Assembly: GCA_017858735.1 (NCBI GenBank)
Contig: JAFMBH010000005.1
Location: 1 to 64,000 of the forward strand
Direction: 5' to 3'
From: Bacteroidota bacterium
Lineage (GTDB): Bacteria > Bacteroidota > Bacteroidia > Chitinophagales > Saprospiraceae
DNA length: 64,000 bases
The position numbers and the translations under genes were made by a program. The notes under the pieces are model-generated. The model was not told the origin of the DNA. It ran no database searches and saw nothing but the letters and a program-made list of their open reading frames with translations. Numbering within the stretch: the first letter of the stretch is position 1; each line of letters opens with the position of its first letter. Positions 1 through 64,000 of the stretch are shown one piece after another.

Positions 1-1221
1 ATTATTTAATGGCCCTCCTAAAACGGAGTACTCAAAAACACCCAACATGGTTATTTTACCCTTGTTAGCAAAACTTCTGGTATAATCAGCATTTAGTGTT
101 TGAAAATTTCCTTTCCTTACATATAAATTTTGGTTGAAAAATCGGCGAAAAGGAGAACCAAAAGAAGGATCGAAAAGATTAATATTACTACCCGTTTTCA
201 CAAATTCCTCATAATGCAAATTTGCCGTTCGGTCTGTTTGTTTTTCACCCATATACCAATTTACATTTAAAACCTCCCTCTTGGTTGGCGTATAAGTCAA
301 ACCAGATCTAATACCATATTGATAATCTTTATAATTTCTAATGCCTTCAGAAGGAAGGAAAGTGAGGGAATCTTTTAGTACAGTTCTTATTTCCCCAATT
401 CTAAATCCCTCAATATCAAAGCGCCTATAATCAGCGCCCACAAAAAAACTAGCCTTAGAACCCGAATAATTGGCTGAAAAATCAGATCCATAACGCAAAG
501 GTTCCCGACCGCCCGTCATACCATTGGCCACCAGGCTCCAGCCAATAATCTGATCTTTTTTGGTAATAATATTTACAATTCCTGCCTTGCCGTCTGCATC
601 GTATTTTGCGGAAGGCGAAGTGATTAATTCTATTTTTTCAATAACATTAGCAGGTAATTGAGCTAAGGCTTCCGACGCAGTTCTTTGCGTAGGTTTTCCA
701 TCTATTAGCACCAGAAAACTGGCACTTCCTCTTAATAATATCTCTCCCTCCACATTCACCGTTACTGAGGGAAGCCTGGAAATAAGATCTAATCCAGTTC
801 CGTTAGCTGCATTTTGAAATTGTTTAGTATCAAATATCTGTTTATCAATTTGAATGGTCTGGGTTTTTCGTTCCCCATTGACGATAATCTCCTCTAAGGT
901 ACTAACCGATGCCGTAAGATAAATAGCTGGAATATTTTCTGTTTTCTCCCCAGGTTTAAAGTCAAGTGATTCATAACCCATGAATTGAAAGCGTAAAATA
1001 CTACTATTTCCTCGTTCCGATTTAACTTGAAATTTACCATTCTCATCTGTCACCGTTCCTGCAACGATAGAAGAGTCTTTTCCTAAAACCGATACCGAGG
1101 CAAACTCAATAGGTTTCTTGGTTTCACTGTCAAATACAATTCCTTGGTATTGTGATAGTTGACCATAAACATTGTTTAATGTCACGAGTGACATTAACAA
1201 AAAAAGAGGTGATTTCAGCAT
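1..1221 (-). CDS. TonB-receptor-like outer membrane beta-barrel protein (OMP_b-brl_3 type), 3' end outside window
   Basis: An open frame of 407 codons reads from an ATG at 1221 to the window edge, so the C-terminal barrel is missing. It starts with a signal peptide (MLKSPLFLLM... ending near VYG). A carboxypeptidase-regulatory-like domain follows (about residues 20-105; YQGIVFD, GTVTDENGKF). Then comes a plug-like segment with LRGSASFLVLIDGKPT and QLPANVIEKIELITSPSAKY, then barrel strands. The same plug motifs occur in the gene at 51918-54296, so the two are paralogues. The family is outer-membrane and often uncharacterised; no SusD partner is next to it. The substrate is unknown. The start is well fixed by the signal peptide. 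Confidence 0.85.
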   Translation of the reverse strand, partial: MLKSPLFLLMSLVTLNNVYGQLSQYQGIVFDSETKKPIEFASVSVLGKDSSIVAGTVTDENGKFQVKSERGNSSILRFQFMGYESLDFKPGEKTENIPAIYLTASVSTLEEIIVNGERKTQTIQIDKQIFDTKQFQNAANGTGLDLISRLPSVTVNVEGEILLRGSASFLVLIDGKPTQRTASEALAQLPANVIEKIELITSPSAKYDADGKAGIVNIITKKDQIIGWSLVANGMTGGREPLRYGSDFSANYSGSKASFFVGADYRRFDIEGFRIGEIRTVLKDSLTFLPSEGIRNYKDYQYGIRSGLTYTPTKREVLNVNWYMGEKQTDRTANLHYEEFVKTGSNINLFDPSFGSPFRRFFNQNLYVRKGNFQTLNADYTRSFANKGKITMLGVFEYSVLGGPLNN

Positions 1222-1263
1222 ATATTCATTTAACTAAACAAATATACTTTAAAATTAGTATTA

Positions 1264-3405
1264 CTACTCTACCGTTAACCACGTATAACCTTCGGCAGGA
1301 ATTGTAACCACTAAGTCCGATTCATAATTTCTATTTAACTTTAAAGTTATTGGTTTTCCCTCCCTTTCCCTAAATACAGCTGTGTCTGTCAGACCTGTAT
1401 AATATAGAGGCACCGAAATGGTTCTGGTGATGTCCTTTTTGGTAGGATTGTACAACATGAGCATGCCTTTGTATTTACCCGATGGATCGGCATGTAACAA
1501 GCCATCCCAATCCCTGCCATCGGCTCTTCGCAGATGAACCATATCTGCATTCAGGATATCCCGGTATTTTTTATACCATGCAACCGTTTTTAAAACCAAT
1601 TGCCTGGTTTCCTCCGTGTCATATAATCGGGGGCCTCGGTAACAGGCTTGCACTCCTGCACCATAATATTGCATCATCAGATTTTCATAATCCTTTAAAT
1701 GCTCACTTAAAGGTTCAAGAATAGCTTCCGGTCCACCCCCTTGATATTTTGTTAAAGGAACAAAACCCCAGCTCATTGAGCCCATTTTTTCCAGGGTACC
1801 GTCGTGAATATTTTGCCTGTTTAAGACCCTTTGTTGCTCCCGGGAAAGAGAAAAATTAACCTCCCTGTAACCTATCGCAATCTTATGAGTACCATCTAAA
1901 AAATACCAATCCGGCGCATTGATATAAACCCCCTTTTCGTTCAACCAACGATAAAGTTCCTTTTGAATTTCCATCTGCCTCCATTGAGAATCCTCCAGTC
2001 CCTCATGACCGGGATGAGAAGTTGATGCGCATACGTCACCCGGATAAGGTCCATCATTTTCCCAAATATCAAACCCAGTTTTTTCAAAAAAATACTTGAT
2101 TTTATCCCTGAAATCCAGTCCCCAGGTACTTCCAAAACAAGGCGCATTCCCGAAAAGGGCGCCACCGGGTTTTCCTGTTTTAGGATCGATAACATCATGT
2201 TCGTCGCTAATCCGACGACTGCTGAACAGGGCATAACCGCCAAGTAAAATACCCTTACTATGAGCATAATCTGCTAATTTCTTCCATCGCGTAATATTGA
2301 TATTCGAAGTGTCCTCCATTTTCAGATGACTACCAAAACTCAAGATTACGGCTTCATAACCTGTCTGAACACATTGATCGATACAACGCACCACCTCATC
2401 ATCGGATTTACTCACCAAATGCATGAAAATAGGATTCTGGGTAGTCCAGGGCGCTATGGTTCTATACATTTTTTTCAACATCAACCCCCTTCTTTGTCTG
2501 TCATAACTGTCCATCAACAGTTCATTGGTTTTAACTGAAGTAAAAATTTCGCCCCTTTTCAGTGTAATTCCCGGTGCTTTTTCCGGATAAATTTCAAGCA
2601 AACAAGGGGTTTGAAAATTATAATTCACCTGAGAAGTATAAACGCTATCTGTTTTCCAATGAGTAGTCTGATCACTTATATCATAACGCATGGCATTATT
2701 GAAAGCATAATTGGTCTCAAAATAGATACCATGTTGTTTTTTCATTTCATCAGGAGAACCAACGACTGCACTTTCCTCTTCCACTAAACCCAGCACTTCA
2801 TTTACCACCCTGTGTAATTTCACCTCTTTGGATGATTCATTGAGAATAGTCAACCATTTTACTATCAAAGGGATACCATCATATAGCGCATAATGAACCT
2901 CCACTTTTAATCCTTTCAACTCATTTACCGGAGATTCAAACTTCAGCACCAGTTCTTTCCCGGTTGCTGCCAGAAATTTACCTGTCCAGGTATTCGATTT
3001 CCATTGAATGCCAGGTTTGATATCTGAAACCAGATAACTGGTAAACATAAAATCATTTTCCCCTTTGGTCAGGGAAGGAAGCCATTCTGGTAGAAAATAT
3101 CCATTTTCCTTTTGACCCACCAAGCCGCCAATATGGTATTCCTTGTGATCAATAATCAAGCGAGCTTCTGGCTTTATGGCTCTTATCAGTTGCTGTTGAT
3201 TTGTCAGATTCACGAAATCAAAGCATCCTATATTTTTTCCTAAATAAAAGGATCTTCTCAATAATCCATTTTGGATAACCAGCGTATTATCCTCTTCTGT
3301 GACGGTTGATTTTTGAGGAACGGAATGAATTAGCCAATCAAACTTAGATGATTGAGCGTTTAAACCGGAGGAAAAAAGGATAGCCAGAAACCAAAAGTAT
3401 TTCAT
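1264..3405 (-). CDS. secreted glycoside hydrolase, alpha-galactosidase-like (clan GH-D type)
   Basis: 713 aa from the ATG at 3405. A longer frame opens at 3465, but 3405 gives a clean signal peptide (MKYFWFLAIL..., cut after NAQ), and the upstream extension would run through a terminator hairpin at 3430-3459. Residues about 20-320 look like a beta-sandwich domain as in GH36. The central part resembles a TIM barrel, with FDIWENDGP near residues 445-452, where GH27/31/36 enzymes carry the nucleophile Asp (D446 or D451 here). A C-terminal beta domain ends in PAEGYTWLTVE. By family it should cleave terminal alpha-galactosides or related sugars outside the cytoplasm or in the periplasm. The exact CAZy family is uncertain; I am surer of the fold than of the substrate. 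Confidence 0.6.
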   Translation of the reverse strand: MKYFWFLAILFSSGLNAQSSKFDWLIHSVPQKSTVTEEDNTLVIQNGLLRRSFYLGKNIGCFDFVNLTNQQQLIRAIKPEARLIIDHKEYHIGGLVGQKENGYFLPEWLPSLTKGENDFMFTSYLVSDIKPGIQWKSNTWTGKFLAATGKELVLKFESPVNELKGLKVEVHYALYDGIPLIVKWLTILNESSKEVKLHRVVNEVLGLVEEESAVVGSPDEMKKQHGIYFETNYAFNNAMRYDISDQTTHWKTDSVYTSQVNYNFQTPCLLEIYPEKAPGITLKRGEIFTSVKTNELLMDSYDRQRRGLMLKKMYRTIAPWTTQNPIFMHLVSKSDDEVVRCIDQCVQTGYEAVILSFGSHLKMEDTSNINITRWKKLADYAHSKGILLGGYALFSSRRISDEHDVIDPKTGKPGGALFGNAPCFGSTWGLDFRDKIKYFFEKTGFDIWENDGPYPGDVCASTSHPGHEGLEDSQWRQMEIQKELYRWLNEKGVYINAPDWYFLDGTHKIAIGYREVNFSLSREQQRVLNRQNIHDGTLEKMGSMSWGFVPLTKYQGGGPEAILEPLSEHLKDYENLMMQYYGAGVQACYRGPRLYDTEETRQLVLKTVAWYKKYRDILNADMVHLRRADGRDWDGLLHADPSGKYKGMLMLYNPTKKDITRTISVPLYYTGLTDTAVFREREGKPITLKLNRNYESDLVVTIPAEGYTWLTVE

Positions 3406-3429
3406 GTAATTATTTTTGCTTATAAAATT

Positions 3430-3459
3430 AAAAAAGGGAATGATAAAATTTTCATTCCC
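3430..3459 (-). terminator. rho-independent terminator after the DoxX-like gene
   Basis: On the minus strand GGGAATGA, an 8-nt loop and TCATTCCC form a perfect 8-bp stem (3436-3443 with 3452-3459), followed at once by six U (3430-3435). It lies between the stop of the DoxX-like gene and the ATG of the glycosidase at 3405, so the two are separate transcription units. Confidence 0.75.
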
Positions 3460-3493
3460 CTTCAATTAAATATAGTTTATAAATACATTAAAG

Positions 3494-3850
3494 TTAACTC
3501 TTTCTTGTCCCTGCAAAAACGAGGGCGCCTCCAGCTATGGCAATATCTTTCAATAGACTGGCAGTTGCAGATTGGTCACCGGCCATTGCACCCTTTAAAT
3601 GAATAACCAACACAAACACTAATAACAAAGCGGCTAGTAAAACAGAGGCTAATTTTGCCATTTTATCCGTGAGTATTGCGACCGCAGCGGCAATCAAAGC
3701 AATACCCGTCAAATAAACCCAAATTACGCCACCGGGGATAGCCGCTGGAACCATCCCTGCCATGGCAGGACCGCTAATGAAATGAAATAGTCCGAAAATA
3801 GCCATTGGAATGGCTAATAAGTACTTTCCTAATTTGATAAAAGCATCCAT
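3494..3850 (-). CDS. DoxX-like small integral membrane protein
   Basis: 118 aa with four hydrophobic segments (about residues 8-28, 42-60, 64-85 and 98-112) and short polar loops, as in the DoxX/DoxX-like family. Some DoxX relatives belong to quinone-linked or redox complexes, but most bacterial members have no assigned role. It is transcribed alone: a terminator follows it, and 107 bp separate it from the upstream GH16 gene. Nothing ties it to the polysaccharide locus beyond position. Confidence 0.6.
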   Translation of the reverse strand: MDAFIKLGKYLLAIPMAIFGLFHFISGPAMAGMVPAAIPGGVIWVYLTGIALIAAAVAILTDKMAKLASVLLAALLLVFVLVIHLKGAMAGDQSATASLLKDIAIAGGALVFAGTRKS

Positions 3851-3957
3851 TTCTAATAGTTTAATTGTTAAAAAAATAAGCGACTTATCAATTTAGCCAT
3901 TTTTATGGACAAATGCGTACTACCTACCTTTTTTGTTGTTTATTCTCAGAAATCCCT

Positions 3958-5190
3958 TTATCCCTTTTGAAATACTTTTATATAATCCACAACAAACCAA
4001 CGGGGGAAAACGGTTCTTGCGTCGGGTGAGCCAGGAAAATTACCACCGATGGCCAGATTGACGATAAAAAAGAAAGATTGATTAAACGGATAGGGTTGGC
4101 CGTTCAAATCGGCAGGGGTCAATTGGTGATATGGTACATTATTTACCAGCCATTGAATCTTATTTTCTTCCCAGATGATAGAAAACACATTAAATGAAGT
4201 ATTAAAATCATATTCACCGGAGGAAAAGGTAGCGCCAGTTCTAAACCTGTGCTGCGCCACCGTGGCACCAAAATGTGCGGTACCCACCACTCTGTTTATT
4301 TTATCACCACTCGTTTCCATAATATCTATCTCACCGCAAGCGGGCCAGGGAACCTGAGGTATATTATCCCCTAACATCCAGAGCGCCGGCCAATACCCCT
4401 TTCCTTCAGGAACAGCGGCTCGAATGTCGATACGTCCATATTTGAACGATTTCTTTCTTTGCGTTGTCAGTCTGGAGGAGGTATAATTTTTACCACCTAC
4501 CGTTTCCTTTTTTCCCTCAATGATTAAATATCCGTCGGAAAGCTGGGCATTTTTTTCCTGATAAAATTGTAACTCATTATTTCCCCAGTTGCAATTTCCC
4601 GGACATCCATCGCCCAGTTCGTAGTTCCAAACGGCACTATTCAGATTAGTTCCCTGAAAACTCTCCTCCCAAACTTTGGTAAAGCCAGTATAGCTATCGG
4701 GTGAAATATATCCAGTTTTAGGGATATTTATCTTGTCAATCAAACTAAAATCATCGTTAACCAGGGTAATTGTCAATCGAGTAGGTTCACTTAAGGTAGC
4801 ATTTAAAGCTTGAATGAGTACAATTTCCAGTTTTTCGTCAGTCTCCTTAACGGCATCCCCAAATATTTTAATAGGAATGAACACGGTAAGTTCTCCTGGT
4901 TTAATGAATATTTTGCCCTCTGTAATCTCCTCATAATCAGTCCCTGGTGTAGCTGTTAACCCATTAACCTGATATTTAACCATCACCTGGGTCCTGTTTT
5001 CCCCTTTCAGTTGAATACCTAACTGTATAGTGGTGTCTTTATTACCCTCGGGAATAGAGAGAGCTTGAGCAATGAAAGAAACCTGTGGCGCATTATAATC
5101 TGGCAACTCATCGATATCCCCCTCCTTAAAACACCCTTGAATCAAAAGTAAAAAGGGCAAAAACTTAAAAATGTATATTACGTTTTTCAT
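3958..5190 (-). CDS. GH16 endo-beta-glucanase (laminarinase-like) lipoprotein with Calx-beta domain
   Basis: 410 aa. A lipoprotein signal ends in LIQGC (C20), so it is probably surface-anchored. Residues about 35-147 form a Calx-beta-like domain (PGTDYEEITEGKIFIKPGE, ITLVNDD). Residues about 168-408 are the GH16 jelly roll with the active-site signature GEIDIMETSG: nucleophile E287, helper D289, acid/base E292. The nearby WGNNELQFY and WPALWML segments are typical of bacterial beta-1,3(4)-glucanases. Its ATG directly abuts the stop of the upstream GH16 gene, so the two are co-translated. It is the last gene of the SusCD operon. The likely role is endo-cleavage of laminarin or mixed-linkage glucan at the cell surface. 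Confidence 0.9.
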   Translation of the reverse strand: MKNVIYIFKFLPFLLLIQGCFKEGDIDELPDYNAPQVSFIAQALSIPEGNKDTTIQLGIQLKGENRTQVMVKYQVNGLTATPGTDYEEITEGKIFIKPGELTVFIPIKIFGDAVKETDEKLEIVLIQALNATLSEPTRLTITLVNDDFSLIDKINIPKTGYISPDSYTGFTKVWEESFQGTNLNSAVWNYELGDGCPGNCNWGNNELQFYQEKNAQLSDGYLIIEGKKETVGGKNYTSSRLTTQRKKSFKYGRIDIRAAVPEGKGYWPALWMLGDNIPQVPWPACGEIDIMETSGDKINRVVGTAHFGATVAQHRFRTGATFSSGEYDFNTSFNVFSIIWEENKIQWLVNNVPYHQLTPADLNGQPYPFNQSFFFIVNLAIGGNFPGSPDARTVFPRWFVVDYIKVFQKG

Positions 5191-6003
5191 TTAGTCCTTT
5201 TTTTGATAAACTCTCACATAATCGATAGAAAATCGGGCGGGGAAAGCTGTTGCATCAACCCCCATTTTACCTCCGAGGTTACCCCCAACGGCAAGGTTCA
5301 AAATGACATGAAAAGGTTGGTCAAAAGGCCATTGTTTACTATTTGCCAATGCCTCCTTATAGAAAGTAAAATAAATTTTCCCGTCAAATAAAAAATCCAT
5401 TTTTTCAGGAGTCCAGTCTATGGCATATAAATGATAGTCCTCGTGTGGCTTTATTTTACCAACGCCTCCTCCCTTTTGCGTACCAATCATGTGATTGAAA
5501 GCTTCCGTATGAACGGTGCCGAAAATAGAATCCTGAGCAAACCCTACGTGTTCCAACAAATCAATTTCTCCACTTCCCGGCCATTCTCCGTAGTTGTTTT
5601 TCTCTGGCAAGAGCCAGATAGCAGCCCAGGTACCTAAGCCAACGGGTGTTTTTGCTCTCATTTCAAAATAGCCATATTTCCAGGAAGCCCTGTTTCTGGT
5701 AAGCATCCTGGCAGAAGTATATTCCTTCCCTCCCATTTTTTCTGGTCGGGCCTCAATGGTTAATTTTCCATCTTTTACAGAGGCATTGTCGATATCTGCC
5801 TCGGTGTAATATTGCCACTCATTATTTCCCCAACCACAGATTCGGGGACAACCATCACCCACATCATAAGTCCATTTACTGGCATCCGGTAATCCCTCTG
5901 TTGAAAATTCATCAGACCAGACAAGTTTGTACTTTTTGGGAGGTTTTGACATGGAAAACAACAAAAAAGCACACAGAATTGAATAAAAAGTTAAGTATTT
6001 CAA
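5191..6003 (-). CDS. GH16 endo-beta-1,3-glucanase (laminarinase-like), catalytic domain only
   Basis: 270 aa: a hydrophobic signal segment (residues 1-19) without a lipobox, then a single GH16 domain. The signature GEIDLLEH gives nucleophile E146, D148 and acid/base E151. The WGNNEWQYY and WAAIWLLPEKN segments match laminarinase-type GH16. It shares the CGWGNNE/NCNWGNNE region with the downstream GH16 but lacks the Calx-beta module, so the pair probably works in different compartments: this one secreted or periplasmic, the other lipid-anchored. There is no gap to the downstream gene. It belongs to the SusCD operon. Confidence 0.9.
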   Translation of the reverse strand: MKYLTFYSILCAFLLFSMSKPPKKYKLVWSDEFSTEGLPDASKWTYDVGDGCPRICGWGNNEWQYYTEADIDNASVKDGKLTIEARPEKMGGKEYTSARMLTRNRASWKYGYFEMRAKTPVGLGTWAAIWLLPEKNNYGEWPGSGEIDLLEHVGFAQDSIFGTVHTEAFNHMIGTQKGGGVGKIKPHEDYHLYAIDWTPEKMDFLFDGKIYFTFYKEALANSKQWPFDQPFHVILNLAVGGNLGGKMGVDATAFPARFSIDYVRVYQKKD

Positions 6004-6014
6004 AATTAAAACGT

Positions 6015-6854
6015 TTATCTAGCTTCAAAATATAATTCAAACCAACCACCCCCTTTTAAAAATGGAGTTCTTACAATCATCTCTTTTTCCGTTAATCTCA
6101 CGATGTCATAGACATTTGAGGCATCCCAAACCCCCATGAAGGCACCTTCCGGAAGTTCAATGCGAGGAACACCTGCAGGACCAATAGGAATAAGTTGCCA
6201 TTGTGGTTTTCCCGGCAAAGAAAAAGGTACCGGCTTATATCCATTCCAAGGATCAACAGTTAATCCATTATTTTCATAAATAAATTTGTTTTCTGCCCAG
6301 GCAAAACAAAAATTATCATCGTACTGCTCATTCTGGAGACCATTTAGCGGAGAAGTAAACCATTCGGCAGAACCTGGCGTTGGACCAACGGCTACCGCCC
6401 CTGCTTTTTTACTGAAAGTCCAGCATTTTCGACTGGTTGGGTCACACCCACCTGCTAAAAGAGTCGCTAAACCAGTACAAGGAGTAACAGCATCTTTAGG
6501 TATAACCACGGAAAAACTTTGCTGCCCAGTGCCAGAGCCACCTTTAAATGAACCTGACCATAATATGTTATACCGCCCAGCTTTAGGAAAATAAAAAGTA
6601 TCTAATCCCTTTTTTGTCCTGTCAGGACTGGCTCCTACGGCCGACCATAAACGATCAAAAACCAAATCACTTTTCTCACTAACCACCACCCGATTAGAAT
6701 CTGTTTTTAACTGAACAACCGAAAGGGTAGGTAAATCTGGTGATTTTCCTAATTGAATATCAGGTTCCTGATAAGATTCACATCCTAAAAATAGGGTGCT
6801 GATAAGTATAAAAATGGGTAATCCCCTGGATAATATATAAAAAAATGGTTTCAT
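6015..6854 (-). CDS. surface glycan-binding lipoprotein (SusE-position, PKD-like)
   Basis: 279 aa lipoprotein; the signal ends in TLFLGC (C25). Residues about 40-125 resemble a PKD/Ig-like beta-sandwich (SEKSDLVFDRLWS, AGRYNILWSG). The C-terminal half (about 130-279) is rich in Trp and aromatic residues (CWTFSKKAG, WDASNVYDIVRL, GGGWFELYF) and looks like a compact sugar-binding beta-domain. It sits directly after SusD and before two GH16 genes, where laminarin loci carry their surface glycan-binding protein. The function is inferred from lipoprotein nature and position; no catalytic motif is seen. Confidence 0.65.
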   Translation of the reverse strand: MKPFFYILSRGLPIFILISTLFLGCESYQEPDIQLGKSPDLPTLSVVQLKTDSNRVVVSEKSDLVFDRLWSAVGASPDRTKKGLDTFYFPKAGRYNILWSGSFKGGSGTGQQSFSVVIPKDAVTPCTGLATLLAGGCDPTSRKCWTFSKKAGAVAVGPTPGSAEWFTSPLNGLQNEQYDDNFCFAWAENKFIYENNGLTVDPWNGYKPVPFSLPGKPQWQLIPIGPAGVPRIELPEGAFMGVWDASNVYDIVRLTEKEMIVRTPFLKGGGWFELYFEAR

Positions 6855-6875
6855 AATCTTTAGCTTTTATGTAGA

Positions 6876-8372
6876 TTAATAGCCCTGATTTTGGGTAACA
6901 GCGCCATTACTTGCCTGAATTTGAGATTGAGGAATAGGAAACACCTTATGAATATTTTCCTTATATCCTAAAGGGCCCAGAAAACTTACCGCTCTCCCGG
7001 TTCTCACCAAATCAAAAAACCGATGTCCTTCCAATGCGAGTTCCAGCCTTCTTTCATTATAAATAGCCTCTAACAATGTATTTCCTGAAGAAGTTATTTC
7101 TGGCAATTTAACTCTTGCTCTTACTTGATTCAATGCATTTCTGGCGATGGTCTGATCGCCTGACTGGAAAGAAGCTTCAGCAAAAAGAAGCAGCACATCA
7201 GCGTATCTGATTACCCGGTCATTCGTTCCTCCGTTAGGATTTGGATCTCCGAAAGTGGCTTGTTCACTTCTGTTATTAAAGTATTTTTTACCGTAGTAAT
7301 CGTGAGGATAACCTCCTGTAGCCTCTTTTGTAAAAATTCCGCGATCGCCCATGGGCTCTCCCACTCTAAAAACGGTAGCTTTTAATCGGGGATCTTCTGT
7401 GCCTGTAGCTAGAAAAGCATCAACCAGACTTTTGGTTGGGATATTAAATCCAAATCCATCGAATTGTCCTCGGGCGCGAACAAAAACATTGGTAAAGGTC
7501 CCTTCATTATTATTATTGTTACCCCAATTTCCCCCTGATTCCGTCATATATTGAATTTCAAATACCGATTCCACGCCATTTTCACCTGCTTTTGTAAAAA
7601 TACGATTGAAATCGGGCTCTAATTTGTACTCTCCGGACGAAATTAAAGCTTCCCCCACCTTTTTAGCTTCCGCCCACTTTTTACGCCACACCAACGATTT
7701 TAAAAGTAAGCCCTGAGCGGCTCCTTTTGTAATTCTTCCCAAATCAGCTTGCGTATATTGGCTTCGAAGGGGAAGATTTGAAACAGCAATGGTCAAATCA
7801 CTTTCAATTAAATTCCAGATACTTTCTGCGGAAGAACGGGGCATCTTATATTCTGAGGGAGACAAAAGGCGATCCACCTTAGGGACGTCGCCGAAAATAG
7901 TAACCAGATTATAAAAAAACCAGGCTCTGAGAAAATAGGCTTCGCCCAATATCCTTTTCTTTAATTTTTCGTCCATGACAATGGCGGGAACTTTTCCCAG
8001 CACAATATTCGCCCTGTTAATTCCCTCGTAATCAGCTGCCCATTCGGCCGCCAGATAACCAGTATTGACAGGACCTTGAAATTGTTCAAGAGCAGCCAAA
8101 AGAGGCTGATCATTGTCACCTGAACCACCTTTTACCGCGTCGTCAGACATAATATCGCCCCAAAACCATCGAAAATGCCCTTCTGGCGACATTTCAAATT
8201 GTAAAGTAGCATAAGCAGCATGAATAGCGGAAACTGCGTCGGCTTCTGTCTGATAGAAATTGTCAAGGGTTGTACCAACAAGCGGTTTTTTATCTAACAA
8301 TAATTCTTCACAACTGCTGAGAGAAAATAAAAACAGAAGTACAAACCATTTATTAATAATAAGATTCTTCAT
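6876..8372 (-). CDS. RagB/SusD family nutrient-uptake lipoprotein
   Basis: 498 aa. The lipoprotein signal ends in SLSSC (C21). The N-terminal part has the SusD-typical DNFYQTEADAVSAIHAAYATL helix. The TPR-like middle contains ILGEAYFLRAWFFYNLVTIFGDVP, the commonest SusD signature. The C-terminus has NERRLELALEGHRFFDLVRTG. The protein caps the SusC channel and binds glycan on the cell surface. It follows susC by 12 bp in the same operon. With the two GH16 enzymes, the expected ligand is a beta-1,3-glucan. Confidence 0.95.
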   Translation of the reverse strand: MKNLIINKWFVLLFLFSLSSCEELLLDKKPLVGTTLDNFYQTEADAVSAIHAAYATLQFEMSPEGHFRWFWGDIMSDDAVKGGSGDNDQPLLAALEQFQGPVNTGYLAAEWAADYEGINRANIVLGKVPAIVMDEKLKKRILGEAYFLRAWFFYNLVTIFGDVPKVDRLLSPSEYKMPRSSAESIWNLIESDLTIAVSNLPLRSQYTQADLGRITKGAAQGLLLKSLVWRKKWAEAKKVGEALISSGEYKLEPDFNRIFTKAGENGVESVFEIQYMTESGGNWGNNNNNEGTFTNVFVRARGQFDGFGFNIPTKSLVDAFLATGTEDPRLKATVFRVGEPMGDRGIFTKEATGGYPHDYYGKKYFNNRSEQATFGDPNPNGGTNDRVIRYADVLLLFAEASFQSGDQTIARNALNQVRARVKLPEITSSGNTLLEAIYNERRLELALEGHRFFDLVRTGRAVSFLGPLGYKENIHKVFPIPQSQIQASNGAVTQNQGY

Positions 8373-8384
8373 TTGCTTAATTTT

Positions 8385-11300
8385 TTAAAATCCAAGTTGT
8401 AAACCCATTGAAGCCATTCTTGCCTGCGGATAGAAACCTCTGTCGATGCCTAATTCCAGAGAACCACCCACACTTCCAATTTCAGGATCTAACCCGGAAT
8501 ATTTTGTCAGCGTCCATAAATTTTGACCACTGAAATAAATTCTGGCCTTATCGATTTTCCATTTTTTCAACAACTTGTACTTTAAGTCGTATCCTATTTG
8601 AATATTCTTTAACCGCACAAAGGAACCATCTTCAATAAAACGGTCCGACACCCTGGCATTCTTATTTGGGTCATTTACATTAACTCTCGGTTCTGAGTTT
8701 GAAGTACCCGCGCCGGTCCACCTGTTTAAGGCAGATTGAGGTCTGTTCGAATAGAAAAAGTCATACCTGAATATGCCATTATAAATATCATTTCCCTGAG
8801 TTCCCTGAATAAAAACGCTTAAATCAAAGCCCTTCCATTGAACCTGGGAAGTAACACCGTAGGTAAAAGAAGGGGTAGGATTTCCAATATAAGTTTGATC
8901 TACTTCATTAATGATACCATCACCATTCAGATCTTTAAAACGAATATCTCCCGGCGCTGTTTTTTCATTTTGAAATGCGTGAGCATTAATTTCCTCCTGC
9001 GATTGGAAAATACCATCTGTTACGTAGCCATAAAAGGAAGCGACGGGGTATCCCACATCTGTTCTGGACACATTACCGGCAGAAAAAACATTCCCCGTGA
9101 TAATAGGTTCTCCACCAAGACCCAGACTTAGAACTTCTGACTTAACGAAACCAATATTAGCTCCTATGCTATAATTCAATGATTTCTTTTTCCCCTGATA
9201 AAGCAAGGATAATTCCAGGCCATTATTGGCCATAGTGCCTACATTCTGAAAAGGCGCCCTTAATCCAACCAGGGTAGGAATGGGTATTCTCGCAAGCATA
9301 TCTCTGGTCGTCTTTACATAGTAATCTGCCGTAAAATGAAATTTTCCATTGAACAATTCAAGATCGAGACCCGCATTAATTTGCTCCCCAGTTTCCCATT
9401 TCAAATCGGGATTACTGGCCTCTAAAGGAGTACTTCCGCTGGTAATGGTTTCCGACGAGCCAAAAGTATAATTCTGCCCGGGATAAACAATGGTTGTAAA
9501 ACTATACTCTCCAATTCTGTCATTTCCATTTTGCCCCCAGCTAGCTCTCAGTTTAAGGAAATTTAAGGCTTCTAATCCCCAGAAATCCTCTCTGCTTACG
9601 ACCCAACCAGCAGAAATTGAAGGGAAGTAACCATACCTGTTATTTTTACCAAATCGGGAAGAGCCATCCCTTCTAAGGGTAGTAGATAATAGATATTTAT
9701 TATCGTAATCATATTGAAAACGGGTAAAAAAGGAAAGCATACCCGAGGCCGACGCGAAATCACCAGAGCCTTGCGATTCTCTGGGTGCAATGGTATTTCC
9801 AAGAAAAGCATCCTTCACCTGATTCGAGGGCAGATTGGTATTTGAACCCGTTAAAAAATAATAACTGTTAGCCAGTGCCGTTGAGCCCAGCAAAGCGTTT
9901 AACTTATGTTTCCCTTTGGAATAATCCCAGGTAAGCACGTTTTCCCATTGCCAGTTTTGCCATGAGAAATCGTTTTTTATAACGGTATTAACCGGGTTCC
10001 GCTCACTTGCAGGGGCATCATTGCTCGCGGGATCCAGACTTAAATTGAAAGAAGGAATAAAGACAGACTGGCTGGCAAACGTCTCATCCCTATTGAAGGA
10101 AGACCTAAAAACCAAGCCTTTTCTTATATTTACATCTGCTTGAATACTACTCAAAACACGATTACTCTGCCATGTATTATGTTGATTTTCAATAGCATTA
10201 ACCGGGTTTGCCAAATCGGTGTCCACATAAATAGAATAATTGTAAGTTCCATCAAATTTACGGATGGAAGTCACTGGATCTATATTTAAAGCCCTTACTA
10301 ATGGCGTATTAAATTCATTATTTTCTGGAAGTCCATTTCTATTCAGATTAGTATAAAGAACATTTCCACTCATTTTTAGCCAGGGTTTTAGTTGTTGGCT
10401 AATATTCAGTCTGGCCGTATATCTCTCAAAACCCGATTTTGGACCACCAACTACGCCTGCCTGATTAAAATAACTACCGCTAAGCGCGAAGGTTGACAAC
10501 GCAGAGCCACCCGTTAGAGATAACTGATGACTTTGAATAGGTGCAATCTGGAAAATGGCTTCTTGCCAATCTGTACCTTTTCCCAGAGCATCCGGATTTG
10601 AAAAAGCAGCTAAAGGCGTTTTTCCTCCGGCAATATGGGCTTCATTTGATAGGATGGCATATTCTCTGGCATCGAGTAAATTCATTTTTTTCCAGGCTTG
10701 TTGCTGCCCAAAATAATTTTCATATTGAATAGAACCATATTGCTTATCGGCCATTTTTCCCGTTTTCGTCGTTATGACTACAACGCCATTAGCACCTCTT
10801 GAACCATATATGGCCGCTGATGCTGCATCTTTCAATACATTTATGGTAGCAATATCTCCAGGATTCAAAAAATCAATGCCTGATACGGGAACACCGTCCA
10901 CCAGATAAAGCGGCTCACTATCATTTATAGTACCCGTTCCTCTAATTCTTACAGACAGGGTACTTCCCGGTGAACCAGAATTTTGAGTAACCTGAACACC
11001 CGCAGTTTTTCCTTGAATGGCTTGTTCCGCCCTTAATAAAGGAACCCCCTCTAAATCTTTTGACGAAACTGTTGATACGGCACCAGATATAGAACTTCTA
11101 ATCTGAGTGCCGTAACCAACTACTACAATTTCATCCATAACTGAGGAGGAAGGATTTAATATTATTTGAAAAACGCGTGTATTTCCAACTAAAATTTCCC
11201 TTGTTTCCATGCCCAGATAGGAAATAACTAAAACACTTTTTTCATTAGGAACGGTTAATTCAAAGGTTCCATCCAATTCGGTAACAACGCCGTCTTGCGT

Positions 11301-11450
11301 ATTTTTAATCAAAACGGTGACACCAGTAAGTTTTTCATTACTTCCACTTTCCGAAACGGTCCCCGTAATTTTTATTTGTCCAAAGACTACATTACTTCCT
11401 ACAATGGAGGCAAGAATCAATAAGCATTTTAAAAGCCTCATTCCCATCAA
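8385..11450 (-). CDS. SusC/RagA family TonB-linked outer membrane transporter
   Basis: 1021 aa. A signal peptide (cut near VVFGQ) is followed by a carboxypeptidase-regulatory-like domain (about residues 26-105), then the SusC signature IVVVGYGTQ. The plug has QGKTAGVQVTQNSGSPG, PLYLVDGVP and ASAAIYGSRGANGVVVITTK. A 22-strand barrel ends in MGLQLGF. Two in-frame ATGs at codons 2 and 4 (MRLLKCLL) are also plausible starts. It imports oligosaccharides with SusD using TonB energy. It is the second gene of the operon, 13 bp after the T9SS protein. Confidence 0.96.
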   Translation of the reverse strand: MMGMRLLKCLLILASIVGSNVVFGQIKITGTVSESGSNEKLTGVTVLIKNTQDGVVTELDGTFELTVPNEKSVLVISYLGMETREILVGNTRVFQIILNPSSSVMDEIVVVGYGTQIRSSISGAVSTVSSKDLEGVPLLRAEQAIQGKTAGVQVTQNSGSPGSTLSVRIRGTGTINDSEPLYLVDGVPVSGIDFLNPGDIATINVLKDAASAAIYGSRGANGVVVITTKTGKMADKQYGSIQYENYFGQQQAWKKMNLLDAREYAILSNEAHIAGGKTPLAAFSNPDALGKGTDWQEAIFQIAPIQSHQLSLTGGSALSTFALSGSYFNQAGVVGGPKSGFERYTARLNISQQLKPWLKMSGNVLYTNLNRNGLPENNEFNTPLVRALNIDPVTSIRKFDGTYNYSIYVDTDLANPVNAIENQHNTWQSNRVLSSIQADVNIRKGLVFRSSFNRDETFASQSVFIPSFNLSLDPASNDAPASERNPVNTVIKNDFSWQNWQWENVLTWDYSKGKHKLNALLGSTALANSYYFLTGSNTNLPSNQVKDAFLGNTIAPRESQGSGDFASASGMLSFFTRFQYDYDNKYLLSTTLRRDGSSRFGKNNRYGYFPSISAGWVVSREDFWGLEALNFLKLRASWGQNGNDRIGEYSFTTIVYPGQNYTFGSSETITSGSTPLEASNPDLKWETGEQINAGLDLELFNGKFHFTADYYVKTTRDMLARIPIPTLVGLRAPFQNVGTMANNGLELSLLYQGKKKSLNYSIGANIGFVKSEVLSLGLGGEPIITGNVFSAGNVSRTDVGYPVASFYGYVTDGIFQSQEEINAHAFQNEKTAPGDIRFKDLNGDGIINEVDQTYIGNPTPSFTYGVTSQVQWKGFDLSVFIQGTQGNDIYNGIFRYDFFYSNRPQSALNRWTGAGTSNSEPRVNVNDPNKNARVSDRFIEDGSFVRLKNIQIGYDLKYKLLKKWKIDKARIYFSGQNLWTLTKYSGLDPEIGSVGGSLELGIDRGFYPQARMASMGLQLGF

Positions 11451-11463
11451 TTTGTTAGTTTAT

Positions 11464-13860
11464 TTATGGATTTATCACCAATTTGCGTACATCTCTCTTT
11501 TCACCCTGATATATTACGGCCCAATAAACGCCTGGTTGAAGACCTGATACATCAATGTTTAATGATTGTGTGGCCTTGGGTAAAGTGTAAGATTGGCAAA
11601 TACGTCCAAGGGCGTCCATCAACATCCACCGAGCTGATTCTGAGCCAGCTAATTTTAAATTCAACTGAATCTCATCGGTGGCAGGATTTGGAAAAATGCT
11701 GAACATCGGCGCGAAGTTAATGTCCCTGGCATCTGTTGTAGCACAACTTGTACAGGCATTAAAACAAGCTACACTTAAAACACTATCCTTACTAACCGTT
11801 AAAACCCTGTTTGTAAATCCTCCGGAAGTAACGGTACATGCTTCTCCACCTTTGAATTCTTCCTGCGCTGTCCATCCGTCAATTTGATATTTGAATTCAA
11901 ATTTTCCATCTGGTAAATTAATTTCCGCCGTCCAGATTTTATCATTATCGTCATCCTTCAGAGGATTACTATTGGCGGACCATTCATTAAATTGTCCACT
12001 CACATAAACCCCAACAAACGACTTGGTATAAGACTTCATATCTACCCTGAAAGTTACTTTTCTGGTTACCTGAACGCCACAATTTGCCGTGGTTGTACAT
12101 TGACCGAAGCAGGTATTTAAAATGGTATCTTTAGCAAAAGGTCCCATTTTTCTATCGTTGAAATTATCTGCATTGGCACAAGCCTGACCGCTGATATTTT
12201 CCTTACAACTATAATCGGCACAAGCACCATTGGTAAAAGTATAGAAAGAGGTGAAACCGATAGGTCTTTCAAAGGTAATGGAGTAAATACCGTCTTTATC
12301 AGCATCTTTTAGTTGAAAATTTCCTGGTACGCCAAAATTTCCGCCGCCAGCAATAAATATGCCCGTTGGAGAAACGGTGATATGCTGCGTACCAAGATTA
12401 ACCGTAAACTTAATGGCTTTTCCGCAAGCATAGCAACTATTGAAGCAAACCGTATCTGTTTTAACACCTGACGCAGGAATAACCAAATTCCTGTTGGTAA
12501 AACCACCATCGGTTACTGTACAGGTTTCGGTACCTAAAAATTCTTCTTGTTTTGCCCACTTATCGAGTTGAAACTTGTATTGGATAGTTCCCGGATCAAG
12601 GGTTAATCGCGTTGTCCAAATGCCGTCCTTGTCGTTGTCTTGAAGTGGGTTAGAACTATCAGACCAGTTATTAAAAGTTCCGCTGATATAAACCGTTTGA
12701 AAAGTGCCAGTGTATTTCTTCATATCAACGGCAAAATCAACCTCTATTTTACTAGGTGCGGCAGCTGTACACACTTTTATATCATCTATATAATTGGTAT
12801 CAGAGGAAGCGGCACCTGTTTTTCCAAAATCTGGAAAAAGGACAATGGTTTGATAGGTAAAACCGGCGGCTGGTTTTTTAGGGTCTTCCAAAGACGGTAA
12901 GGTTGGGTCAAAACAAATTTCTACCCATTCCTGAGCTTTTGGAACCTCCACCTGTTGTACCCAATTGGCACCACCTGTAGAGGCACCTTCTAATTTAACA
13001 GCAAAAACACCCGCTTTTTCCATCCACACCTTCATACATAACTTAGATCCAGGTGCGGCAAAACTTACCGGAATTTTCGGATTCGGGGAACTAAAAGCAC
13101 CTCCCCAAGTCTGGCTATCTGCTGGTTTAAATATTTCAATTACTTTTTTACTATCATTTCCAGCCGTTGCCGCAGGGTTATTCACTACTTTATTCTTTTG
13201 TCCATCTAATCCACTGCCAAAATATTGGAAAACGGTCGACGTGGAATCCACTTCAAAATCGAGTACCGTTTTACACCCTGGAGCAGGGGGAAGTTTCAAA
13301 ATGAAATCATCGAGATAGGAAGTTCCCGCTGATTGGGCTCCCGTTTTTCCAAAATCAACAAACACTACGATACGTTTATAACTGAAACCTAAAGCAGCTT
13401 TAAATGGATCTTCAATAGATGCCTTGCTTACATCAAAACAAATTTCAACCCACTCCTTAGCCTTATTTACAGGTTCTGTAATCGTCCAGTTAGGTCCATT
13501 ATTGGTTGATCCCTCAAATTTTAAAGCCACGTTTCCCACCTGATTCATCCATACTTTCATACAAACTAATGAACCAGGCTTACTTAAATCAACAGCCTTG
13601 TCGAAGTCAGGCGTAATGAATGCACCTGCCCAAGTTTGAGCGTCCGCTGGCTTTACATATTCGGCCACCTTCAAACTTGTATTTAACCCGGTCGCACTTG
13701 GGTTATTGATTATCTTATTTTTCTGCCCATCCAGGCCACTTCCAAAATATTGAAAATCCCTGCTAGTCTCCGGTTTTTCAAAATCCAGGATAACTGTTTG
13801 CCCCTGCATGGAATTCATGAATAGGGTAAAGCTAAAAAGTAAGTAAATTATTTTTTTCAT
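11464..13860 (-). CDS. secreted multi-module glycan-binding protein with T9SS sorting domain, no catalytic domain
   Basis: 798 aa with signal peptide (residues 1-21). Two duplicated beta-sandwich modules (about 22-189 and 197-364) share FQYFGSGLDGQKNK, W(A/G)GAF and GKTGA segments. Three further modules follow (about 372-479, 482-594, 599-706). The first and third are starch-binding/CBM48-like (TFNNWSDSSNPLQDNDKDGIW; QFNEWSANSNPLKDDDNDKIW). Each ends in a CF-x2-C...C cluster. A type A T9SS domain (about 719-798; SIFPNPATDEI, QPGVYWAVI) closes the protein. No glycosidase motif was found, so it is probably a cell-surface or released glycan binder. It is the first gene of the SusCD operon and is divergent from the regulator at 14074. 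Confidence 0.75.
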   Translation of the reverse strand: MKKIIYLLFSFTLFMNSMQGQTVILDFEKPETSRDFQYFGSGLDGQKNKIINNPSATGLNTSLKVAEYVKPADAQTWAGAFITPDFDKAVDLSKPGSLVCMKVWMNQVGNVALKFEGSTNNGPNWTITEPVNKAKEWVEICFDVSKASIEDPFKAALGFSYKRIVVFVDFGKTGAQSAGTSYLDDFILKLPPAPGCKTVLDFEVDSTSTVFQYFGSGLDGQKNKVVNNPAATAGNDSKKVIEIFKPADSQTWGGAFSSPNPKIPVSFAAPGSKLCMKVWMEKAGVFAVKLEGASTGGANWVQQVEVPKAQEWVEICFDPTLPSLEDPKKPAAGFTYQTIVLFPDFGKTGAASSDTNYIDDIKVCTAAAPSKIEVDFAVDMKKYTGTFQTVYISGTFNNWSDSSNPLQDNDKDGIWTTRLTLDPGTIQYKFQLDKWAKQEEFLGTETCTVTDGGFTNRNLVIPASGVKTDTVCFNSCYACGKAIKFTVNLGTQHITVSPTGIFIAGGGNFGVPGNFQLKDADKDGIYSITFERPIGFTSFYTFTNGACADYSCKENISGQACANADNFNDRKMGPFAKDTILNTCFGQCTTTANCGVQVTRKVTFRVDMKSYTKSFVGVYVSGQFNEWSANSNPLKDDDNDKIWTAEINLPDGKFEFKYQIDGWTAQEEFKGGEACTVTSGGFTNRVLTVSKDSVLSVACFNACTSCATTDARDINFAPMFSIFPNPATDEIQLNLKLAGSESARWMLMDALGRICQSYTLPKATQSLNIDVSGLQPGVYWAVIYQGEKRDVRKLVINP

Positions 13861-13894
13861 GCTTGCGTTTTTTAGGAAATAAAAGTTTACAAAA

Positions 13895-13902
13895 CAAAAC
13901 TA
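13895..13902 (-). promoter_or_regulatory. putative -7 box of the beta-glucan locus
   Basis: On the minus strand TAGTTTTG matches the Bacteroidota -7 consensus TAnnTTTG exactly and lies 34 bp upstream of the ATG at 13860. No clear -33 TTTG is seen, which is common at activator-dependent promoters. Confidence 0.5.
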
Positions 13903-13964
13903 CCCTTTGTAAGCATTATTCCCACATTTTATATTACAACACAGATACAACACCATTTTTTTAT

Positions 13965-13994
13965 TACATCAATCATTACATCATTACTACATCA
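13965..13994. promoter_or_regulatory. three TACATCA direct repeats, candidate operator
   Basis: TACATCA occurs at 13965-13971, 13977-13983 and 13988-13994, so spacing is 12 and 11 bp, about one helical turn. The array lies between the divergent regulator and the SusCD operon, about 65-100 bp upstream of the minus-strand -7 box. It is placed where the regulator could bind to control itself and the operon. Binding is inferred, not shown. Confidence 0.45.
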
Positions 13995-14013
13995 AATGAT
14001 AATGATTAAAAGT

Positions 14014-14021
14014 TATCTTTA
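14014..14021 (+). promoter_or_regulatory. possible -7 box of the regulator gene
   Basis: TATCTTTA matches TAnnTTTG at seven of eight positions. It would give a leader of about 45 nt to the ATG at 14074 and would place the TACATCA array in the -35 to -65 region. Confidence 0.3.
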
Positions 14022-14073
14022 CAAAAGTGTCTTCAAAAAAGGCTTTATTACTAATAATTATCAATGGAAGATT

Positions 14074-16890
14074 ATGGGAAATTTCTTTTTGGCCATTTCT
14101 TTCTTTTCCTTACTTTTTATTTTTCCGACTTTCACAAATAGTCAGGGGCTACCCTTTATTTCAAATTTTGAAAAAGGGGTTTATCAAGGTGGGACACAAC
14201 ACTGGGAAATCACTTCTGATGCTTATGGGGTTTTGTACGTCGCTAATAATGATGGCTTATTAACTTACGATGGATATGCCTGGCGAAAATATCCCGTTAA
14301 AAACCGCACCATTGTGCGATCTGTATTATTGGACAATAAAAATAAAATCTTTGTTGGCGCCCAGGGTGAGTTTGGATATTTTAAGGAAGATAACCCACGG
14401 GAAATGGTATATGTTTCTTTCCAAAAACAACTGGATTCTCTGAAGGTCAAACTGGAGGATATCTGGGATATTGTAAAAACCAACGAGGGCGTGATTTATT
14501 TTTATTCCGGGCGACAATTATTCCGTCTTGAAAATGGAAAAATAGATTTCCAGGAACTGCCCGCAGACATTTCTTACCTCGGCGTGACCGATAATCAACT
14601 GTTTATACATTGTTTACAAAAAGGACTATACAAACTCGACCAAAAGGGAATGCCCGTTTTTTTAACTTCCATTCCCTTAAAAGACGGTCCCATTACGAAA
14701 GTCATGCCGTTCAGTAAGAATATCTTCCTGGTAGCAACCTTGGAGGGTTCCCTTTACCTTTTTGACGGAAAAAAGCTGAATTTATGGGATAATCAGGCAA
14801 AAGAATATCTTTCCCGACACAAAATCTATACAGCAACTATCATTAACAATGGGCAATTTGCGTTGGGAACTTCCAGAGGTGGCGTTGTTATTTTGGACAA
14901 ATATGGAAAAACCCAATTTATACTAAACAAGGAAAATGGACTGATTAACAATAATGTGCTAAGTCTTTTTAATGATAAACAGGGAAATCTATGGGCAGGT
15001 ACGGATAATGGCATCTCCTGTATTCAACTTTTTTACCCCTTCACTTATCTTTATCCCGACGAAAATATGGGCGGAACAGCCTATTCTGCCATAAAAAAAG
15101 GAAGAAATTTCTATTTTGGTACAGTGAATGGCCTCTACCAACATACATCAGAAGAAAATGGTCGATTGGCAAAATCAAAGGCTTATCTCATTCCCAGCAC
15201 GGACGGGCAAGTCTGGCAGGTACAATCTTTTGGTAATGAAATCTGGGTAGGTCATCACCTTGGTGCTTTTGTTTTTAATGAAAATGAAAAACCCAGACAT
15301 ATATTGAAAAATACGGGCGCCTGGCTTTTTAAAGAAATCCCGGGGGTTAAAAACAAACTTCTCTGTGGCTCATACAATGGCATTTACCTCCTTGAAAATA
15401 AAAATAACACATGGAATCCTCTTGGTAAATTATCCCGATTTGATGAGTCTGCCAGAATAATCATCCCGGAATCAAATCATTCCTTTTGGATTGCTCATCC
15501 CTATCGAGGCATTTTTAATCTTCGTTTAGATGAATCTGATTTCTTTTCTTCCAGCGTTACCTATTTGAATACCAAACAAAAGTTACCCTCAAATAATGGA
15601 AATTCTGTTTATTCCATATATAATCAATCCGTTTTTACTACAGAAAATGGTATTTACAAATATGATCCTATCCAACGCTCCTTCTTTCCCTATACTTTGT
15701 TGAATCAAGTTTTTGGAACGTCTACTAAAGTTAAAACCTTAGTGGAAGGATCTGATGGGGATATTTGGTTTGCTCAGGGTGATGAGGTGGGGTATTTGGC
15801 CCGTTCCAGGGAGCGTTCCGATTCGATGGTATTTAAAAAGAAAATGATCCCATTTTTAAAAAATAAACTGGTGGGTGGTTTTGAATTTATCTATCCATAC
15901 CAAAAAGATAAAGTGCTTTTTGGAACCGATAAGGGTTTCCTATTTTATGACATGAAAATCCAGAATCAATATCCGGAAAATATCCTTTTGCGTCATTTTT
16001 CATTTGATAAAAACCTGAATGCTGCCTCTTTTGAATATGTTTTACCCTATTTATCCCAAAGTCTGAATATTCAATATGCTATAAAACTGGAAGGATTTGA
16101 TAAGGCGTGGAGACCCTGGACGAAGGACAATAAAATGACTTATAGCAATTTACCACCTGCATCTTACCGCTTTCTGGTAAAAGCCCGAATTGAAGGAATA
16201 AAGTCATGGAAACCCCTTTCATTTTCCTTTACCGTCGATCCTCCCTGGTACTTAAGTCGTGGGGTCAAAATTTTCTACCTTTTTGTTTTCCTGTTGTCCA
16301 TTTTCCTTTTACTATTTATTCCCCGAAAAAGATTCGACAAGGAAAAGAAATTAATGGAGCAAAAACTTCAAAAGAAGACGCTATCAGAGAAAATCAGAGC
16401 AGACAAAGCTTTAGAGGATATTGTTCGATTGGAAAATGAAAAATTACAACTCGACAACGATACCAAGAATCAGGAATTAGCCTCAACAACATTACATCTT
16501 CTGCAAAAAAATGAATTAATTCAAGACCTAAGCATAAAACTTAGCGAAATAAGCAAATCAAGTAAGGAAAAAGAGACGAAACAAGCGATAGATCAACTAC
16601 TTAACAGAGTGGCCAATGATCAACAAATGGATGAAGACTGGGAGGTTTTTGCGCTTCATTTTAATCAGGTCCACCTAGATTTTTTACACAGAATAACAGA
16701 AAAATACCCGGATATCACCCCTAAGGACCAAAAACTCTGCGCTTTTTTAAGAATGAATCTGTCCTCTAAAGAAATAGCTCCTCTATTGGGAATATCTATC
16801 AGGGGGGTTGAAATAAGCCGTTACCGATTAAGAAAAAAGCTTCACCTGGGTGCAGATGACAATCTTTCTACCTTCATTTTACATTTTTAA
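14074..16890 (+). CDS. membrane-spanning propeller sensor with LuxR-type HTH (SusR-like regulator)
   Basis: 938 aa from the ATG at 14074, chosen because MGNFFLAISFFSLLF... is a signal peptide; a 26-codon longer frame begins at 13996. Residues about 25-650 are a periplasmic two-component-type beta-propeller (repeats such as GNLWAGTDNGISC and GDIWFAQGD). A Y_Y_Y domain follows (about 665-735; YAIKLEGFDKAWRPW), then one membrane helix (about 730-752; FYLFVFLLSIFLLLF), a coiled coil, and a C-terminal LuxR-like HTH (about 875-938; LSSKEIAPLLGISIRGVEISRYRLRKKL). There is no kinase or receiver domain. It is probably the glucan-responsive activator of the divergent operon. Its 3' end overlaps the convergent lyase gene by 12 bp. 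Confidence 0.85.
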   Translation: MGNFFLAISFFSLLFIFPTFTNSQGLPFISNFEKGVYQGGTQHWEITSDAYGVLYVANNDGLLTYDGYAWRKYPVKNRTIVRSVLLDNKNKIFVGAQGEFGYFKEDNPREMVYVSFQKQLDSLKVKLEDIWDIVKTNEGVIYFYSGRQLFRLENGKIDFQELPADISYLGVTDNQLFIHCLQKGLYKLDQKGMPVFLTSIPLKDGPITKVMPFSKNIFLVATLEGSLYLFDGKKLNLWDNQAKEYLSRHKIYTATIINNGQFALGTSRGGVVILDKYGKTQFILNKENGLINNNVLSLFNDKQGNLWAGTDNGISCIQLFYPFTYLYPDENMGGTAYSAIKKGRNFYFGTVNGLYQHTSEENGRLAKSKAYLIPSTDGQVWQVQSFGNEIWVGHHLGAFVFNENEKPRHILKNTGAWLFKEIPGVKNKLLCGSYNGIYLLENKNNTWNPLGKLSRFDESARIIIPESNHSFWIAHPYRGIFNLRLDESDFFSSSVTYLNTKQKLPSNNGNSVYSIYNQSVFTTENGIYKYDPIQRSFFPYTLLNQVFGTSTKVKTLVEGSDGDIWFAQGDEVGYLARSRERSDSMVFKKKMIPFLKNKLVGGFEFIYPYQKDKVLFGTDKGFLFYDMKIQNQYPENILLRHFSFDKNLNAASFEYVLPYLSQSLNIQYAIKLEGFDKAWRPWTKDNKMTYSNLPPASYRFLVKARIEGIKSWKPLSFSFTVDPPWYLSRGVKIFYLFVFLLSIFLLLFIPRKRFDKEKKLMEQKLQKKTLSEKIRADKALEDIVRLENEKLQLDNDTKNQELASTTLHLLQKNELIQDLSIKLSEISKSSKEKETKQAIDQLLNRVANDQQMDEDWEVFALHFNQVHLDFLHRITEKYPDITPKDQKLCAFLRMNLSSKEIAPLLGISIRGVEISRYRLRKKLHLGADDNLSTFILHF

Positions 16891-18054
16891 CCAAATCAAA
16901 GGATTTCTAACGGGTAAATTTCTGATGACCTCCTCATTTTCAGGAAACCGTTCTAATGTCCCCCAGGTACCTAACCAGGTCTTATTCTTAAAGGCTATAG
17001 ATCCGAATAAAAGAAAAGGTTGAGCGACAGGCCATTCATCCCAATACATGACATCCTTTGGATAGGTCCATTTGTTTTTATCCGCCACAAATGGATACAT
17101 AAATGTAATGCCCTTTTCCATGTTTCTGCCATCGGGAAGAGAGAACGTCCACAGCGATCTGTCGGCTAAAATATGGCAAATCGTGGCCATGGCATCTGCA
17201 TTGAACAAGGCATATCCATAAGGTTTAGTCCTTCTCAACTCCAGGGGAAACGCCCCATTTTCATCCATTTGATTCGGCAATAAAATGGTCTTAAACCTAT
17301 TTTCACAAGTGTCCAGCAAAGCCTTATTCCCCGTTAATTTGGCAAATGCAGCCACTTGCATGACCCAGCAAGTCCCATGATTATTTTTGGCATTCCGTTC
17401 ATCTATACCATACGGATGGGTAGTTACCCAGGATAAATAATTCTCAAACCAACTTTTTACACCGGCAATTTCCTTTTTTTTGCCTGGTAATGCCTTTTCA
17501 ATAACCCTTAAACTTTGGGCAACCTCTATCATTTGTATCATATCAATGATGCCGACGCCGCGACCTGTTACCCTTCCTTTAATCGCCTGAGCATAGAGGA
17601 GCGAAGGATTCATCAGCGTTTCCTCATTTAAAAACCATGCCTCATAATGCTTGAACGCCTGTTCCGCATATTCCTTTTTCTTTTCTATCAAATATGCAGA
17701 AGTCAAGGTACCCACAAGCTGGCTGAAACGGATCATCGCTTTTCTATGGGCAACAAAATTATTGGGATTACTCATTCCATCCCTTTGAATATAAGGACTA
17801 TCGGGGCTGGCCGGATTTTCCCACCAATAATCTCCTTCCGAATAAAAGTCATGTTTTCCGCCCGCTGAACGAGGAGAAGATTCATTGGTAACCGTTATCG
17901 GTTTTTCAATCATAGCCTGTTTTGCCAGGTTTATAATTTTACTTTTATAGGCCTCATCCATTATATATTTTTCAACCCAACCCGATTGAGCGCTCAGAAA
18001 ATGAAAAGGAAGCATCAAAAAAAGGAAAAAGGTATATTTTCTGTTGATCATCAT
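16879..18054 (-). CDS. alginate lyase superfamily polysaccharide lyase (PL5/PL38-like)
   Basis: 391 aa with a signal peptide (about residues 1-22, cut after SAQ). The alpha/alpha-barrel Alginate_lyase fold is indicated by YWWENP near 76-81, RDGMSNPNNF (91-100) and the catalytic-type NNHGTCW (N224, N225, H226; compare NNHSYW of PL5). Known PL38 members cleave glucuronan, PL5 members mannuronan; the sequence alone does not decide. It is transcribed away from the adjacent catabolic operon, with 93 bp between their starts, which suggests a functional link: unsaturated uronates made here could feed that operon. The 3' end overlaps the regulator gene tail-to-tail. Confidence 0.75.
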   Translation of the reverse strand: MMINRKYTFFLFLMLPFHFLSAQSGWVEKYIMDEAYKSKIINLAKQAMIEKPITVTNESSPRSAGGKHDFYSEGDYWWENPASPDSPYIQRDGMSNPNNFVAHRKAMIRFSQLVGTLTSAYLIEKKKEYAEQAFKHYEAWFLNEETLMNPSLLYAQAIKGRVTGRGVGIIDMIQMIEVAQSLRVIEKALPGKKKEIAGVKSWFENYLSWVTTHPYGIDERNAKNNHGTCWVMQVAAFAKLTGNKALLDTCENRFKTILLPNQMDENGAFPLELRRTKPYGYALFNADAMATICHILADRSLWTFSLPDGRNMEKGITFMYPFVADKNKWTYPKDVMYWDEWPVAQPFLLFGSIAFKNKTWLGTWGTLERFPENEEVIRNLPVRNPLIWLKM

Positions 18055-18147
18055 AGAGGGAATTTAAAAACTTGAACCTTTACAAGATTACTTAATTTTC
18101 TTGTCTTACTATTTAAAAAAGGAATAAAAATTAATTATCTTGTCAGT

Positions 18148-18855
18148 ATGAAACCAATAGTACAAATATCATTGGACCTCACTAATATTGATGAGGCGTT
18201 AGAAACCGCAGCCATGGCCCTCCGCGCTGGCGTCGATTGGCTGGAAGCTGGAACTCCCCTCATTTTAGCAGAGGGCTTGCATGGCGTAAGAAAACTTCGC
18301 GAAGCTTTTCCTGGTATTCCCATAGTTGCAGACTTGAAAACCATGGATGGTGGATACCTGGAAGCTGAAATGATGGCAAAAGCAGGCGCCACTCATGTGG
18401 TAGTTATGGCGCGCGCTCACGAAGAAACCATTAGATGTGTAGTTCAGGCAGGTAAAGACTATAATATTCAGGTTATGGGCGATAATCTGGGCTGTCCTGA
18501 CATGGTTGCCGGGGCAAAATGGCTGGAAGACCTGGGTTGTGATTTTGTGATTCATCATATTGGTTATGACGAGCGCAGGGGTATTGCCGCAAGAGGTCTT
18601 CGAATGCCTAATCCTCTGGATCAACTGAGGGAGGTCGTTGATGCTGTGCGTATTCCCGTACAGGCTGTTGGGGGCCTTTCCCTGGAACAAGCCATTCAAT
18701 GTCCTCTTTATGGCGCGCCCTTAGTGGTTTTGGGTGCCCCATTGACTATCGATGCCGATGCCTTTAAAACGGCAGATGGAAATTTAGAGGCTTCCCTCCG
18801 TTTAATTTGTGAAAAAATACATGCATACAAGGATGTTCCCGTCCGGTCTGCTTAA
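18148..18855 (+). CDS. OMPDC-suprafamily enzyme (hexulose-6-phosphate synthase / ketogulonate-phosphate decarboxylase-like)
   Basis: 235 aa TIM barrel. It has D10, E33 (WLEAGTP), the suprafamily signature DLKTMD (D62, K64, D67) and H136 (VIHHIGYDERRG), at nearly the positions known in E. coli UlaD. At position 112 it has Asp, as in hexulose-phosphate synthases, where UlaD has Glu; position 139 is Gly rather than Arg. So it leans to the HPS side or to a third specificity. It opens an operon of two dehydrogenases, an isomerase and a transporter. No kinase or 6-phospho-3-hexuloisomerase is nearby, so the usual pathways are incomplete. Family call strong, substrate open. Confidence 0.8.
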   Translation: MKPIVQISLDLTNIDEALETAAMALRAGVDWLEAGTPLILAEGLHGVRKLREAFPGIPIVADLKTMDGGYLEAEMMAKAGATHVVVMARAHEETIRCVVQAGKDYNIQVMGDNLGCPDMVAGAKWLEDLGCDFVIHHIGYDERRGIAARGLRMPNPLDQLREVVDAVRIPVQAVGGLSLEQAIQCPLYGAPLVVLGAPLTIDADAFKTADGNLEASLRLICEKIHAYKDVPVRSA

Positions 18856-18866
18856 AATTTGAAAAT

Positions 18867-19901
18867 ATGTCCAGTTTATTAAGTCCCGCAGTAGTAAATT
18901 TTGCTCCTGAAAAAGGCTCTGTTGAGATTCGTGAAATCGCTGTTCCCATTATAGGTGATGATGATGTTTTATTGGAAGTAGTCAATGTAGGTGTTTGTGG
19001 CAGTGACTTGCATCAATGGACAGCCGATCATAGCTGGCCTGTAAATTATCCTGTCGTTTTAGGTCATGAATTTGGTGGTCTTATTGCCGCATTAGGTAAA
19101 AATGTCTCTGTTTGGAAGGAAGGAGACAGGGTGGTTAGCGAAACCGCTGCCATTATCAATCCTAATAGCCCTATGTCAAAAACAGGATTGTATAATCTCG
19201 ATCCCGATAGAAAAGGATTTGGTTATGGTGTAAATGGTGCCATGACACGATATGTTAGGGTCCCTGCACGTTGTCTGCATCGGGTACCTACTCATTTATC
19301 CTTTGAAGAAGCTTGTTTGACAGAACCTTGCTGTGTTGCCTATAATTCTGTAGCTTTTAATAGTTCCGTAAAACCTGGCGATCGGGTTATTGTCATTGGT
19401 CCGGGCACTATAGGCATATTATGTGCCGCTGTAGCACGCATTTGTGGTGCCGAAGTAGCCGTCGTTGGCCTTGAATCTGATAAATTAAGATTGGATATCG
19501 CAAAACAATATGGTTGTGAAACCATCATCGGAGACGCCACAGAATGGGCGAAAGACAGGGACGGACTAGGCGCCGACCTTATTGTGGATGCCGCTGGTGC
19601 AAGTATTACCCTAAAAATGGCGTTGCAATGGGTCAGACCTAACGGTCAAATAACTAAAGTGGGCTGGGGTCCTCAACCTCTTGGCTTTTCTCTCGATCCT
19701 TTGGTTCAAAAAAATGTAACCCTAAAAGGTAGTTTTAGTCATAATTGGCCAATCTGGGAAAGGGTGATTGCACTCCTCGCGAGTGGTAGCCTCAATGTGA
19801 AACCTATCATTGGTGGCGTTTGGGCCATCGATCAATGGAAAGAGGCTTTTGAAAAAATGCACCACGGCGAAGTAGTCAAAAGTGTCCTTAAACCCTTCTG
19901 A
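18867..19901 (+). CDS. zinc-type medium-chain alcohol/polyol dehydrogenase
   Basis: 344 aa MDR protein. Catalytic-zinc ligands are visible: C44 (VCGSDLHQW), H67-E68 (GHEFGG) and E153 (LTEPCC). The Rossmann glycine motif is GPGTIG (178-183). The structural-zinc lobe, normally four closely spaced Cys, is replaced by a Cys-free stretch (about 92-125; AAIINPNSPMSKTGLYNLDPD). Relatives oxidise polyols, threonine or sugar acids to ketones with NAD(P). It follows the decarboxylase by 11 bp, so it may supply a keto acid to it. Specificity cannot be read from sequence. Confidence 0.85.
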   Translation: MSSLLSPAVVNFAPEKGSVEIREIAVPIIGDDDVLLEVVNVGVCGSDLHQWTADHSWPVNYPVVLGHEFGGLIAALGKNVSVWKEGDRVVSETAAIINPNSPMSKTGLYNLDPDRKGFGYGVNGAMTRYVRVPARCLHRVPTHLSFEEACLTEPCCVAYNSVAFNSSVKPGDRVIVIGPGTIGILCAAVARICGAEVAVVGLESDKLRLDIAKQYGCETIIGDATEWAKDRDGLGADLIVDAAGASITLKMALQWVRPNGQITKVGWGPQPLGFSLDPLVQKNVTLKGSFSHNWPIWERVIALLASGSLNVKPIIGGVWAIDQWKEAFEKMHHGEVVKSVLKPF

Positions 19902-19902
19902 T

Positions 19903-20697
19903 ATGCGCCTTCACGGTAAAGTTATTATTGTTACAGGAAGTACCACCGGTATTGGCAAGGCAATGGCCTCCCGATTCGTTCAGGAGGGTGCCAAAGTAGT
20001 CATTCATGGTTTGGAAAAGGATTGGGGCGAGGAGGTTATTCATGCCCTGGGTAGCGAAAATGCTGCACTTTGTATCGGTGATCTCCAAGACGAAGCGACT
20101 ATAAAGGAATTGGTGCGTTGTGCTATCCTTTCTTTTGGGAAATTGGACTCGGTCGTTAATAATGCCGCTTGGGTGGTATCTTCTAATCTGGATTCTACAG
20201 ACGCCTCTTTTTTTGAAAAAATTTTGAAAATCAATACGATAGCTCCTTTTCTACTCATTAAGGAAAGTCTTCCCTATTTGACCGCTCAAAGAGGATCCGT
20301 GTTGAATATTGGCTCCGTAAATGCCTATAGTGGAGAACCCGATTTACTCGCTTATAGTGTATCAAAAGGTGGATTAATGACCCTGACCAGAAATTTGGGC
20401 GATACCTTACACCGGGAAAATGGCGTTAGGGTGAATCAAATTAATCCAGGTTGGGTGCTGACAGAAACGGAACAGCAAAGAAAAATGTCCCATGGATTAT
20501 CAGGAAATTGGTTTGAAAAAATTCCTTCTGTTTTTGCCCCTTCCGGCCGGCTCATAAAGCCAGAAGAAATTGCCGCCGCCGCAGTCTATTGGCTGGGTGA
20601 CGAATGTGGCCCTATCTCCGGACAAATTGTTGAATTGGAACAACATCCTTTCATTGGAAGAAATCCCCCAAAAGATTCTTCTACCATAAATCATTAA
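19903..20697 (+). CDS. short-chain dehydrogenase/reductase (SDR)
   Basis: 264 aa from the ATG at 19903, one base after the upstream stop; a frame starting at 19882 would overlap that gene and add seven residues before the first strand. Classical SDR: TGSTTGIG (11-18), NNAA (86-89), S138, YSVSK with Y151 and K155, and NPGWVLTE after the active site. It reduces or oxidises a hydroxyl with NAD(P). Tight coupling to the MDR gene suggests two successive oxidations or an oxidation/reduction pair on one sugar or sugar acid. Confidence 0.88.
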   Translation: MRLHGKVIIVTGSTTGIGKAMASRFVQEGAKVVIHGLEKDWGEEVIHALGSENAALCIGDLQDEATIKELVRCAILSFGKLDSVVNNAAWVVSSNLDSTDASFFEKILKINTIAPFLLIKESLPYLTAQRGSVLNIGSVNAYSGEPDLLAYSVSKGGLMTLTRNLGDTLHRENGVRVNQINPGWVLTETEQQRKMSHGLSGNWFEKIPSVFAPSGRLIKPEEIAAAAVYWLGDECGPISGQIVELEQHPFIGRNPPKDSSTINH

Positions 20698-20698
20698 A

Positions 20699-21583
20699 AT
20701 GCCTCAATTAGCCGCTTTTCCGAAGGCCTATATGAATGCGCTTTGTAAAGATGGAACCATGAAGGTTTCTGAATGGATTGATATCGCCTGCCGCCTTGAT
20801 ATTGATGGCCTCGAATGGTATGCAGGGTTTCTGGAAATGGAAAATGCTGATAACTGGAAAATTTTCCGACGTCAGGTGGAAGATAATGGTAAGGTTATCC
20901 CTATGATGTGCTGTTCTCCAGATTTCACTCATCCCGATAAGGCATTTCGCGACATAGAAATAGCTAAACAAAAGCATTGGATTGACATGACTTATGCGCT
21001 CGGAGGAAAGTTTTGCAGAGTTCTTTCAGGGCAAAAAAGACCCGAATTATCCATTGACCTGGGTATTCAACTTGCTGCCGACTGCATTCATGAATGCTTA
21101 CCTTATGCACAAGAGCGGGATATCACGCTCATCATTGAAAATCATTACAAGGATGATTTCTGGACATACCCGGAATTTGCCCAAAAAATGGACGTGTTTT
21201 GCGCCCTGGTAGATAAAATTAATCATCCCTTTTTTGGGGTAAATTATGATCCGAGCAATACCTATCTGGCCGGTGAGGATCCATTGGAATTATTGAAAAG
21301 AGTAGTGCATCGCGTGGTCACCATGCATGCCAGCGACCGATATTTGAAAGAAGGCACCCTGGAAGACCTGAGAAACGAGGAGGGAGGTGTCGTGGGCTAT
21401 GCCAAACGCCTCAGTCATGGTGAAATTGGAAAAGGCCTGAACGATTATGATGCCATATTTACCCTGTTAAAAAAACAAAATTTCAACGGGTGGATAAGTA
21501 TTGAAGACGGCGTAGATGGCATAGAACAACTGGAACGAAGCGTATTATTTTTGCGTAAAAAAATGAAGGAATATTTCTCCTGA
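20699..21583 (+). CDS. sugar phosphate isomerase/epimerase-type TIM barrel protein
   Basis: 294 aa, xylose-isomerase-like/AP-endonuclease-2 fold. Metal-site type residues are seen in LIIENHYKDDFW (Glu/His), NYDPSNTYL (Asp) and VTMHASDRY (His), and near the end GWISIEDGVDG (Glu). It has no signal peptide, so it is cytoplasmic, unlike the Tat-exported relative at 29987. It starts one base after the SDR stop. It probably isomerises or epimerises a keto sugar in the same pathway. Members of this superfamily have very diverse reactions, so no substrate is claimed. Confidence 0.8.
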   Translation: MPQLAAFPKAYMNALCKDGTMKVSEWIDIACRLDIDGLEWYAGFLEMENADNWKIFRRQVEDNGKVIPMMCCSPDFTHPDKAFRDIEIAKQKHWIDMTYALGGKFCRVLSGQKRPELSIDLGIQLAADCIHECLPYAQERDITLIIENHYKDDFWTYPEFAQKMDVFCALVDKINHPFFGVNYDPSNTYLAGEDPLELLKRVVHRVVTMHASDRYLKEGTLEDLRNEEGGVVGYAKRLSHGEIGKGLNDYDAIFTLLKKQNFNGWISIEDGVDGIEQLERSVLFLRKKMKEYFS

Positions 21584-21602
21584 AAACTGATTATTCCTAT
21601 AA

Positions 21603-22940
21603 ATGAAACCCGCACCTACCCGATTTTTTGACATCCTGAAGCACCTTGGTCCGGGAATAATTATTGCAGGCTCCATCGTTGGTTCCGGAGAGCTTATCGC
21701 CACAACGCTGGTAGGAGCAAAAACAGGCTTTGTCCTCCTTTGGCTTATTGTATTAGGTTGTGTCATAAAGGTATTTACCTTAATAGAATTTGGAAGAAAT
21801 ACTATTATCCATAGTACATCACCTCTGGTTGCATTAAATGAAATACCTGGTCCGAAGCTTAAGGTTCGCTGGATTATCTGGTATTGGTTTTTCATGATTG
21901 TTCTTATTATTTCTCAACAAGGAGGAATTTTAGGAGCTACCAGTCAGGCAGTTTCCGCCATTTCTTTTACAAATAATGAAGTTCACTGGCTAAATAATAT
22001 CAATATTTTGTCGCTCATCATCGCTTGCATCACCGCTTTGATGCTGTATTTAGGTCGCTTTTCATTTATTCAATCTTTTTCTACCTTGTTGGTATTCCTT
22101 TTTACCACGGTAACTCTTTTCAACGTCGCTTATCTTCAGTTTATACCTGGATGGGAAATATCGTGGGCAGATATAAAAGAAGGATTTAGCATGGGTATTC
22201 CGGCAAGCAAGGATGGGCTAGCCATTGCCCTGGCCGCATTTGGCCTAATCGGTGTCGGATCGTCGGAAATAATCATGTATCCTTACTGGTGTCTGGAAAA
22301 AGGTTATGCCAAATTTACCGGCCCATTCCAGGATACCCCAGAATGGCACGACAATGCAAAAGGCTGGATTAAGGTGCTTCAGATAGATGCCTGGCTTTCT
22401 TTGGTTGTTTACACCATTACTACCGTTGCTTTTTATCTCCTTGGTGCTTCAATTCTGCATAGAAACGAGCTTTTACCAGAGGAAAATAACCTCATTACTA
22501 CACTGGGTGAAATGTATGTTCCCGTTTTTGGTTTATGGGCAAAACCTGTGTTTTATGCTGGAGCCATTGCAGTCCTTTATTCTACTTTTTTTGTTGCAGC
22601 GGCTGGAAATGCCAGGGTATTGGCCGATGGTTTTGCCTTGGTTGGTATAATAAAAAAGGATGCTCAAACACATGAAAAATGGACTAAAATACTCTCTTTT
22701 GCATGGCCCATTGCCGCGTTAATCCTTTTCCTGTTCATTCAGGCACCAAAATCAATGATCATCTGGTCGGGCATCGCCCAGGCAGTCATGCTCCCGATGC
22801 TCGCTTTTGCAGCCCTATATTTTCGGTATTTTAAAACACCTCAAAAGCTGACCCCCCATTTTATCTGGCAAATATTTTTAATAATCTCCGCTATCGGAAT
22901 GCTCATAGTGGCTATATGGACCTTATGGTCAAAATGGTGA
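21603..22940 (+). CDS. Nramp-fold transporter lacking the canonical metal-binding motifs
   Basis: 445 aa, about 11 membrane helices. The Nramp family is recognisable from GPGIIIAGSIVGSGE in helix 1 and the overall helix pattern. In true Mn/Fe Nramps, helix 1 carries DPGN and helix 6 carries MPH. Here the aligned residues are GSGE (27-30) and GVGSSE (217-222), so the metal ligands Asp, Asn and Met are gone, while a Glu appears in each. It is the last gene of the sugar-catabolic operon, 19 bp after the isomerase gene. I infer that it carries an organic substrate of the pathway or a non-standard cation; this needs a transport test. Confidence 0.75.
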   Translation: MKPAPTRFFDILKHLGPGIIIAGSIVGSGELIATTLVGAKTGFVLLWLIVLGCVIKVFTLIEFGRNTIIHSTSPLVALNEIPGPKLKVRWIIWYWFFMIVLIISQQGGILGATSQAVSAISFTNNEVHWLNNINILSLIIACITALMLYLGRFSFIQSFSTLLVFLFTTVTLFNVAYLQFIPGWEISWADIKEGFSMGIPASKDGLAIALAAFGLIGVGSSEIIMYPYWCLEKGYAKFTGPFQDTPEWHDNAKGWIKVLQIDAWLSLVVYTITTVAFYLLGASILHRNELLPEENNLITTLGEMYVPVFGLWAKPVFYAGAIAVLYSTFFVAAAGNARVLADGFALVGIIKKDAQTHEKWTKILSFAWPIAALILFLFIQAPKSMIIWSGIAQAVMLPMLAFAALYFRYFKTPQKLTPHFIWQIFLIISAIGMLIVAIWTLWSKW

Positions 22941-23132
22941 CCGTATTATCCAGCATATAAGGTTTAAAAGTCTTTTTGACGATGTATGGGAAAATTATAA
23001 TTAGAAACTAAAATGAAATGAATCTTCGCTAATTAAACCAAAACATGGTTTATAAGCGAAAATTAGTTTTGTATATAATATTTATAAGAAATGCTACGAC
23101 AACAAACAATTAACTGACAGAAGAGAAATTTT
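22941..23132. other. gene-free spacer at the edge of the accessory island
   Basis: Strongly AT-rich. I see no frame with family features on either strand, no terminator with a U-run after the transporter gene, and no tRNA. The boundary from the catabolic operon to the toxin-antitoxin region falls here. Confidence 0.5.
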
Positions 23133-23165
23133 AGTTTCGTTTTAACGAAACTTTTAGTATGTTTG
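23133..23165 (+). promoter_or_regulatory. HigBA promoter with palindromic operator over the -33 region
   Basis: AGTTTCGTT (23133-23141), a 2-nt spacer and AACGAAACT (23144-23152) form a perfect 9-bp inverted repeat. Five bases downstream is TATGTTTG (23158-23165), an exact TAnnTTTG -7 box, 23 bp before the toxin ATG. The palindrome covers where the -33 element should be, as expected for autorepression by the antitoxin. Confidence 0.65.
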
Positions 23166-23187
23166 ACGCATTGAATAATTGTAACGA

Positions 23188-23544
23188 ATGGACAAACATT
23201 TCGAAATCTTATTTTTAGACGAGGCATTTGAATTTTTGAGTAGCTTAGAGCGAAAACATTACGAAAAAATACTTTATAACATTCGTAAATCTCAAGTAGA
23301 ACTTGACCCTGAACTTTTCAAAAAACTCTCGGATGACATTTGGGAATTTAGGACGCTTTATCAGGGTTTACGGTATCGACTGCTTGCTTTTTGGGACAAG
23401 ACTTCAACAATTGACACTTTGGTTGTTTCAACACACGGATTCGTCAAAAAAAGAAGTAAAGTTCCAGACAATGAAATTCAAAAAGCAGTTAACATTAGGA
23501 CAAAATATTTAGTAGAAAAACAAGTAAAAGATAAGAAAAAATGA
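23188..23544 (+). CDS. HigB-like toxin of a type II toxin-antitoxin system (RelE/Gp49 family)
   Basis: 118 aa. It resembles the phage-derived Gp49-like/HigB branch of the RelE superfamily: an N-terminal helical hairpin (EAFEFLSSLERKHYEKILYNI), LSDDIWEFRTLYQGLRYRLLAFWD as the central beta strands, and THGFVKKRSKVPDNEIQKA at the end. The family cleaves mRNA on the ribosome. It precedes its antitoxin with an ATGA overlap, the usual higBA order (toxin first). The key basic and aromatic residues look intact, so it may be functional. Confidence 0.82.
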   Translation: MDKHFEILFLDEAFEFLSSLERKHYEKILYNIRKSQVELDPELFKKLSDDIWEFRTLYQGLRYRLLAFWDKTSTIDTLVVSTHGFVKKRSKVPDNEIQKAVNIRTKYLVEKQVKDKKK

Positions 23545-23855
23545 AAGCATATACTTTAGACCAAGTACAAGACAAACTAATTGGTAAAATTGGGACACCT
23601 GGACGTGACATATTTGAATATGAACTTCAAATGGACTTAATTGGTAAAGCCATTAAGCAAACACGACAAGAAAGAAATTTGACACAGGAAGAACTTGGAA
23701 AACTAATTGGTGTTCAAAAAGCCCAAATTTCAAGACTTGAAAACAATGCAAGTAATGTTACAATGGACACTTTGATAAAAGTTTTTACAGCATTAAAAGC
23801 AAATATAAAACTTCAAGTAGAACTACCTAATCTGAACATCAGCATTGGACAATAA
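23541..23855 (+). CDS. HigA-like antitoxin, XRE-family HTH
   Basis: 104 aa. Residues about 37-92 form a Cro/CI-type HTH (IKQTRQERNLTQEELGKLIGVQKAQISRLENNASNV, matched in part). The N-terminal 35 residues are probably the toxin-contacting part. Start and toxin stop overlap as ATGA, indicating translational coupling. It would neutralise HigB and bind the palindrome at 23133-23152. Confidence 0.85.
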   Translation: MKAYTLDQVQDKLIGKIGTPGRDIFEYELQMDLIGKAIKQTRQERNLTQEELGKLIGVQKAQISRLENNASNVTMDTLIKVFTALKANIKLQVELPNLNISIGQ

Positions 23856-24210
23856 TAAGGCACATAACAACATTGGCAATAGGCGAGGTTTCGTGCTCCG
23901 AACTAACTTTTATATTGAATAGGCTGACCACCCAATTTGTCAGAAATGAACAATAATAAAACGTGGAGATCAAAACCCACTTTAAAAACGGGAGCGTATT
24001 TAAAAAACCTTATGAGTAGGTCAATTTAAACATTAAAAATTATCAAATTATTAACCACAAAAAATGTGTTGACATTTTTTGGAACTATTAATTTTATTCA
24101 AGCTATTGACTTTTTCATTATTTGTCAGTGGGCTAAGCTGAAACAAGTCAGCTGCATCTTTTGTTACACAATACCATTTAACCTTTGAATCCAGGAAGAA
24201 TAAATAATTC
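23856..24210. other. gene-free AT-rich stretch with a degenerate repeat remnant
   Basis: No coding frame or tRNA is seen between the antitoxin stop and the promoter of the next gene. Near 23863-23905 there is a CATAACAACATTGG...GGCGAGGTTT...GTGCTCCG stretch, of a style I associate with dispersed intergenic repeats of Bacteroidota. No matching inverted partner was found, so it may be a fragment. Confidence 0.4.
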
Positions 24211-24218
24211 TAACTTTG
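24211..24218 (+). promoter_or_regulatory. putative -7 box of the LLM oxidoreductase gene
   Basis: TAACTTTG matches TAnnTTTG exactly, about 50 bp upstream of the ATG at 24271. A TTTG at 24184-24187 lies 23 bp further up as a possible, slightly distant -33 element. Confidence 0.45.
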
Positions 24219-24270
24219 TATCATTTGTGAAATAATTTGAATAAACTTTAATTAATAATAGGGAAGACCC

Positions 24271-25314
24271 ATGGAAATAGGAATAGATAGTTTTGCTGCC
24301 TTTGTGACGGATGCTCAAGGAAATCCTGCCGGTACCGCTCAAGATGCATTACGCGAATTGCTGGATCGCATACAGTTGGCCGATGAAAAAGGGCTGGATG
24401 TATTTGCCATCGGGGAGCACCATAGAAAGGAATTTTTAGATTCCGCTACCTCAGTGATTTTGGCCGCTGCCGCCGCGCGCACCTCTCGGATTCGATTGAG
24501 TAGTGCAGTGACCGTACTCAGCGCAGCAGACCCAGTAAGGGTATTCCAACAGTTTGCTACGCTAGACTTACTCTCCCAAGGTCGTGCCGAACTGGTTGTA
24601 GGGAGGGGTTCCTTTACAGAAGCATTTCCCCTTTTTGGTTTGAATATTCAAGATTACGATGCCCTGTTTGCAGAAAAGCTGGATCTACTATTGCAGCTCA
24701 ACGAACAAGAGGTAATCACCTGGAAGGGGAGATTTCGACCTTCCTTGCAATCGCAAGCAATTTATCCAAGGCCTATGCAAGCCAAACTCCCCATTTGGTT
24801 GGGCGTAGGTGGTACACCCGCTTCCTTTGCGCGGGCAGGTTCTCTTGGACTTCCCTTAATGGTAGCGGTAATTGGTGGGGAGACGCACCGTTTCCGTCCC
24901 TTGATTGATCTGTACCGGGAAGCTGGAGACAAGGCTGGTTTTGCACAAGAAGACTTAAAGGTAGGCCTGCATTCCCTGGGTTATGTAGCGAAAACACATG
25001 AAGAAGCGGTAGAAACTTACTACCCCGGCTATGCCGAAACCTTCACCCGCATCGGTCGCGAGCGCGGTTGGCCACCCGTCACCCGAGGACATTTTGAAGC
25101 CCAAAATGCTCCACGAGGAGCCTACCTGGTGGGGGATTCCGATGAGGTGGCAGAGAAAATTCTGCGTCATAGTGCCTCTTGGGGAGGCATTGATCGCTTT
25201 ACCTTTCAGCTGGACAATGCCGGACTGAGTCATCAACAGCTCAGTGAAACCATTGCCTTGATAGGGGAAGAAGTGATTCCTAAAGTAAAAAAAGCGCTTT
25301 CCCACGGGGATTAA
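24271..25314 (+). CDS. LLM class flavin-dependent oxidoreductase (luciferase-like monooxygenase)
   Basis: 347 aa TIM barrel of the bacterial-luciferase family: IGEHHRKEFLDSATSVILAAAAARTSRIRLSSAVTVL in two parts near residues 47-90, LDLLSQGRAELVVGRGSF (about 99-116), and LPIWLGVGGTPASFARAG around 174-191. It should bind reduced FMN or F420-like flavin and oxidise a small organic substrate. Its codon use is visibly more GC-rich than the surrounding small island genes, so it may be an older or separately acquired gene. It stands alone with 330 bp of gene-free sequence after it. No substrate can be inferred. Confidence 0.88.
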   Translation: MEIGIDSFAAFVTDAQGNPAGTAQDALRELLDRIQLADEKGLDVFAIGEHHRKEFLDSATSVILAAAAARTSRIRLSSAVTVLSAADPVRVFQQFATLDLLSQGRAELVVGRGSFTEAFPLFGLNIQDYDALFAEKLDLLLQLNEQEVITWKGRFRPSLQSQAIYPRPMQAKLPIWLGVGGTPASFARAGSLGLPLMVAVIGGETHRFRPLIDLYREAGDKAGFAQEDLKVGLHSLGYVAKTHEEAVETYYPGYAETFTRIGRERGWPPVTRGHFEAQNAPRGAYLVGDSDEVAEKILRHSASWGGIDRFTFQLDNAGLSHQQLSETIALIGEEVIPKVKKALSHGD

Positions 25315-25632
25315 GCTATTTTGGCCTTTCCTATCCAGGACTTCGGAAGCAACTAAAAGGTGAAAATAGTTATTTAACTGTATTGACCACTGGTCTAAAG
25401 AATGTTAATGTATTGAAATGACCAGGAACCAGGACTAATATTAACAGGAAACTTCACTGAAAAGGGTTTGTGATTGACTAGAAAGTAGGCTTAAAATAAA
25501 TGTAGTCACCATAATTGACGAAGAACCTAATTTCATCCGGATTTTATATTATTCTGCCTCATCTCTTTGTAAACGCCACTTTTGTCATCCAAATGCCGCA
25601 CATAAGTGTTTCATTTAATTATTTATTAATAC
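25315..25632. other. gene-free stretch between the LLM gene and the XRE fusion gene
   Basis: No frame with recognisable protein features on either strand, no strong hairpin with U-run and no tRNA. I see nothing else in it apart from the promoter box at its right edge. Confidence 0.5.
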
Positions 25633-25640
25633 TAGTTTTG
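25633..25640 (+). promoter_or_regulatory. -7 box almost touching the start codon
   Basis: TAGTTTTG matches TAnnTTTG exactly and ends only four bases before the ATG at 25645. If used, the transcript would begin at or very near the start codon (leaderless). No clear -33 element. Confidence 0.45.
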
Positions 25641-25644
25641 TAAA

Positions 25645-26436
25645 ATGAAACTAGGAGAACGCATAAAAGAAATTCGAGTATCAAAAGGAATGACCCAATT
25701 GGAGTTAGCTGAAAAAAGCGGCATAGCACTTAGAACGGTACAGAGAATTGAAAATAACGAAGTAACACCAAGCTTTTACTCATTAAATGCCATTGGCGAG
25801 GCTTTGGACATAAAATTAAATGCTGACCTTTTTATTGAAACCGATAATAAATTTGAATTCAAAATTATTATCTCAAACTTCAGTAACCTTTTTGTAGATA
25901 TTGGAACTTTAATTAAAAGAAATATGAAAACACTATTAGTGCTTATCACGGTGGCATTTGGCTTCTTGTCCTACGAAGATTTGAGATCATTGTATATTAA
26001 CCTAGCAGATAATTCAATCATATCCGTCTCTACCATCCATTGTGGCACCAAAACTGAGTGTGATATTGAGCTTGTTAAAAAAGACGACAAGGGAATTGTC
26101 TTATGGAAGCGTATCATAGGTGGAACAAGTTATGATAAGGCAGGACAGGTGGTTAGAACTAAAGATGGCAGTTACATTGTCGTTGGGTCCACAAGTTCTT
26201 TTGGGAAGGGGAATTACGATGTATTCATTGTAAAGGTTAGTTCCAAAGGAGAAATTCTTTGGCAAAAAACTTATGGAGAATTCTTGAACGATTATGGATT
26301 AAGAATAGCGGAAGTTGTGGATAATTTATACCAAATAGAAGCAACGAAACAAATTTGTGCCACATTTAATGTATCCAATGATTGTTATAACCAAGAATGG
26401 TTATTTAAAATTGACGAGAGCGGACTTGTAAAATAA
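25645..26436 (+). CDS. XRE HTH protein fused to a membrane helix and extracytoplasmic propeller-like repeats
   Basis: 263 aa. Residues 1-57 are a standard XRE HTH (MTQLELAEKSGIALRTVQRIENNEVTPS, matched in part). After a linker, about residues 94-110 (MKTLLVLITVAFGFLSY) form one membrane helix that looks like a recycled signal peptide. The remaining ~150 residues contain a repeat of the type GGTSYDKAGQVVRTKDGSYIVVG...FIVKVSSKGEILWQKTYG, common in secreted Bacteroidota propeller proteins. So a DNA-binding head would be tethered to an outside domain in one chain. The propeller is too short for a full seven-blade ring. It may be a one-component membrane regulator or a chance fusion; function unknown. 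Confidence 0.6.
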   Translation: MKLGERIKEIRVSKGMTQLELAEKSGIALRTVQRIENNEVTPSFYSLNAIGEALDIKLNADLFIETDNKFEFKIIISNFSNLFVDIGTLIKRNMKTLLVLITVAFGFLSYEDLRSLYINLADNSIISVSTIHCGTKTECDIELVKKDDKGIVLWKRIIGGTSYDKAGQVVRTKDGSYIVVGSTSSFGKGNYDVFIVKVSSKGEILWQKTYGEFLNDYGLRIAEVVDNLYQIEATKQICATFNVSNDCYNQEWLFKIDESGLVK

Positions 26437-26494
26437 TAATTTCAATATTGCCAGATAAAGGCTTAACTATCTCACAATCATATTATATGGATTG

Positions 26495-26773
26495 CTATTT
26501 ATTTCCGTAATGGCCCCAAAAAGATAAAACCAGTACTATGATTTTGTCCTCCTGAATTCTATAAACTAACCTATGCTTATCATTTATTCTTCTTGACCAG
26601 GTTGGCGTTTAATAAAACTTTAATTGCTCTGGTTTTCCTGTTCCAATAGTTGGATGTTCTCGAAGTTCATTCAATAACTTATCAATTTTAATAAGAACTT
26701 TTTTATCACCTGATTTCTTATATCTTTCTATATCTTGTTCGGCATCAAAAGTTAATTCAATGGAATAAATCAT
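26495..26773 (-). pseudogene. YoeB-like toxin gene interrupted by an in-frame stop codon
   Basis: Reading from the ATG at 26773, 54 residues (MIYSIELTFDAEQDIERY..., HPTIGTGKPEQLKFY) are followed by TAA at 26609-26611. The same frame then continues with TPTWSRRINDKHRLVYRI and ends ...SFWGHYGNK at a TAG (26495-26497). The family signature spans this point (GKPE.LK......WSRRIN..HRLVY), so one nonsense codon, perhaps TTA to TAA, splits an otherwise full-length toxin of 92 codons. The active-site C-terminal half would not be made. Its ATG overlaps the antitoxin stop (ATGA). A read error remains possible. Confidence 0.75.
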
Positions 26774-27000
26774 ATTCCCAAAAATTCTTTTTGTTTGTCT
26801 TTATGCAAACACTTCGTTTTTCCAGCTTCTGCTTGAGAAATAGATTTGTCAAGTTTAGCATAATACTCCTTCTCATTTAAGGAAATTTCATCCTTTGTAG
26901 ATGCTATTTCAAATTGTATTTTCATTTCTTCCAGTAAAGATTTTAGCATTGTCTTTTGCTTAGCATTTTTGGGATAAATAATTATACTTTCCAATTTCAT
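26770..27000 (-). CDS. antitoxin of the YoeB-type pair (DUF2683-like)
   Basis: 76 aa: MKLESIIIYPKNAKQKTMLKSLLEEMKIQFEI at the N-terminus (beta strand plus helix of the type seen in Bacteroidota antitoxins), then a charged helical tail (EYYAKLDKSISQAEAGKTKCL) likely to wrap the toxin. It directly precedes the interrupted YoeB-like gene with an ATGA overlap, which fixes its role by context. With the toxin broken, it may persist as an orphan antitoxin. Confidence 0.65.
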   Translation of the reverse strand: MKLESIIIYPKNAKQKTMLKSLLEEMKIQFEIASTKDEISLNEKEYYAKLDKSISQAEAGKTKCLHKDKQKEFLGI

Positions 27001-27119
27001 TCACCTTTAATTTTTAGAGGAATATTAAGTGCCCGATGTGGAGCACTATAAGTTTTATCATTGCCTCTTAACGATAAAAATCCTAGATGCTTTGACAAAT
27101 TGTCACAGGCCATCCCTTT

Positions 27120-27350
27120 TCATTTGCGATTATTCAAAATTGCTTCTATTGAAATGTCCTCATCTATTAAAGGCCAATGAATTCCATAACCCGAAGGTGA
27201 AATTTTATATAGTTCTCTCTCTACTTTATTTGCCTTCAATAGCTTGGGTGATAACTTGTCCAAATGTAGTATTAAGGCCTCTCCGTCAATTTGAAGGGTC
27301 ATACAATTTGCTTCAAAACTTACTTTTTCAATGTTATGTATTGCAATCAT
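27120..27350 (-). CDS. DUF2442 domain protein
   Basis: 76 aa from the ATG at 27350, two bases after the upstream stop; a longer frame from 27383 would overlap the DUF4160 gene. The motif pattern fits DUF2442: a leading beta strand (IHNIEKV), LQIDGEALILHLDKLSPKLLKA, then YKISPSGYGIHWPLIDEDISIEAIL. The GIHWPxxDEDxSIExL block is the family's hallmark. DUF2442 genes are commonly paired with DUF4160, as here. A toxin-antitoxin-like or regulatory role has been suggested for such pairs but is not proven. Confidence 0.7.
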   Translation of the reverse strand: MIAIHNIEKVSFEANCMTLQIDGEALILHLDKLSPKLLKANKVERELYKISPSGYGIHWPLIDEDISIEAILNNRK

Positions 27351-27351
27351 G

Positions 27352-27606
27352 TTATTTTTTAAAAAAGTTATGCCAGGAATCAATAATTAAATCAAAGTTT
27401 TGGTAGATTATTTTTTTAATTTCTCTCCTAGCATTTGGCGACATATTGAATGAAAATACTTCCTTTATTTCTACTTCTTCAACTAATATCCAATATTTGC
27501 ATTCCATATCACCTTTTTCGGCATGAATGTGAACAGGTTCGTTGCTCTCATTTGCATAAAAAAATAATCTCCAACCATAAATAAACAAAACTGTAGGCAT
27601 TTTCAA
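27352..27606 (-). CDS. DUF4160 domain protein
   Basis: 84 aa (possibly starting at the third codon, MPTVLFIYGWRLFFY). The sequence MPTVLFIYGWRLFFYANE...EPVHIHAEKGDMECKYW matches DUF4160, including the conserved P-x-HIH segment. The C-terminal half is extended by a charged helix (MSPNARREIKKIIYQNFD). It is translated just before the DUF2442 gene, with one base between stop and ATG. Function unknown; the pairing and the setting among toxin-antitoxin genes are the only clues. Confidence 0.7.
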   Translation of the reverse strand: MKMPTVLFIYGWRLFFYANESNEPVHIHAEKGDMECKYWILVEEVEIKEVFSFNMSPNARREIKKIIYQNFDLIIDSWHNFFKK

Positions 27607-27686
27607 ACAATATTAAAACTGATATTTCCAAAAAAAGAAAAAAGATAATCTGCCATTGGTTTTAAAGATGGGTAATTACTTGCGGA

Positions 27687-27764
27687 TATAACGGTTTAAA
27701 ATTCCTTACTTGTACATTAATTGTAAATTTACCCAAAAGCGTTGAGAACTCCAAATTCGTTATA
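27687..27764. repeat. spaced inverted repeat TATAACG / CGTTATA
   Basis: TATAACG at 27687-27693 and CGTTATA at 27758-27764 are perfect inverted copies 64 bp apart, within a 245-bp gene-free spacer. This loosely recalls the ends of integron attC sites, but the full attC consensus is not met. No integrase is in the window. Confidence 0.3.
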
Positions 27765-27851
27765 AGCCAAACTGCATTTACCTGCATAAAGATTTAAGCT
27801 GTGTTCCTTTTTCACCCTTTTGAAAATATGATTAATACAGTGTAAATCTTC

Positions 27852-28442
27852 TTAATCGTTTAACCAATCGAAATAAGTAGTTTGGTTAAATATGGGAATA
27901 TTATGCGTTAAACATACATTTTGGGTGTGCCCGGTTCCTCCCTGCATCGGTTTTTCCAGATTTTCATAAAATAATCCAACAGAAATGGGGGGAATACCTC
28001 CCTTTGTACCCAAAACTTTAATCGTATCTCTAAGGATGTAAGCAGCTTTAATGGTATATTGATTTTCAATGCCACTTACAAATTTATCAATTAAATTTTT
28101 AGTCCCTTTATGACTTTTTGAATGATATACGATGTCAGGTTCGTTGACCAGATCAATCGAATCTAAGGCATAAACTGTTTCCGCAAGATTATATTTTTTC
28201 CGGTGATTTGTAAATGGGGTAACCACTTGTAATTGTTTAGGATTAACGGCTGCCACACCAAGTGAAAAATAATAATCACTGCCGTCCGCATTACCACTTC
28301 GAAAAATAGCATTTGGCATTTTTTCAGCTAACCGTTTACCAATAGCTGTAAGCTTTTCTTGCGATGCTACATCAATTTCCCGCTTTCCCTCCAATAGAAT
28401 AATTCCATTTTCAAATTTTTTACAAAATTCATTAAATTCCAT
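27852..28442 (-). CDS. putative SLOG/Rossmann-fold protein of unknown function
   Basis: 196 aa. It shows a pattern of nucleotide-sensing Rossmann proteins: GIILLEGKREID near the start, then IFRSGNADGSDYYFSLG (about 47-63), where the RSGNADGSD glycine-rich loop resembles the DprA/LOG/SLOG phosphate-binding loop. A late GGTGHTQNVC segment (about 167-176) is conserved-looking. No signal peptide or membrane helix. It sits among toxin-antitoxin genes and next to a broken nucleotidyltransferase. SLOG proteins are predicted to bind or process nucleotides in stress or defence settings; that is an analogy, not a demonstrated role here. Confidence 0.45.
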   Translation of the reverse strand: MEFNEFCKKFENGIILLEGKREIDVASQEKLTAIGKRLAEKMPNAIFRSGNADGSDYYFSLGVAAVNPKQLQVVTPFTNHRKKYNLAETVYALDSIDLVNEPDIVYHSKSHKGTKNLIDKFVSGIENQYTIKAAYILRDTIKVLGTKGGIPPISVGLFYENLEKPMQGGTGHTQNVCLTHNIPIFNQTTYFDWLND

Positions 28443-28467
28443 TTCTTTGATATTTTACCAGGTTACC

Positions 28468-28733
28468 TTAAGTTATTTCTATTCCAGTCCTTTTTACCAA
28501 ATCAATCAATAAAGAGTCTTTATTATTAATGAACCTATCTTTATCAATAAGATAAGGCTCAATCCTTGAATTTACCCTTTTTGTCAAACTCCAAATTTTT
28601 CCAGTCAAATTATCATTCTCATTCTCCGTAACTATCAAAACATCAATGTCACTGTCCTCAGTGGCAGTATTCGACAAATAGCTTCCTGATAAATATATTT
28701 TTTCAATACCTCTACAATCTCACTTTTAGACAC
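28468..28733 (-). pseudogene. frameshifted MNT-type nucleotidyltransferase
   Basis: The frame ending at 28468 carries the nucleotidyltransferase signature GS-x10-DxD as GSYLSNTATEDSDID, preceded by KIYLS. No ATG, GTG or TTG exists upstream of GS in that frame before a stop. A natural N-terminus (VSKSEIVEVLKK, GTG at 28733) lies in another frame and joins it at a run of six A, one base short. So a one-base loss, and perhaps loss of some 10-15 codons before the GS motif, has broken the gene. A C-terminal 35 residues are normal. No HEPN partner is nearby. Confidence 0.6.
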
Positions 28734-28750
28734 AATATTAAGTTTTCAAT

Positions 28751-29908
28751 TTATTTAATCTTAACTTTTTTAAAAATAATCTCACTATAATTATTCCGCT
28801 CGTACAAGATACCTATGGTGTTTTTATTCAATAGGACTAAATCTGAATATGCACTCCAATCCCCTTTATAACCTGGTGAGGATTTATCTACGAGCATTGA
28901 TTTTGGCCAGGTTTTGCCCTCATCATAGCTGATTTTTACCATCAGATTATCTCGTTTCAACGCATCCGCCGGATTAGAGAAAGCCAACACTGTTTTTCCC
29001 CTTTTTTCTCCAATACCTATGATTGATCCCTGACAAACAGGGTCAATTAAATCGTTATTAAAGAAAACAGTATCCCATTTTTCACCGCCATCACTGGAAT
29101 AGGCGATGATCCTGTTTCGTATATCTCCAGCTTGATTTCTGATATTAAGCAACATCCTGTCTCCGCTCAACGCAGCACCTATCGCTTCATTGGAACCCTT
29201 TAATGGAATATTTTCGCTTAAATGAAAGGTTTTTCCATGATCATCTGTATAATAACCATGTGCATGATAATCTCTGAATTCATTTTGGGGTTCCCCTTGA
29301 GAATGATTTGCCGCAATAAAAATTCTTCCTTTATATTTTCCTTCCGTAAATTGAAAGCCATGACCCGGCGTATTTGCATAGCTACGCCAATCTTCCTTAA
29401 AGTTGTAGGAAAGGTGGAATGGGCGGTGTACCTGTGAGGTTATATTAACAGGATTGGTCCAGGATAATCCCATATCGAAAGAACGGATGAACCAAACCTC
29501 TCTGATGCCATGCCCCTTCCTGATTTCATTCTCATGATTATTCCCCGTATTGTAAAAAAGATAAATAACCCCATTGGGATAAGCTGGGTCAAAAAGATCG
29601 ACCACGGGCGCAGGATTTCCCGCCTGAAGTTTATCAATATCTACCAATATTTGCAATGCAGACCAGGTTTTGCCCTGATCCATACTTTTTTTCATCACCA
29701 GATTTATATCTCCAAAATCGGCACTATTCTGTACCCTTCCTTCGGCGAAAGCCAAAAGGTTACCATTTGGAAGACCAATGACAGCTGGAATTCTATATAC
29801 TTTATGACCTTCTTGTCCAGATACAAATACTTGTGTAGCATCCTGGCTTTTTAATAACAAAGGCAATAAAAGACAAATGAACATCATGTAACGCATAACC
29901 CAATTCAT
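28751..29908 (-). CDS. exo-sialidase family protein (GH33-like, BNR repeats)
   Basis: 385 aa with signal peptide (about 1-21; an ATG five codons in, MRYMMF, is an alternative start). A six-blade sialidase propeller is indicated by the RIP motif (YRIPAV, about 38-43) and five Asp boxes of S/T-x-D-x-G-x-T/S-W type (SMDQGKTW, SFDMGLSW, TDDHGKTF, SSDGGEKW, SYDEGKTW). EGR after the RIP motif and NLLAFAEGR are typical. GH33 enzymes release terminal sialic acid or related nonulosonates, although some members of this BNR group act on other sugars. No sialate catabolic genes are in the window, so the substrate is open. Confidence 0.75.
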   Translation of the reverse strand: MNWVMRYMMFICLLLPLLLKSQDATQVFVSGQEGHKVYRIPAVIGLPNGNLLAFAEGRVQNSADFGDINLVMKKSMDQGKTWSALQILVDIDKLQAGNPAPVVDLFDPAYPNGVIYLFYNTGNNHENEIRKGHGIREVWFIRSFDMGLSWTNPVNITSQVHRPFHLSYNFKEDWRSYANTPGHGFQFTEGKYKGRIFIAANHSQGEPQNEFRDYHAHGYYTDDHGKTFHLSENIPLKGSNEAIGAALSGDRMLLNIRNQAGDIRNRIIAYSSDGGEKWDTVFFNNDLIDPVCQGSIIGIGEKRGKTVLAFSNPADALKRDNLMVKISYDEGKTWPKSMLVDKSSPGYKGDWSAYSDLVLLNKNTIGILYERNNYSEIIFKKVKIK

Positions 29909-29986
29909 TAAAAGATTAAACCTAAGGGAATGTATAGGTATTAGGGAACAAATTAGTATATTTAAAAATGCTTAAAGACTTTTTTT

Positions 29987-30868
29987 ATGAATTCGAGAAG
30001 AAATTTTTTTAAAACGGCTGGAGCTGCTTTTCTGGCCTCTTCAATTAAGCCCTCTGAAATGTCCTACCTGTTTGAAAAAAACAAATCAATGCCTCAACTT
30101 TCTGTTCAATTATATACGATTAGGGAGGAAATAAGTAAAAATTCCACCAAGTCGCTGCAACAATTGAGAGAGATTGGCTATGAATGGGTGGAAACTGCTT
30201 TTTGGCCGGAAGGAATTACTCTGGCTGAAGGTGGAAAATGGTTAAAAGATGCTGGATTGAAAGTTTCATCCGCGCATATTGAGCTAACGTCTGATAACCT
30301 TGAAAAACTAATGGTCGAAACGGCCGCTGCCTATAATTGTAAATATCTCATTTGGCATGGCTGGCCGGAAGACACACTTTATCAGTCTTTAGACGGTACA
30401 AAATCACTCATCGCCAGGTATAATCAGGCAGCTGAAATAGCGGAACGACATGGACTTTATTTTGGATTACACAATCACTGGTGGGAGTATATGATTAAAA
30501 ATGAAGGACAATATATTTACGAAATCCTGCTCAACGAACTTAATCCATCTATTTTCTTTGAGATGGATGCCTATTGGGTAAAAGTCGCAGGCCAGGATCC
30601 GGAAAAAATAGCTAAAAAGATAGGAGAAAGATTGAAATTTATCCATGTAAAAGATGGTCCCGCCAAATGGAATGACCAGTTAGCTGTGGATAATCCTGAC
30701 CCAATGACGGCCGTTGGAAAAGGAACAATGGATTATTCAAAAATCATAAAAGCCGCCAACGGGCATCCTGCCTGGTTAGTTGTTGAGATGGACAAAACGG
30801 CTGATGAAGTTTTCAAGGCGTTGAAAGAAAGCTTTGATTACATCATTAAAAACCAATGGATTTCCTAG
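29987..30868 (+). CDS. Tat-exported sugar isomerase/epimerase-like TIM barrel protein
   Basis: 293 aa. The N-terminus has a twin-arginine motif (SRRNFFK) and a hydrophobic stretch, so the folded protein is exported. The rest is a xylose-isomerase-like TIM barrel: SVQLYTIREEI, GYEWVETAFW, GLHNHWWEY (His), FEMDAYWVKVAG (Glu/Asp), FIHVKDGP (His/Lys/Asp), WLVVEMDKT (Glu). Such Tat-exported members are common in Bacteroidota near polysaccharide loci, with unknown chemistry. It is divergent from the sialidase gene and precedes GH127. Confidence 0.8.
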   Translation: MNSRRNFFKTAGAAFLASSIKPSEMSYLFEKNKSMPQLSVQLYTIREEISKNSTKSLQQLREIGYEWVETAFWPEGITLAEGGKWLKDAGLKVSSAHIELTSDNLEKLMVETAAAYNCKYLIWHGWPEDTLYQSLDGTKSLIARYNQAAEIAERHGLYFGLHNHWWEYMIKNEGQYIYEILLNELNPSIFFEMDAYWVKVAGQDPEKIAKKIGERLKFIHVKDGPAKWNDQLAVDNPDPMTAVGKGTMDYSKIIKAANGHPAWLVVEMDKTADEVFKALKESFDYIIKNQWIS

Positions 30869-30936
30869 CCATTTGTAACAAACATTATGTTTAAACAAGT
30901 AGAGACGAGAAAATAAAACGCCAACTTATTAAGTTG

Positions 30937-30944
30937 TATATTTG
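30937..30944 (+). promoter_or_regulatory. putative -7 box of the GH127 gene
   Basis: TATATTTG matches TAnnTTTG exactly, 73 bp upstream of the ATG at 31017. No clear -33 TTTG at the usual spacing. Confidence 0.45.
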
Positions 30945-31016
30945 CACCTATGACTTACAAAAAACGCTATGTTATAGCAGGATGTAATGGAGCGTATAAA
31001 ACCTACTTCAGCGCAA

Positions 31017-33089
31017 ATGAAAACCTATCAAAAAGGATTTAACAGCCTAATTACCTTGTTTTTCCTTACCATTATTTCCCCACTTTTCAGTCAGGATAAA
31101 CAGGAAATAAATGGAAATATTTATCCGTATTCTGTTCTAAAAGAAGTTCCCTTCCATCAAATTACATTAGATTCAACGGATAAATTTTGGTATTCCAAAC
31201 TTTTGTTGGTTCAGAAAAAAACACTACCCTTTTTATTTTCCATTGCTGAATCTCAGGGAAAAATTGATAACTTTAAAGTTATAGGTGGAAAAACGAAGGG
31301 AAAAATAACTTTGAATAATGCCAGTGATTCCGACGTATATAAACTGATTGAAGCTGCATCTTACACACTTCAACACCATTATGACAAATCATTAGATTTA
31401 TATCTGGATACTTTAATTGAATACATTTCTTCTGCCCAGCTACCTGATGGTTACTTAAACACTCAATATACCCTGCCGGACAGTCATGAATTTAGTCCTG
31501 ATCTAAATGTTTTACATGCAAGAAGATTTGGGTATGGAATAAAAGACCGCTGGAAATCTACCTTAGTAAAGTGGCCCTATGCCTATAGTCAGTTATATTG
31601 CTTAGGACATTTATTAGAAGCTGCTGTAACCCATTTTCGGGCTACTGGGAAAACCAATTTTCTATCTGTAGGAGTAAAGGCGGCCAATCATCTGTTAGTT
31701 CAATTTGATAAGGATAAAATTGAAGCATACGCAGACCACCCTCAGGTTGAAATTGGCTTGTTAAAATTATATGAAGTGACGCAAGACAAGCAATATTTAG
31801 ATTTGGCAGATTTATTCACACGTTATGTCAAATTTGGACGGCCAAAGGATATTCGCCTCTCTGAAAATTCAAAACCTTTACATGACCAGAGAGAGGCTTT
31901 TAGTCATTGTGTAAGAACAGGTTACATATATACTTCTGGTACAGATGTAGTTAGGGCTAAAGGTTCTAAAGATTTAGAAATTGCCCTACAATCTATTTGG
32001 CAAAATGTAGTCAGTAAAAAAATGTATATTCATGGAGGAGTCGGGAATGGAACACCATTTGAACAACACGGATTTGATTTTGATTTGCCTATTTTGAATA
32101 CTTATAGTGAGTCCTGCGCAAATATAGCACAAGGTCAATGGAATCATTCTTTGAATCTACTCTATGGAAATGGGAAATATGCAGATATTGTCGAATGGGA
32201 AATGTATAATGGCGCCCTCTCAGGCTTTGGTGAAGATGGCATAACCTTCCTTTATGCCAATAAATTAAATTTGGATACATCTCATAGAATCGATTATCAC
32301 TCAGGTGTTCGCCAATCCTTTTTGTTTTGCTGTCCCGCTAAACTGCCTGGTTTCATCGCTGGAATTAGTCGATGGATATATGCATTTAATGAGGAAGCCT
32401 TTGTCGTTAACCAATATGTATCGAGTAGTACTTCCTTTGATATAAATGAAGAGCCAGTAAAAGTTAGGCAGATTTCCAAAATGCCGTGGATACCAGAAAC
32501 AATATTGGTTTTTGAAAAGATTCCTACATCTATTAAATTTTTGAAATTCAGACTTCCTTCCTGGTCAGGATACCAGACTAAACCAATTCCTGAAGGGCCT
32601 TATTATTACGAAAACATACCTTTTGTTAAACCACTTGTAACCTTAAATAACAAAACCTTAAATTATACCATTGAAGATGGTTATATCGTAATACAAAATC
32701 AAAATTTAGGGTCATTAGATAGCTTGAAAATTAATTTTGATATGCCCGTTCGTCGAATCTATTCCGATACAACCATAGTGGCAAACAGGGGAAGAATTGC
32801 TCTTTCAAGAGGTCCACTTCTCTATTCCCTGGAAGGGGTTGATCACAATTTTGACATATTAAAATTGGTTCTACCTGCAAACCAAGGTATTACCCCTTCA
32901 TTCAATGGTAATCAGGTAGTGCTAAATGGTAACGGCAAAATTGGATCTCTCCTGGTAAAATTTAAAGCTATACCCTATTATTCCTGGCAAAACAGGGGCA
33001 TCCATGACCTATGTACCTTGATTATAGAAGATGAAACATTAATTCTTAATGAAAAAAAATCTATTCTTAAAATGAATACAGATGGTTAG
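31017..33089 (+). CDS. GH127-family glycosidase (beta-L-arabinofuranosidase type)
   Basis: 690 aa from the ATG at 31017, which gives a signal peptide cut near PLFSQ; a frame from 30987 adds ten polar residues. The (alpha/alpha)6 barrel carries the GH127 zinc/cysteine active site: YSESCA (E365, C367) and FCCPAK (C438, C439), the latter including the cysteine nucleophile of known enzymes. GGVGNGTPFEQHGFDFDLP precedes it and holds a candidate acid/base Glu. WNHSLNLLYGNGKYADIVEWEMYNGALSGF is also typical. Known GH127 enzymes remove beta-L-arabinofuranose, but some family members use other sugars. Confidence 0.85.
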   Translation: MKTYQKGFNSLITLFFLTIISPLFSQDKQEINGNIYPYSVLKEVPFHQITLDSTDKFWYSKLLLVQKKTLPFLFSIAESQGKIDNFKVIGGKTKGKITLNNASDSDVYKLIEAASYTLQHHYDKSLDLYLDTLIEYISSAQLPDGYLNTQYTLPDSHEFSPDLNVLHARRFGYGIKDRWKSTLVKWPYAYSQLYCLGHLLEAAVTHFRATGKTNFLSVGVKAANHLLVQFDKDKIEAYADHPQVEIGLLKLYEVTQDKQYLDLADLFTRYVKFGRPKDIRLSENSKPLHDQREAFSHCVRTGYIYTSGTDVVRAKGSKDLEIALQSIWQNVVSKKMYIHGGVGNGTPFEQHGFDFDLPILNTYSESCANIAQGQWNHSLNLLYGNGKYADIVEWEMYNGALSGFGEDGITFLYANKLNLDTSHRIDYHSGVRQSFLFCCPAKLPGFIAGISRWIYAFNEEAFVVNQYVSSSTSFDINEEPVKVRQISKMPWIPETILVFEKIPTSIKFLKFRLPSWSGYQTKPIPEGPYYYENIPFVKPLVTLNNKTLNYTIEDGYIVIQNQNLGSLDSLKINFDMPVRRIYSDTTIVANRGRIALSRGPLLYSLEGVDHNFDILKLVLPANQGITPSFNGNQVVLNGNGKIGSLLVKFKAIPYYSWQNRGIHDLCTLIIEDETLILNEKKSILKMNTDG

Positions 33090-33135
33090 CTCTTTATAAT
33101 TTTTAAAACGATCCATCCTCTAAATGCCTTAGCTG

Positions 33136-35235
33136 TCAATATTTTTGGAATGAACCGATGGCCGTCTTTTGATTATCTGAACTCAGGGAAATGAAATATT
33201 GTCCTTGAGGTAATTCAATCAAAGAGATAGATAATTCAGTACCATTTTCCCATTGCCATTCTTTAAGTTTTGTACCATTCAAATGATATATTACCCCATT
33301 TTTCAAAGGTGTTGAACTTGAAATCTTTAGGATATTCCCAGAGGGATTAGGATAAAGCGTAATACCCATTTGGGCTAACGTATTCGATGTACCTGTTGTA
33401 ACCAACGCCGTTGTTGAATACGTATAAGGCGACCATCCTTTTTCACCCTTTGCAACTACTCTGAATAAGGTATTAGCATTAAATCCAGCTTCAAGAATAG
33501 TATATTGGGTCGTATTAGCAGGTAAATTTTTTAAAACCTGATAAGATTTACCACCATCTATCGAGTATTCAATCTGATAGCCCGTTTCATCCATGGCAAT
33601 ATCAAGCCACTCCATACTTATTATCCCTTTGCTAACCTCTCTGCTTACCTTCCACTGAGCAGGTGCGTCAGGTGTTTCTCTGCCTGAAAGGCGAATGGCC
33701 AATTGCGTATCATAAAGGGACACAGGGCTTACTTGCCTAAAGGCATGTTCCATGTACCCGGGTGGTTGATTAAACCTGTGCATGCCCGTTAACGTAATAT
33801 TTCCACCAATGGCAAAATTTTGATGAAAAGGTGGTTTTTGAATGACCGCCTGATTATAATTTGGCTGATCTGAGGTAATGTTCCAGGCAACACCTGACGT
33901 AGTGGACCAACCATGCGCTGTTCCATAACTCCCTCTATTGTACAATCCTATTAATATCTGATTATTTACTTTTGAAAAGGCGATGTTATCATACAATAAT
34001 CCCTGACTCCAACGTCTGTGACCTTCACTTGAATTATGATCGCCCATACTGGTGCTACGGTGAAAAACAATACCCGATGCCGTACTGGCACCATTCGAAA
34101 CATAAGAATGCCTTCCTTCTGTGGTTTGACACTGCGTAAACAAAATATTACTTGTCAATGCACCCACATTAAAATTGTACCTTCGCTCCCCAGTAATCAG
34201 GGAATGTGGCTCCAATCCTTTAGATTGAATGACTGTTGCAAAATTAGTTCGCGTGAAATCGACGGCAGCATAATAAAAATGAAGACCTGTAAATTGCTTA
34301 ACCCACACATTTTCAGCTCCATAAAAAGCAAGCGCAGACTTGGCATGCGCTTCATCAAAAACACCTTTGGTTGCAATATCTACCCTTAAGTTTTCAACGC
34401 CAACTTCGGTTACATTGCCTGGTAAAGCCACTTTATATATTTCTGTTTGAACAAATTCCCTGTCAAAATGATCAAAGATGGGAACATCCAGTTTAATCTT
34501 TTGCTGGTTCCTGTCAATATCGACAATGTGTCTTAAGTAATACATATCAACTGCCGTAACAGACCAGGGTTCGTCTGTATCATGTCCTCCAAAATCAATT
34601 CTTTTTAACCAGAAATAAGTACTTGGGTGATAAAGACCTATCGTATCACCTATCTTATAATTTTGACTATTTTCAACTTGGATAGTTTTAGTTCCAGAAG
34701 GTAAAAAAGGACTGGTTATTTTTGTCCTGACCCCACCAACTGCTTGCCTCCAGTCAGTACCAGTCGAACTAAAACCAACTTCAATGACATTACGTAAAGC
34801 AGGTACATTTCCCGTTGCCACTAAAACCGTATTTTTCAAAGTATCTTCCCCATCACCTTCACCTCTAAGAATGATGCCACTTGCTTTTATTCTTATGGTT
34901 CCGGCTATAGTATATTTACCCGCCTTCAAAAGCAAGGCTCCTCTAATGCCTTTTTGGTCCAAGGGTAAGGCAACCATTTCATCCAATGCTTTTTGGATAT
35001 GCTGGGTATTGTCCCCTGAAACAGGTTGTATTGTTTTTTTAATACTTACCTCGGGAAGAGGAACTCCACCACCACGATACCCAGCGTGACTGAAATTTGG
35101 AATATAATTATTTTCCTTATCCGCATGATACATCAATTGTCCGGATGAATCCGGATAGATTATGCTTGAATAATATGTTTGACCTAAAAGCACAGTAGGC
35201 ACAAAAAGAAACAGATACTTTAGTATTGTAATCAT
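33136..35235 (-). CDS. secreted right-handed beta-helix protein (probable polysaccharide lyase) with FN3-like and T9SS domains
   Basis: 699 aa: signal peptide (cut near LLGQ), a pectate-lyase-superfamily beta-helix (about 60-510), a fibronectin-III-like domain (about 535-625; EYSIDGGKSYQVLKNL, GFNANTLFRVVAKGEKGW) and a T9SS sorting domain (about 630-699; ITLYPNPSGNILKIS, LPQGQYFISLS). The helix starts with IQKALDEMVALPLDQKGIRGALLLKAGKY, the usual capping helix and first turn of Pectate_lyase_3-type proteins. I cannot place it in a numbered PL family. Together with GH88 it suggests an extracellular lyase acting on a uronate polymer. It is the last gene before the convergent GH127. Confidence 0.6.
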   Translation of the reverse strand: MITILKYLFLFVPTVLLGQTYYSSIIYPDSSGQLMYHADKENNYIPNFSHAGYRGGGVPLPEVSIKKTIQPVSGDNTQHIQKALDEMVALPLDQKGIRGALLLKAGKYTIAGTIRIKASGIILRGEGDGEDTLKNTVLVATGNVPALRNVIEVGFSSTGTDWRQAVGGVRTKITSPFLPSGTKTIQVENSQNYKIGDTIGLYHPSTYFWLKRIDFGGHDTDEPWSVTAVDMYYLRHIVDIDRNQQKIKLDVPIFDHFDREFVQTEIYKVALPGNVTEVGVENLRVDIATKGVFDEAHAKSALAFYGAENVWVKQFTGLHFYYAAVDFTRTNFATVIQSKGLEPHSLITGERRYNFNVGALTSNILFTQCQTTEGRHSYVSNGASTASGIVFHRSTSMGDHNSSEGHRRWSQGLLYDNIAFSKVNNQILIGLYNRGSYGTAHGWSTTSGVAWNITSDQPNYNQAVIQKPPFHQNFAIGGNITLTGMHRFNQPPGYMEHAFRQVSPVSLYDTQLAIRLSGRETPDAPAQWKVSREVSKGIISMEWLDIAMDETGYQIEYSIDGGKSYQVLKNLPANTTQYTILEAGFNANTLFRVVAKGEKGWSPYTYSTTALVTTGTSNTLAQMGITLYPNPSGNILKISSSTPLKNGVIYHLNGTKLKEWQWENGTELSISLIELPQGQYFISLSSDNQKTAIGSFQKY

Positions 35236-35316
35236 TTTTTAGGATTAAATGGCATTTAACATGCTATGTAAGCATTATTAATGAAAGGAAAATCTATAAA
35301 ACAGGGTAAAAAAGTT

Positions 35317-38300
35317 TTATTGGAAATTTGCCTTATATTCTGAAGGGCTTTGATTGTACTGCTTTTGAAAACACTTGTTAAAATATTTTGGATCTCTAAA
35401 TCCTGTCATATAGCAAACCTCACTTACAGAAAGTTTACCCGTTTTCAATAATTGAGCGGCTCTCTTCAATCTGATTATCTTGATAAAGTTTTTGGGTGTC
35501 TCCCCAGTTAATGCCCTCATTTTATTAAAAAGAGAAGGTCGGCTTACCGCCAGATCCTGTGCGAACTGATCCACAGAATATTCAGGAAAATCCATATTTT
35601 TTTCAACTAACGCTATAGCATTTTGAATCAATGTCTCATCTGCTGAAGTAAAAGTGATTTCCGAAGGTTCTAAAATTTCCTTTTCCTTGAATTTTTGACG
35701 GCTGAACCCTCTATTTCTTAAAATATTTTCAACCCGAATAAATAATTCCTTTGGGTGAAAGGGCTTAGTCAAATATTCATCGGCACCCGTTTTTAATCCC
35801 TCTAATTTAAAGGAAAAATCAGATTGTGCCGTAAGAAGGATAATGGGTATATGGCTGGTTTCAAAATTTGCTCTTAATTGGTAACTTAACTGAAATCCAT
35901 CCATACCAGGCATCATAACATCACTTATTATTAGATCCGGTTGTAATAATAACGCTTTTTCAAATCCACTCTTCCCATCTGTTGCTCTGGAGAGGAAAAT
36001 GGTCGGCGGGAAAATGGTACTCAAATAATCTATAATTTCCTCATTATCATCTATAAGCAAAAAATGAAAGGACTGGGTATTTAGTAAAGAATCCGATGCA
36101 ACCTGAACTTCTGACCAATCTTCCCAGGACGGAGATTGTTCCATTTCATTCATTTTTATCCCCTTTCTAGTGTCCGTCCCATTCTGCTTTACACTTATCT
36201 CTTGAGCTACCAGATTTAAATTTATTGGAAAGGTAACTTCAAAAGAGGCTCCCTTATTAGGTTCACTTTCTACCTTTATTTCCCCTTTATGTAGCTTCAC
36301 CATCTGTAACGAAAGCGCTAAGCCAATACCTGTACCCTCATTTTGGACGCGTAAAGATGGATGATGATTATCCTTTTCATAGAACCTCCTGAAAATTTCA
36401 TTCTGAAATTCAGGCTCTATCCCAATGCCACTATCTTTGAATATACAACTTACAGTTTCCTCTTTTTTAGCTATGACAATGGAAATATTCCCCCCCTCGG
36501 GTGTAAATTTAAAAGCATTAGAAAGTAGATTATAAAATACTTTTTCCATTTTATCCCTGTCCATGAATACTGGAAATGGCGAAAAATCATACGTTATCTT
36601 AAAATCTATATGATGTAATCTCATCTCATCCTTGAATGAATCAGAAATATCCCTTAAAAAGGAAATAATATCCGTTTCCTCTATGTTCATTTCTTCATGA
36701 TCCCTTTCGAGTTTCCTGAAAGTTAATAACTGATTTACCAGGTTTAATAATCGTACTGCATTCCTATGCGCTGTTTTTAAAGGACCAAAATTCTTTTTAT
36801 TCTCCTTATTACTATCGAGTAATTCTTCTAAGGGTCCTAGAATCAGAGACAGGGGCGTCCTTAATTCATGGGTAATATTCGTGAAAAACCTAAGTTTCAT
36901 CTGATGAATTTCAGATTGCTTTCCTTTTTCCACCTGTTCCAATGCTAAGGTATGGTTCAAAACTATAAATCGGTATCCTATAAATAAGGCTATAGCGAAC
37001 AACGAGAAATACACCAAATAGGCAGGTAAACTAAGCCATGGTGACGGTAAAACTTTTATGGTTATCACTTTTTCTTTAGGATTCCAGATACCATCATTAT
37101 TCCCTCCCTTTAATCGAAATAAATAGCCGCCCGGTTTTTGAAGGGTGTAGGTAACTTCATGACTACCAACAATATATTGCCAATATTTGTCCAACCCTTC
37201 CAATTTGATGGCATAATGGTTTTTCTGGGGATTCAAATAATCCAGCGCCGAAAATTGTAACGTGAAATTTGCCTGATTATGTTTAAAAGTAATAAGATCC
37301 ATTTGATTTAAAGCTTTGGATAGGATTCCATCCTTAGCTCCAACTTTTACTTCCCGATTATTCACAATCAACCTGGTAAGGGCAACTTTAGGTATATACT
37401 TATTGGTCTTTAAATTGGAAGGTTGAAACAAGGTGAACCCATTCTTGCCTCCAAAAAGTAAACTTCCTGTTTTTGACTCCATTAATCCAGCATTATAGTT
37501 GAATTCCAGGTTTTGGAGACCATCACTACTGTTATAATTAAGAAAAGATTTCCGCTCCACATTACATCTGGAAATCCCTTGATTTGTACCCAACCATATT
37601 TCCCCCCGCTTATCCTCAAGGATGGTAAAAATAGTATGTCCCGCTAAGCCTTCCTTTTCAGTAAAATAATTAAAGGATTGATTATTTTTATAAATGAGAC
37701 CATTTGAAAAAGTGCCAATCCAAATATTTCCCTTACTATCTTCATATAAGGAAGCAATATTATACCCATCTAAATACCTTTTAAAAGTATAATTCCCCTT
37801 TTCTATATTTTCCTTTGAGAGTAGATTTAACCCGTCTTCCGTTCCAATCCATACATTTCCCATCTTATCCCTGATAAGGATCCTTCCCAGATTATTACTT
37901 AAGCTTTCCTGTCTTTTCGGGTCATGTTGAATTTGTGTAATTTTTTTATTTCCAATATCCAATACATTTAAGCCCCCACCATAAGTTAATACATAGATTA
38001 GATTTTTTATTTTTAATAAGGAATAAACGTTTAAACTTGAAAACCTATCCCATCCTCTTTCTCCCTTTCCATAATTGGTAAAGGATTTTTTATCTACATC
38101 ATAATTATCAAGTCCTGCATTATAGGTTCCTATCCAAAGCTGGTTTTTTTCATAATACAAAGCTTTTATATTATTTCCACTTAAGGTGTTCGTTTTCAGA
38201 GGGGAATGAAAATAATTTACAAACGTTTGCCTCCCTTTTTCAAAATAATTAAGACCGCCACCTTCTGTTCCAATCCAAAAATTCCCATTTTTATCCTCTT

Positions 38301-39414
38301 TAATGGCACTGACCACATTGTGACTCAGACTATTCCTTTCAGGAATATGTACATAATTTTGAAACCGTTTTATACCCGGATCATAAAAATTAACACCCCC
38401 GTAAAAGGTGCCCACCCACAGACTTCCCTTTTTATCGAAAAATACAGACCAAATGGAACTACTGCTTAAATTAGATTGATTTTTTTCATCTGCTACAATA
38501 GCCTTAAAATTATTTCTTACAGGATCAAACTGATTTAAACCAACAAAAGTACCCACCCATATTTGTCCATTTGGATGTACCGCAATACTCCTTATCATAT
38601 TGTTGCTTAAAGATCTTGAATCCTTCTCAATATGCTTGTATTGCACCATTTTATTTGTCAAGGTGTGCCATTTGTACAAACCTTCCCCATGGGTTCCTAA
38701 CCACAACTGCTGTTGAAGATCACTTTGAATAGCATATATGGCTTGGCTCTTCAGCGATTTGACACCAGGAACCTCTGGAATATAAACTTCCTTCAGGTCA
38801 ACCTGTTTATTCAATCCATATTTCAGTTGAAACAAACCTGCATTCGTTCCAATCCATATCTTTTTACCTTTATCTTCATGTATGGATAAAATATTTAGTG
38901 GATTCCCCTGATATCTAATGGATTGCTTTTCGAATTTATCCTTCGTTGCATTGAACAAATATAGACCATCAGGTACACCAACCCATAAATTACCATTACT
39001 GTCTCTAAGTAAAGCCTGTATATAATATTCTGAAATATCATTAACTTTTGTTGGATTGAAATGATAGTTATGGAATTCATTTTTTTCTGAAATGAATCGG
39101 CTTAATCCTTTTGTTGAACCTGCCCAGATGGTTTTTAGCAGGGGATCAAAATAAAGAAGACGGATATCATCAAATAACAGGCTGTTGGGATTACCCCTAT
39201 CTTTTCTAAAAATCTGTATATTATAACCATCAAACCTATTTAAACCATCTCTGGTTCCAAACCATAAAAAGTGATCATTATCTTGCGTGACAGCAATAAC
39301 GGAGCTATTTGAAATCCCTTCTTGCACACTTAACCTTCTAAAAGTTATCTGACTATAACCTAAAGCGTGTAAGAATAAGAAGCAAAAAATGAAGGCCAAT
39401 AATTTTCCCATCAC
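35317..39414 (-). CDS. hybrid two-component system (HTCS) sensor/regulator
   Basis: 1365 aa single-chain HTCS. Order: signal peptide (1-21); periplasmic two-component propeller of about 14 repeats (GNLWVGVPDGLYLF type); Y_Y_Y domain (about 725-785; YAIKLEGLDKYWQYIV); membrane helix (about 797-817); histidine kinase dimerisation site FFTNITHELRTPLS with H849; HATPase with NLLSNAFKFTPEGG and GTGIGLAL; receiver domain with phospho-acceptor D1165 (SDVMMPGMDG); AraC HTH at the C-terminus (about 1265-1365). It senses an oligosaccharide in the periplasm and activates its locus. Position between the T9SS lyase and GH88 genes makes it the likely switch of the 33136-46861 region. Confidence 0.95.
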   Translation of the reverse strand: MMGKLLAFIFCFLFLHALGYSQITFRRLSVQEGISNSSVIAVTQDNDHFLWFGTRDGLNRFDGYNIQIFRKDRGNPNSLLFDDIRLLYFDPLLKTIWAGSTKGLSRFISEKNEFHNYHFNPTKVNDISEYYIQALLRDSNGNLWVGVPDGLYLFNATKDKFEKQSIRYQGNPLNILSIHEDKGKKIWIGTNAGLFQLKYGLNKQVDLKEVYIPEVPGVKSLKSQAIYAIQSDLQQQLWLGTHGEGLYKWHTLTNKMVQYKHIEKDSRSLSNNMIRSIAVHPNGQIWVGTFVGLNQFDPVRNNFKAIVADEKNQSNLSSSSIWSVFFDKKGSLWVGTFYGGVNFYDPGIKRFQNYVHIPERNSLSHNVVSAIKEDKNGNFWIGTEGGGLNYFEKGRQTFVNYFHSPLKTNTLSGNNIKALYYEKNQLWIGTYNAGLDNYDVDKKSFTNYGKGERGWDRFSSLNVYSLLKIKNLIYVLTYGGGLNVLDIGNKKITQIQHDPKRQESLSNNLGRILIRDKMGNVWIGTEDGLNLLSKENIEKGNYTFKRYLDGYNIASLYEDSKGNIWIGTFSNGLIYKNNQSFNYFTEKEGLAGHTIFTILEDKRGEIWLGTNQGISRCNVERKSFLNYNSSDGLQNLEFNYNAGLMESKTGSLLFGGKNGFTLFQPSNLKTNKYIPKVALTRLIVNNREVKVGAKDGILSKALNQMDLITFKHNQANFTLQFSALDYLNPQKNHYAIKLEGLDKYWQYIVGSHEVTYTLQKPGGYLFRLKGGNNDGIWNPKEKVITIKVLPSPWLSLPAYLVYFSLFAIALFIGYRFIVLNHTLALEQVEKGKQSEIHQMKLRFFTNITHELRTPLSLILGPLEELLDSNKENKKNFGPLKTAHRNAVRLLNLVNQLLTFRKLERDHEEMNIEETDIISFLRDISDSFKDEMRLHHIDFKITYDFSPFPVFMDRDKMEKVFYNLLSNAFKFTPEGGNISIVIAKKEETVSCIFKDSGIGIEPEFQNEIFRRFYEKDNHHPSLRVQNEGTGIGLALSLQMVKLHKGEIKVESEPNKGASFEVTFPINLNLVAQEISVKQNGTDTRKGIKMNEMEQSPSWEDWSEVQVASDSLLNTQSFHFLLIDDNEEIIDYLSTIFPPTIFLSRATDGKSGFEKALLLQPDLIISDVMMPGMDGFQLSYQLRANFETSHIPIILLTAQSDFSFKLEGLKTGADEYLTKPFHPKELFIRVENILRNRGFSRQKFKEKEILEPSEITFTSADETLIQNAIALVEKNMDFPEYSVDQFAQDLAVSRPSLFNKMRALTGETPKNFIKIIRLKRAAQLLKTGKLSVSEVCYMTGFRDPKYFNKCFQKQYNQSPSEYKANFQ

Positions 39415-39467
39415 TAGGTTTAACTACCAAATAGGAAATTTACAAAAAAAGTCTGAAGAAATCGGCT

Positions 39468-40661
39468 TTACCTTTTATAAGAAAGTTTCCTTTTTAATGC
39501 CTCAACATAGTAATAATCGGCGTAAATGATAGGGACATCAATTTCCGCTTTATTAGGTTTACCTCCAACACTGTGTTGTAAAAAGAAAGGAGATTGATTG
39601 GTCTTGTACTTTTCGTTTTGCAAATTTTCTAAAATTTTATCCGCATAAGAACGATATTTCTTTGCTTTTGATTTATCTAATTCGGCTAATTCCAGCAACC
39701 CGGAAGCTAAAATAGTTGCGGCAGAAACATCCCTTTCCTCATTTGGAATATTGGGTGCGTTAAAATCCCAATAGGGGATTAAATCTATGGGCATATTTGG
39801 ATGCGAAAAAATATAATCGGCAATTTTATGGGCAAAATTTAAAAACTGTGGGTCCTTAGTTTCCCGATATATCATGGTGTAACCATACAATCCCCAGGCT
39901 TGTCCTCTTGCCCAGGCAGATTCGTCAGATGCACCCTGATGGGTAACTTTTTTTTGAATGGCTCCTGTATTTGGATTATAATCAACCACATGAAAACAAC
40001 TGATATCCGGCCTGTAATGATTTTTCATGGTAAGGAAAGCATGAGAATAAGCTATTTTGTAATAGCTGGAATCCCCCGTCCAGGTGGTTGCTCTAAAAAG
40101 CAATTCTAAATTCATTAAATTATCAATAATCACAGGAAAATCCCAGACATCCTTATGATGATCCCAGGAACGGATGAGACCAACTTTAGGATTATATCGG
40201 GAGCTCAATGTTTTTGCTGCCTGAAGTATGATGGCCTTATAATTTTCATTTTTGGTAAATTCGTACGCATTACCAAAACTACAATATATTTTAAAACCTA
40301 AGTCATGGGTTTTTTTATCCAGCTTTTCCTTTTCCAGATATTTTCCCCAACCTTCAGCAGCTTCTTTCAATTTACTATTATTCTTGTAGTCATACAGTTG
40401 CCATAATATACCTGGATAAAAGCCACTGGTCCAACTACCGGAATGCGTGTTCATTAGACTACCATCTACATTAAGCGTTCTAGGAAAGTTTAATGAATCT
40501 GGTGTATGGTTGGGTAATTCCCTCACCGCTTTATCATAAATACGGTTTAATTCCTTTTCTACCCAATTGCTTTTTATTGGATGAACCCATAAAAAGCCTA
40601 TCATCAAGGCAAAAAAAGTGCCAAGCCCATAAAATACAGGCGAACTAAATTTTAAATACAT
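39468..40661 (-). CDS. GH88 unsaturated glucuronyl hydrolase
   Basis: 397 aa, signal/anchor segment at 9-26. The (alpha/alpha)6 barrel of GH88 carries the two catalytic aspartates in THDLGF (D120) and IIDNLMN (D180), matching D88 and D149 of the Bacillus enzyme in context. WARGQAWGLYGYTM and SAATILASGLLELA are also family hallmarks. It hydrates the 4,5-unsaturated uronic acid left by polysaccharide lyases, freeing it from the oligosaccharide. It lies downstream of the beta-helix and TonB receptor genes in one direction, which strongly supports a lyase-based uronate pathway. Confidence 0.92.
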   Translation of the reverse strand: MYLKFSSPVFYGLGTFFALMIGFLWVHPIKSNWVEKELNRIYDKAVRELPNHTPDSLNFPRTLNVDGSLMNTHSGSWTSGFYPGILWQLYDYKNNSKLKEAAEGWGKYLEKEKLDKKTHDLGFKIYCSFGNAYEFTKNENYKAIILQAAKTLSSRYNPKVGLIRSWDHHKDVWDFPVIIDNLMNLELLFRATTWTGDSSYYKIAYSHAFLTMKNHYRPDISCFHVVDYNPNTGAIQKKVTHQGASDESAWARGQAWGLYGYTMIYRETKDPQFLNFAHKIADYIFSHPNMPIDLIPYWDFNAPNIPNEERDVSAATILASGLLELAELDKSKAKKYRSYADKILENLQNEKYKTNQSPFFLQHSVGGKPNKAEIDVPIIYADYYYVEALKRKLSYKR

Positions 40662-40677
40662 GTGGTAAAGGATGTTT

Positions 40678-40714
40678 ATGAAAGAGAATACAGTAAAATT
40701 GCATTCTCTTTCAT
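40678..40714 (-). repeat. intercistronic 12-bp hairpin
   Basis: ATGAAAGAGAAT (40678-40689) and ATTCTCTTTCAT (40703-40714) are perfect inverted copies with a 13-nt loop, in the 66-bp gap between the beta-helix gene and GH88. No U-run follows on the minus strand, so it is more likely an mRNA processing or stability element, or an attenuator, than a terminator. Confidence 0.5.
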
Positions 40715-40727
40715 ATAATTCAAAATA

Positions 40728-42320
40728 TTAACGAACTATAATTTGCGAAGACATAGTTCCTTTTTCAGTTACTAATCTACCAATATACATACCAGCACTA
40801 AATTGTGTTGGAATAGAAAAGTTAACCTTATGTGAACCTGCATCTTGTCTTTGATTCACAATATTCAATATTCTCTGCCCCATTAGGTTATAGATAGATA
40901 AATCAACCTGTGTTGCCGCTGGTAATTCATATTCAATGAAACCACTTCCTGATATTGGATTTGGATTAATGGATAATTTTAACCAATTATTCCAAGCCAA
41001 TTCTTCATTGGAAGTAGCCACGGCACAAAAGTTTAAAACTCCAATTGGACCGCCCGTCGTACTTGCTTTGGCAGACTTGGTTGTAGAAGGAAAACATGGA
41101 TCTAATTTTGAAAAGTCAAAAAGATTACCAAAATCATAAGGAGTGCCTTTATAGGTTATATCCTCAACAATAAAATCGAACATATTTTTTGAGGTAATAT
41201 CCTTGTAAATATCAATGATGAATTGAGTGATATTCATTGGAACATTATTCAATTTTAATGGTTCCTCAAAATAAGTAGATGCCGCTGAGCTACCTAGTTT
41301 GTCAAGCAACAACTTCGAGTAAACAGCTGGTCTGTCAACCGTATCATTTGCATTAAAAATATTTAACATATCTTCTGTAAAGAAAATATTGTTACTGGCA
41401 AAAGTAAATTTAGCATCTGAATAAAGAGTATCTATGGTAAAGATTTTCTTTGCTTCTTTGTCAGGTTGGGTTTGTTCTTGTAATTGTGATTTAACAGAAC
41501 CCATCATTAATGGGTTTATCAGTAAATTATTAGTGAATTTAACTTCTTTCACCTTTCCAAATTGAAAAGAGCCGTGACGTCCACCAATATTAAAAGCGGT
41601 ATTTTGGTCAAATTCAAGGTAATTATGTCGTGCTGTAGCACCCATTGATCTGAATACCCTGTCCACCAAATTGTGCATAAGTGTATTTTTGACAATTAAG
41701 GTGTCAAAATAAAAGGTTCTGGCATCAACAGCCCTGCCATTTCCCTGGAAAATTTTCCTATTCCCGCCATTCCTTAATTGACAATTGGTCACATAAACTT
41801 TGGTATTGTTAGCTCCCAGACGAACCAATCCACCTCTGTCTTTCTCTATGATACAATTGTCAATGATTACCCGGGTATTGGCACCTGAAATAATGAACTT
41901 TGCATTGTGATGTTCTTGTCCAGGACCTCTCTCTCCGGTAACCATCCATAAATTCTTCAAAGTTAAATTTCCTTCGGAAAGAATATAATTAGGATAAGCT
42001 CCCGATGCATTGGGAATACGGGTTAAGTAAGGTTTTTCCTTTACATTAGCCAAATCAGTGGCTTCAATATGCAAAGTCCAGTTCGATTTATTGACCAAAG
42101 GGGCAGACAAAACATAAACAGATCCATTTTTCAACTTATAAATGGTATTTACATCTTTTCTAACGCCGCCCGCCAGCGTGTCGCCCATTATAACCGGATA
42201 AATATCCTTTAGTTTCGTTAAATCCGTGCTTGGATCAATCACCACAATTCTTTGAGCAAAAATGCTCGATGAATATAGCGTGAATGCTAATAAAAATAAA
42301 ATTGGTACTGTTTTTTTCAT
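40728..42320 (-). CDS. secreted parallel beta-helix protein with T9SS domain (probable lyase)
   Basis: 530 aa from the ATG at 42320, which opens a clean signal peptide (MKKTVPILFLLAF..., cut after FAQ); a frame from 42416 would overlap the receptor gene. The middle part (about 70-310) has repeated beta-helix turns with Asn ladders (VIIDNCIIEKDRGG, VYVTNCQLRNGGN, HNYLEFDQNTAFN, VKFTNNLLINPL), similar to DUF4957/chondroitinase-B-like helices. The C-terminus is a T9SS sorting domain (NPISGSGFIEY, SAGMYIGRLV). No numbered PL family is recognised. It follows the receptor by 28 bp, so it may bind or cleave the imported polymer outside the cell. Confidence 0.6.
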   Translation of the reverse strand: MKKTVPILFLLAFTLYSSSIFAQRIVVIDPSTDLTKLKDIYPVIMGDTLAGGVRKDVNTIYKLKNGSVYVLSAPLVNKSNWTLHIEATDLANVKEKPYLTRIPNASGAYPNYILSEGNLTLKNLWMVTGERGPGQEHHNAKFIISGANTRVIIDNCIIEKDRGGLVRLGANNTKVYVTNCQLRNGGNRKIFQGNGRAVDARTFYFDTLIVKNTLMHNLVDRVFRSMGATARHNYLEFDQNTAFNIGGRHGSFQFGKVKEVKFTNNLLINPLMMGSVKSQLQEQTQPDKEAKKIFTIDTLYSDAKFTFASNNIFFTEDMLNIFNANDTVDRPAVYSKLLLDKLGSSAASTYFEEPLKLNNVPMNITQFIIDIYKDITSKNMFDFIVEDITYKGTPYDFGNLFDFSKLDPCFPSTTKSAKASTTGGPIGVLNFCAVATSNEELAWNNWLKLSINPNPISGSGFIEYELPAATQVDLSIYNLMGQRILNIVNQRQDAGSHKVNFSIPTQFSAGMYIGRLVTEKGTMSSQIIVR

Positions 42321-42348
42321 AAAAATCCGTTTTGTGTAATTAAAAAAA

Positions 42349-45234
42349 TCAAAGCCTATATTGGAAGCCAACGGTTCCTGTAAAACCATAAGTTTGTATA
42401 GAATTAAGGTATTCAATATTTCTGGTGAAGGAAATATCCTGCTGATTACTGAAATTATTGAGATTTAAAAATAAGCTCCAGTTACTTCCTATACCCTGTC
42501 TGATAGAGGCATCCCAACGCCAAAATTGAAGATTGAACCTATCAAAATCTTTATTCAGAGAATAACTACTTGGCTTTGTTCCCTGAAATACAGCGGATAC
42601 CCTGGCTGAAAATGATTTCAAATCATAACCAACACTCATATTAAAAATATGTGGTGCCTGACTAGGCATATTTACCTTTCTAACCTGACTCGTATAAGTC
42701 GTTTGAAAAATAGGCGGGAAAGGTCTTATTAAAACGGTTTCCGAAGTCAGGAAGAATACCTCCGTCTCAGAATATAATCTGGAATAATTTAAGTTAAATA
42801 CCACTCCATTAAACGGCTTGGGTAAAAAACTAAGATTCGTCTGTATGTCCGCTTCATAACCCCAAACACTCGATTTTGGCAGATTGGTGTAGGAGTTCAA
42901 CTCATATCCAGAATAACCAGCCCAACCATTCGCTGCGGCCATAGCCTTATCTGTCAATTGAATGTTCCAGGGAACAAAGATATTTTTGACATCTTTATAA
43001 AATACTCCAAATGTTATTAATCCTAATCCGCCTTTATAAGCTGATACATTCAAATCGTAATTCATTGCTTTCGCATGCTCTAAATTTGGATTACCTGCAT
43101 TGATGTTAGTATCGTTATCATCAATCAAAGCCCTCGGTGTTATGAAATTATAATCAGGTCTTGCCAAAGTTGCAGCCATTGAACCTCTGATATCCAACCA
43201 GGATAATGGTTGAAGTTTTATATGTAAATGGGGCAAGAATTCACCGTACTTCCTATAAGTGGTAGTGTCTTTATACTCACCATTCACACCATATCTTCCA
43301 CTCACATTGGTAAATCCAGCGCTGTACGTATTATCGGAATATTCGTAGCGGAAACCAGGAATAATGGTTAATTTTTTACCAATTTCCAACTTAATCATAG
43401 CATAGGCAGCTGATACCGTTTCTTTTAACTTGTAATTATTAACTATACCACTACGGTCTTTATTTAAAATAGGTAATTGAGCATCAAACCATTTACGCAT
43501 TATTTCAGGAGAGATCTTCGCATCAAAATTGATAGGCTCTCCATTTTCCCCATAGAAATTTTCTTGATTGTTATCGACTTCCAAAAAGTTTTTAATACTT
43601 ATGAGGTTACCATTTAATGAAGAATAAATCAAGGATTCTTTGTACTGGGTAGCCGCTCGTCTGGCTTCCGCAGACCCTAAATAATAAAATCCCTCAGAAA
43701 GTAAATCGTAATTCCTATCACGGTCACTTGAGTAGTATTTACCTCCGGCTTTTAGATAACCGCCTAACCATTTACCAATGGAAATAGGTAATTTAAAATT
43801 GACAAAAGCTGTTTTAGCATTTTCTTTTGTCTGACTGTTCACATAATCGTTACTCCTTAAAAAGGAAGAATTCAAATCTGGATTGGCGGCATCAAAAAAG
43901 GTCCGGGGGTGTCCCATTCTATTTAGGTCGGCGTCAAATTGATTTACCTCATCCACAAATCTCATGGAAAAATCATAAGGCGTTTTTCCTAACGTAACTG
44001 CATTGGACAAACTCCAGTCAATCAATAATTTGCCTACTGGATGCGTTGCACTCAAAGCAACAGAATTCATTTTCAATGAATTATCCGTGGCAGAACTTAC
44101 ATAATTGATACTGGAAGTAATAGGATTATAAGAATTTCTAAGGCTAAATTGATTCCTGTCTGTTTGACTATATATTCCGAATAGAGAAAAAGTATGCTTT
44201 TTCAAGGTATAATCAAGATTTACACTACCGTTTAACCTCTCTCTAATCTCGCGGCCGTCTTCAAAAGCCAAAGTATTTCCGTCAATGGCGGTATTCCCCG
44301 TAGCTGGATCAGTTCTTCCCTGTCTCCAGGAATAACTGACAATATCTCCCCCTCTGTTAAATCTTTCTGCACTTCCTTGTGCAACAATGCCCAAATTTTT
44401 ATTAAAAACACGGTCACTTATCTGAAATACACCTTTATAATCTTTAAGGTCATTATTTAAATTATTATAGCCACCTAACAACTTACCCAGCATTTTTAAT
44501 CCAGAGGGTGCCTTTCTAAGTTTTAAATTGACCGTTCCACCTATCGCTTCCCCGTCCATATCTGGTAAAGGAGATTTAAAAACTTCAATGCCGTCCAACA
44601 TCTCAGGTGAAATCAATGACAAGTCAACAGATCTGTCATTGGCCGAATTGGCTGGCATTCTAACCCCATTTACCGTTATGGCATTAAATTTTGGTTCTAA
44701 TCCCCTGATAACAATCTTAGTTCCTTCTCCTCCGCTTCTGTTTATGGCAACACCTGGAAGTCTGGCAATGGCTTCAGCGGCATTTACATCAGGTAATTCC
44801 TGAATTCTGTCAGAGGAAACGATGTTTGCAATAGATTCTGCACTTAATTGTTGATTAATCGCTTTTGCCTGTCCTAATAACTGACCAGTAATCACTACCT
44901 CCTGACCCATCACAGCATCCGATTCCATTTTTATAACTAAAGAAGTATTTTCATCCTTTCCTCCTTTAATCTCCTTTTCCAGATCTTTAAATCCTAAGTA
45001 TGAAAAGACTAAAATTTGATCTCCAGGAGGTATTTTAATCAGAAAATTCCCATCCAGATCAGTCGTTGCACCGATGGTGGAATTGCCCTTTAAAAATACA
45101 TTTGCACCTGGCAATGGTGAATTCATTTCCGCATCCAGTACCTTTCCCTTTACCAGATTGTTTTGACTATAGCCTGAATTAGTTCCAATAATCAAATAGG
45201 ACAAAACAAAAAGAATGCCAACTTTAAACCACAT
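42349..45234 (-). CDS. TonB-dependent receptor without a SusD partner
   Basis: 961 aa: signal peptide (cut near GYSQ), carboxypeptidase-regulatory-like domain (about 27-112; VKGKVLDAEMNSPLPGANVFLKG), plug (about 120-240; ELPDVNAAEAIARLPGVAINRSGGEG, VRGLEPKF-like segment, DGEAIGGTVNL) and a long barrel ending TGTVGFQYRL. The plug is of the FecA/oligosaccharide TBDR class seen with alginate and other uronate loci, not the SusC class (no VVVGYG). It is first in a minus-strand run with the beta-helix, GH88 and HTCS genes. The expected cargo is a uronate oligosaccharide. The start fits the signal peptide. Confidence 0.9.
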   Translation of the reverse strand: MWFKVGILFVLSYLIIGTNSGYSQNNLVKGKVLDAEMNSPLPGANVFLKGNSTIGATTDLDGNFLIKIPPGDQILVFSYLGFKDLEKEIKGGKDENTSLVIKMESDAVMGQEVVITGQLLGQAKAINQQLSAESIANIVSSDRIQELPDVNAAEAIARLPGVAINRSGGEGTKIVIRGLEPKFNAITVNGVRMPANSANDRSVDLSLISPEMLDGIEVFKSPLPDMDGEAIGGTVNLKLRKAPSGLKMLGKLLGGYNNLNNDLKDYKGVFQISDRVFNKNLGIVAQGSAERFNRGGDIVSYSWRQGRTDPATGNTAIDGNTLAFEDGREIRERLNGSVNLDYTLKKHTFSLFGIYSQTDRNQFSLRNSYNPITSSINYVSSATDNSLKMNSVALSATHPVGKLLIDWSLSNAVTLGKTPYDFSMRFVDEVNQFDADLNRMGHPRTFFDAANPDLNSSFLRSNDYVNSQTKENAKTAFVNFKLPISIGKWLGGYLKAGGKYYSSDRDRNYDLLSEGFYYLGSAEARRAATQYKESLIYSSLNGNLISIKNFLEVDNNQENFYGENGEPINFDAKISPEIMRKWFDAQLPILNKDRSGIVNNYKLKETVSAAYAMIKLEIGKKLTIIPGFRYEYSDNTYSAGFTNVSGRYGVNGEYKDTTTYRKYGEFLPHLHIKLQPLSWLDIRGSMAATLARPDYNFITPRALIDDNDTNINAGNPNLEHAKAMNYDLNVSAYKGGLGLITFGVFYKDVKNIFVPWNIQLTDKAMAAANGWAGYSGYELNSYTNLPKSSVWGYEADIQTNLSFLPKPFNGVVFNLNYSRLYSETEVFFLTSETVLIRPFPPIFQTTYTSQVRKVNMPSQAPHIFNMSVGYDLKSFSARVSAVFQGTKPSSYSLNKDFDRFNLQFWRWDASIRQGIGSNWSLFLNLNNFSNQQDISFTRNIEYLNSIQTYGFTGTVGFQYRL

Positions 45235-45378
45235 AGACTAAACTTTAATTTTTAAAGAAATTTACTTTTCCACTTTATCTATTGCAAATAAAGGATTTGT
45301 CAGTGTTATAAAAATCTACTTTTAGGGGGTGAAAAATGTTATTGGGTCTTTATTTGGGTATTTTCACCGAGTTAATAC

Positions 45379-45386
45379 TATATTTA
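45379..45386 (+). promoter_or_regulatory. possible -7 box of the sulfatase gene
   Basis: TATATTTA matches seven of eight positions of TAnnTTTG, 32 bp before the ATG at 45419, in the 184-bp divergent region shared with the receptor gene. Confidence 0.3.
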
Positions 45387-45418
45387 AGAAAAAAATCCAA
45401 TTAAAATAAACTACATCT

Positions 45419-46861
45419 ATGAAGGGTCTTCTTTTATTCTTTTCTTTGATTCTGTCGGTTAAACCTGCATATATATTGGCACAGGAAAAGCCAAATTTTT
45501 TGGTCATTATTGTGGATGATCTGAACGACTGGATTGAACCGCTCAAAGGTCATCCCCAAACCCTTACTCCCAATCTGAATAAACTGGCCAGTCAGGGTAT
45601 CGTATTTTCCCAGGCTTATTGTCAGGCTCCCATTTGTGCCCCTTCAAGGGCGGCTTTATTTTCTGGTATGTATCCATCAACAACTGGAAATTATCTTCAA
45701 ATACCCGATAAGGATCTAAAGAAAAGTAATGCCGTTTCTGCTGCTTCTGTTATGCTGCCCGACTATATGGAAAAATTTGGATATCAAACACTAGGTGTTG
45801 GAAAACTTTTCCATAACGGGGACGATGCTAAAGTATTTGATTTATTTGGTGGTTGGTCTGGTAAATATGGTCCCAGTCCGAAGGATCGTATGAATTATGA
45901 TCCACTTTGGTATGGCAAACCAAAAGGTACTTCTACCGATTGGGGCGCTTTCCCTATAAAGGATGAGGAAATGCCCGATGTTTTTTCTGCTGAATGGGCT
46001 ATTAATCAACTAAATAAAACCCAGGATAAGCCGTTTTTTTTAGCCGTTGGGCTCGTTCGCCCTCATGTTCCATGGTATGTTCCTCAAAAATGGTATGACA
46101 TTTTTCCAAAAAACAACTTATCCTTTCCTCCCTATTTGCCAAATGATATGGATGATATCCCTCCTTTAGGTATTCAAATTTCTTCCGCTCCTATGATGCC
46201 TACAACGAAGGAACTCCTGGAGCAAGGTCGATGGAATGAAGTAATTCAGGCTTATTTGGCTTGTGTACATTTTGCGGATGCTCAAATAGGTAAAATACTT
46301 GATGCTTTAAATAACAGTAAATATGCTGGCAATACCCACATCATTTTACTATCTGATCATGGTTATCATCTGGGGGAAAAAGATAGATTTGCAAAACAGG
46401 CGCTTTGGAAAAAAGACATCCAGTCGGTGTTAATCATTAAAACAGCGGCAAATACTTCAGCAGGAAAAAAATGTGACGCTCCCGTTCAACTCGTTGATAT
46501 TTATCCTACGATTCTTGATTTGGCTGGCATTGCTCAAAATAAGGATAATGACGGACACTCCCTACTTCCATTAATTCAACAGCCACAATCTAAAAAATGG
46601 CCACACCCTGCGCTGACCTTTTACGGACCTAACAATGTGTCAGTCGTAAAAGATAACCACCAGTTAATTCAGTATGAAGATAAATCTCAGGAATTGTATA
46701 ACCTGATTAAAGACCCTAATGAATGGAATAATCTGGTTTTTAATAAGGAAAATAATGCCAAAGCAAAAAACCTGGCTAAATATATTCCTCAAAAACAAGC
46801 GTCTATATCACCCTACTTAAAGTATGATATAAACGCCTATTTTAGAGCTTTGCTGGAATAA
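45419..46861 (+). CDS. S1-family sulfatase (iduronate-2-sulfatase-like)
   Basis: 480 aa with signal peptide (cut near LAQ). The formylglycine site is CAPSR (C73 to be converted by the sulfatase-modifying enzyme). Metal-binding D33-D34 lie in VDDLNDW. ILLSDHGYHLGEKD and the W-K/H segments match the S1_7 iduronate-2-sulfatase branch, which starts with DDLNDWIEPL...PNLNKLA. Enzymes of this branch remove 2-O or other sulfates from uronic acid or hexose residues. No maturase gene is in the window. It is divergent from the TonB receptor, suggesting joint control and a sulfated substrate. Confidence 0.9.
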   Translation: MKGLLLFFSLILSVKPAYILAQEKPNFLVIIVDDLNDWIEPLKGHPQTLTPNLNKLASQGIVFSQAYCQAPICAPSRAALFSGMYPSTTGNYLQIPDKDLKKSNAVSAASVMLPDYMEKFGYQTLGVGKLFHNGDDAKVFDLFGGWSGKYGPSPKDRMNYDPLWYGKPKGTSTDWGAFPIKDEEMPDVFSAEWAINQLNKTQDKPFFLAVGLVRPHVPWYVPQKWYDIFPKNNLSFPPYLPNDMDDIPPLGIQISSAPMMPTTKELLEQGRWNEVIQAYLACVHFADAQIGKILDALNNSKYAGNTHIILLSDHGYHLGEKDRFAKQALWKKDIQSVLIIKTAANTSAGKKCDAPVQLVDIYPTILDLAGIAQNKDNDGHSLLPLIQQPQSKKWPHPALTFYGPNNVSVVKDNHQLIQYEDKSQELYNLIKDPNEWNNLVFNKENNAKAKNLAKYIPQKQASISPYLKYDINAYFRALLE

Positions 46862-46863
46862 TC

Positions 46864-47409
46864 TTACGCTGACTTTCCTAATTTTTTGAGAAGTATAGCA
46901 TGATGATGATATATGTGCATGAAAATACTCATAAACATTTCACGCACAGTAACTTTTCCAAATAAAGGATGACCCATTGTATTTTCGTCTAAAGTTGTCT
47001 CAGAATACTTATCCAGGCATTTTAACAAATATTCACCTGAAGCATTAAGTTTGCGAATCCAAACCTCCATTTCCTCTGCGTATATCTTGCCTGGTTTTAA
47101 ATAACCGGGGGCTTGCAGGCCTGAATTATTTGCCTTTTCAGCATATTTCGTTTTTAATGCCGACAAGCTTCTACTTGGTCTGTTCGCTTTTCCATACATG
47201 AAATTCAATAAAAACAGGGGTAAGCTAAATACCAAACCAAACGTACGGTTCGATTTTACCAGGTGATTTAAATCCTGCCCAGCTGACCATTTACCTCCCG
47301 GTTGCCTTTCGAATTCCTGTTTATGCAATGATTCAACCAGGCTATTGAAATCAGTAATTGATTTCAATAAATGGGCTTTTAATTCTGCTTTTGTTAAAAT
47401 TTCGTTCAC
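46864..47409 (-). CDS. DinB-superfamily four-helix protein (DUF1569-like)
   Basis: 181 aa. The helical-bundle pattern of DinB/YfiT proteins is seen: SITDFNSLVESL, the WSAGQDLNHLVKSNR His site (about residue 48), and HIYHHHAILLKKL at the end with the conserved His cluster for a metal. Members bind a divalent metal and some transfer thiols, but most are unassigned. It follows the oxidoreductase gene by 2 bp, so the two are co-transcribed. It converges on the sulfatase gene with 2 bp between stops. There is no signal peptide. Confidence 0.7.
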   Translation of the reverse strand: MNEILTKAELKAHLLKSITDFNSLVESLHKQEFERQPGGKWSAGQDLNHLVKSNRTFGLVFSLPLFLLNFMYGKANRPSRSLSALKTKYAEKANNSGLQAPGYLKPGKIYAEEMEVWIRKLNASGEYLLKCLDKYSETTLDENTMGHPLFGKVTVREMFMSIFMHIYHHHAILLKKLGKSA

Positions 47410-47411
47410 GT

Positions 47412-48776
47412 TTATATGATTTCCGGTACAATATACGGTGCTCTGTAATTTCTTGATGTCATTGCATTGGCCTCATTCTCTCCTTCGCCGATAAATCTTT
47501 CCGCAATAGGGTCAAATTCAAGCTGCCGTCCCAATCGATAAGATATATTACCCAAATGAGCCAGACCCGAAGCTAAATGGCCTGATTGTACTGGTCCATT
47601 TTGGATACTCATATCCCTTGCTCTTATGGCCTCTATCCAATTTTCAAAATGCAACCCAAGTTCTCCTTTTTCTGATCTGCTAGGACCCTTTTCATTATTT
47701 TTTCCAAGAAAAGTCTCATAAGTTCCGTAACCTTTTATGACCATATATCCCTTATCGCCATAAAAAATATTACCAACGCCTGCACCTCCTTCCAGATTGG
47801 TATGCCAGTGCCTAACCTCAAACTGAATGATTTTTTTCTCTTTTGGATAGTGATAAATCGAGGTTAAAACCTCAGGAACTTCTTTACAATCGTCCCATAA
47901 AAATTTACCCCCCATCGATGTTATCCTTTCCGGCAACTTATCAACACCTAAGCCCCACATACATAAATCTGTTTCGTGTACCCCCTGATTTCCAACATCC
48001 CCGTTGCCATAATCCCAATGCCAATGCCAATTATAATGAACATAATTTTTAGAGAAAGGACGCATCGGAGCAGGTCCGCACCATAAATCGTAATTTAACG
48101 TAGAGGGAGTTTGCGAAATACCTTTATTTCCAATATCGGCCCTTTGTCTGAACACCAATCCTCTCGCCATATAAACATTGCCAATCAATCCGTCCTGTAA
48201 ATGTTTGACGGCCTCTCTTATAGCGATAGAACTCCTTAATTGAACGCCATGTTGTACAATCCTGTTATATTTATAAGCAGCCTCAATCATTTTCCTGCCT
48301 TCAAATAAATTATGGGTAGCAGGTTTTTCAACATACACATCTTTTCCTGCCTGACAAGCCCAAATTGCCTGTAACGCGTGCCAGTGATTAGGTGAAGCAA
48401 TGGTCACCGCATCAATCGTCTTATCATCATAAGCTTTTCTGAAATCCTGTTCAATTAAAACGGTTTTACCATGTTTGGTTTTAAATTCATTGGCACGTCT
48501 TTGAAGAACCTCCATGTCAGGATCACAAAACATGACAATTTCCACATTCGATTTCGTGGCAAGAGCCATTAACTCATCGACATGGTTTTGACCTCTACTG
48601 TTCAGACCTAAAACAGCAATTCTTATTCGTTCATTTGCCCCGAAAGCTTTTTGGGGAATAACGGTTGGCATTTCTACTGCCGAATGTAAAGCAGTAGGTG
48701 CAACAGCTGCAAAAAGTACTCCTTTTGAAGCTGTCTTTATAAAATCTCTTCTTGATTTTTCTGTCGATTCTTTCAT
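47412..48776 (-). CDS. Tat-exported Gfo/Idh/MocA family oxidoreductase
   Basis: 454 aa. Twin-arginine signal SRRDFIKTAS (8-17) with hydrophobic stretch. NAD-binding Rossmann AVLGLNSRG (54-62), and VYVEKPATHN (E150-K151-P152), the hallmark EKP loop. The C-terminal alpha/beta domain includes HWHWDYGNGDVGNQGVHETDLCMWGL in two parts, with the catalytic-type His. Exported members of this kind include GH109-like enzymes that cleave glycosides by an NAD-dependent oxidation/elimination route, and others that only oxidise sugars. It may act in the periplasm on a product of the neighbouring locus. Confidence 0.85.
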   Translation of the reverse strand: MKESTEKSRRDFIKTASKGVLFAAVAPTALHSAVEMPTVIPQKAFGANERIRIAVLGLNSRGQNHVDELMALATKSNVEIVMFCDPDMEVLQRRANEFKTKHGKTVLIEQDFRKAYDDKTIDAVTIASPNHWHALQAIWACQAGKDVYVEKPATHNLFEGRKMIEAAYKYNRIVQHGVQLRSSIAIREAVKHLQDGLIGNVYMARGLVFRQRADIGNKGISQTPSTLNYDLWCGPAPMRPFSKNYVHYNWHWHWDYGNGDVGNQGVHETDLCMWGLGVDKLPERITSMGGKFLWDDCKEVPEVLTSIYHYPKEKKIIQFEVRHWHTNLEGGAGVGNIFYGDKGYMVIKGYGTYETFLGKNNEKGPSRSEKGELGLHFENWIEAIRARDMSIQNGPVQSGHLASGLAHLGNISYRLGRQLEFDPIAERFIGEGENEANAMTSRNYRAPYIVPEII

Positions 48777-48861
48777 TTATTTCAGCATTTAGGTGTTAAT
48801 AAGGTTAAGATAAGCAAATAATATGTTGTATTAATAAAAAAGAGAGATACTTATCAATTTT

Positions 48862-48894
48862 TTTGTCATTTTAACCAAACATAGCTTACTTTTG
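48862..48894 (+). promoter_or_regulatory. full -33/-7 promoter of the ATPase gene
   Basis: TTTG at 48862-48865 and TACTTTTG at 48887-48894 (exact TAnnTTTG) are separated by 21 bp, the standard Bacteroidota spacing. It is the best-formed promoter in the window. Confidence 0.65.
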
Positions 48895-48900
48895 TAACCA

Positions 48901-48922
48901 CCGTTACCGTAACGGCCGTTAC
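48901..48922. repeat. CCGTTAC triple element (palindrome plus direct copy) at the transcription start
   Basis: CCGTTAC at 48901-48907, its inverse GTAACGG at 48909-48915 and CCGTTAC again at 48916-48922 form a palindrome followed by a direct copy. It begins six bases after the -7 box and ends 15 bp before the GTG start, so it covers the expected start site and leader. Confidence 0.55.
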
Positions 48923-48936
48923 TAAATGCCAATAAG

Positions 48937-50259
48937 GTGAAATTTTACAATAGGACAAGCGAATTAGTTGAGCTTCGACGGATTCAGAAATTATCATTTG
49001 AAGATCATTCCCGATTAACAGTGATTACTGGCAGAAGACGCATTGGAAAAACAAGCCTCGTCATGAATGCTATAGATGGTACACCATGGGTTTATCTTTT
49101 TGTAGGCCGGAAAAGCGAAGCCTCCATTTGTGCCGAATTTAATGCTAACATCTCTAAGTCCCTTGATTGTTATGTGCCAGTAGAAATAAAATCTTTTCGT
49201 TCCTTATTCCATTTTCTTATGGAAAAAGCTGAAAACAGACCTTTTAATCTGATTATTGACGAGTTTCAGGAATTCTATAACATTAATGCTTCCATTTATA
49301 GCGATATGCAAAACATCTGGGATCAATACAGACATAAAACAAAAATGAATCTGGTTGTTTGTGGTTCTGTCTATTCCTTAATGCAAAGAATTTTTCAACA
49401 TTCAAAAGAACCATTATTTGGAAGAGCGGACAATATCATCAAACTTTCAGCTTTCGATTTGACTACGCTTAAGGATATAATGAAAGACTTTCACCCACAA
49501 TACACTAATGATGACCTTTTAGCTTTATACGCCTTTACCGGAGGTGTACCCAAATATGTAGAGTTATTTTGCGAAAATGTGACCTTATCAGTTGATGAAA
49601 TGATTCATTTCATGATTCGACAAAATTCCTCCTTTACCGAGGAAGGAAAACATTTACTTATTGAAGAGTTTGGTAAAAATTTTGCAACCTATTTCTCTAT
49701 TTTAAGTGCAATCTCCGGTGGCATTAATACACAACCAACCATTGAGGCAGCACTTGGCGATAAAAATATTGGCGGCCATATAAAACGACTTATTGGTGAC
49801 TATAATATCATTGTCAGGCTACGCCCCCTGTTAGCAAAAGAGGGTTCACAAACAGTACGGTACGAAATTCAGGACAACTTCCTCCGTTTTTGGTTTAATT
49901 ATTTTGACCGACATCGTTCTTTGATTGAAATAAAAAACTTCGACGGATTAAAATCAATCATTAAAAACGATTATTCAACTTATTCAGGAAAAATACTCGA
50001 AACCTATTTTAAACAAAAATTTGCTGAAAGTATGAAATACCGAGCCATTGGTTCCTGGTGGGAACCAAAAGGGGCTCAGAATGAAATTGATATTGTGGCG
50101 CTTGATTTAGAAAAAAACAAGGCCATAGCTGTTGAAGTTAAACGAAACAAAAAAAACTTTAAGGAAGAACTATTCCTGGCTAAAGTGGAACACCTGAAAA
50201 ATAAAGTACTGCCAAATTACACTATTGAGACTTTATGCCTTTCCCTGGAGGATATGTAA
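48937..50259 (+). CDS. AAA-type ATPase with C-terminal DUF234 (PD-(D/E)XK-like) domain
   Basis: 440 aa, starting with GTG; no in-frame ATG lies nearby upstream. Walker A GRRRIGKTS (about 32-40), Walker B LIIDEF (D108, E109), and an STAND/archaeal-ATPase middle. The C-terminal DUF234 region (about 315-430) has a nuclease-like pattern NEIDIVAL...AIAVEVK (E, D, E-x-K). This family is frequent in archaea and Bacteroidota, often as isolated genes, with unknown function; some are linked to defence or mobility. Here it stands alone behind a strong promoter with a palindrome over the start site, suggesting autoregulation. Confidence 0.85.
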   Translation: MKFYNRTSELVELRRIQKLSFEDHSRLTVITGRRRIGKTSLVMNAIDGTPWVYLFVGRKSEASICAEFNANISKSLDCYVPVEIKSFRSLFHFLMEKAENRPFNLIIDEFQEFYNINASIYSDMQNIWDQYRHKTKMNLVVCGSVYSLMQRIFQHSKEPLFGRADNIIKLSAFDLTTLKDIMKDFHPQYTNDDLLALYAFTGGVPKYVELFCENVTLSVDEMIHFMIRQNSSFTEEGKHLLIEEFGKNFATYFSILSAISGGINTQPTIEAALGDKNIGGHIKRLIGDYNIIVRLRPLLAKEGSQTVRYEIQDNFLRFWFNYFDRHRSLIEIKNFDGLKSIIKNDYSTYSGKILETYFKQKFAESMKYRAIGSWWEPKGAQNEIDIVALDLEKNKAIAVEVKRNKKNFKEELFLAKVEHLKNKVLPNYTIETLCLSLEDM

Positions 50260-50287
50260 ATATCCCAAACGATATCGAATCATCATT

Positions 50288-50536
50288 CTATTTGACAGAT
50301 ATCAATAATTCATACAACTTTTCTCCCAGGTAGTAGGAAAAACCCAAACACAGCGGATAACCAATAAAAAGCCACAAATAATCCACAACATACATGTTCG
50401 TAAAGGTAACTTTACCTATAGCCTGTAATTTATTCAGAAACTCATACCAACCCATAATGCCAAAACGTTGGATGACAACATTCAAGATGATGGCAGAAAA
50501 CAAAATGACCCAACCAATCAGATAAATTCTAAGCAT
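50288..50536 (-). CDS. small membrane protein of unknown function
   Basis: 82 aa with two membrane helices (about 4-23 and 49-70) and a loop containing FGIMGWYEFLNKLQAIGK. I recognise the type as a conserved small protein of Bacteroidota but know no function. It is a single gene, convergent with the ATPase gene. Confidence 0.6.
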   Translation of the reverse strand: MLRIYLIGWVILFSAIILNVVIQRFGIMGWYEFLNKLQAIGKVTFTNMYVVDYLWLFIGYPLCLGFSYYLGEKLYELLISVK

Positions 50537-50749
50537 GGCAATCAGGAATAAGGTTCAATGAAAATGTTACCCCATAAAGATAACAAACTAAACTAAAAGT
50601 TATCTTTAAAAGCACTATCGGTAGCTCCCTCTTAAATTGACTGCCCGACGAACAACTACCCAGAATTTGTTAAGGCTTTTTATAAGCACTTATCTTTATT
50701 TCCATTCCTTTTCTTATCTTAAAGGTATTTTTCCTCAAACTCGGATTGT

Positions 50750-51859
50750 ATGAAAACCCTATCTTTCGTTTTTGCTTTTTTATTGACAAATACCCTTTTT
50801 TGTCAAACCAGACTAGATACTTTAATCCCCGTAAGAGGTTTTTGTATCGCGGCGCCAAAATCTAATCAGGTAGATAAATTTGTTCGCTTTATAGAAGAGG
50901 AATTAGCTTCCAGAAAAGTAAATACCCTGATTTTAAGGGTGGACTTTAACTACCAATTCAAAAAATACCCGAACCTAAGAGATAGTATCGCTTTGTCTGA
51001 TGCGGAGGTGAAAAAGTTAGTGGCAGTTTGTCGTAAACATAAAATAAATCTGATTCCTCAAATTAATCTTTTGGGCCACCAGAGTTGGGCCACTAAAACC
51101 TACAATCTTCTCGTCCAATATCCCCATTTTGATGAAACGCCTCATGTCAAAATGCCGGAAAAGTATGTATGGCCAAATCCTGATGGCCTCTATTGTAAGA
51201 GTTATTGCCCCTTACATCCCGATGTTCATAATATCGTTTTCAGCCTTGTAGATGAAATTTGTACTGCCTTCGAATCCACTGATTTTCACGCCGGCATGGA
51301 CGAGGTGTTTTATCTTGGCGACGATAAATGCCCAAGATGTCAGGGAAGGGATAAAGCAGAACTTTTTGCTGGAGAAGTAAATAAAATAAGAAATCATCTG
51401 GCTCTGTCTAATAGAAAGCTTTGGATTTGGGGAGATCGGTTGATCGATGGAAAGACCACTGGTATTGGTGAATGGGAGGGAAGTTATAATCAAACTTTTC
51501 GCGCTGTTGATCTCCTTTATAAAGATGTGGTCATTTGTGACTGGCATTATGAAAGACCTGACCCAACCGCCGTTTATTTTGCTATGAAAGGATTTAATGT
51601 CCTAACCTGCCCCTGGAGAACACCTGAAGTAGCCGTGGCTCAACTACACCAAATCCTGGATTATAGGGCAGGAGCCACAGCTGCTATGAAACCCAGATAT
51701 TCAGGAATGATTCAAACGGTTTGGACTAGTTTTGAATCCTTTCAGAAAGAAATGGATGATTTTAAAGGTTCTCCTTCCACCGATAATTCTTCCAAAGTGA
51801 AGTCGTCTGCGGAATGTTTTATTACACTATTTGATGAAATGAAGAAAGTTTCCAAATAA
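50750..51859 (+). CDS. GH20-like secreted glycosidase (beta-N-acetylhexosaminidase fold)
   Basis: 369 aa with signal peptide (about 1-19). The single TIM-barrel domain has FHAGMDEVF at 179-187 with the GH20-type Asp-Glu pair (D184, E185; compare H-x-G-x-D-E). Also present are LIPQINLLGHQSW (about 101-113), KLWIWGDRL, and VVICDWHYE. It lacks the usual N-terminal GH20b domain and is shorter than typical hexosaminidases (about 500-750 aa). A conserved CPRCQGRD (about 194-201) may bind a metal. So it is likely a divergent branch with its own substrate. No operon partner. Confidence 0.65.
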   Translation: MKTLSFVFAFLLTNTLFCQTRLDTLIPVRGFCIAAPKSNQVDKFVRFIEEELASRKVNTLILRVDFNYQFKKYPNLRDSIALSDAEVKKLVAVCRKHKINLIPQINLLGHQSWATKTYNLLVQYPHFDETPHVKMPEKYVWPNPDGLYCKSYCPLHPDVHNIVFSLVDEICTAFESTDFHAGMDEVFYLGDDKCPRCQGRDKAELFAGEVNKIRNHLALSNRKLWIWGDRLIDGKTTGIGEWEGSYNQTFRAVDLLYKDVVICDWHYERPDPTAVYFAMKGFNVLTCPWRTPEVAVAQLHQILDYRAGATAAMKPRYSGMIQTVWTSFESFQKEMDDFKGSPSTDNSSKVKSSAECFITLFDEMKKVSK

Positions 51860-51917
51860 AAGACTCTTTCCACCTTATTCTACCATTTTCTAACAACACA
51901 TTTCAAGCCTACATCGC

Positions 51918-54296
51918 ATGCCTTTTCGTTTTTTCTATATTATCGCTCTATGCCTTTTTATTCATCCTCTTTTTAGTCAGCAATTCACGGGAAAAGGAAA
52001 GCTGACAGGTATTTTGGTAACCTCAGGCAACGATGAATCCATGCCTTTTGCCACTATTTCCATCTATACCCAAAAAGATAGTCTGGTGGAAGGAAGCCTT
52101 TCCGATGAAAATGGTAAGTTCAATATTACATTATCTTTCGGAAGTTATTATGCTCTCGTTGAATTTATGGGTTATGGTAATTATAAAAGTGATCTGTTTG
52201 TCATTTCAAAAGATAATCTGACCAAAGATCTCGGTAAGATTTCCATGTCCATTCAAGCTAATACCCTGGATGAAATTGTTGTTCAGGGCGAAAAAACAGT
52301 GATGCAGTTGTCCCTGGATAAACGAATATTCAATGTCGGAAAAGATCTCGCAAATGCTGGTGGAAGTGCCTCTGATATTCTTCTAAACCTGCCTTCCATC
52401 GCTGTAGATCCCGAAGGAAATGTCAGATTAAGAGGTTCTGCCAATGTAAGAATATTGATTGACGGAAAACCTTCCGGCCTAGTCAGTTTCAAAGGAAGTA
52501 GCGGATTAAGGCAATTACCAGCAAACATGGTGGAAAGAGTGGAGGTCATTACAAATCCTTCCGCAAGGTATGAAGCAGAGGGTATGGCCGGGGTTATCAA
52601 TATAATTTTGAAAAAGGATAATAATCAAGGGTTTAATGGTTCTTTTGAATTGATTGGGGGAACTCCAACCAATTTGGGATTTACCACCAATCTAAATTAT
52701 AGGAAGAAAAATATTAACTGGTTTGTTAATTATGGCCTGAGTAGAAGAATTAATCCATCCGAAGGTACCTTATATCAGGAGGTTTATTCTGATACCCTTA
52801 CTTCCATTTTGTCTCAAACAAATGCGGGTACCGTTTATGGTTTGAATAATAATATCCGGGCTGGACTGGATTATTTTTTTAACGAAAAAAGTTTTTTGAC
52901 TCTTTCCTATATCTGGCGTAGAAGTGATGCCCACAGAATTACGGATATCCGGTATGAGGATTATAAGAATAGTCTCAATAATTATATGGGTTATTCTCTG
53001 AGGAGACAGGATGAAACGGAGCAAGAACCAAATTCTGAAGTAATTCTAAGCTATAAAAAGAGTTTTCCGCAAAAAGGCCATGAGCTGAATACTTCTTTTA
53101 CTTATCTGGATTACTGGGAAAACTCAGACCAATTATTTACCCAGAGCAGTTTTCTACCCTCTGGCTCTCTTATTTCATCGAAAGACCTGGTTCAGACTTC
53201 CTTAAATGATGAATTTGAAAAGCAGTATCTATTCCAACTCGATTACACAAAACCATTTGCTAAAGAGGGTAAAATAGAAGCTGGATTCCGCACTAGTTTT
53301 CGGAATATGGAAAATGATTATATCGTGAAGGAAAAGAATGCCGATGGCCAGTTTTTCCCTTTGCCCGATCTTGACAATATTTTCATTTACAATGAAAATA
53401 TCCTGGCCGCTTATTCTATTCTGGGAAATAAATCGAAAAAATGGAGTTATCAAGCAGGTTTGAGAGCAGAATATACGGATGTTAAAACGACCCTTTTAGA
53501 GACAAAAGAGGTAAATCCCAGAAATTATGCCAATCTTTTTCCAAGTGCTCACCTCACTTATAATATTTCTTTGGAAAATGCCTTCCAGTTAAGTTACTCC
53601 AGAAGGGTCAGGCGACCAGTTTATAATGACCTTAGTCCTTACGTCACTTTTTCAGACCAGCGAAACTTCTTCAGTGGTAATCCTGATTTAGATCCGGAAT
53701 TTACCGATGCCTTTGAATTGGGACATATCAAGTATTATGATAAAGGCACCTTTTTTTCTACCTTTTATTTTAGAAAAACAGTAGATAAAATCGATCGCCT
53801 TCGATCCGTTAACGAAGATGGATTTTCTGTCACTCGTCCTTTTAATTTGTTAGGTGAGCAATCTTTTGGACTGGAGTTTACAGCAGATTACAGATTTAAA
53901 CCTTGGTGGAAAATGGATTTTAACCTCAATTTTTTCCATGCAGACATTGATGGAAGTAATATTCAAGCTGATTACACGGCTCAGACTAGCTCATTCCTTG
54001 CAAGGCATACTTCCAGATTTTCACCAAAAGGAGGCTTGGATATTCAATTTAGGGGAAATTATGAGGGCAAGCAACGTACCGCACAGGGCATCAGAAAAAG
54101 CATCTATTTCTTTGATTTTTCTGTAAGTAAAAGGTTGTTCAAAGATCGTGGAACGCTAATTTTCAATATATTGGATATTCTAAATGCCCGAAGAAACAGA
54201 TATATTACAGAAGGCTTCAACTTTTATACTGTTGGCAATTTTCAACAAGTCAGAAGACAAATTAACCTGACCTTAAGCTACAGATTAAAAAAATAA
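51918..54296 (+). CDS. TonB-receptor-like outer membrane beta-barrel protein (OMP_b-brl_3 type)
   Basis: 792 aa: signal peptide (cut near LFSQ), carboxypeptidase-regulatory-like domain (about 25-110), a plug-like segment (about 120-230; LRGSANVRILIDGKP, QLPANMVERVEVITNPSARYEAEGMAGVINI) and an outer-membrane barrel ending in LTLSYRLKK. It is a paralogue of the incomplete gene at 1-1221. Such proteins resemble TonB receptors in the plug but lack a clear TonB box and have no SusD. The ligand is unknown. It is a single-gene unit with a hairpin just after it. Confidence 0.85.
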   Translation: MPFRFFYIIALCLFIHPLFSQQFTGKGKLTGILVTSGNDESMPFATISIYTQKDSLVEGSLSDENGKFNITLSFGSYYALVEFMGYGNYKSDLFVISKDNLTKDLGKISMSIQANTLDEIVVQGEKTVMQLSLDKRIFNVGKDLANAGGSASDILLNLPSIAVDPEGNVRLRGSANVRILIDGKPSGLVSFKGSSGLRQLPANMVERVEVITNPSARYEAEGMAGVINIILKKDNNQGFNGSFELIGGTPTNLGFTTNLNYRKKNINWFVNYGLSRRINPSEGTLYQEVYSDTLTSILSQTNAGTVYGLNNNIRAGLDYFFNEKSFLTLSYIWRRSDAHRITDIRYEDYKNSLNNYMGYSLRRQDETEQEPNSEVILSYKKSFPQKGHELNTSFTYLDYWENSDQLFTQSSFLPSGSLISSKDLVQTSLNDEFEKQYLFQLDYTKPFAKEGKIEAGFRTSFRNMENDYIVKEKNADGQFFPLPDLDNIFIYNENILAAYSILGNKSKKWSYQAGLRAEYTDVKTTLLETKEVNPRNYANLFPSAHLTYNISLENAFQLSYSRRVRRPVYNDLSPYVTFSDQRNFFSGNPDLDPEFTDAFELGHIKYYDKGTFFSTFYFRKTVDKIDRLRSVNEDGFSVTRPFNLLGEQSFGLEFTADYRFKPWWKMDFNLNFFHADIDGSNIQADYTAQTSSFLARHTSRFSPKGGLDIQFRGNYEGKQRTAQGIRKSIYFFDFSVSKRLFKDRGTLIFNILDILNARRNRYITEGFNFYTVGNFQQVRRQINLTLSYRLKK

Positions 54297-54312
54297 ACTT
54301 GAAAAGAATATA

Positions 54313-54336
54313 GAGGCAGGAAATACAGCCTGCCTC
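54313..54336 (+). terminator. hairpin after the receptor gene, weak terminator
   Basis: GAGGCAGG (54313-54320) and CCTGCCTC (54329-54336) form a perfect 8-bp GC-rich stem with 8-nt loop, 17 bp after the stop. No run of U follows, so termination is only likely, not clear. Confidence 0.4.
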
Positions 54337-54430
54337 AATATTGTGAAATGAAAATGAGTATAATACTAACCAGGAAACCTGACTTTATATCGAAGTAAAG
54401 TTGAAATATGTTAGTTTACCGGCCTTTTGG

Positions 54431-55570
54431 TCATTCCTCCTCCATATTTTTCATTTTCATGAGCAGCGTATAAGCACCATTGGTCACAAAAGTTCTTCCA
54501 ACAGGGCTTGAATTGTCTTGAAAGGTAATTAAAGTATTCCCATCTTCAATACCGTGAGTGAGAACTTCTCTCATTTCATAACCTTTATCCCCTATCACTT
54601 CATATATGTAATGTTTCCCCTCAAATCGGACGAGACCGTCGTCGGGAATCACATAGCCTGTTTTAGCCTTCGTCTCCACCGCTGCATTCATATACATGCC
54701 AGGAATTAAATAGGGTTCGTATTTGTCAAAATGACAATGAATAGTAACCACCCTATCTTTAGAAACATCTTTCCCAATCAATATGATTTTAGCATGATAT
54801 TTTTTGTCAGGCTCGCTATTTGTAAAAGAAACCAATTTTTGACCGATAGATAGCTGGTGGATATCTTTTTCGAAAACGCTTAAAGCTAAGTGAATATCTG
54901 CTGGATCTACCAAATCAAATAACACGTCAGCAGGCGTAACGTACTTGCCAATATTTGTATTTACCCTCGAAACATAACCATTGATAGGTGACAAAATACT
55001 AATTCTTCGCGAAAGGCCATTTTCATTTAGTTTTTCCGGATTAATGCCAATTAATTTTAACTTTTCCGCCAAAGATTTGACCAAAACCTTTTGGGATAGA
55101 TAGTCCGATTGTGCATTTTCAAATACTTTGTCGCTACCCGCCTTGTTTTCATTCAATTCCTTTTGACGTGTAAATTCCTTTTCAAAGGCATTCAACCGTA
55201 TTTTAGCCGTAAGATAATCCTGTTGGATCTGGATATATTGCTGATCTTCGATGGTAGCAATAACCTCCCCTTTCCTGACTTGCATTCCCTCCAATAAATG
55301 AGTAGATTGAATATAACCACCTAATGGAACGCTTATTGAGATCAAGTTTTGAGGTGGAACTTCAATAATTCCATTTATTTTTAGGAGGGTTGACACCTCC
55401 TTTTGAGATAGAACGCCCGTTTCTATTTTCGTATTTTTAAATTGTTCGGCGGTAAGTTCCACCCTATTTTCGGGTAATGCTGAGGCTTGTTCCGTCTCCA
55501 CTTTTTTATCGGTATTACACGAAAAAGAAACAAGAAGGGGAATAAGATATAAATAATGATATTTTTTCAT
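54431..55570 (-). CDS. RND efflux periplasmic adaptor (CzcB/CusB-like) lipoprotein
   Basis: 379 aa lipoprotein (LVSFSC, C19). Membrane-fusion order: beta-barrel and lipoyl half (ISVPLGGYIQSTHLLEGMQVRKGEVIATIE), a helical hairpin (about 110-165), second lipoyl half (ISILSPINGYVSRVNTNIGKYV), then the barrel (IHLALSVFEKDIHQLSIGQ) and membrane-proximal domain. It links the RND pump to the outer channel. It follows the pump gene by 9 bp. Together with the CzcA-type pump this is a divalent metal exporter. Confidence 0.92.
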   Translation of the reverse strand: MKKYHYLYLIPLLVSFSCNTDKKVETEQASALPENRVELTAEQFKNTKIETGVLSQKEVSTLLKINGIIEVPPQNLISISVPLGGYIQSTHLLEGMQVRKGEVIATIEDQQYIQIQQDYLTAKIRLNAFEKEFTRQKELNENKAGSDKVFENAQSDYLSQKVLVKSLAEKLKLIGINPEKLNENGLSRRISILSPINGYVSRVNTNIGKYVTPADVLFDLVDPADIHLALSVFEKDIHQLSIGQKLVSFTNSEPDKKYHAKIILIGKDVSKDRVVTIHCHFDKYEPYLIPGMYMNAAVETKAKTGYVIPDDGLVRFEGKHYIYEVIGDKGYEMREVLTHGIEDGNTLITFQDNSSPVGRTFVTNGAYTLLMKMKNMEEE

Positions 55571-55579
55571 GATGAAATT

Positions 55580-58500
55580 TTAATTAGCTGATAAAAATTG
55601 AAGTTGAATAATAATACGATTCCATTCGTGTACAAGGTCTAAATATTCGCTTTCAGTAGTTATAGCATTTTGGATTAAATTAGCCCAGATCAAGTAATTG
55701 ATTTCCCCAGTTGAATATTGAAGATTTGCCGCATTCTTCATTTTTTCAGCATTTGGTAAGGCGCTGTTTTCATAATAAGCAATCGTTTCCTTATTTTTCT
55801 CGAATTCTTGTAGCTGGATTTTATAGTCCTTTGAAAGCTGTTGAACGGCAACCTGATAATTATTTTCACTCACTAATTCCATTGTTTTAGAACCATTAAT
55901 TTTTGCTTTTTGTGCTCCCAGAAAAATAGGGACACCTACTCCTAATTGCAAAGCATTAAATCGATTTGATTTTTTGTAATAATTATCGTCCGCACCTATA
56001 CCTTGAATGCTTCCGTTGCTGAAAGCAACGGTTAAGTCCGGCAGTTTTTTGGCTATCTCCACCTGCGTAGTTGCACTGGCGATTTCCTTTTGCTGTTGCA
56101 AAACCTTTAATTGCGGATTTGATTCAAGGATTTGCTGTATTGGAATAGCTTCCATAAAAGATAATTTCGCAGAACTATAAATGGGTTCTATTGGAGATTC
56201 CTGATTCAGCAAAACTTGCCATCTTAACTTCTCCATTTCATAATCCCTGCGCAGGAACTTCAACTGCATTTGAATTTTACCCAAGGCCGTTTCTGCATAT
56301 ATTTTCTCCAGTATATCAGATTCACCCTTTTCGAAACGAAAAATGGCCTTTTCTAAAAATGAAGTATATATCGTATCTGTTCTTAACAATATTTTTTCCT
56401 TTTCTTTAAGATGTACCAGCCGAAAAAAAACCTCTTTAACTTGTCTGATTAATTCATTTTCCTTTAAAGCTATTTGGAATGCCTGCTCTTTAAAAGACTC
56501 GATGTTTAAGGCTTTTTGTCTTTTATATAAAGTCGGAAAATGAATCGATTGGGAAATGATAAACCTGGAATCATTGTAAGCACTGTTTATTTGTCCAAAT
56601 TCACCCAAAATTTCTGTTGGAGGAATGTCTCTATAGGTGTCAATCATTTTTTCAAGATATTCTTCCCTTAATCTTTCACTTTTTAAGCTAAGATTATTTT
56701 TAAGAGCTATCTGAATAGATTCCCGAAGGTTCAAGGTATCTTGGCCCACCGCATTAAATCCAAAGAATAAAAAAATTAAAATAACAGAAACAGGCATTTT
56801 AGATATTTTAATCATGTTTTGATTTTTTTCAAATAAAATGAAAAGAATTGGTAACACAATGAGCGTAAGAAACGTGGCCATAAGCAGGCCTCCAATAACT
56901 ACCGTAGCCAGCGGGCGTTGAACCTCAGCCCCCGCCCCATTACTTAAAGCCATGGGTAAAAAGCCAAGAGAAGCTACAAAAGCGGTCATTAAAACAGGTC
57001 TTAATCTGGTTTTTGTTCCCATTAAAACAATTACCTTAAGGTCTTCTTCCCCATTTTTTCTAATTCTGTTAAATTCAGCAATCAGTACAATACCATTTAA
57101 AACGGCCACACCAAATAAAGCAATGAACCCTACTCCGGCACTAATACTAAAAGACATACCTCTTAAAGCAAGAAATAAAATACCACCAATAGCTGATAGC
57201 GGAATAGCAGAATAAATCAATAATCCTTGTTTTAGAGACCCAAAAGCAAAATATAGAAAAAGAAAAATGAGGGCCAAAGCGATGGGCACTGCAAGAGAAA
57301 GTCGTTGTTTTGCTGCGATTAAATTCTCAAATGAACCACCATAAGTAATATAGTAACCTGTTGGCAGTGCGATATTAGCGTTAACCTCATTTTGAAGGTC
57401 CTGCACTATACTTTGGACATCCTTTCCTTGCACATTAAATCCAACAATAATTCTTCGTTTTGCATCCTCCCTCTGTATTTGGTTCAAACTTTCTTCAATC
57501 GTTACACTAGCAACCTGATGCAGTGGTATTTGACTTCCATTGGGGGTAGAAATGAGTAATTGCTGAACATCCTCCAGATTTTGTCTTTGTTCTCCGGCAA
57601 GCCTGACAATAAGATCAAACCTTTTTTCATCCTCAAATATCAATCCGCTGCTTTGACCCGCAAAAGCAGTATTAATTGCTTTGTTAATATCTTGTATATT
57701 CAAACCAAACTGGGCAATTGCGTCTCTTTTATACCTTATGATAAGTTGGGGAAGCCCATCGATGGGTTCAACATAAATATCTTTGGCTCCTTCAATTTTT
57801 TTAGCAACACCCCCTAAAAGTTTTGCATATTTAGAGAGAGAATCTAAATTTTCACCAAATATTTTACAAACTACATCCTGCTTGGCACCCGTCATCAATT
57901 CATTAAACCTCATAGCAACCGGATATTGAAAACTATAGGTAACACCAGGAATATCCTGTAAAGCTACACTCATTTTTTCTGCCAGCTCATCCCATGTTTC
58001 TGCTGAAGTCCATTCCTTCTTATCTTTTAAAATGACCATCATATCAGAAGCTTCCATGGGCATTGGATCGGTTGGGATTTCACCACTACCAGTCTTACTT
58101 ACTACCTTTTCAACTTCTGGAAACCTAGATAATAAAATATGTGCCGATGCTAAACAGGCTTCCGTTGAGGTGTTTAAATTACTTCCCGTTAGCACTCTGG
58201 TATCCACGGCAAAATCTCCTTCGGGTAGCTCTGGAATAAATTCTCCCCCTAATCTTGACAAAATGAAAACGGAAAAAAGGAAAAGTAGGATAGTACCTGA
58301 TAAAATCAGTTTGGGATAATTAATCACCTTTTTCAAGGTTTTTTGGTGCAGGCTAATGAATACATTCATCATTTTGTCTGAAAAATTCTCCTTATGAGAT
58401 ACCTTTTTACTCAAAAAGATAGTGCTCATCATGGGTATGTAAGTCAATGACAAAATAAAGGCGCCCAAAAGAGCAAATGCAACTGTTTGGGCCATTGGCT

Positions 58501-59938
58501 TAAACATTTTTCCTTCAATCCCCTGCAGCGTGAAAATGGGCAAGTAAACAATCAATATGATAATTTGACCAAAAATGGCACTATTCATCATTTTACTGGC
58601 AGAATGCTGAACTTCCTTATCCATTTCTGCCTGATTAATTCGTGTGATACCTGACAATCGTCGGCTATACAACAATCCATGCATGACCGCTTCAACAATA
58701 ATGACAGCTCCATCCACAATTAAGCCGAAATCCAATGCGCCTAAACTCATCAGATTTCCACTTACCCCGAACAAGTTCATCATAATGACTGCAAAAAGTA
58801 AAGAAAGTGGAATCACAGAAGCAACCAAAATTCCCGCTCTAAAATTTCCCAGAAATAACACCAGGACAAAAATGACGATGAGCGCGCCTTCCAATAAATT
58901 TTTTGAGACCGTACTTATGGCGCTATTAACCATCTTCGTCCGATCTAAAAAGGGCTCAATGACAACCCCTTCCGGTAATGTTTTTTCTATCTGAAGAATT
59001 TTCTCTTTTACACTTTCTATGACCCGACTACTGTTATCTCCCTTCAACATCATAACAATGCCACCGGCCACTTCACCCTCATCATTATACGTTATAGCAC
59101 CATAACGCGTCGCATTTCCGATGCGAACCTCCGCTACATCTTTAATTAACAGAGGATTTCCGTTATCAATATTTTTAACAACTATTTTATTGATATCCTC
59201 AATACTTCCAATAAGCCCTTCCGCTCTGATATAAAGGACGGTAGAGGATTTTTCAATATAACCGCCCCCCGTATTTTCATTGTTTTTTTCTAAAGCGGAA
59301 AATATATCCTGAATAGATATTTGAAGTGCGTTCAGTTTATTTACGTCAATAGCTATTTCATACTGTTTCACCCGTCCGCCAAAGCTGCTTACATCTGCAA
59401 CACCCTTTATACCAATTAATTGTCTCCTGACAAGCCAATCCTGTATAGTCCTCAATTCAATTGGATCAAATTGTTTCTCAAATCCAGGTTTAGCTTTTAT
59501 CACATACTGATATATTTCCCCTAAACCCGATGTAACTGGAGCAAGTTCTGGAGAGCCCACCCCCTTGGGAATCTGTGTTTCCGCCATTTTTAACCGTTCG
59601 GTCACTTGTTGACGTGCCCAATAAACATCAATATCATCATCAAAAACAATAGTGATAAGAGATAGCCCAAACCGTGAAAAACTCCTTATTTCCTTTAAGC
59701 CAGGAATATTACTATTGGCCTGTTCAATGGGAAAAGTAATAAGTCGTTCAACATCAGGTGCACCCAGGGAAGGTGTAACAGTGATAACTTGAACCTGATT
59801 ATCGGTTATGTCTGGCACGGCATCTATTGGAAGGAGGGTAAACTGCAAACTACCGTAGGCGATGAGCGCGATTAAAAAAAGGCCTACAATTAATTTATTA
59901 TTAATTGAAAAAGCAATTATTCTGTTTAGCATAATCAT
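55580..59938 (-). CDS. CzcA/CusA-type heavy-metal RND pump fused to a TolC-like outer membrane domain
   Basis: 1452 aa. Residues about 1-1035 are a full RND pump of the heavy-metal branch. Helix 4 has LDFGLIVDGAVIIVEA with D403, D409 and E416, the proton-relay pattern of CzcA. A methionine at 1042 begins MIKISKMPVSVILIFLFFGFNAVGQ, which looks like a complete signal peptide kept inside the protein. Residues about 1067-1452 then form a TolC/OEP-like domain (DTLNLRESIQIALKNNLSLKSE). CzcA-TolC fusions are known in Bacteroidota. Metal identity (Co/Zn/Cd or Cu/Ag) is not readable here. It is the second gene of the operon. Confidence 0.93.
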   Translation of the reverse strand: MIMLNRIIAFSINNKLIVGLFLIALIAYGSLQFTLLPIDAVPDITDNQVQVITVTPSLGAPDVERLITFPIEQANSNIPGLKEIRSFSRFGLSLITIVFDDDIDVYWARQQVTERLKMAETQIPKGVGSPELAPVTSGLGEIYQYVIKAKPGFEKQFDPIELRTIQDWLVRRQLIGIKGVADVSSFGGRVKQYEIAIDVNKLNALQISIQDIFSALEKNNENTGGGYIEKSSTVLYIRAEGLIGSIEDINKIVVKNIDNGNPLLIKDVAEVRIGNATRYGAITYNDEGEVAGGIVMMLKGDNSSRVIESVKEKILQIEKTLPEGVVIEPFLDRTKMVNSAISTVSKNLLEGALIVIFVLVLFLGNFRAGILVASVIPLSLLFAVIMMNLFGVSGNLMSLGALDFGLIVDGAVIIVEAVMHGLLYSRRLSGITRINQAEMDKEVQHSASKMMNSAIFGQIIILIVYLPIFTLQGIEGKMFKPMAQTVAFALLGAFILSLTYIPMMSTIFLSKKVSHKENFSDKMMNVFISLHQKTLKKVINYPKLILSGTILLFLFSVFILSRLGGEFIPELPEGDFAVDTRVLTGSNLNTSTEACLASAHILLSRFPEVEKVVSKTGSGEIPTDPMPMEASDMMVILKDKKEWTSAETWDELAEKMSVALQDIPGVTYSFQYPVAMRFNELMTGAKQDVVCKIFGENLDSLSKYAKLLGGVAKKIEGAKDIYVEPIDGLPQLIIRYKRDAIAQFGLNIQDINKAINTAFAGQSSGLIFEDEKRFDLIVRLAGEQRQNLEDVQQLLISTPNGSQIPLHQVASVTIEESLNQIQREDAKRRIIVGFNVQGKDVQSIVQDLQNEVNANIALPTGYYITYGGSFENLIAAKQRLSLAVPIALALIFLFLYFAFGSLKQGLLIYSAIPLSAIGGILFLALRGMSFSISAGVGFIALFGVAVLNGIVLIAEFNRIRKNGEEDLKVIVLMGTKTRLRPVLMTAFVASLGFLPMALSNGAGAEVQRPLATVVIGGLLMATFLTLIVLPILFILFEKNQNMIKISKMPVSVILIFLFFGFNAVGQDTLNLRESIQIALKNNLSLKSERLREEYLEKMIDTYRDIPPTEILGEFGQINSAYNDSRFIISQSIHFPTLYKRQKALNIESFKEQAFQIALKENELIRQVKEVFFRLVHLKEKEKILLRTDTIYTSFLEKAIFRFEKGESDILEKIYAETALGKIQMQLKFLRRDYEMEKLRWQVLLNQESPIEPIYSSAKLSFMEAIPIQQILESNPQLKVLQQQKEIASATTQVEIAKKLPDLTVAFSNGSIQGIGADDNYYKKSNRFNALQLGVGVPIFLGAQKAKINGSKTMELVSENNYQVAVQQLSKDYKIQLQEFEKNKETIAYYENSALPNAEKMKNAANLQYSTGEINYLIWANLIQNAITTESEYLDLVHEWNRIIIQLQFLSAN

Positions 59939-59973
59939 TCATTAGTGAGAAAATATCAAAACCTTGAAATTTA

Positions 59974-60357
59974 TCAACTAATCTGCGGTGGTTGCCAAAT
60001 ATTGCCTTGATTTATATTGGAGAGAAATACCTTTTTGAAAAATATACGCTGCTTTAATTGATAGGGAACTTCCTGTAGTCGGACATAAGGTATTAAAAGA
60101 AAAGAAATAATGCCAGGACTAAATTTTATGCAGTCTTTTGTTTTTAATGGCAAATCATTATGGTCATCTTGTAAATGAAAATGTTCTTTAACCAGTGCGT
60201 AATGATTGTATAGAAAGGTTAAGAAAGACTGATCTTTATCCTCTTGTTTATGTAACATGTAATGTTCAAGAAGTAATGGTACTTTCAATACTTCATGTAA
60301 TTCAGTATTGGCAAGTAAAAAAACGATAAGAAATGAAATAGATACTACCTTTTTCAT
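59974..60357 (-). CDS. small His-rich exported protein preceding the metal efflux pump
   Basis: 127 aa from the ATG at 60357. The reading frame is open up to 60504, but that part is tRNA and terminator sequence, so the internal ATG with its signal-like N-terminus (MKKVVSISFLIVFLLA) is right. Between residues 21 and 66 there are seven His (H21, H32, H36, H52, H59, H61, H66) in motifs such as EHYMLH, EHFHLQDDHND. This suggests periplasmic metal binding. It lies 35 bp before the RND pump gene and is probably co-transcribed. No named family is recognised. I infer a metal-sensing or chaperone role. Confidence 0.65.
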   Translation of the reverse strand: MKKVVSISFLIVFLLANTELHEVLKVPLLLEHYMLHKQEDKDQSFLTFLYNHYALVKEHFHLQDDHNDLPLKTKDCIKFSPGIISFLLIPYVRLQEVPYQLKQRIFFKKVFLSNINQGNIWQPPQIS

Positions 60358-60361
60358 CTTG

Positions 60362-60394
60362 CTAAGATAGGGCATTTGAACCAATGTTCCAAAA
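60362..60394 (-). promoter_or_regulatory. putative promoter of the metal-efflux operon
   Basis: On the minus strand TTTTG (60390-60394) lies 20 bp before TATCTTAG (60362-60369), seven of eight to TAnnTTTG. GAAC and GTTC in the spacer form a short inverted repeat that could be part of an operator. It directly follows the tRNA terminator. Confidence 0.4.
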
Positions 60395-60395
60395 C

Positions 60396-60427
60396 AAAAA
60401 AAGCGCCAGTTAATATAACTGACGCTT
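60396..60427 (-). terminator. rho-independent terminator of the tRNA-Val gene
   Basis: On the minus strand AAGCGTCAGTTA, a 3-nt loop and TAACTGGCGCTT pair over 12 bp with one G-U (60416-60427 with 60401-60412), then a run of U (60396-60400). It ends the tRNA transcript before the His-rich gene. Confidence 0.8.
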
Positions 60428-60431
60428 TTAG

Positions 60432-60506
60432 TGGGTAATATAGGATTCGAACCTATGACCCCCTGCTTGTAAGGCAGGTGCTCTAAACCAGCTGAGCTAA
60501 TCACCC
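60432..60506 (-). tRNA. tRNA-Val (anticodon UAC)
   Basis: 75 nt cloverleaf: acceptor GGGTGAT/ATTACCC with one G-T pair, D arm GCTC...GAGC, anticodon stem CCTGC/GCAGG around loop CTTACAA (anticodon TAC), T arm ATAGG-TTCGAAT-CCTAT. Discriminator A; the CCA end is not encoded, as is usual in Bacteroidota. Confidence 0.95.
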
Positions 60507-60570
60507 GTTTTTCTTAGCGAATGCAAATATAGTAATCCCTTCTTTATTTTCCAAAGATATTTTCATTTTT

Positions 60571-61299
60571 TTATCTCAATATTTCTTTGGGTTGCAGACA
60601 AAATTGATCTAACTCTTCTAAAGTACCATGAAATACATTAAAATCGGTTCTGCCCTTAATCCCATTAATTTTTCCCGCACTGGTATATTGCCAAAAAACC
60701 CATTTCGAGTCATCCTTTAATGTTGGTTCACGCAAACTATACCTGGCAATCCATAAAGGATAATTTTCAAATGCATTCCGTAAATACTTATTGTAAAAAT
60801 CCTGATTTGTATAAATAATTGGCTTTACGCCATATTCCATTTCTGTGTGCACTAACCAGGCGTGAACCCCTATTAATAGTTCCTTTTTCGACACACCATC
60901 CAGAACCTCAACATCAAGTACAGGAGGAAAATCGCCCAATTCTAGTTCGACACTCCTGCTAAAATGAGCGGCCTGCCTTTCAGCGGAAATCGTTGGGCGA
61001 AAAAAATGATAGGCACCCCGTCTTAAACCCTCCTGCTTTATGCGTTCCCAGTTTCTGGTAAATAATTTATCTTTCAATGACATGCCCTCTGTTGCTTTTA
61101 CAAAAACAAAAGAAATATCATTTTCTGCAATACTTTTCCAATCTATGACCTCTTGATAATGAGAAACATCAATTCCCTTGACAGGGTAAATTCTGCTTAT
61201 TATCTCCTTTCTTGGAAAAAACAATAACAAACAAACTAAAATCAATAAAATAAATATGACTATGAAACCTATCCTCTTCATTTTTTTAGTGTTATCCAA
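60571..61299 (-). CDS. GH25 lysozyme-family protein, membrane-anchored
   Basis: 242 aa; the start may also be the seventh codon (MKRIGFI). An N-terminal membrane helix (about 10-28) anchors a single GH25 barrel: KGIDVSHYQ with D44, then PPVLDVEVLDG with D129 and E131 (the D-x-E catalytic pair), IIYTNQDFYNKYL, and WIARYSL...WVFWQYTS...DFNVF. It cleaves the glycan chains of peptidoglycan. It lies alone, divergent from the aminotransferase gene. The likely function is wall remodelling on the periplasmic face. Confidence 0.9.
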   Translation of the reverse strand: MDNTKKMKRIGFIVIFILLILVCLLLFFPRKEIISRIYPVKGIDVSHYQEVIDWKSIAENDISFVFVKATEGMSLKDKLFTRNWERIKQEGLRRGAYHFFRPTISAERQAAHFSRSVELELGDFPPVLDVEVLDGVSKKELLIGVHAWLVHTEMEYGVKPIIYTNQDFYNKYLRNAFENYPLWIARYSLREPTLKDDSKWVFWQYTSAGKINGIKGRTDFNVFHGTLEELDQFCLQPKEILR

Positions 61300-61351
61300 A
61301 TATCTTTATTTATAATCAAATTTTATTTACTTTGCCTAAGTTTATTAAAAT

Positions 61352-62539
61352 ATGAATAACCGACAGCTTTTTCTTAACCACCTTGCCCAAACCAGTCCTG
61401 CTCCATTAGCCCTGGAAATTGTCCGTTCAGAAGGTGTTTATCTGTACGATGCCGATGATAAAAAATATTTGGATGTTATTGCTGGAATAAGTGTTAGTGT
61501 ATTAGGCCACAGGCACCCCGCCGTGGTTAATGCCATTAAAAATCAGGTCGATTTATACATGCATACCCTCGTTTATGGTGAATTTGTATTGAGTCCGCAG
61601 ATTAAACTGGTGTCCCTGCTAACTTCTTTATTACCTGAAAATTTGTCCTCGGTTTATTTGGTTAACAGCGGCTCCGAAGCAACAGAAGGAGCCATGAAAC
61701 TTGCGAAAAAATATACAGGCCGTTCAGAAATTATTTCAGCAAAATTTGCGTACCATGGCAGTACTCAAGGTGCGGCATCCCTTATGTTTCCCACTACCTT
61801 TACAGAAGCCTTTTTCCCCTTACTTCCTCACATTAATCATATCGATTTTAATTGTCTTTCTTGTTTAGACCGTATTACAAACAAAACAGCGGCAGTTATT
61901 CTTGAAACGGTACAAGCTGAATTTGGGGTGCGCCTTCCCCATGGAGCTTTTTTAAAACAAGTTGCAGATCGTTGCAAATCGACGGGAACGCTACTCATTC
62001 TTGATGAAATTCAGACAGGTATGGGTAGAACGGGAAGTCTTTTTGCTTTTAGTCAATATGGTGTTATTCCTGATATCCTCCTACTAGCCAAAGGTTTAGG
62101 TGGTGGTATGCCTATTGGTGCTTTCATTTCCTCCCAAGAAATTATGTCAGGGCTTTCTGAAAATCCAGTCCTGGGACATATTACTACTTTCGGTGGGCAT
62201 CCGGTAAGTTCTGCCGCGGCATTCGCTACCCTTCAATTTTTAATAGAGAGTGATCTGATTTCTTTGGTTCAGGCAAAATCAGATAGATTTATCTCTAACC
62301 TAAAACACCCGTTCATTAAAGAAATCAGACATGCCGGCCTACTTATGGCCTTAGACTTAGATAATGCAGCCTTGGTTCGAAAAGTGATTCACCTCGCTAT
62401 TGAAAAGGGATTAATTACCGATTGGTTTCTGTTCAATGACCGTTCTCTAAGGATTGCGCCACCTTTGACCATTACCTTTGAGGAAATTGACGAGGCTTGC
62501 TCTATTTTGATGGAATGTTTAAATGAAGTAGTTCCTTAA
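61352..62539 (+). CDS. class III PLP-dependent aminotransferase (acetylornithine/ornithine type)
   Basis: 395 aa. PLP fold type I, subgroup III: NSGSEATEGAMKLAK (105-119) binds the phosphate, LDEIQTGMGRTG with D218 contacts the pyridine N, and AKGLGGGMPIGAF carries the Schiff-base lysine K247. VLGHRHPAVV and the TTFGGHPVSSAA segment are standard. Substrate could be acetylornithine, ornithine or another omega-amino acid; no arginine or proline genes are adjacent to decide. Its 3' end overlaps the convergent rpoN gene by four bases. Confidence 0.9.
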   Translation: MNNRQLFLNHLAQTSPAPLALEIVRSEGVYLYDADDKKYLDVIAGISVSVLGHRHPAVVNAIKNQVDLYMHTLVYGEFVLSPQIKLVSLLTSLLPENLSSVYLVNSGSEATEGAMKLAKKYTGRSEIISAKFAYHGSTQGAASLMFPTTFTEAFFPLLPHINHIDFNCLSCLDRITNKTAAVILETVQAEFGVRLPHGAFLKQVADRCKSTGTLLILDEIQTGMGRTGSLFAFSQYGVIPDILLLAKGLGGGMPIGAFISSQEIMSGLSENPVLGHITTFGGHPVSSAAAFATLQFLIESDLISLVQAKSDRFISNLKHPFIKEIRHAGLLMALDLDNAALVRKVIHLAIEKGLITDWFLFNDRSLRIAPPLTITFEEIDEACSILMECLNEVVP

Positions 62540-64000
62540 AGTTCTTTCCGTAACGAAGCCTTAGCTATATTCAATTGATCCCTGTATTTTGCCACCGTCC
62601 TGCGGGCTATCGGATAACCCTTTTCTCCTAATATCTGCGTCAGTTTATCATCGGACAAGGGAAGTTTCTTGTCCTCTCCAGCGATCAATTCCCCTAATAT
62701 CTTCTTCACCTCAATAGTAGAAACCTCCTCTCCGTCACTCATTTGCATAGATTCAGAGAAAAATTCCTTCAATCTTTTGGTTCCAAATTCTGTTTGGACA
62801 TATTTGCTGTTGGCTACCCTGGAAATAGTTGAAACATCTAGTTCGGTAGCCGTTGAAATATCTTGTAATATCATGGGTTTTAACTTCTTCTGATCGCCCG
62901 TTAAAAAAAACTCGTATTGATATTCCAAAATAGCGTACATCGTTCTATACATGGTTTCATGCCGTTGTCTTATAGCGTCTATGAACCATCGGGCCGATTC
63001 AATTTTTTGTCGTATAAACTTAACGGCTTCTTTGTCAGACTGTGCACTCAAACCTTTCGTCTTATCAACACCGTAAGTCCGGAGCATTTCTCTGAAATGA
63101 TCGCTGATTCTCAATTCCGGCGCATTCCTTGAGTGTAAGACAACTTCAAGCTCTTCATCTCGGTTTGTTATGATAAAATCAGGGATAATATATTGATTAT
63201 TGCTCGATTTGGCGTCGCCAATATAACCACTTGATGGCTTTGGATTTAATTTCAACACTTCTTCAACCGCTTGTTTTAACTGCTTTTCAGAAATATTGAG
63301 AGATCTTAATAACTTCTCATAGTGCTTTTTTGAAAATGCATCAAAATATTTATCCACCATTTTATAAGCCAATATCAAAGCGTCTTTTGTCTGGCTTTCC
63401 TTCCCTGCTTGTTCTATACGCAGTGCTAATTGTATCAGCAAACATTCTTGTAAATCACGGGCACCTATGCCTGGCGGGTCAAATCTCTGGATTTTTTTTA
63501 ATACTTCTTCAATTTCAAATTCCGTTACTATGACATTTAACGAAAAAATTAAATCATCCACTAAAGCGAAGGTATCTCTTCTCAAATAACCGTCTTCGTC
63601 GATGCTCCCGATAATCTGCCTGGCAATGATCCTTTCCTTTTCATTCGAAAAAGTGGACAAGCCTATCTGTTGCTCTAAAAAATCGTAAAAAGAATTTTCA
63701 AGAACCACAGGCATGGATTTTTCCTCCTCCTCTGGATTATATCCGTCTCCCTGTAGCTTATAGTCCGGCGTATCGTCTTCATTATCAAGGTATTCCTGGA
63801 TATAATCAACTACCTCCATTTCGTCGTCAATAACAGGCTCGTCATCTGTTTCTATGTCACTTTCTACAGATTCTTCAGGATCCTGGTCCTGTGAATCCGT
63901 TTCTACTATGTTTTCCCCCTCTTCAAGCGCCGGATTTTCTTCAATCTCCTCCTTAATTCTTTGTTCCAGCAAGGCAGTAGGAACCTGCAGCAGCTTCATC
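62536..64000 (-). CDS. rpoN: RNA polymerase sigma-54 factor RpoN, N-terminus outside window
   Basis: At least 487 codons. The visible start MKLLQVPTALLEQRI lies inside region I (the family usually has about 20 residues before it), so the gene continues past the window edge. Next is an acidic region II (about 30-100; many Asp/Glu). The core-binding domain follows, with an HTH in the C-terminal domain (TELDVSTISRVANSKYV). The RpoN box is present as ARRTVAKYR near the end, before a C-terminal ASLRKEL. It directs transcription from -24/-12 promoters with AAA activators. It overlaps the convergent aminotransferase gene by four bases. Confidence 0.95.
   Translation of the reverse strand, partial: MKLLQVPTALLEQRIKEEIEENPALEEGENIVETDSQDQDPEESVESDIETDDEPVIDDEMEVVDYIQEYLDNEDDTPDYKLQGDGYNPEEEEKSMPVVLENSFYDFLEQQIGLSTFSNEKERIIARQIIGSIDEDGYLRRDTFALVDDLIFSLNVIVTEFEIEEVLKKIQRFDPPGIGARDLQECLLIQLALRIEQAGKESQTKDALILAYKMVDKYFDAFSKKHYEKLLRSLNISEKQLKQAVEEVLKLNPKPSSGYIGDAKSSNNQYIIPDFIITNRDEELEVVLHSRNAPELRISDHFREMLRTYGVDKTKGLSAQSDKEAVKFIRQKIESARWFIDAIRQRHETMYRTMYAILEYQYEFFLTGDQKKLKPMILQDISTATELDVSTISRVANSKYVQTEFGTKRLKEFFSESMQMSDGEEVSTIEVKKILGELIAGEDKKLPLSDDKLTQILGEKGYPIARRTVAKYRDQLNIAKASLRKEL

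Follow-up and report, generated by a model that had tools for sequence, protein, structure and literature searches.

The window analysed here, a 64,000-nucleotide stretch of a Saprospiraceae (Bacteroidota) contig, contains a six-gene operon whose head gene is followed after 13 bp by the gene of a SusC-like transporter and then, at gaps of 0-21 bp, by those of a SusD-like protein, a lipoprotein and two GH16 enzymes (Table 1). The head protein comprises two N-terminal modules (N1 and N2), two AMPK1_CBM/CBM48-like modules (A1 and A2) that enclose a further starch-fold module (B), and a sorting tag. The closest solved relatives of both GH16 enzymes are laminarinases or beta-1,3-glucanases, and the GH13 genes of the genome are on other contigs. 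The lipoprotein has no Pfam match and is a full-length relative of PDB 7kv5, which we take to be BfSGBP-B (Tamura et al., 2021). BfSGBP-B is named as laminarin-binding in passages of PMC11345257.

Table 1. Head gene, its modules and neighbouring genes (window coordinates; residues are those of the head protein).
Feature	Position	Strand	Basis
T9SS cargo, 798 aa, operon head gene (N-N-A-B-A-tag)	11464..13860	(-)	ORF list, Pfam and NCBIfam scans
N-terminal signal peptide, residues 1-20, no lipobox cysteine	13801..13860	(-)	by eye
N1 module, residues 22-189, X584-type laminarin-binding CBM family	13294..13797	(-)	sequence and fold match
N2 module, residues 198-365	12766..13269	(-)	
A1 module, residues 370-481, AMPK1_CBM/CBM48-like	12418..12753	(-)	
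B module, residues 482-596, predicted starch-binding fold outside any Pfam or NCBIfam family	12073..12417	(-)	
A2 module, residues 597-711, AMPK1_CBM/CBM48-like	11728..12072	(-)	
T9SS type-A C-terminal sorting domain, residues 722-796	11473..11697	(-)	Pfam, NCBIfam
SusC-like TonB-dependent transporter, 1021 aa	8385..11450	(-)	named by eye; homologues recur next to head gene
SusD-like protein, 498 aa	6876..8372	(-)	named by eye
Lipoprotein, 279 aa	6015..6854	(-)	lipobox by eye; relative of 7kv5 'PKD domain protein', E 1.3e-6
GH16	5191..6003	(-)	best solved relative laminarinase 3iln, E 4.5e-90
Calx-beta + GH16	3958..5190	(-)	best solved relatives ULam111 (5wut, E 1.1e-63) and GH16 laminarinases
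Divergent regulator, Reg_prop + Y_Y_Y, weak sub-threshold C-terminal helix-turn-helix match	13996..16890	(+)	Pfam

By its sorting domain and the machinery genes of the genome, the head protein is a predicted T9SS type-A cargo. The tail scores 44.4 bits against Por_Secre_tail (Pfam, cut-off 27) and 39.1 against TIGR04183 (NCBIfam, cut-off 23), and GldM (268 bits) and GldN (184 bits) are both present in the genome over their cut-offs. The N-terminus has the look of a Sec signal peptide and no lipobox, both judged by eye alone. No catalytic family exceeded its cut-off in the Pfam and NCBIfam scans of the protein. The NCBIfam matches to T9SS_plug, GlgB and M36 were rejected, as they score far below their cut-offs and lie in the CBM48-like region or in the tail. 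A previous sequence-only reading had described a T9SS-tagged protein of five modules, devoid of a catalytic domain and leading its operon, with two copies of a ~168-residue beta-sandwich and three starch-type modules each closed by a CF-x2-C motif. The ORF, the family scans and the gene order bear this description out, with N1 and N2 being 57% identical (96/167; z 41 over 200 shuffles) and the closing motifs being CFNSC (472), CFGQC (584) and CFNAC (699). Conserved cysteines are present in each module. Since TRF found no DNA tandem repeat within the head gene, its duplications are visible at the protein level only.

The head protein resembles Sus-type surface glycan-binding proteins in that it adjoins SusCD and has no catalytic domain, but the lipoprotein anchor is absent (by eye) and a T9SS tag is in its place. 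The operon logic is also similar to that of gut beta-glucan loci with a PKD-domain SGBP of the 7kv5 type, whose counterpart here is the 279-aa lipoprotein, whereas the head gene encodes a T9SS cargo, not a lipoprotein, that is additional to it.

N1 alone finds PDB 8qx6 ("Novel laminarin-binding CBM X584", released 2024-09-18) at E 2.4e-4 (phmmer), and a profile of 36 N members, chosen from the copies of at least 100 residues among the 76 found, does so at E 6.6e-27. In addition, the model of N1, the one N module modelled (pLDDT 97.4), matches 8qx6 in Foldseek (E 3.4e-9) and superposes on it with Z 18.6 and an rmsd of 2.3 over 152 residues, the next entry having Z 13.4. By sequence and predicted fold the N modules belong to the X584-type family, with homology over nearly the whole domain, although N1 shares just 21% of residues with 8qx6 over the structural alignment and the head protein is T9SS-displayed and carries starch-fold modules as well. 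X584 presumably corresponds to the CBM102 or the CBM103 family (Zuehlke et al., 2024, Environ Microbiol 26:e16624). A literature search on 8QX6, or on two of the terms CBM102, CBM103 and laminarin, gave no match, which is not a claim of absence from print. The sequence-only reading had suggested that the duplicated module might found a new carbohydrate-binding family and had proposed structure searches of residues 22-189 and 482-594; the first of these led to the known laminarin-binding module 8qx6, and the suggestion fails. It had in its favour that Pfam makes no convincing claim on N: InlK_D3 (PF18981) covers 38 residues with 21.5 bits for N1 alone (cut-off 25) and 26.2 for the whole protein, and was judged spurious, and CBM_4_9 matches weakly in 4/36 members (best E 5.7e-5). 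With 8qx6 related by both profile and fold, however, a new family for N is highly improbable, and is already ruled out unless CAZy splits the family at this low identity. A match of the N profile to Ika8 (6g6o) had no single significant stretch and was taken as chance. An N module need not mean laminarin, because other N modules in the same genome adjoin PF10091 and GH3 enzymes.

A1 and A2 are 49% identical (56/114, z 26) and place the head protein above the Pfam cut-offs of AMPK1_CBM (61.5 bits against 26.8) and CBM_48 (44.9 against 22.4), each in two stretches, and the AMPK1_CBM matches of the genome at E<=0.001 are both inside the head gene. Excerpts of PMC4032982 give W100, K126, W133 and N150 of AMPK beta1 as alpha-glucan contact residues, and excerpts of PMC2642990 add L146 and T148 as glycogen contacts. 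The equivalents of the first four are all kept in both window A modules, and across the 45 A modules aligned (of 66, from 78 copies) all four are kept in 30, three in 11, two in 3 and one in 1. This likeness to the AMPK beta glycogen-binding domain, together with the GH13 genes elsewhere in the genome, suits a dual specificity in which N would bind beta-1,3-glucan and A, perhaps also B, an alpha-glucan (starch or glycogen), so that the protein would hold algal or microbial storage material containing both glucans. We regard this as unlikely, in part because the equivalents of L146 and T148 are not kept, being G in 40/45 and F in 39/45 A modules (ungapped mapping from the N150 column). The A modules also depart from AMPK beta and CBM48 in their extra cysteines, their CF-x2-C-x2-C end and their beta-glucanase context.

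B is 27% and 28% identical to A1 and A2 (z 5 and 8), and by profile-profile comparison (probability 99.2%, E 6e-20) it is a diverged relative of A. The window copy matches no Pfam family at E<=0.01, and for the 49 aligned members (of 62 non-redundant, from 85 copies) Pfam gives CFSR in 4 only and NCBIfam gives no family, while whole B-array proteins match CBM26 (25.0 against 28.1) and X25 below threshold. Structure search, as proposed for the middle module, gave a predicted CBM20-like fold for this family-less module: the B model matches 8x8k, the CBM20 of STBD1, in Foldseek (E 2.7e-5) and with Z 9.9 and an rmsd of 2.7 over 95 residues, and the fold neighbours shown are alpha-glucan modules. 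The proposal of three CBM48/starch-binding-like modules therefore holds for A1 and A2, which match CBM48/AMPK1_CBM, and for the predicted fold of B, but B matches no Pfam family. Compared with the CBM20/25/26/41 starch-binding modules that it resembles in predicted fold, B has only 14% identity to 8x8k and an invariant E, R and cysteines of its own. It likewise fails the CBM48 models and most of the AMPK contact residues, with an aromatic at W133 in 45/49 members, T for K126 in 42/49, D for N150 in 43/49, and variability at W100, whose column is uncertain (near a gap and two positions off a conserved F, 48/49). While its fold speaks for alpha-glucan binding as part of a dual specificity, B keeps only one of the four AMPK contacts, W133, as an aromatic. 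A match of the B profile to the BP39L lectin (6gxr), again lacking any single significant stretch, was taken as chance.

Recurrence was counted over the window, L038-L057 and L090-L129 (61 loci); L130-L180, which partly repeat the same contigs, were not added. Among the latter, a MAG labelled Haliscomenobacter hydrossis (L131) also has this operon, and the B arrays of Phaeodactylibacter (L164, L166) belong to the other type of SusCD operon. A or B is present in 49 of these loci, and in 26 of the 49 the A/B gene is directly before SusC, with SusD following in 25, a lipoprotein in 21 and GH16 in 22. L122, one of the 26, has no GH16 though the locus continues, and three of them (the window, L038 and L039) are from one genus and nearly identical. 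The starch-type modules beside GH16 beta-glucanases, called unexpected in the sequence-only reading, are thus real and recurrent. SusC is not directly after the A/B gene in the other 23 loci, which include N-A-B-A genes in L045 and L118, neither at a contig edge, and five FG-GAP/ASPIC-type B arrays, four of which were scanned. By hand count, the full cassette (matches starting at residue 6 or before and ending at residue 333 or after, of 338, with at least 42% identity) occurs in 32/199 genomes; in one genome-wide candidate scoring, 11 candidates were scored per genome where more were found. The A-B-A cassette is not described in those sections of PMC10877868 and PMC13235733 that were available, which is not a claim of absence from print. 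A partial match to B (E ~3e-4) in Rufibacter loci L178-L180 falls within an ORF, read in L178 as a six-hairpin glycosidase beside GH66, and was not counted, and L172:7866-12341, an antisense ORF over SusC with 0 families, was uninformative.

A phmmer screen with five GH13-bearing ORFs of the genome turned up nothing alpha-amylase-like in any of the 26 operons, which argues further against the dual specificity, and gave one weak match in all fetched neighbourhoods (L098, E 6e-9, another locus type). A Pfam tally of 100 of the 127 unlabelled neighbour ORFs (a set that omits L038, L039 and L057, and from which the tally dropped a single L121 ORF and those of L097-L101) had GH5 in 5 and GH3 in 3 among the 25 commonest of 160 families; alpha-amylase is absent from those 25, and since these alone were shown, the tally does not exclude rare families.

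B is an autonomous module that occurs in up to five tandem copies, and some proteins combine it with FG-GAP/ASPIC or CotH regions. Such combinations, the conserved cysteines and the CBM48 domains without measurable affinity described in a portion of PMC8040265 would fit A and B being non-binding parts that lift N off the membrane and stabilise the T9SS cargo, with N alone binding glycan. Such a role is unlikely, slightly more so than the dual specificity: aromatic and charged residues are conserved in both A and B, and proteins with A and B only are found at the same operon head with no other possible binder in the protein. These N-less head genes are A-A-B-A in L128 (GH16 present), five B copies in L096 (locus cut before any GH16), and B-A-A-A and B-A-B-A in Flavobacteriales MAGs.

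The head gene most likely codes for a glycan-binding protein that T9SS secretes and displays at the surface. As part of a beta-glucan utilisation operon, this protein would supply beta-1,3-glucan to SusCD, and its starch-binding fold has probably been adapted to beta-glucan. The sequence-only reading of a T9SS-borne, non-catalytic, multi-module and probably glycan-binding head of a GH16 operon agrees with this; its new family for N does not. Going by 8qx6, N1 and N2 would bind laminarin-like beta-1,3-glucan, and the context suggests that the A-B-A cassette would most likely provide further contacts with that glucan. On the established Sus model and the anatomy of the operon, the head protein would hold the polymer at the cell surface for cleavage by the two GH16 enzymes, and SusCD, together with the 279-aa lipoprotein, would import the pieces. 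The divergent Reg_prop/Y_Y_Y protein would probably switch the operon on. This explanation is favoured by the 8qx6 match, the T9SS tag with GldM and GldN, the laminarinase relatives of the GH16 enzymes, the 7kv5-like lipoprotein and the recurring order of A/B gene and SusC, as well as by the loci where N is missing at the head position, the location of GH13 on other contigs and the confinement of AMPK1_CBM matches to the head gene. It is weakened by the four AMPK contacts kept in A, the alpha-glucan fold neighbours of B, the 23/49 A/B loci without SusC directly next, the lack of GH16 in L122 and the near-identical loci among the 26.

With the new-family claim for N corrected, attention shifts to B, for which there is no Pfam or NCBIfam model, and the starch-type modules A1, A2 and the family-less B are the part still worth testing. 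Tentatively, and with somewhat less than even confidence, B and the A-B-A cassette may form a new carbohydrate-binding family, a starch-binding (CBM20/48) fold re-purposed for helical beta-1,3-glucan that, displayed by T9SS, would be swapped for X584-type modules at the heads of beta-glucan operons in Saprospiraceae and Flavobacteriales. Should A and B bind beta-1,3-glucan, T9SS-borne, non-lipoprotein glycan catchers would count among the standard components of beta-glucan loci in this group. The 'starch-binding' label on such T9SS proteins of Bacteroidota would in that case be misleading, and the exchange of N for A/B in the same operon position would provide natural swaps for direct tests of specificity.

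An ORF call supports the sequence-only reading that a five-module protein with no catalytic domain leads the operon (Table): its modules follow the order N-N-A-B-A, its C-terminal end is a type IX secretion system (T9SS) type-A sorting domain, and no catalytic family of Pfam or NCBIfam scored above its cut-off. The CF-x2-C closure described for the last three modules was found in each, as CFNSC at 472 (A1), CFGQC at 584 (B) and CFNAC at 699 (A2). Genes for GldM and GldN lie adjacent to each other elsewhere in the same genome. Downstream on the same strand, separated by 0 to 21 bp, are SusC, SusD, a 279-aa lipoprotein (lipobox judged by eye) and two GH16 enzymes whose nearest solved relatives are laminarinases, and a Reg_prop/Y_Y_Y regulator gene is divergent from the operon. 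The lipoprotein is related over its full length to 7kv5, a 'PKD domain protein' (E 1.3e-6) that we take to be SGBP-B from a gut beta-glucan locus. The 733-aa putative glycosidase has a weak Glyco_hydro_36N match (17 bits against a cut-off of 27) and no solved relative in a PDB sequence search, and its homologues follow the same operon, as fragments, in two genomes of the same genus (L038 and L039).

Table. Coordinates of the head gene and other features in the window.
Feature	Coordinates	Strand	Remarks
Head gene, 798 aa	11464-13860	minus	ORF call; two N modules plus A1, B and A2
Putative glycosidase, 733 aa	1264-3465	minus	492 bp beyond the second GH16
Alginate_lyase (PF05426) gene	16879-18054	minus	End abuts the regulator of the beta-glucan operon
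Catabolic gene run	18148-22940	plus	Includes HUMPS/OMPdecase-family protein; by eye, alcohol dehydrogenase, short-chain dehydrogenase, sugar isomerase/epimerase-like protein and membrane transporter

The two N modules (57% identity), which had been put forward as a possible new carbohydrate-binding family, belong, judging from both profile and predicted fold, to a known one, that of the laminarin-binding module X584. N1 as a lone query matches PDB entry 8qx6 (E 2.4e-4), titled 'Novel laminarin-binding CBM X584' and released on 2024-09-18, and a 36-member N profile matches it at E 6.6e-27, also reaching a faint relative, the CBM4 of laminarinase 16A (1gui, E 4e-4). The AlphaFold2 model of N1 (residues 22-189) is very confident (pLDDT 97.4, pTM 0.91); 8qx6 is its top Foldseek match (E 3.4e-9), and a second structure aligner gave Z 18.6 and rmsd 2.3 over 152 residues, with the next of the 50 entries listed at Z 13.4. 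Among those listed, the nearest folds after 8qx6 are CBM11 mixed-linkage glucan modules and an exo-beta-agarase domain. X584, reportedly published by Zuehlke and colleagues in 2024, is presumably CBM102 or CBM103. N occurs in 25 of the 60 genomes searched, the window's own included, in one to seven copies per protein. A 1215-aa paralog with seven copies lies in the same genome outside the window (L050, contig C160, 6836-10480, minus strand), between two PF10091 'Glycoamylase' proteins; GH3 and SusC come next. PF10091 covers GH144 beta-1,2-glucanases, so the locus may be directed at beta-1,2-glucan, and the role of N may extend beyond laminarin.

The claim of three starch-binding-like modules holds by family for A1 and A2 (49% identity), which pass the Pfam cut-offs of AMPK1_CBM and CBM_48, but for B by modelled fold only. 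With the A profile, yeast SIP2 and AMPK beta are recovered. The critical residues of AMPK beta1 named in PMC4032982, W100, K126, W133 and N150, all have equivalents in both window A modules; 30 of 45 aligned A modules keep all four and a further 11 keep three. In contrast, the further AMPK contacts L146 and T148, given in PMC2642990, are mostly replaced in A by G (40/45) and F (39/45), as mapped without gaps from the N150 column.

B is distantly related to the two A modules (27-28% identity, z 5 and 8 with 200 shuffles; profile-profile probability 99.2%, E 6e-20) and constitutes an unnamed family. Pfam gave no match for the window copy and among 49 members only CFSR, in four; NCBIfam matched 0/49, a PDB sequence search found no convincing relative, and the CBM26 and X25 matches of whole B-array proteins are all sub-threshold. 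The structure search of this module (482-594) pointed to a CBM20-type fold: the model (pLDDT 95.6) matches the CBM20 of STBD1 (Foldseek E 2.7e-5; Z 9.9, rmsd 2.7 over 95 residues), so that B is predicted to have the starch-binding fold. At the AMPK positions in the profile alignment, B has T for K126 (42/49) and D for N150 (43/49) and keeps an aromatic at W133 (45/49); the W100 position is variable, in an uncertain column with a conserved F (48/49) two positions off, beside a gap. E74, C81, R90, C104 and C108 are invariant. B also occurs without A or N, in arrays of two to five copies, and is therefore an autonomous module. Arrays stand behind FG-GAP/ASPIC regions in 4/4 such proteins scanned, and both non-FG-GAP array proteins scanned have a T9SS tag. 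In L097, L099, L100 and L101, three or four B modules follow FG-GAP/ASPIC-UnbV regions in proteins of ~890-1210 aa, and L098 has the same array.

The oddity of starch-type modules beside GH16 enzymes is real and recurrent. Among 61 neighbourhoods (the window and 60 fetched for encoding N or the A-B-A cassette, neighbours not being a criterion), 49 have A or B, and in 26 of these the A/B gene directly precedes SusC, the near-identical window, L038 and L039, of one genus, all being counted. SusD is next in 25 of the 26, the 279-aa lipoprotein is present in 21 and GH16 in 22; three of the four loci without GH16 are cut off by the edge of the locus or contig; L122 is not. Architectures in this position are N-N-A-B-A, N-A-B-A, N-N-A-B, N-N-A-B-A-B and N-A-N-A-B-A with N, and A-A-B-A (L128) and B-B-B-B-B (L096) without it; in L112, L120, L125 and L129 the operon continues with GH3 or GH5-CBM6. 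Of the other 23 loci, four have an N-N... or N-A-B-A gene that lies close to a contig end or lacks a labelled neighbour (in two, the N-A-B-A genes of L045 and L118, the sequence goes on and SusC is not next). L090 and L103 have A/B arrays with GH16 behind them, L091-L095 have B arrays in a different operon type, L097-L101 have five FG-GAP-type arrays, and the remainder have no labelled neighbours. The genome's GH13 matches sit on contigs C41, C69, C75 and C199, not C90; the two AMPK1_CBM matches that it has at E<=0.001 fall within the head gene, and when five GH13-bearing ORFs of the genome were searched against every neighbourhood ORF, one weak match came up, in L098.

Module identities, operon order with its recurrence, and the secretion tag are direct observations. 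In the proposed mechanism, the protein would be exported to the cell surface by the T9SS, N would capture beta-1,3-glucan with the assistance of A-B-A, GH16 would cut the glucan and SusCD would import it. The best argument for a part of A and B in beta-glucan binding is circumstantial: A/B-only proteins can take the operon position of N-type proteins. Against this, the four AMPK residues kept in A argue for alpha-glucan, and CBM48s without measurable affinity exist (PMC8040265). The fold neighbours of B, among the matches listed, are likewise alpha-glucan modules or CBM20-type; N lies beside two PF10091 proteins and GH3 in L050, B is found in FG-GAP/ASPIC and CotH proteins with no evident part in glucan use, in L177 A-A has a peptidase as its neighbour, and a directly following SusC is missing in 23/49 A/B loci. 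B, and with it A-B-A, as a new carbohydrate-binding family, its starch-binding fold re-purposed for beta-1,3-glucan, is a tentative reading to which we give somewhat less than even odds, slightly reduced by those 23 loci outside the head position.

Flavobacteriales and other Bacteroidota MAGs can have B-A-A-A or B-A-B-A before SusC and SusD, with no GH16 in the 6-kb flanks. GH3 adjoins the A/B gene in all four Flavobacteriales loci scanned for it (L149, L156, L168, L170); L168 and L170 are of the B-A-A form, and there GH16 and the lipoprotein lie on the opposite strand. A second operon type with B arrays (L091-L095, L153, L164-L166, L173) has the order SusC, SusD, a 277-280-aa protein, B-B or B-B-B and a ~910-aa protein; L095 reads SusC, SusD, PKD protein, B-B-B, GH5-CBM35-CBM6 protein, esterase and GH30. 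The 338-residue A-B-A stretch is matched in 119 of 199 family genomes (76/112 genera), many matches being single modules, and near-full-length at >=42% identity in 32/199, by our own count among the matches listed. In an even phylum sample of 395 genomes the B profile found six at E<=1e-8, and strong matches (E<1e-40) in only two, both of the same family and one the window's own. The closest B relatives in a named-genome scan are from MAGs labelled Saprospiraceae, Haliscomenobacter or Haliscomenobacteraceae. One genome of another family of the same class (G268) has nine A/B-like matches in long frames on contigs C9, C17 and C43.
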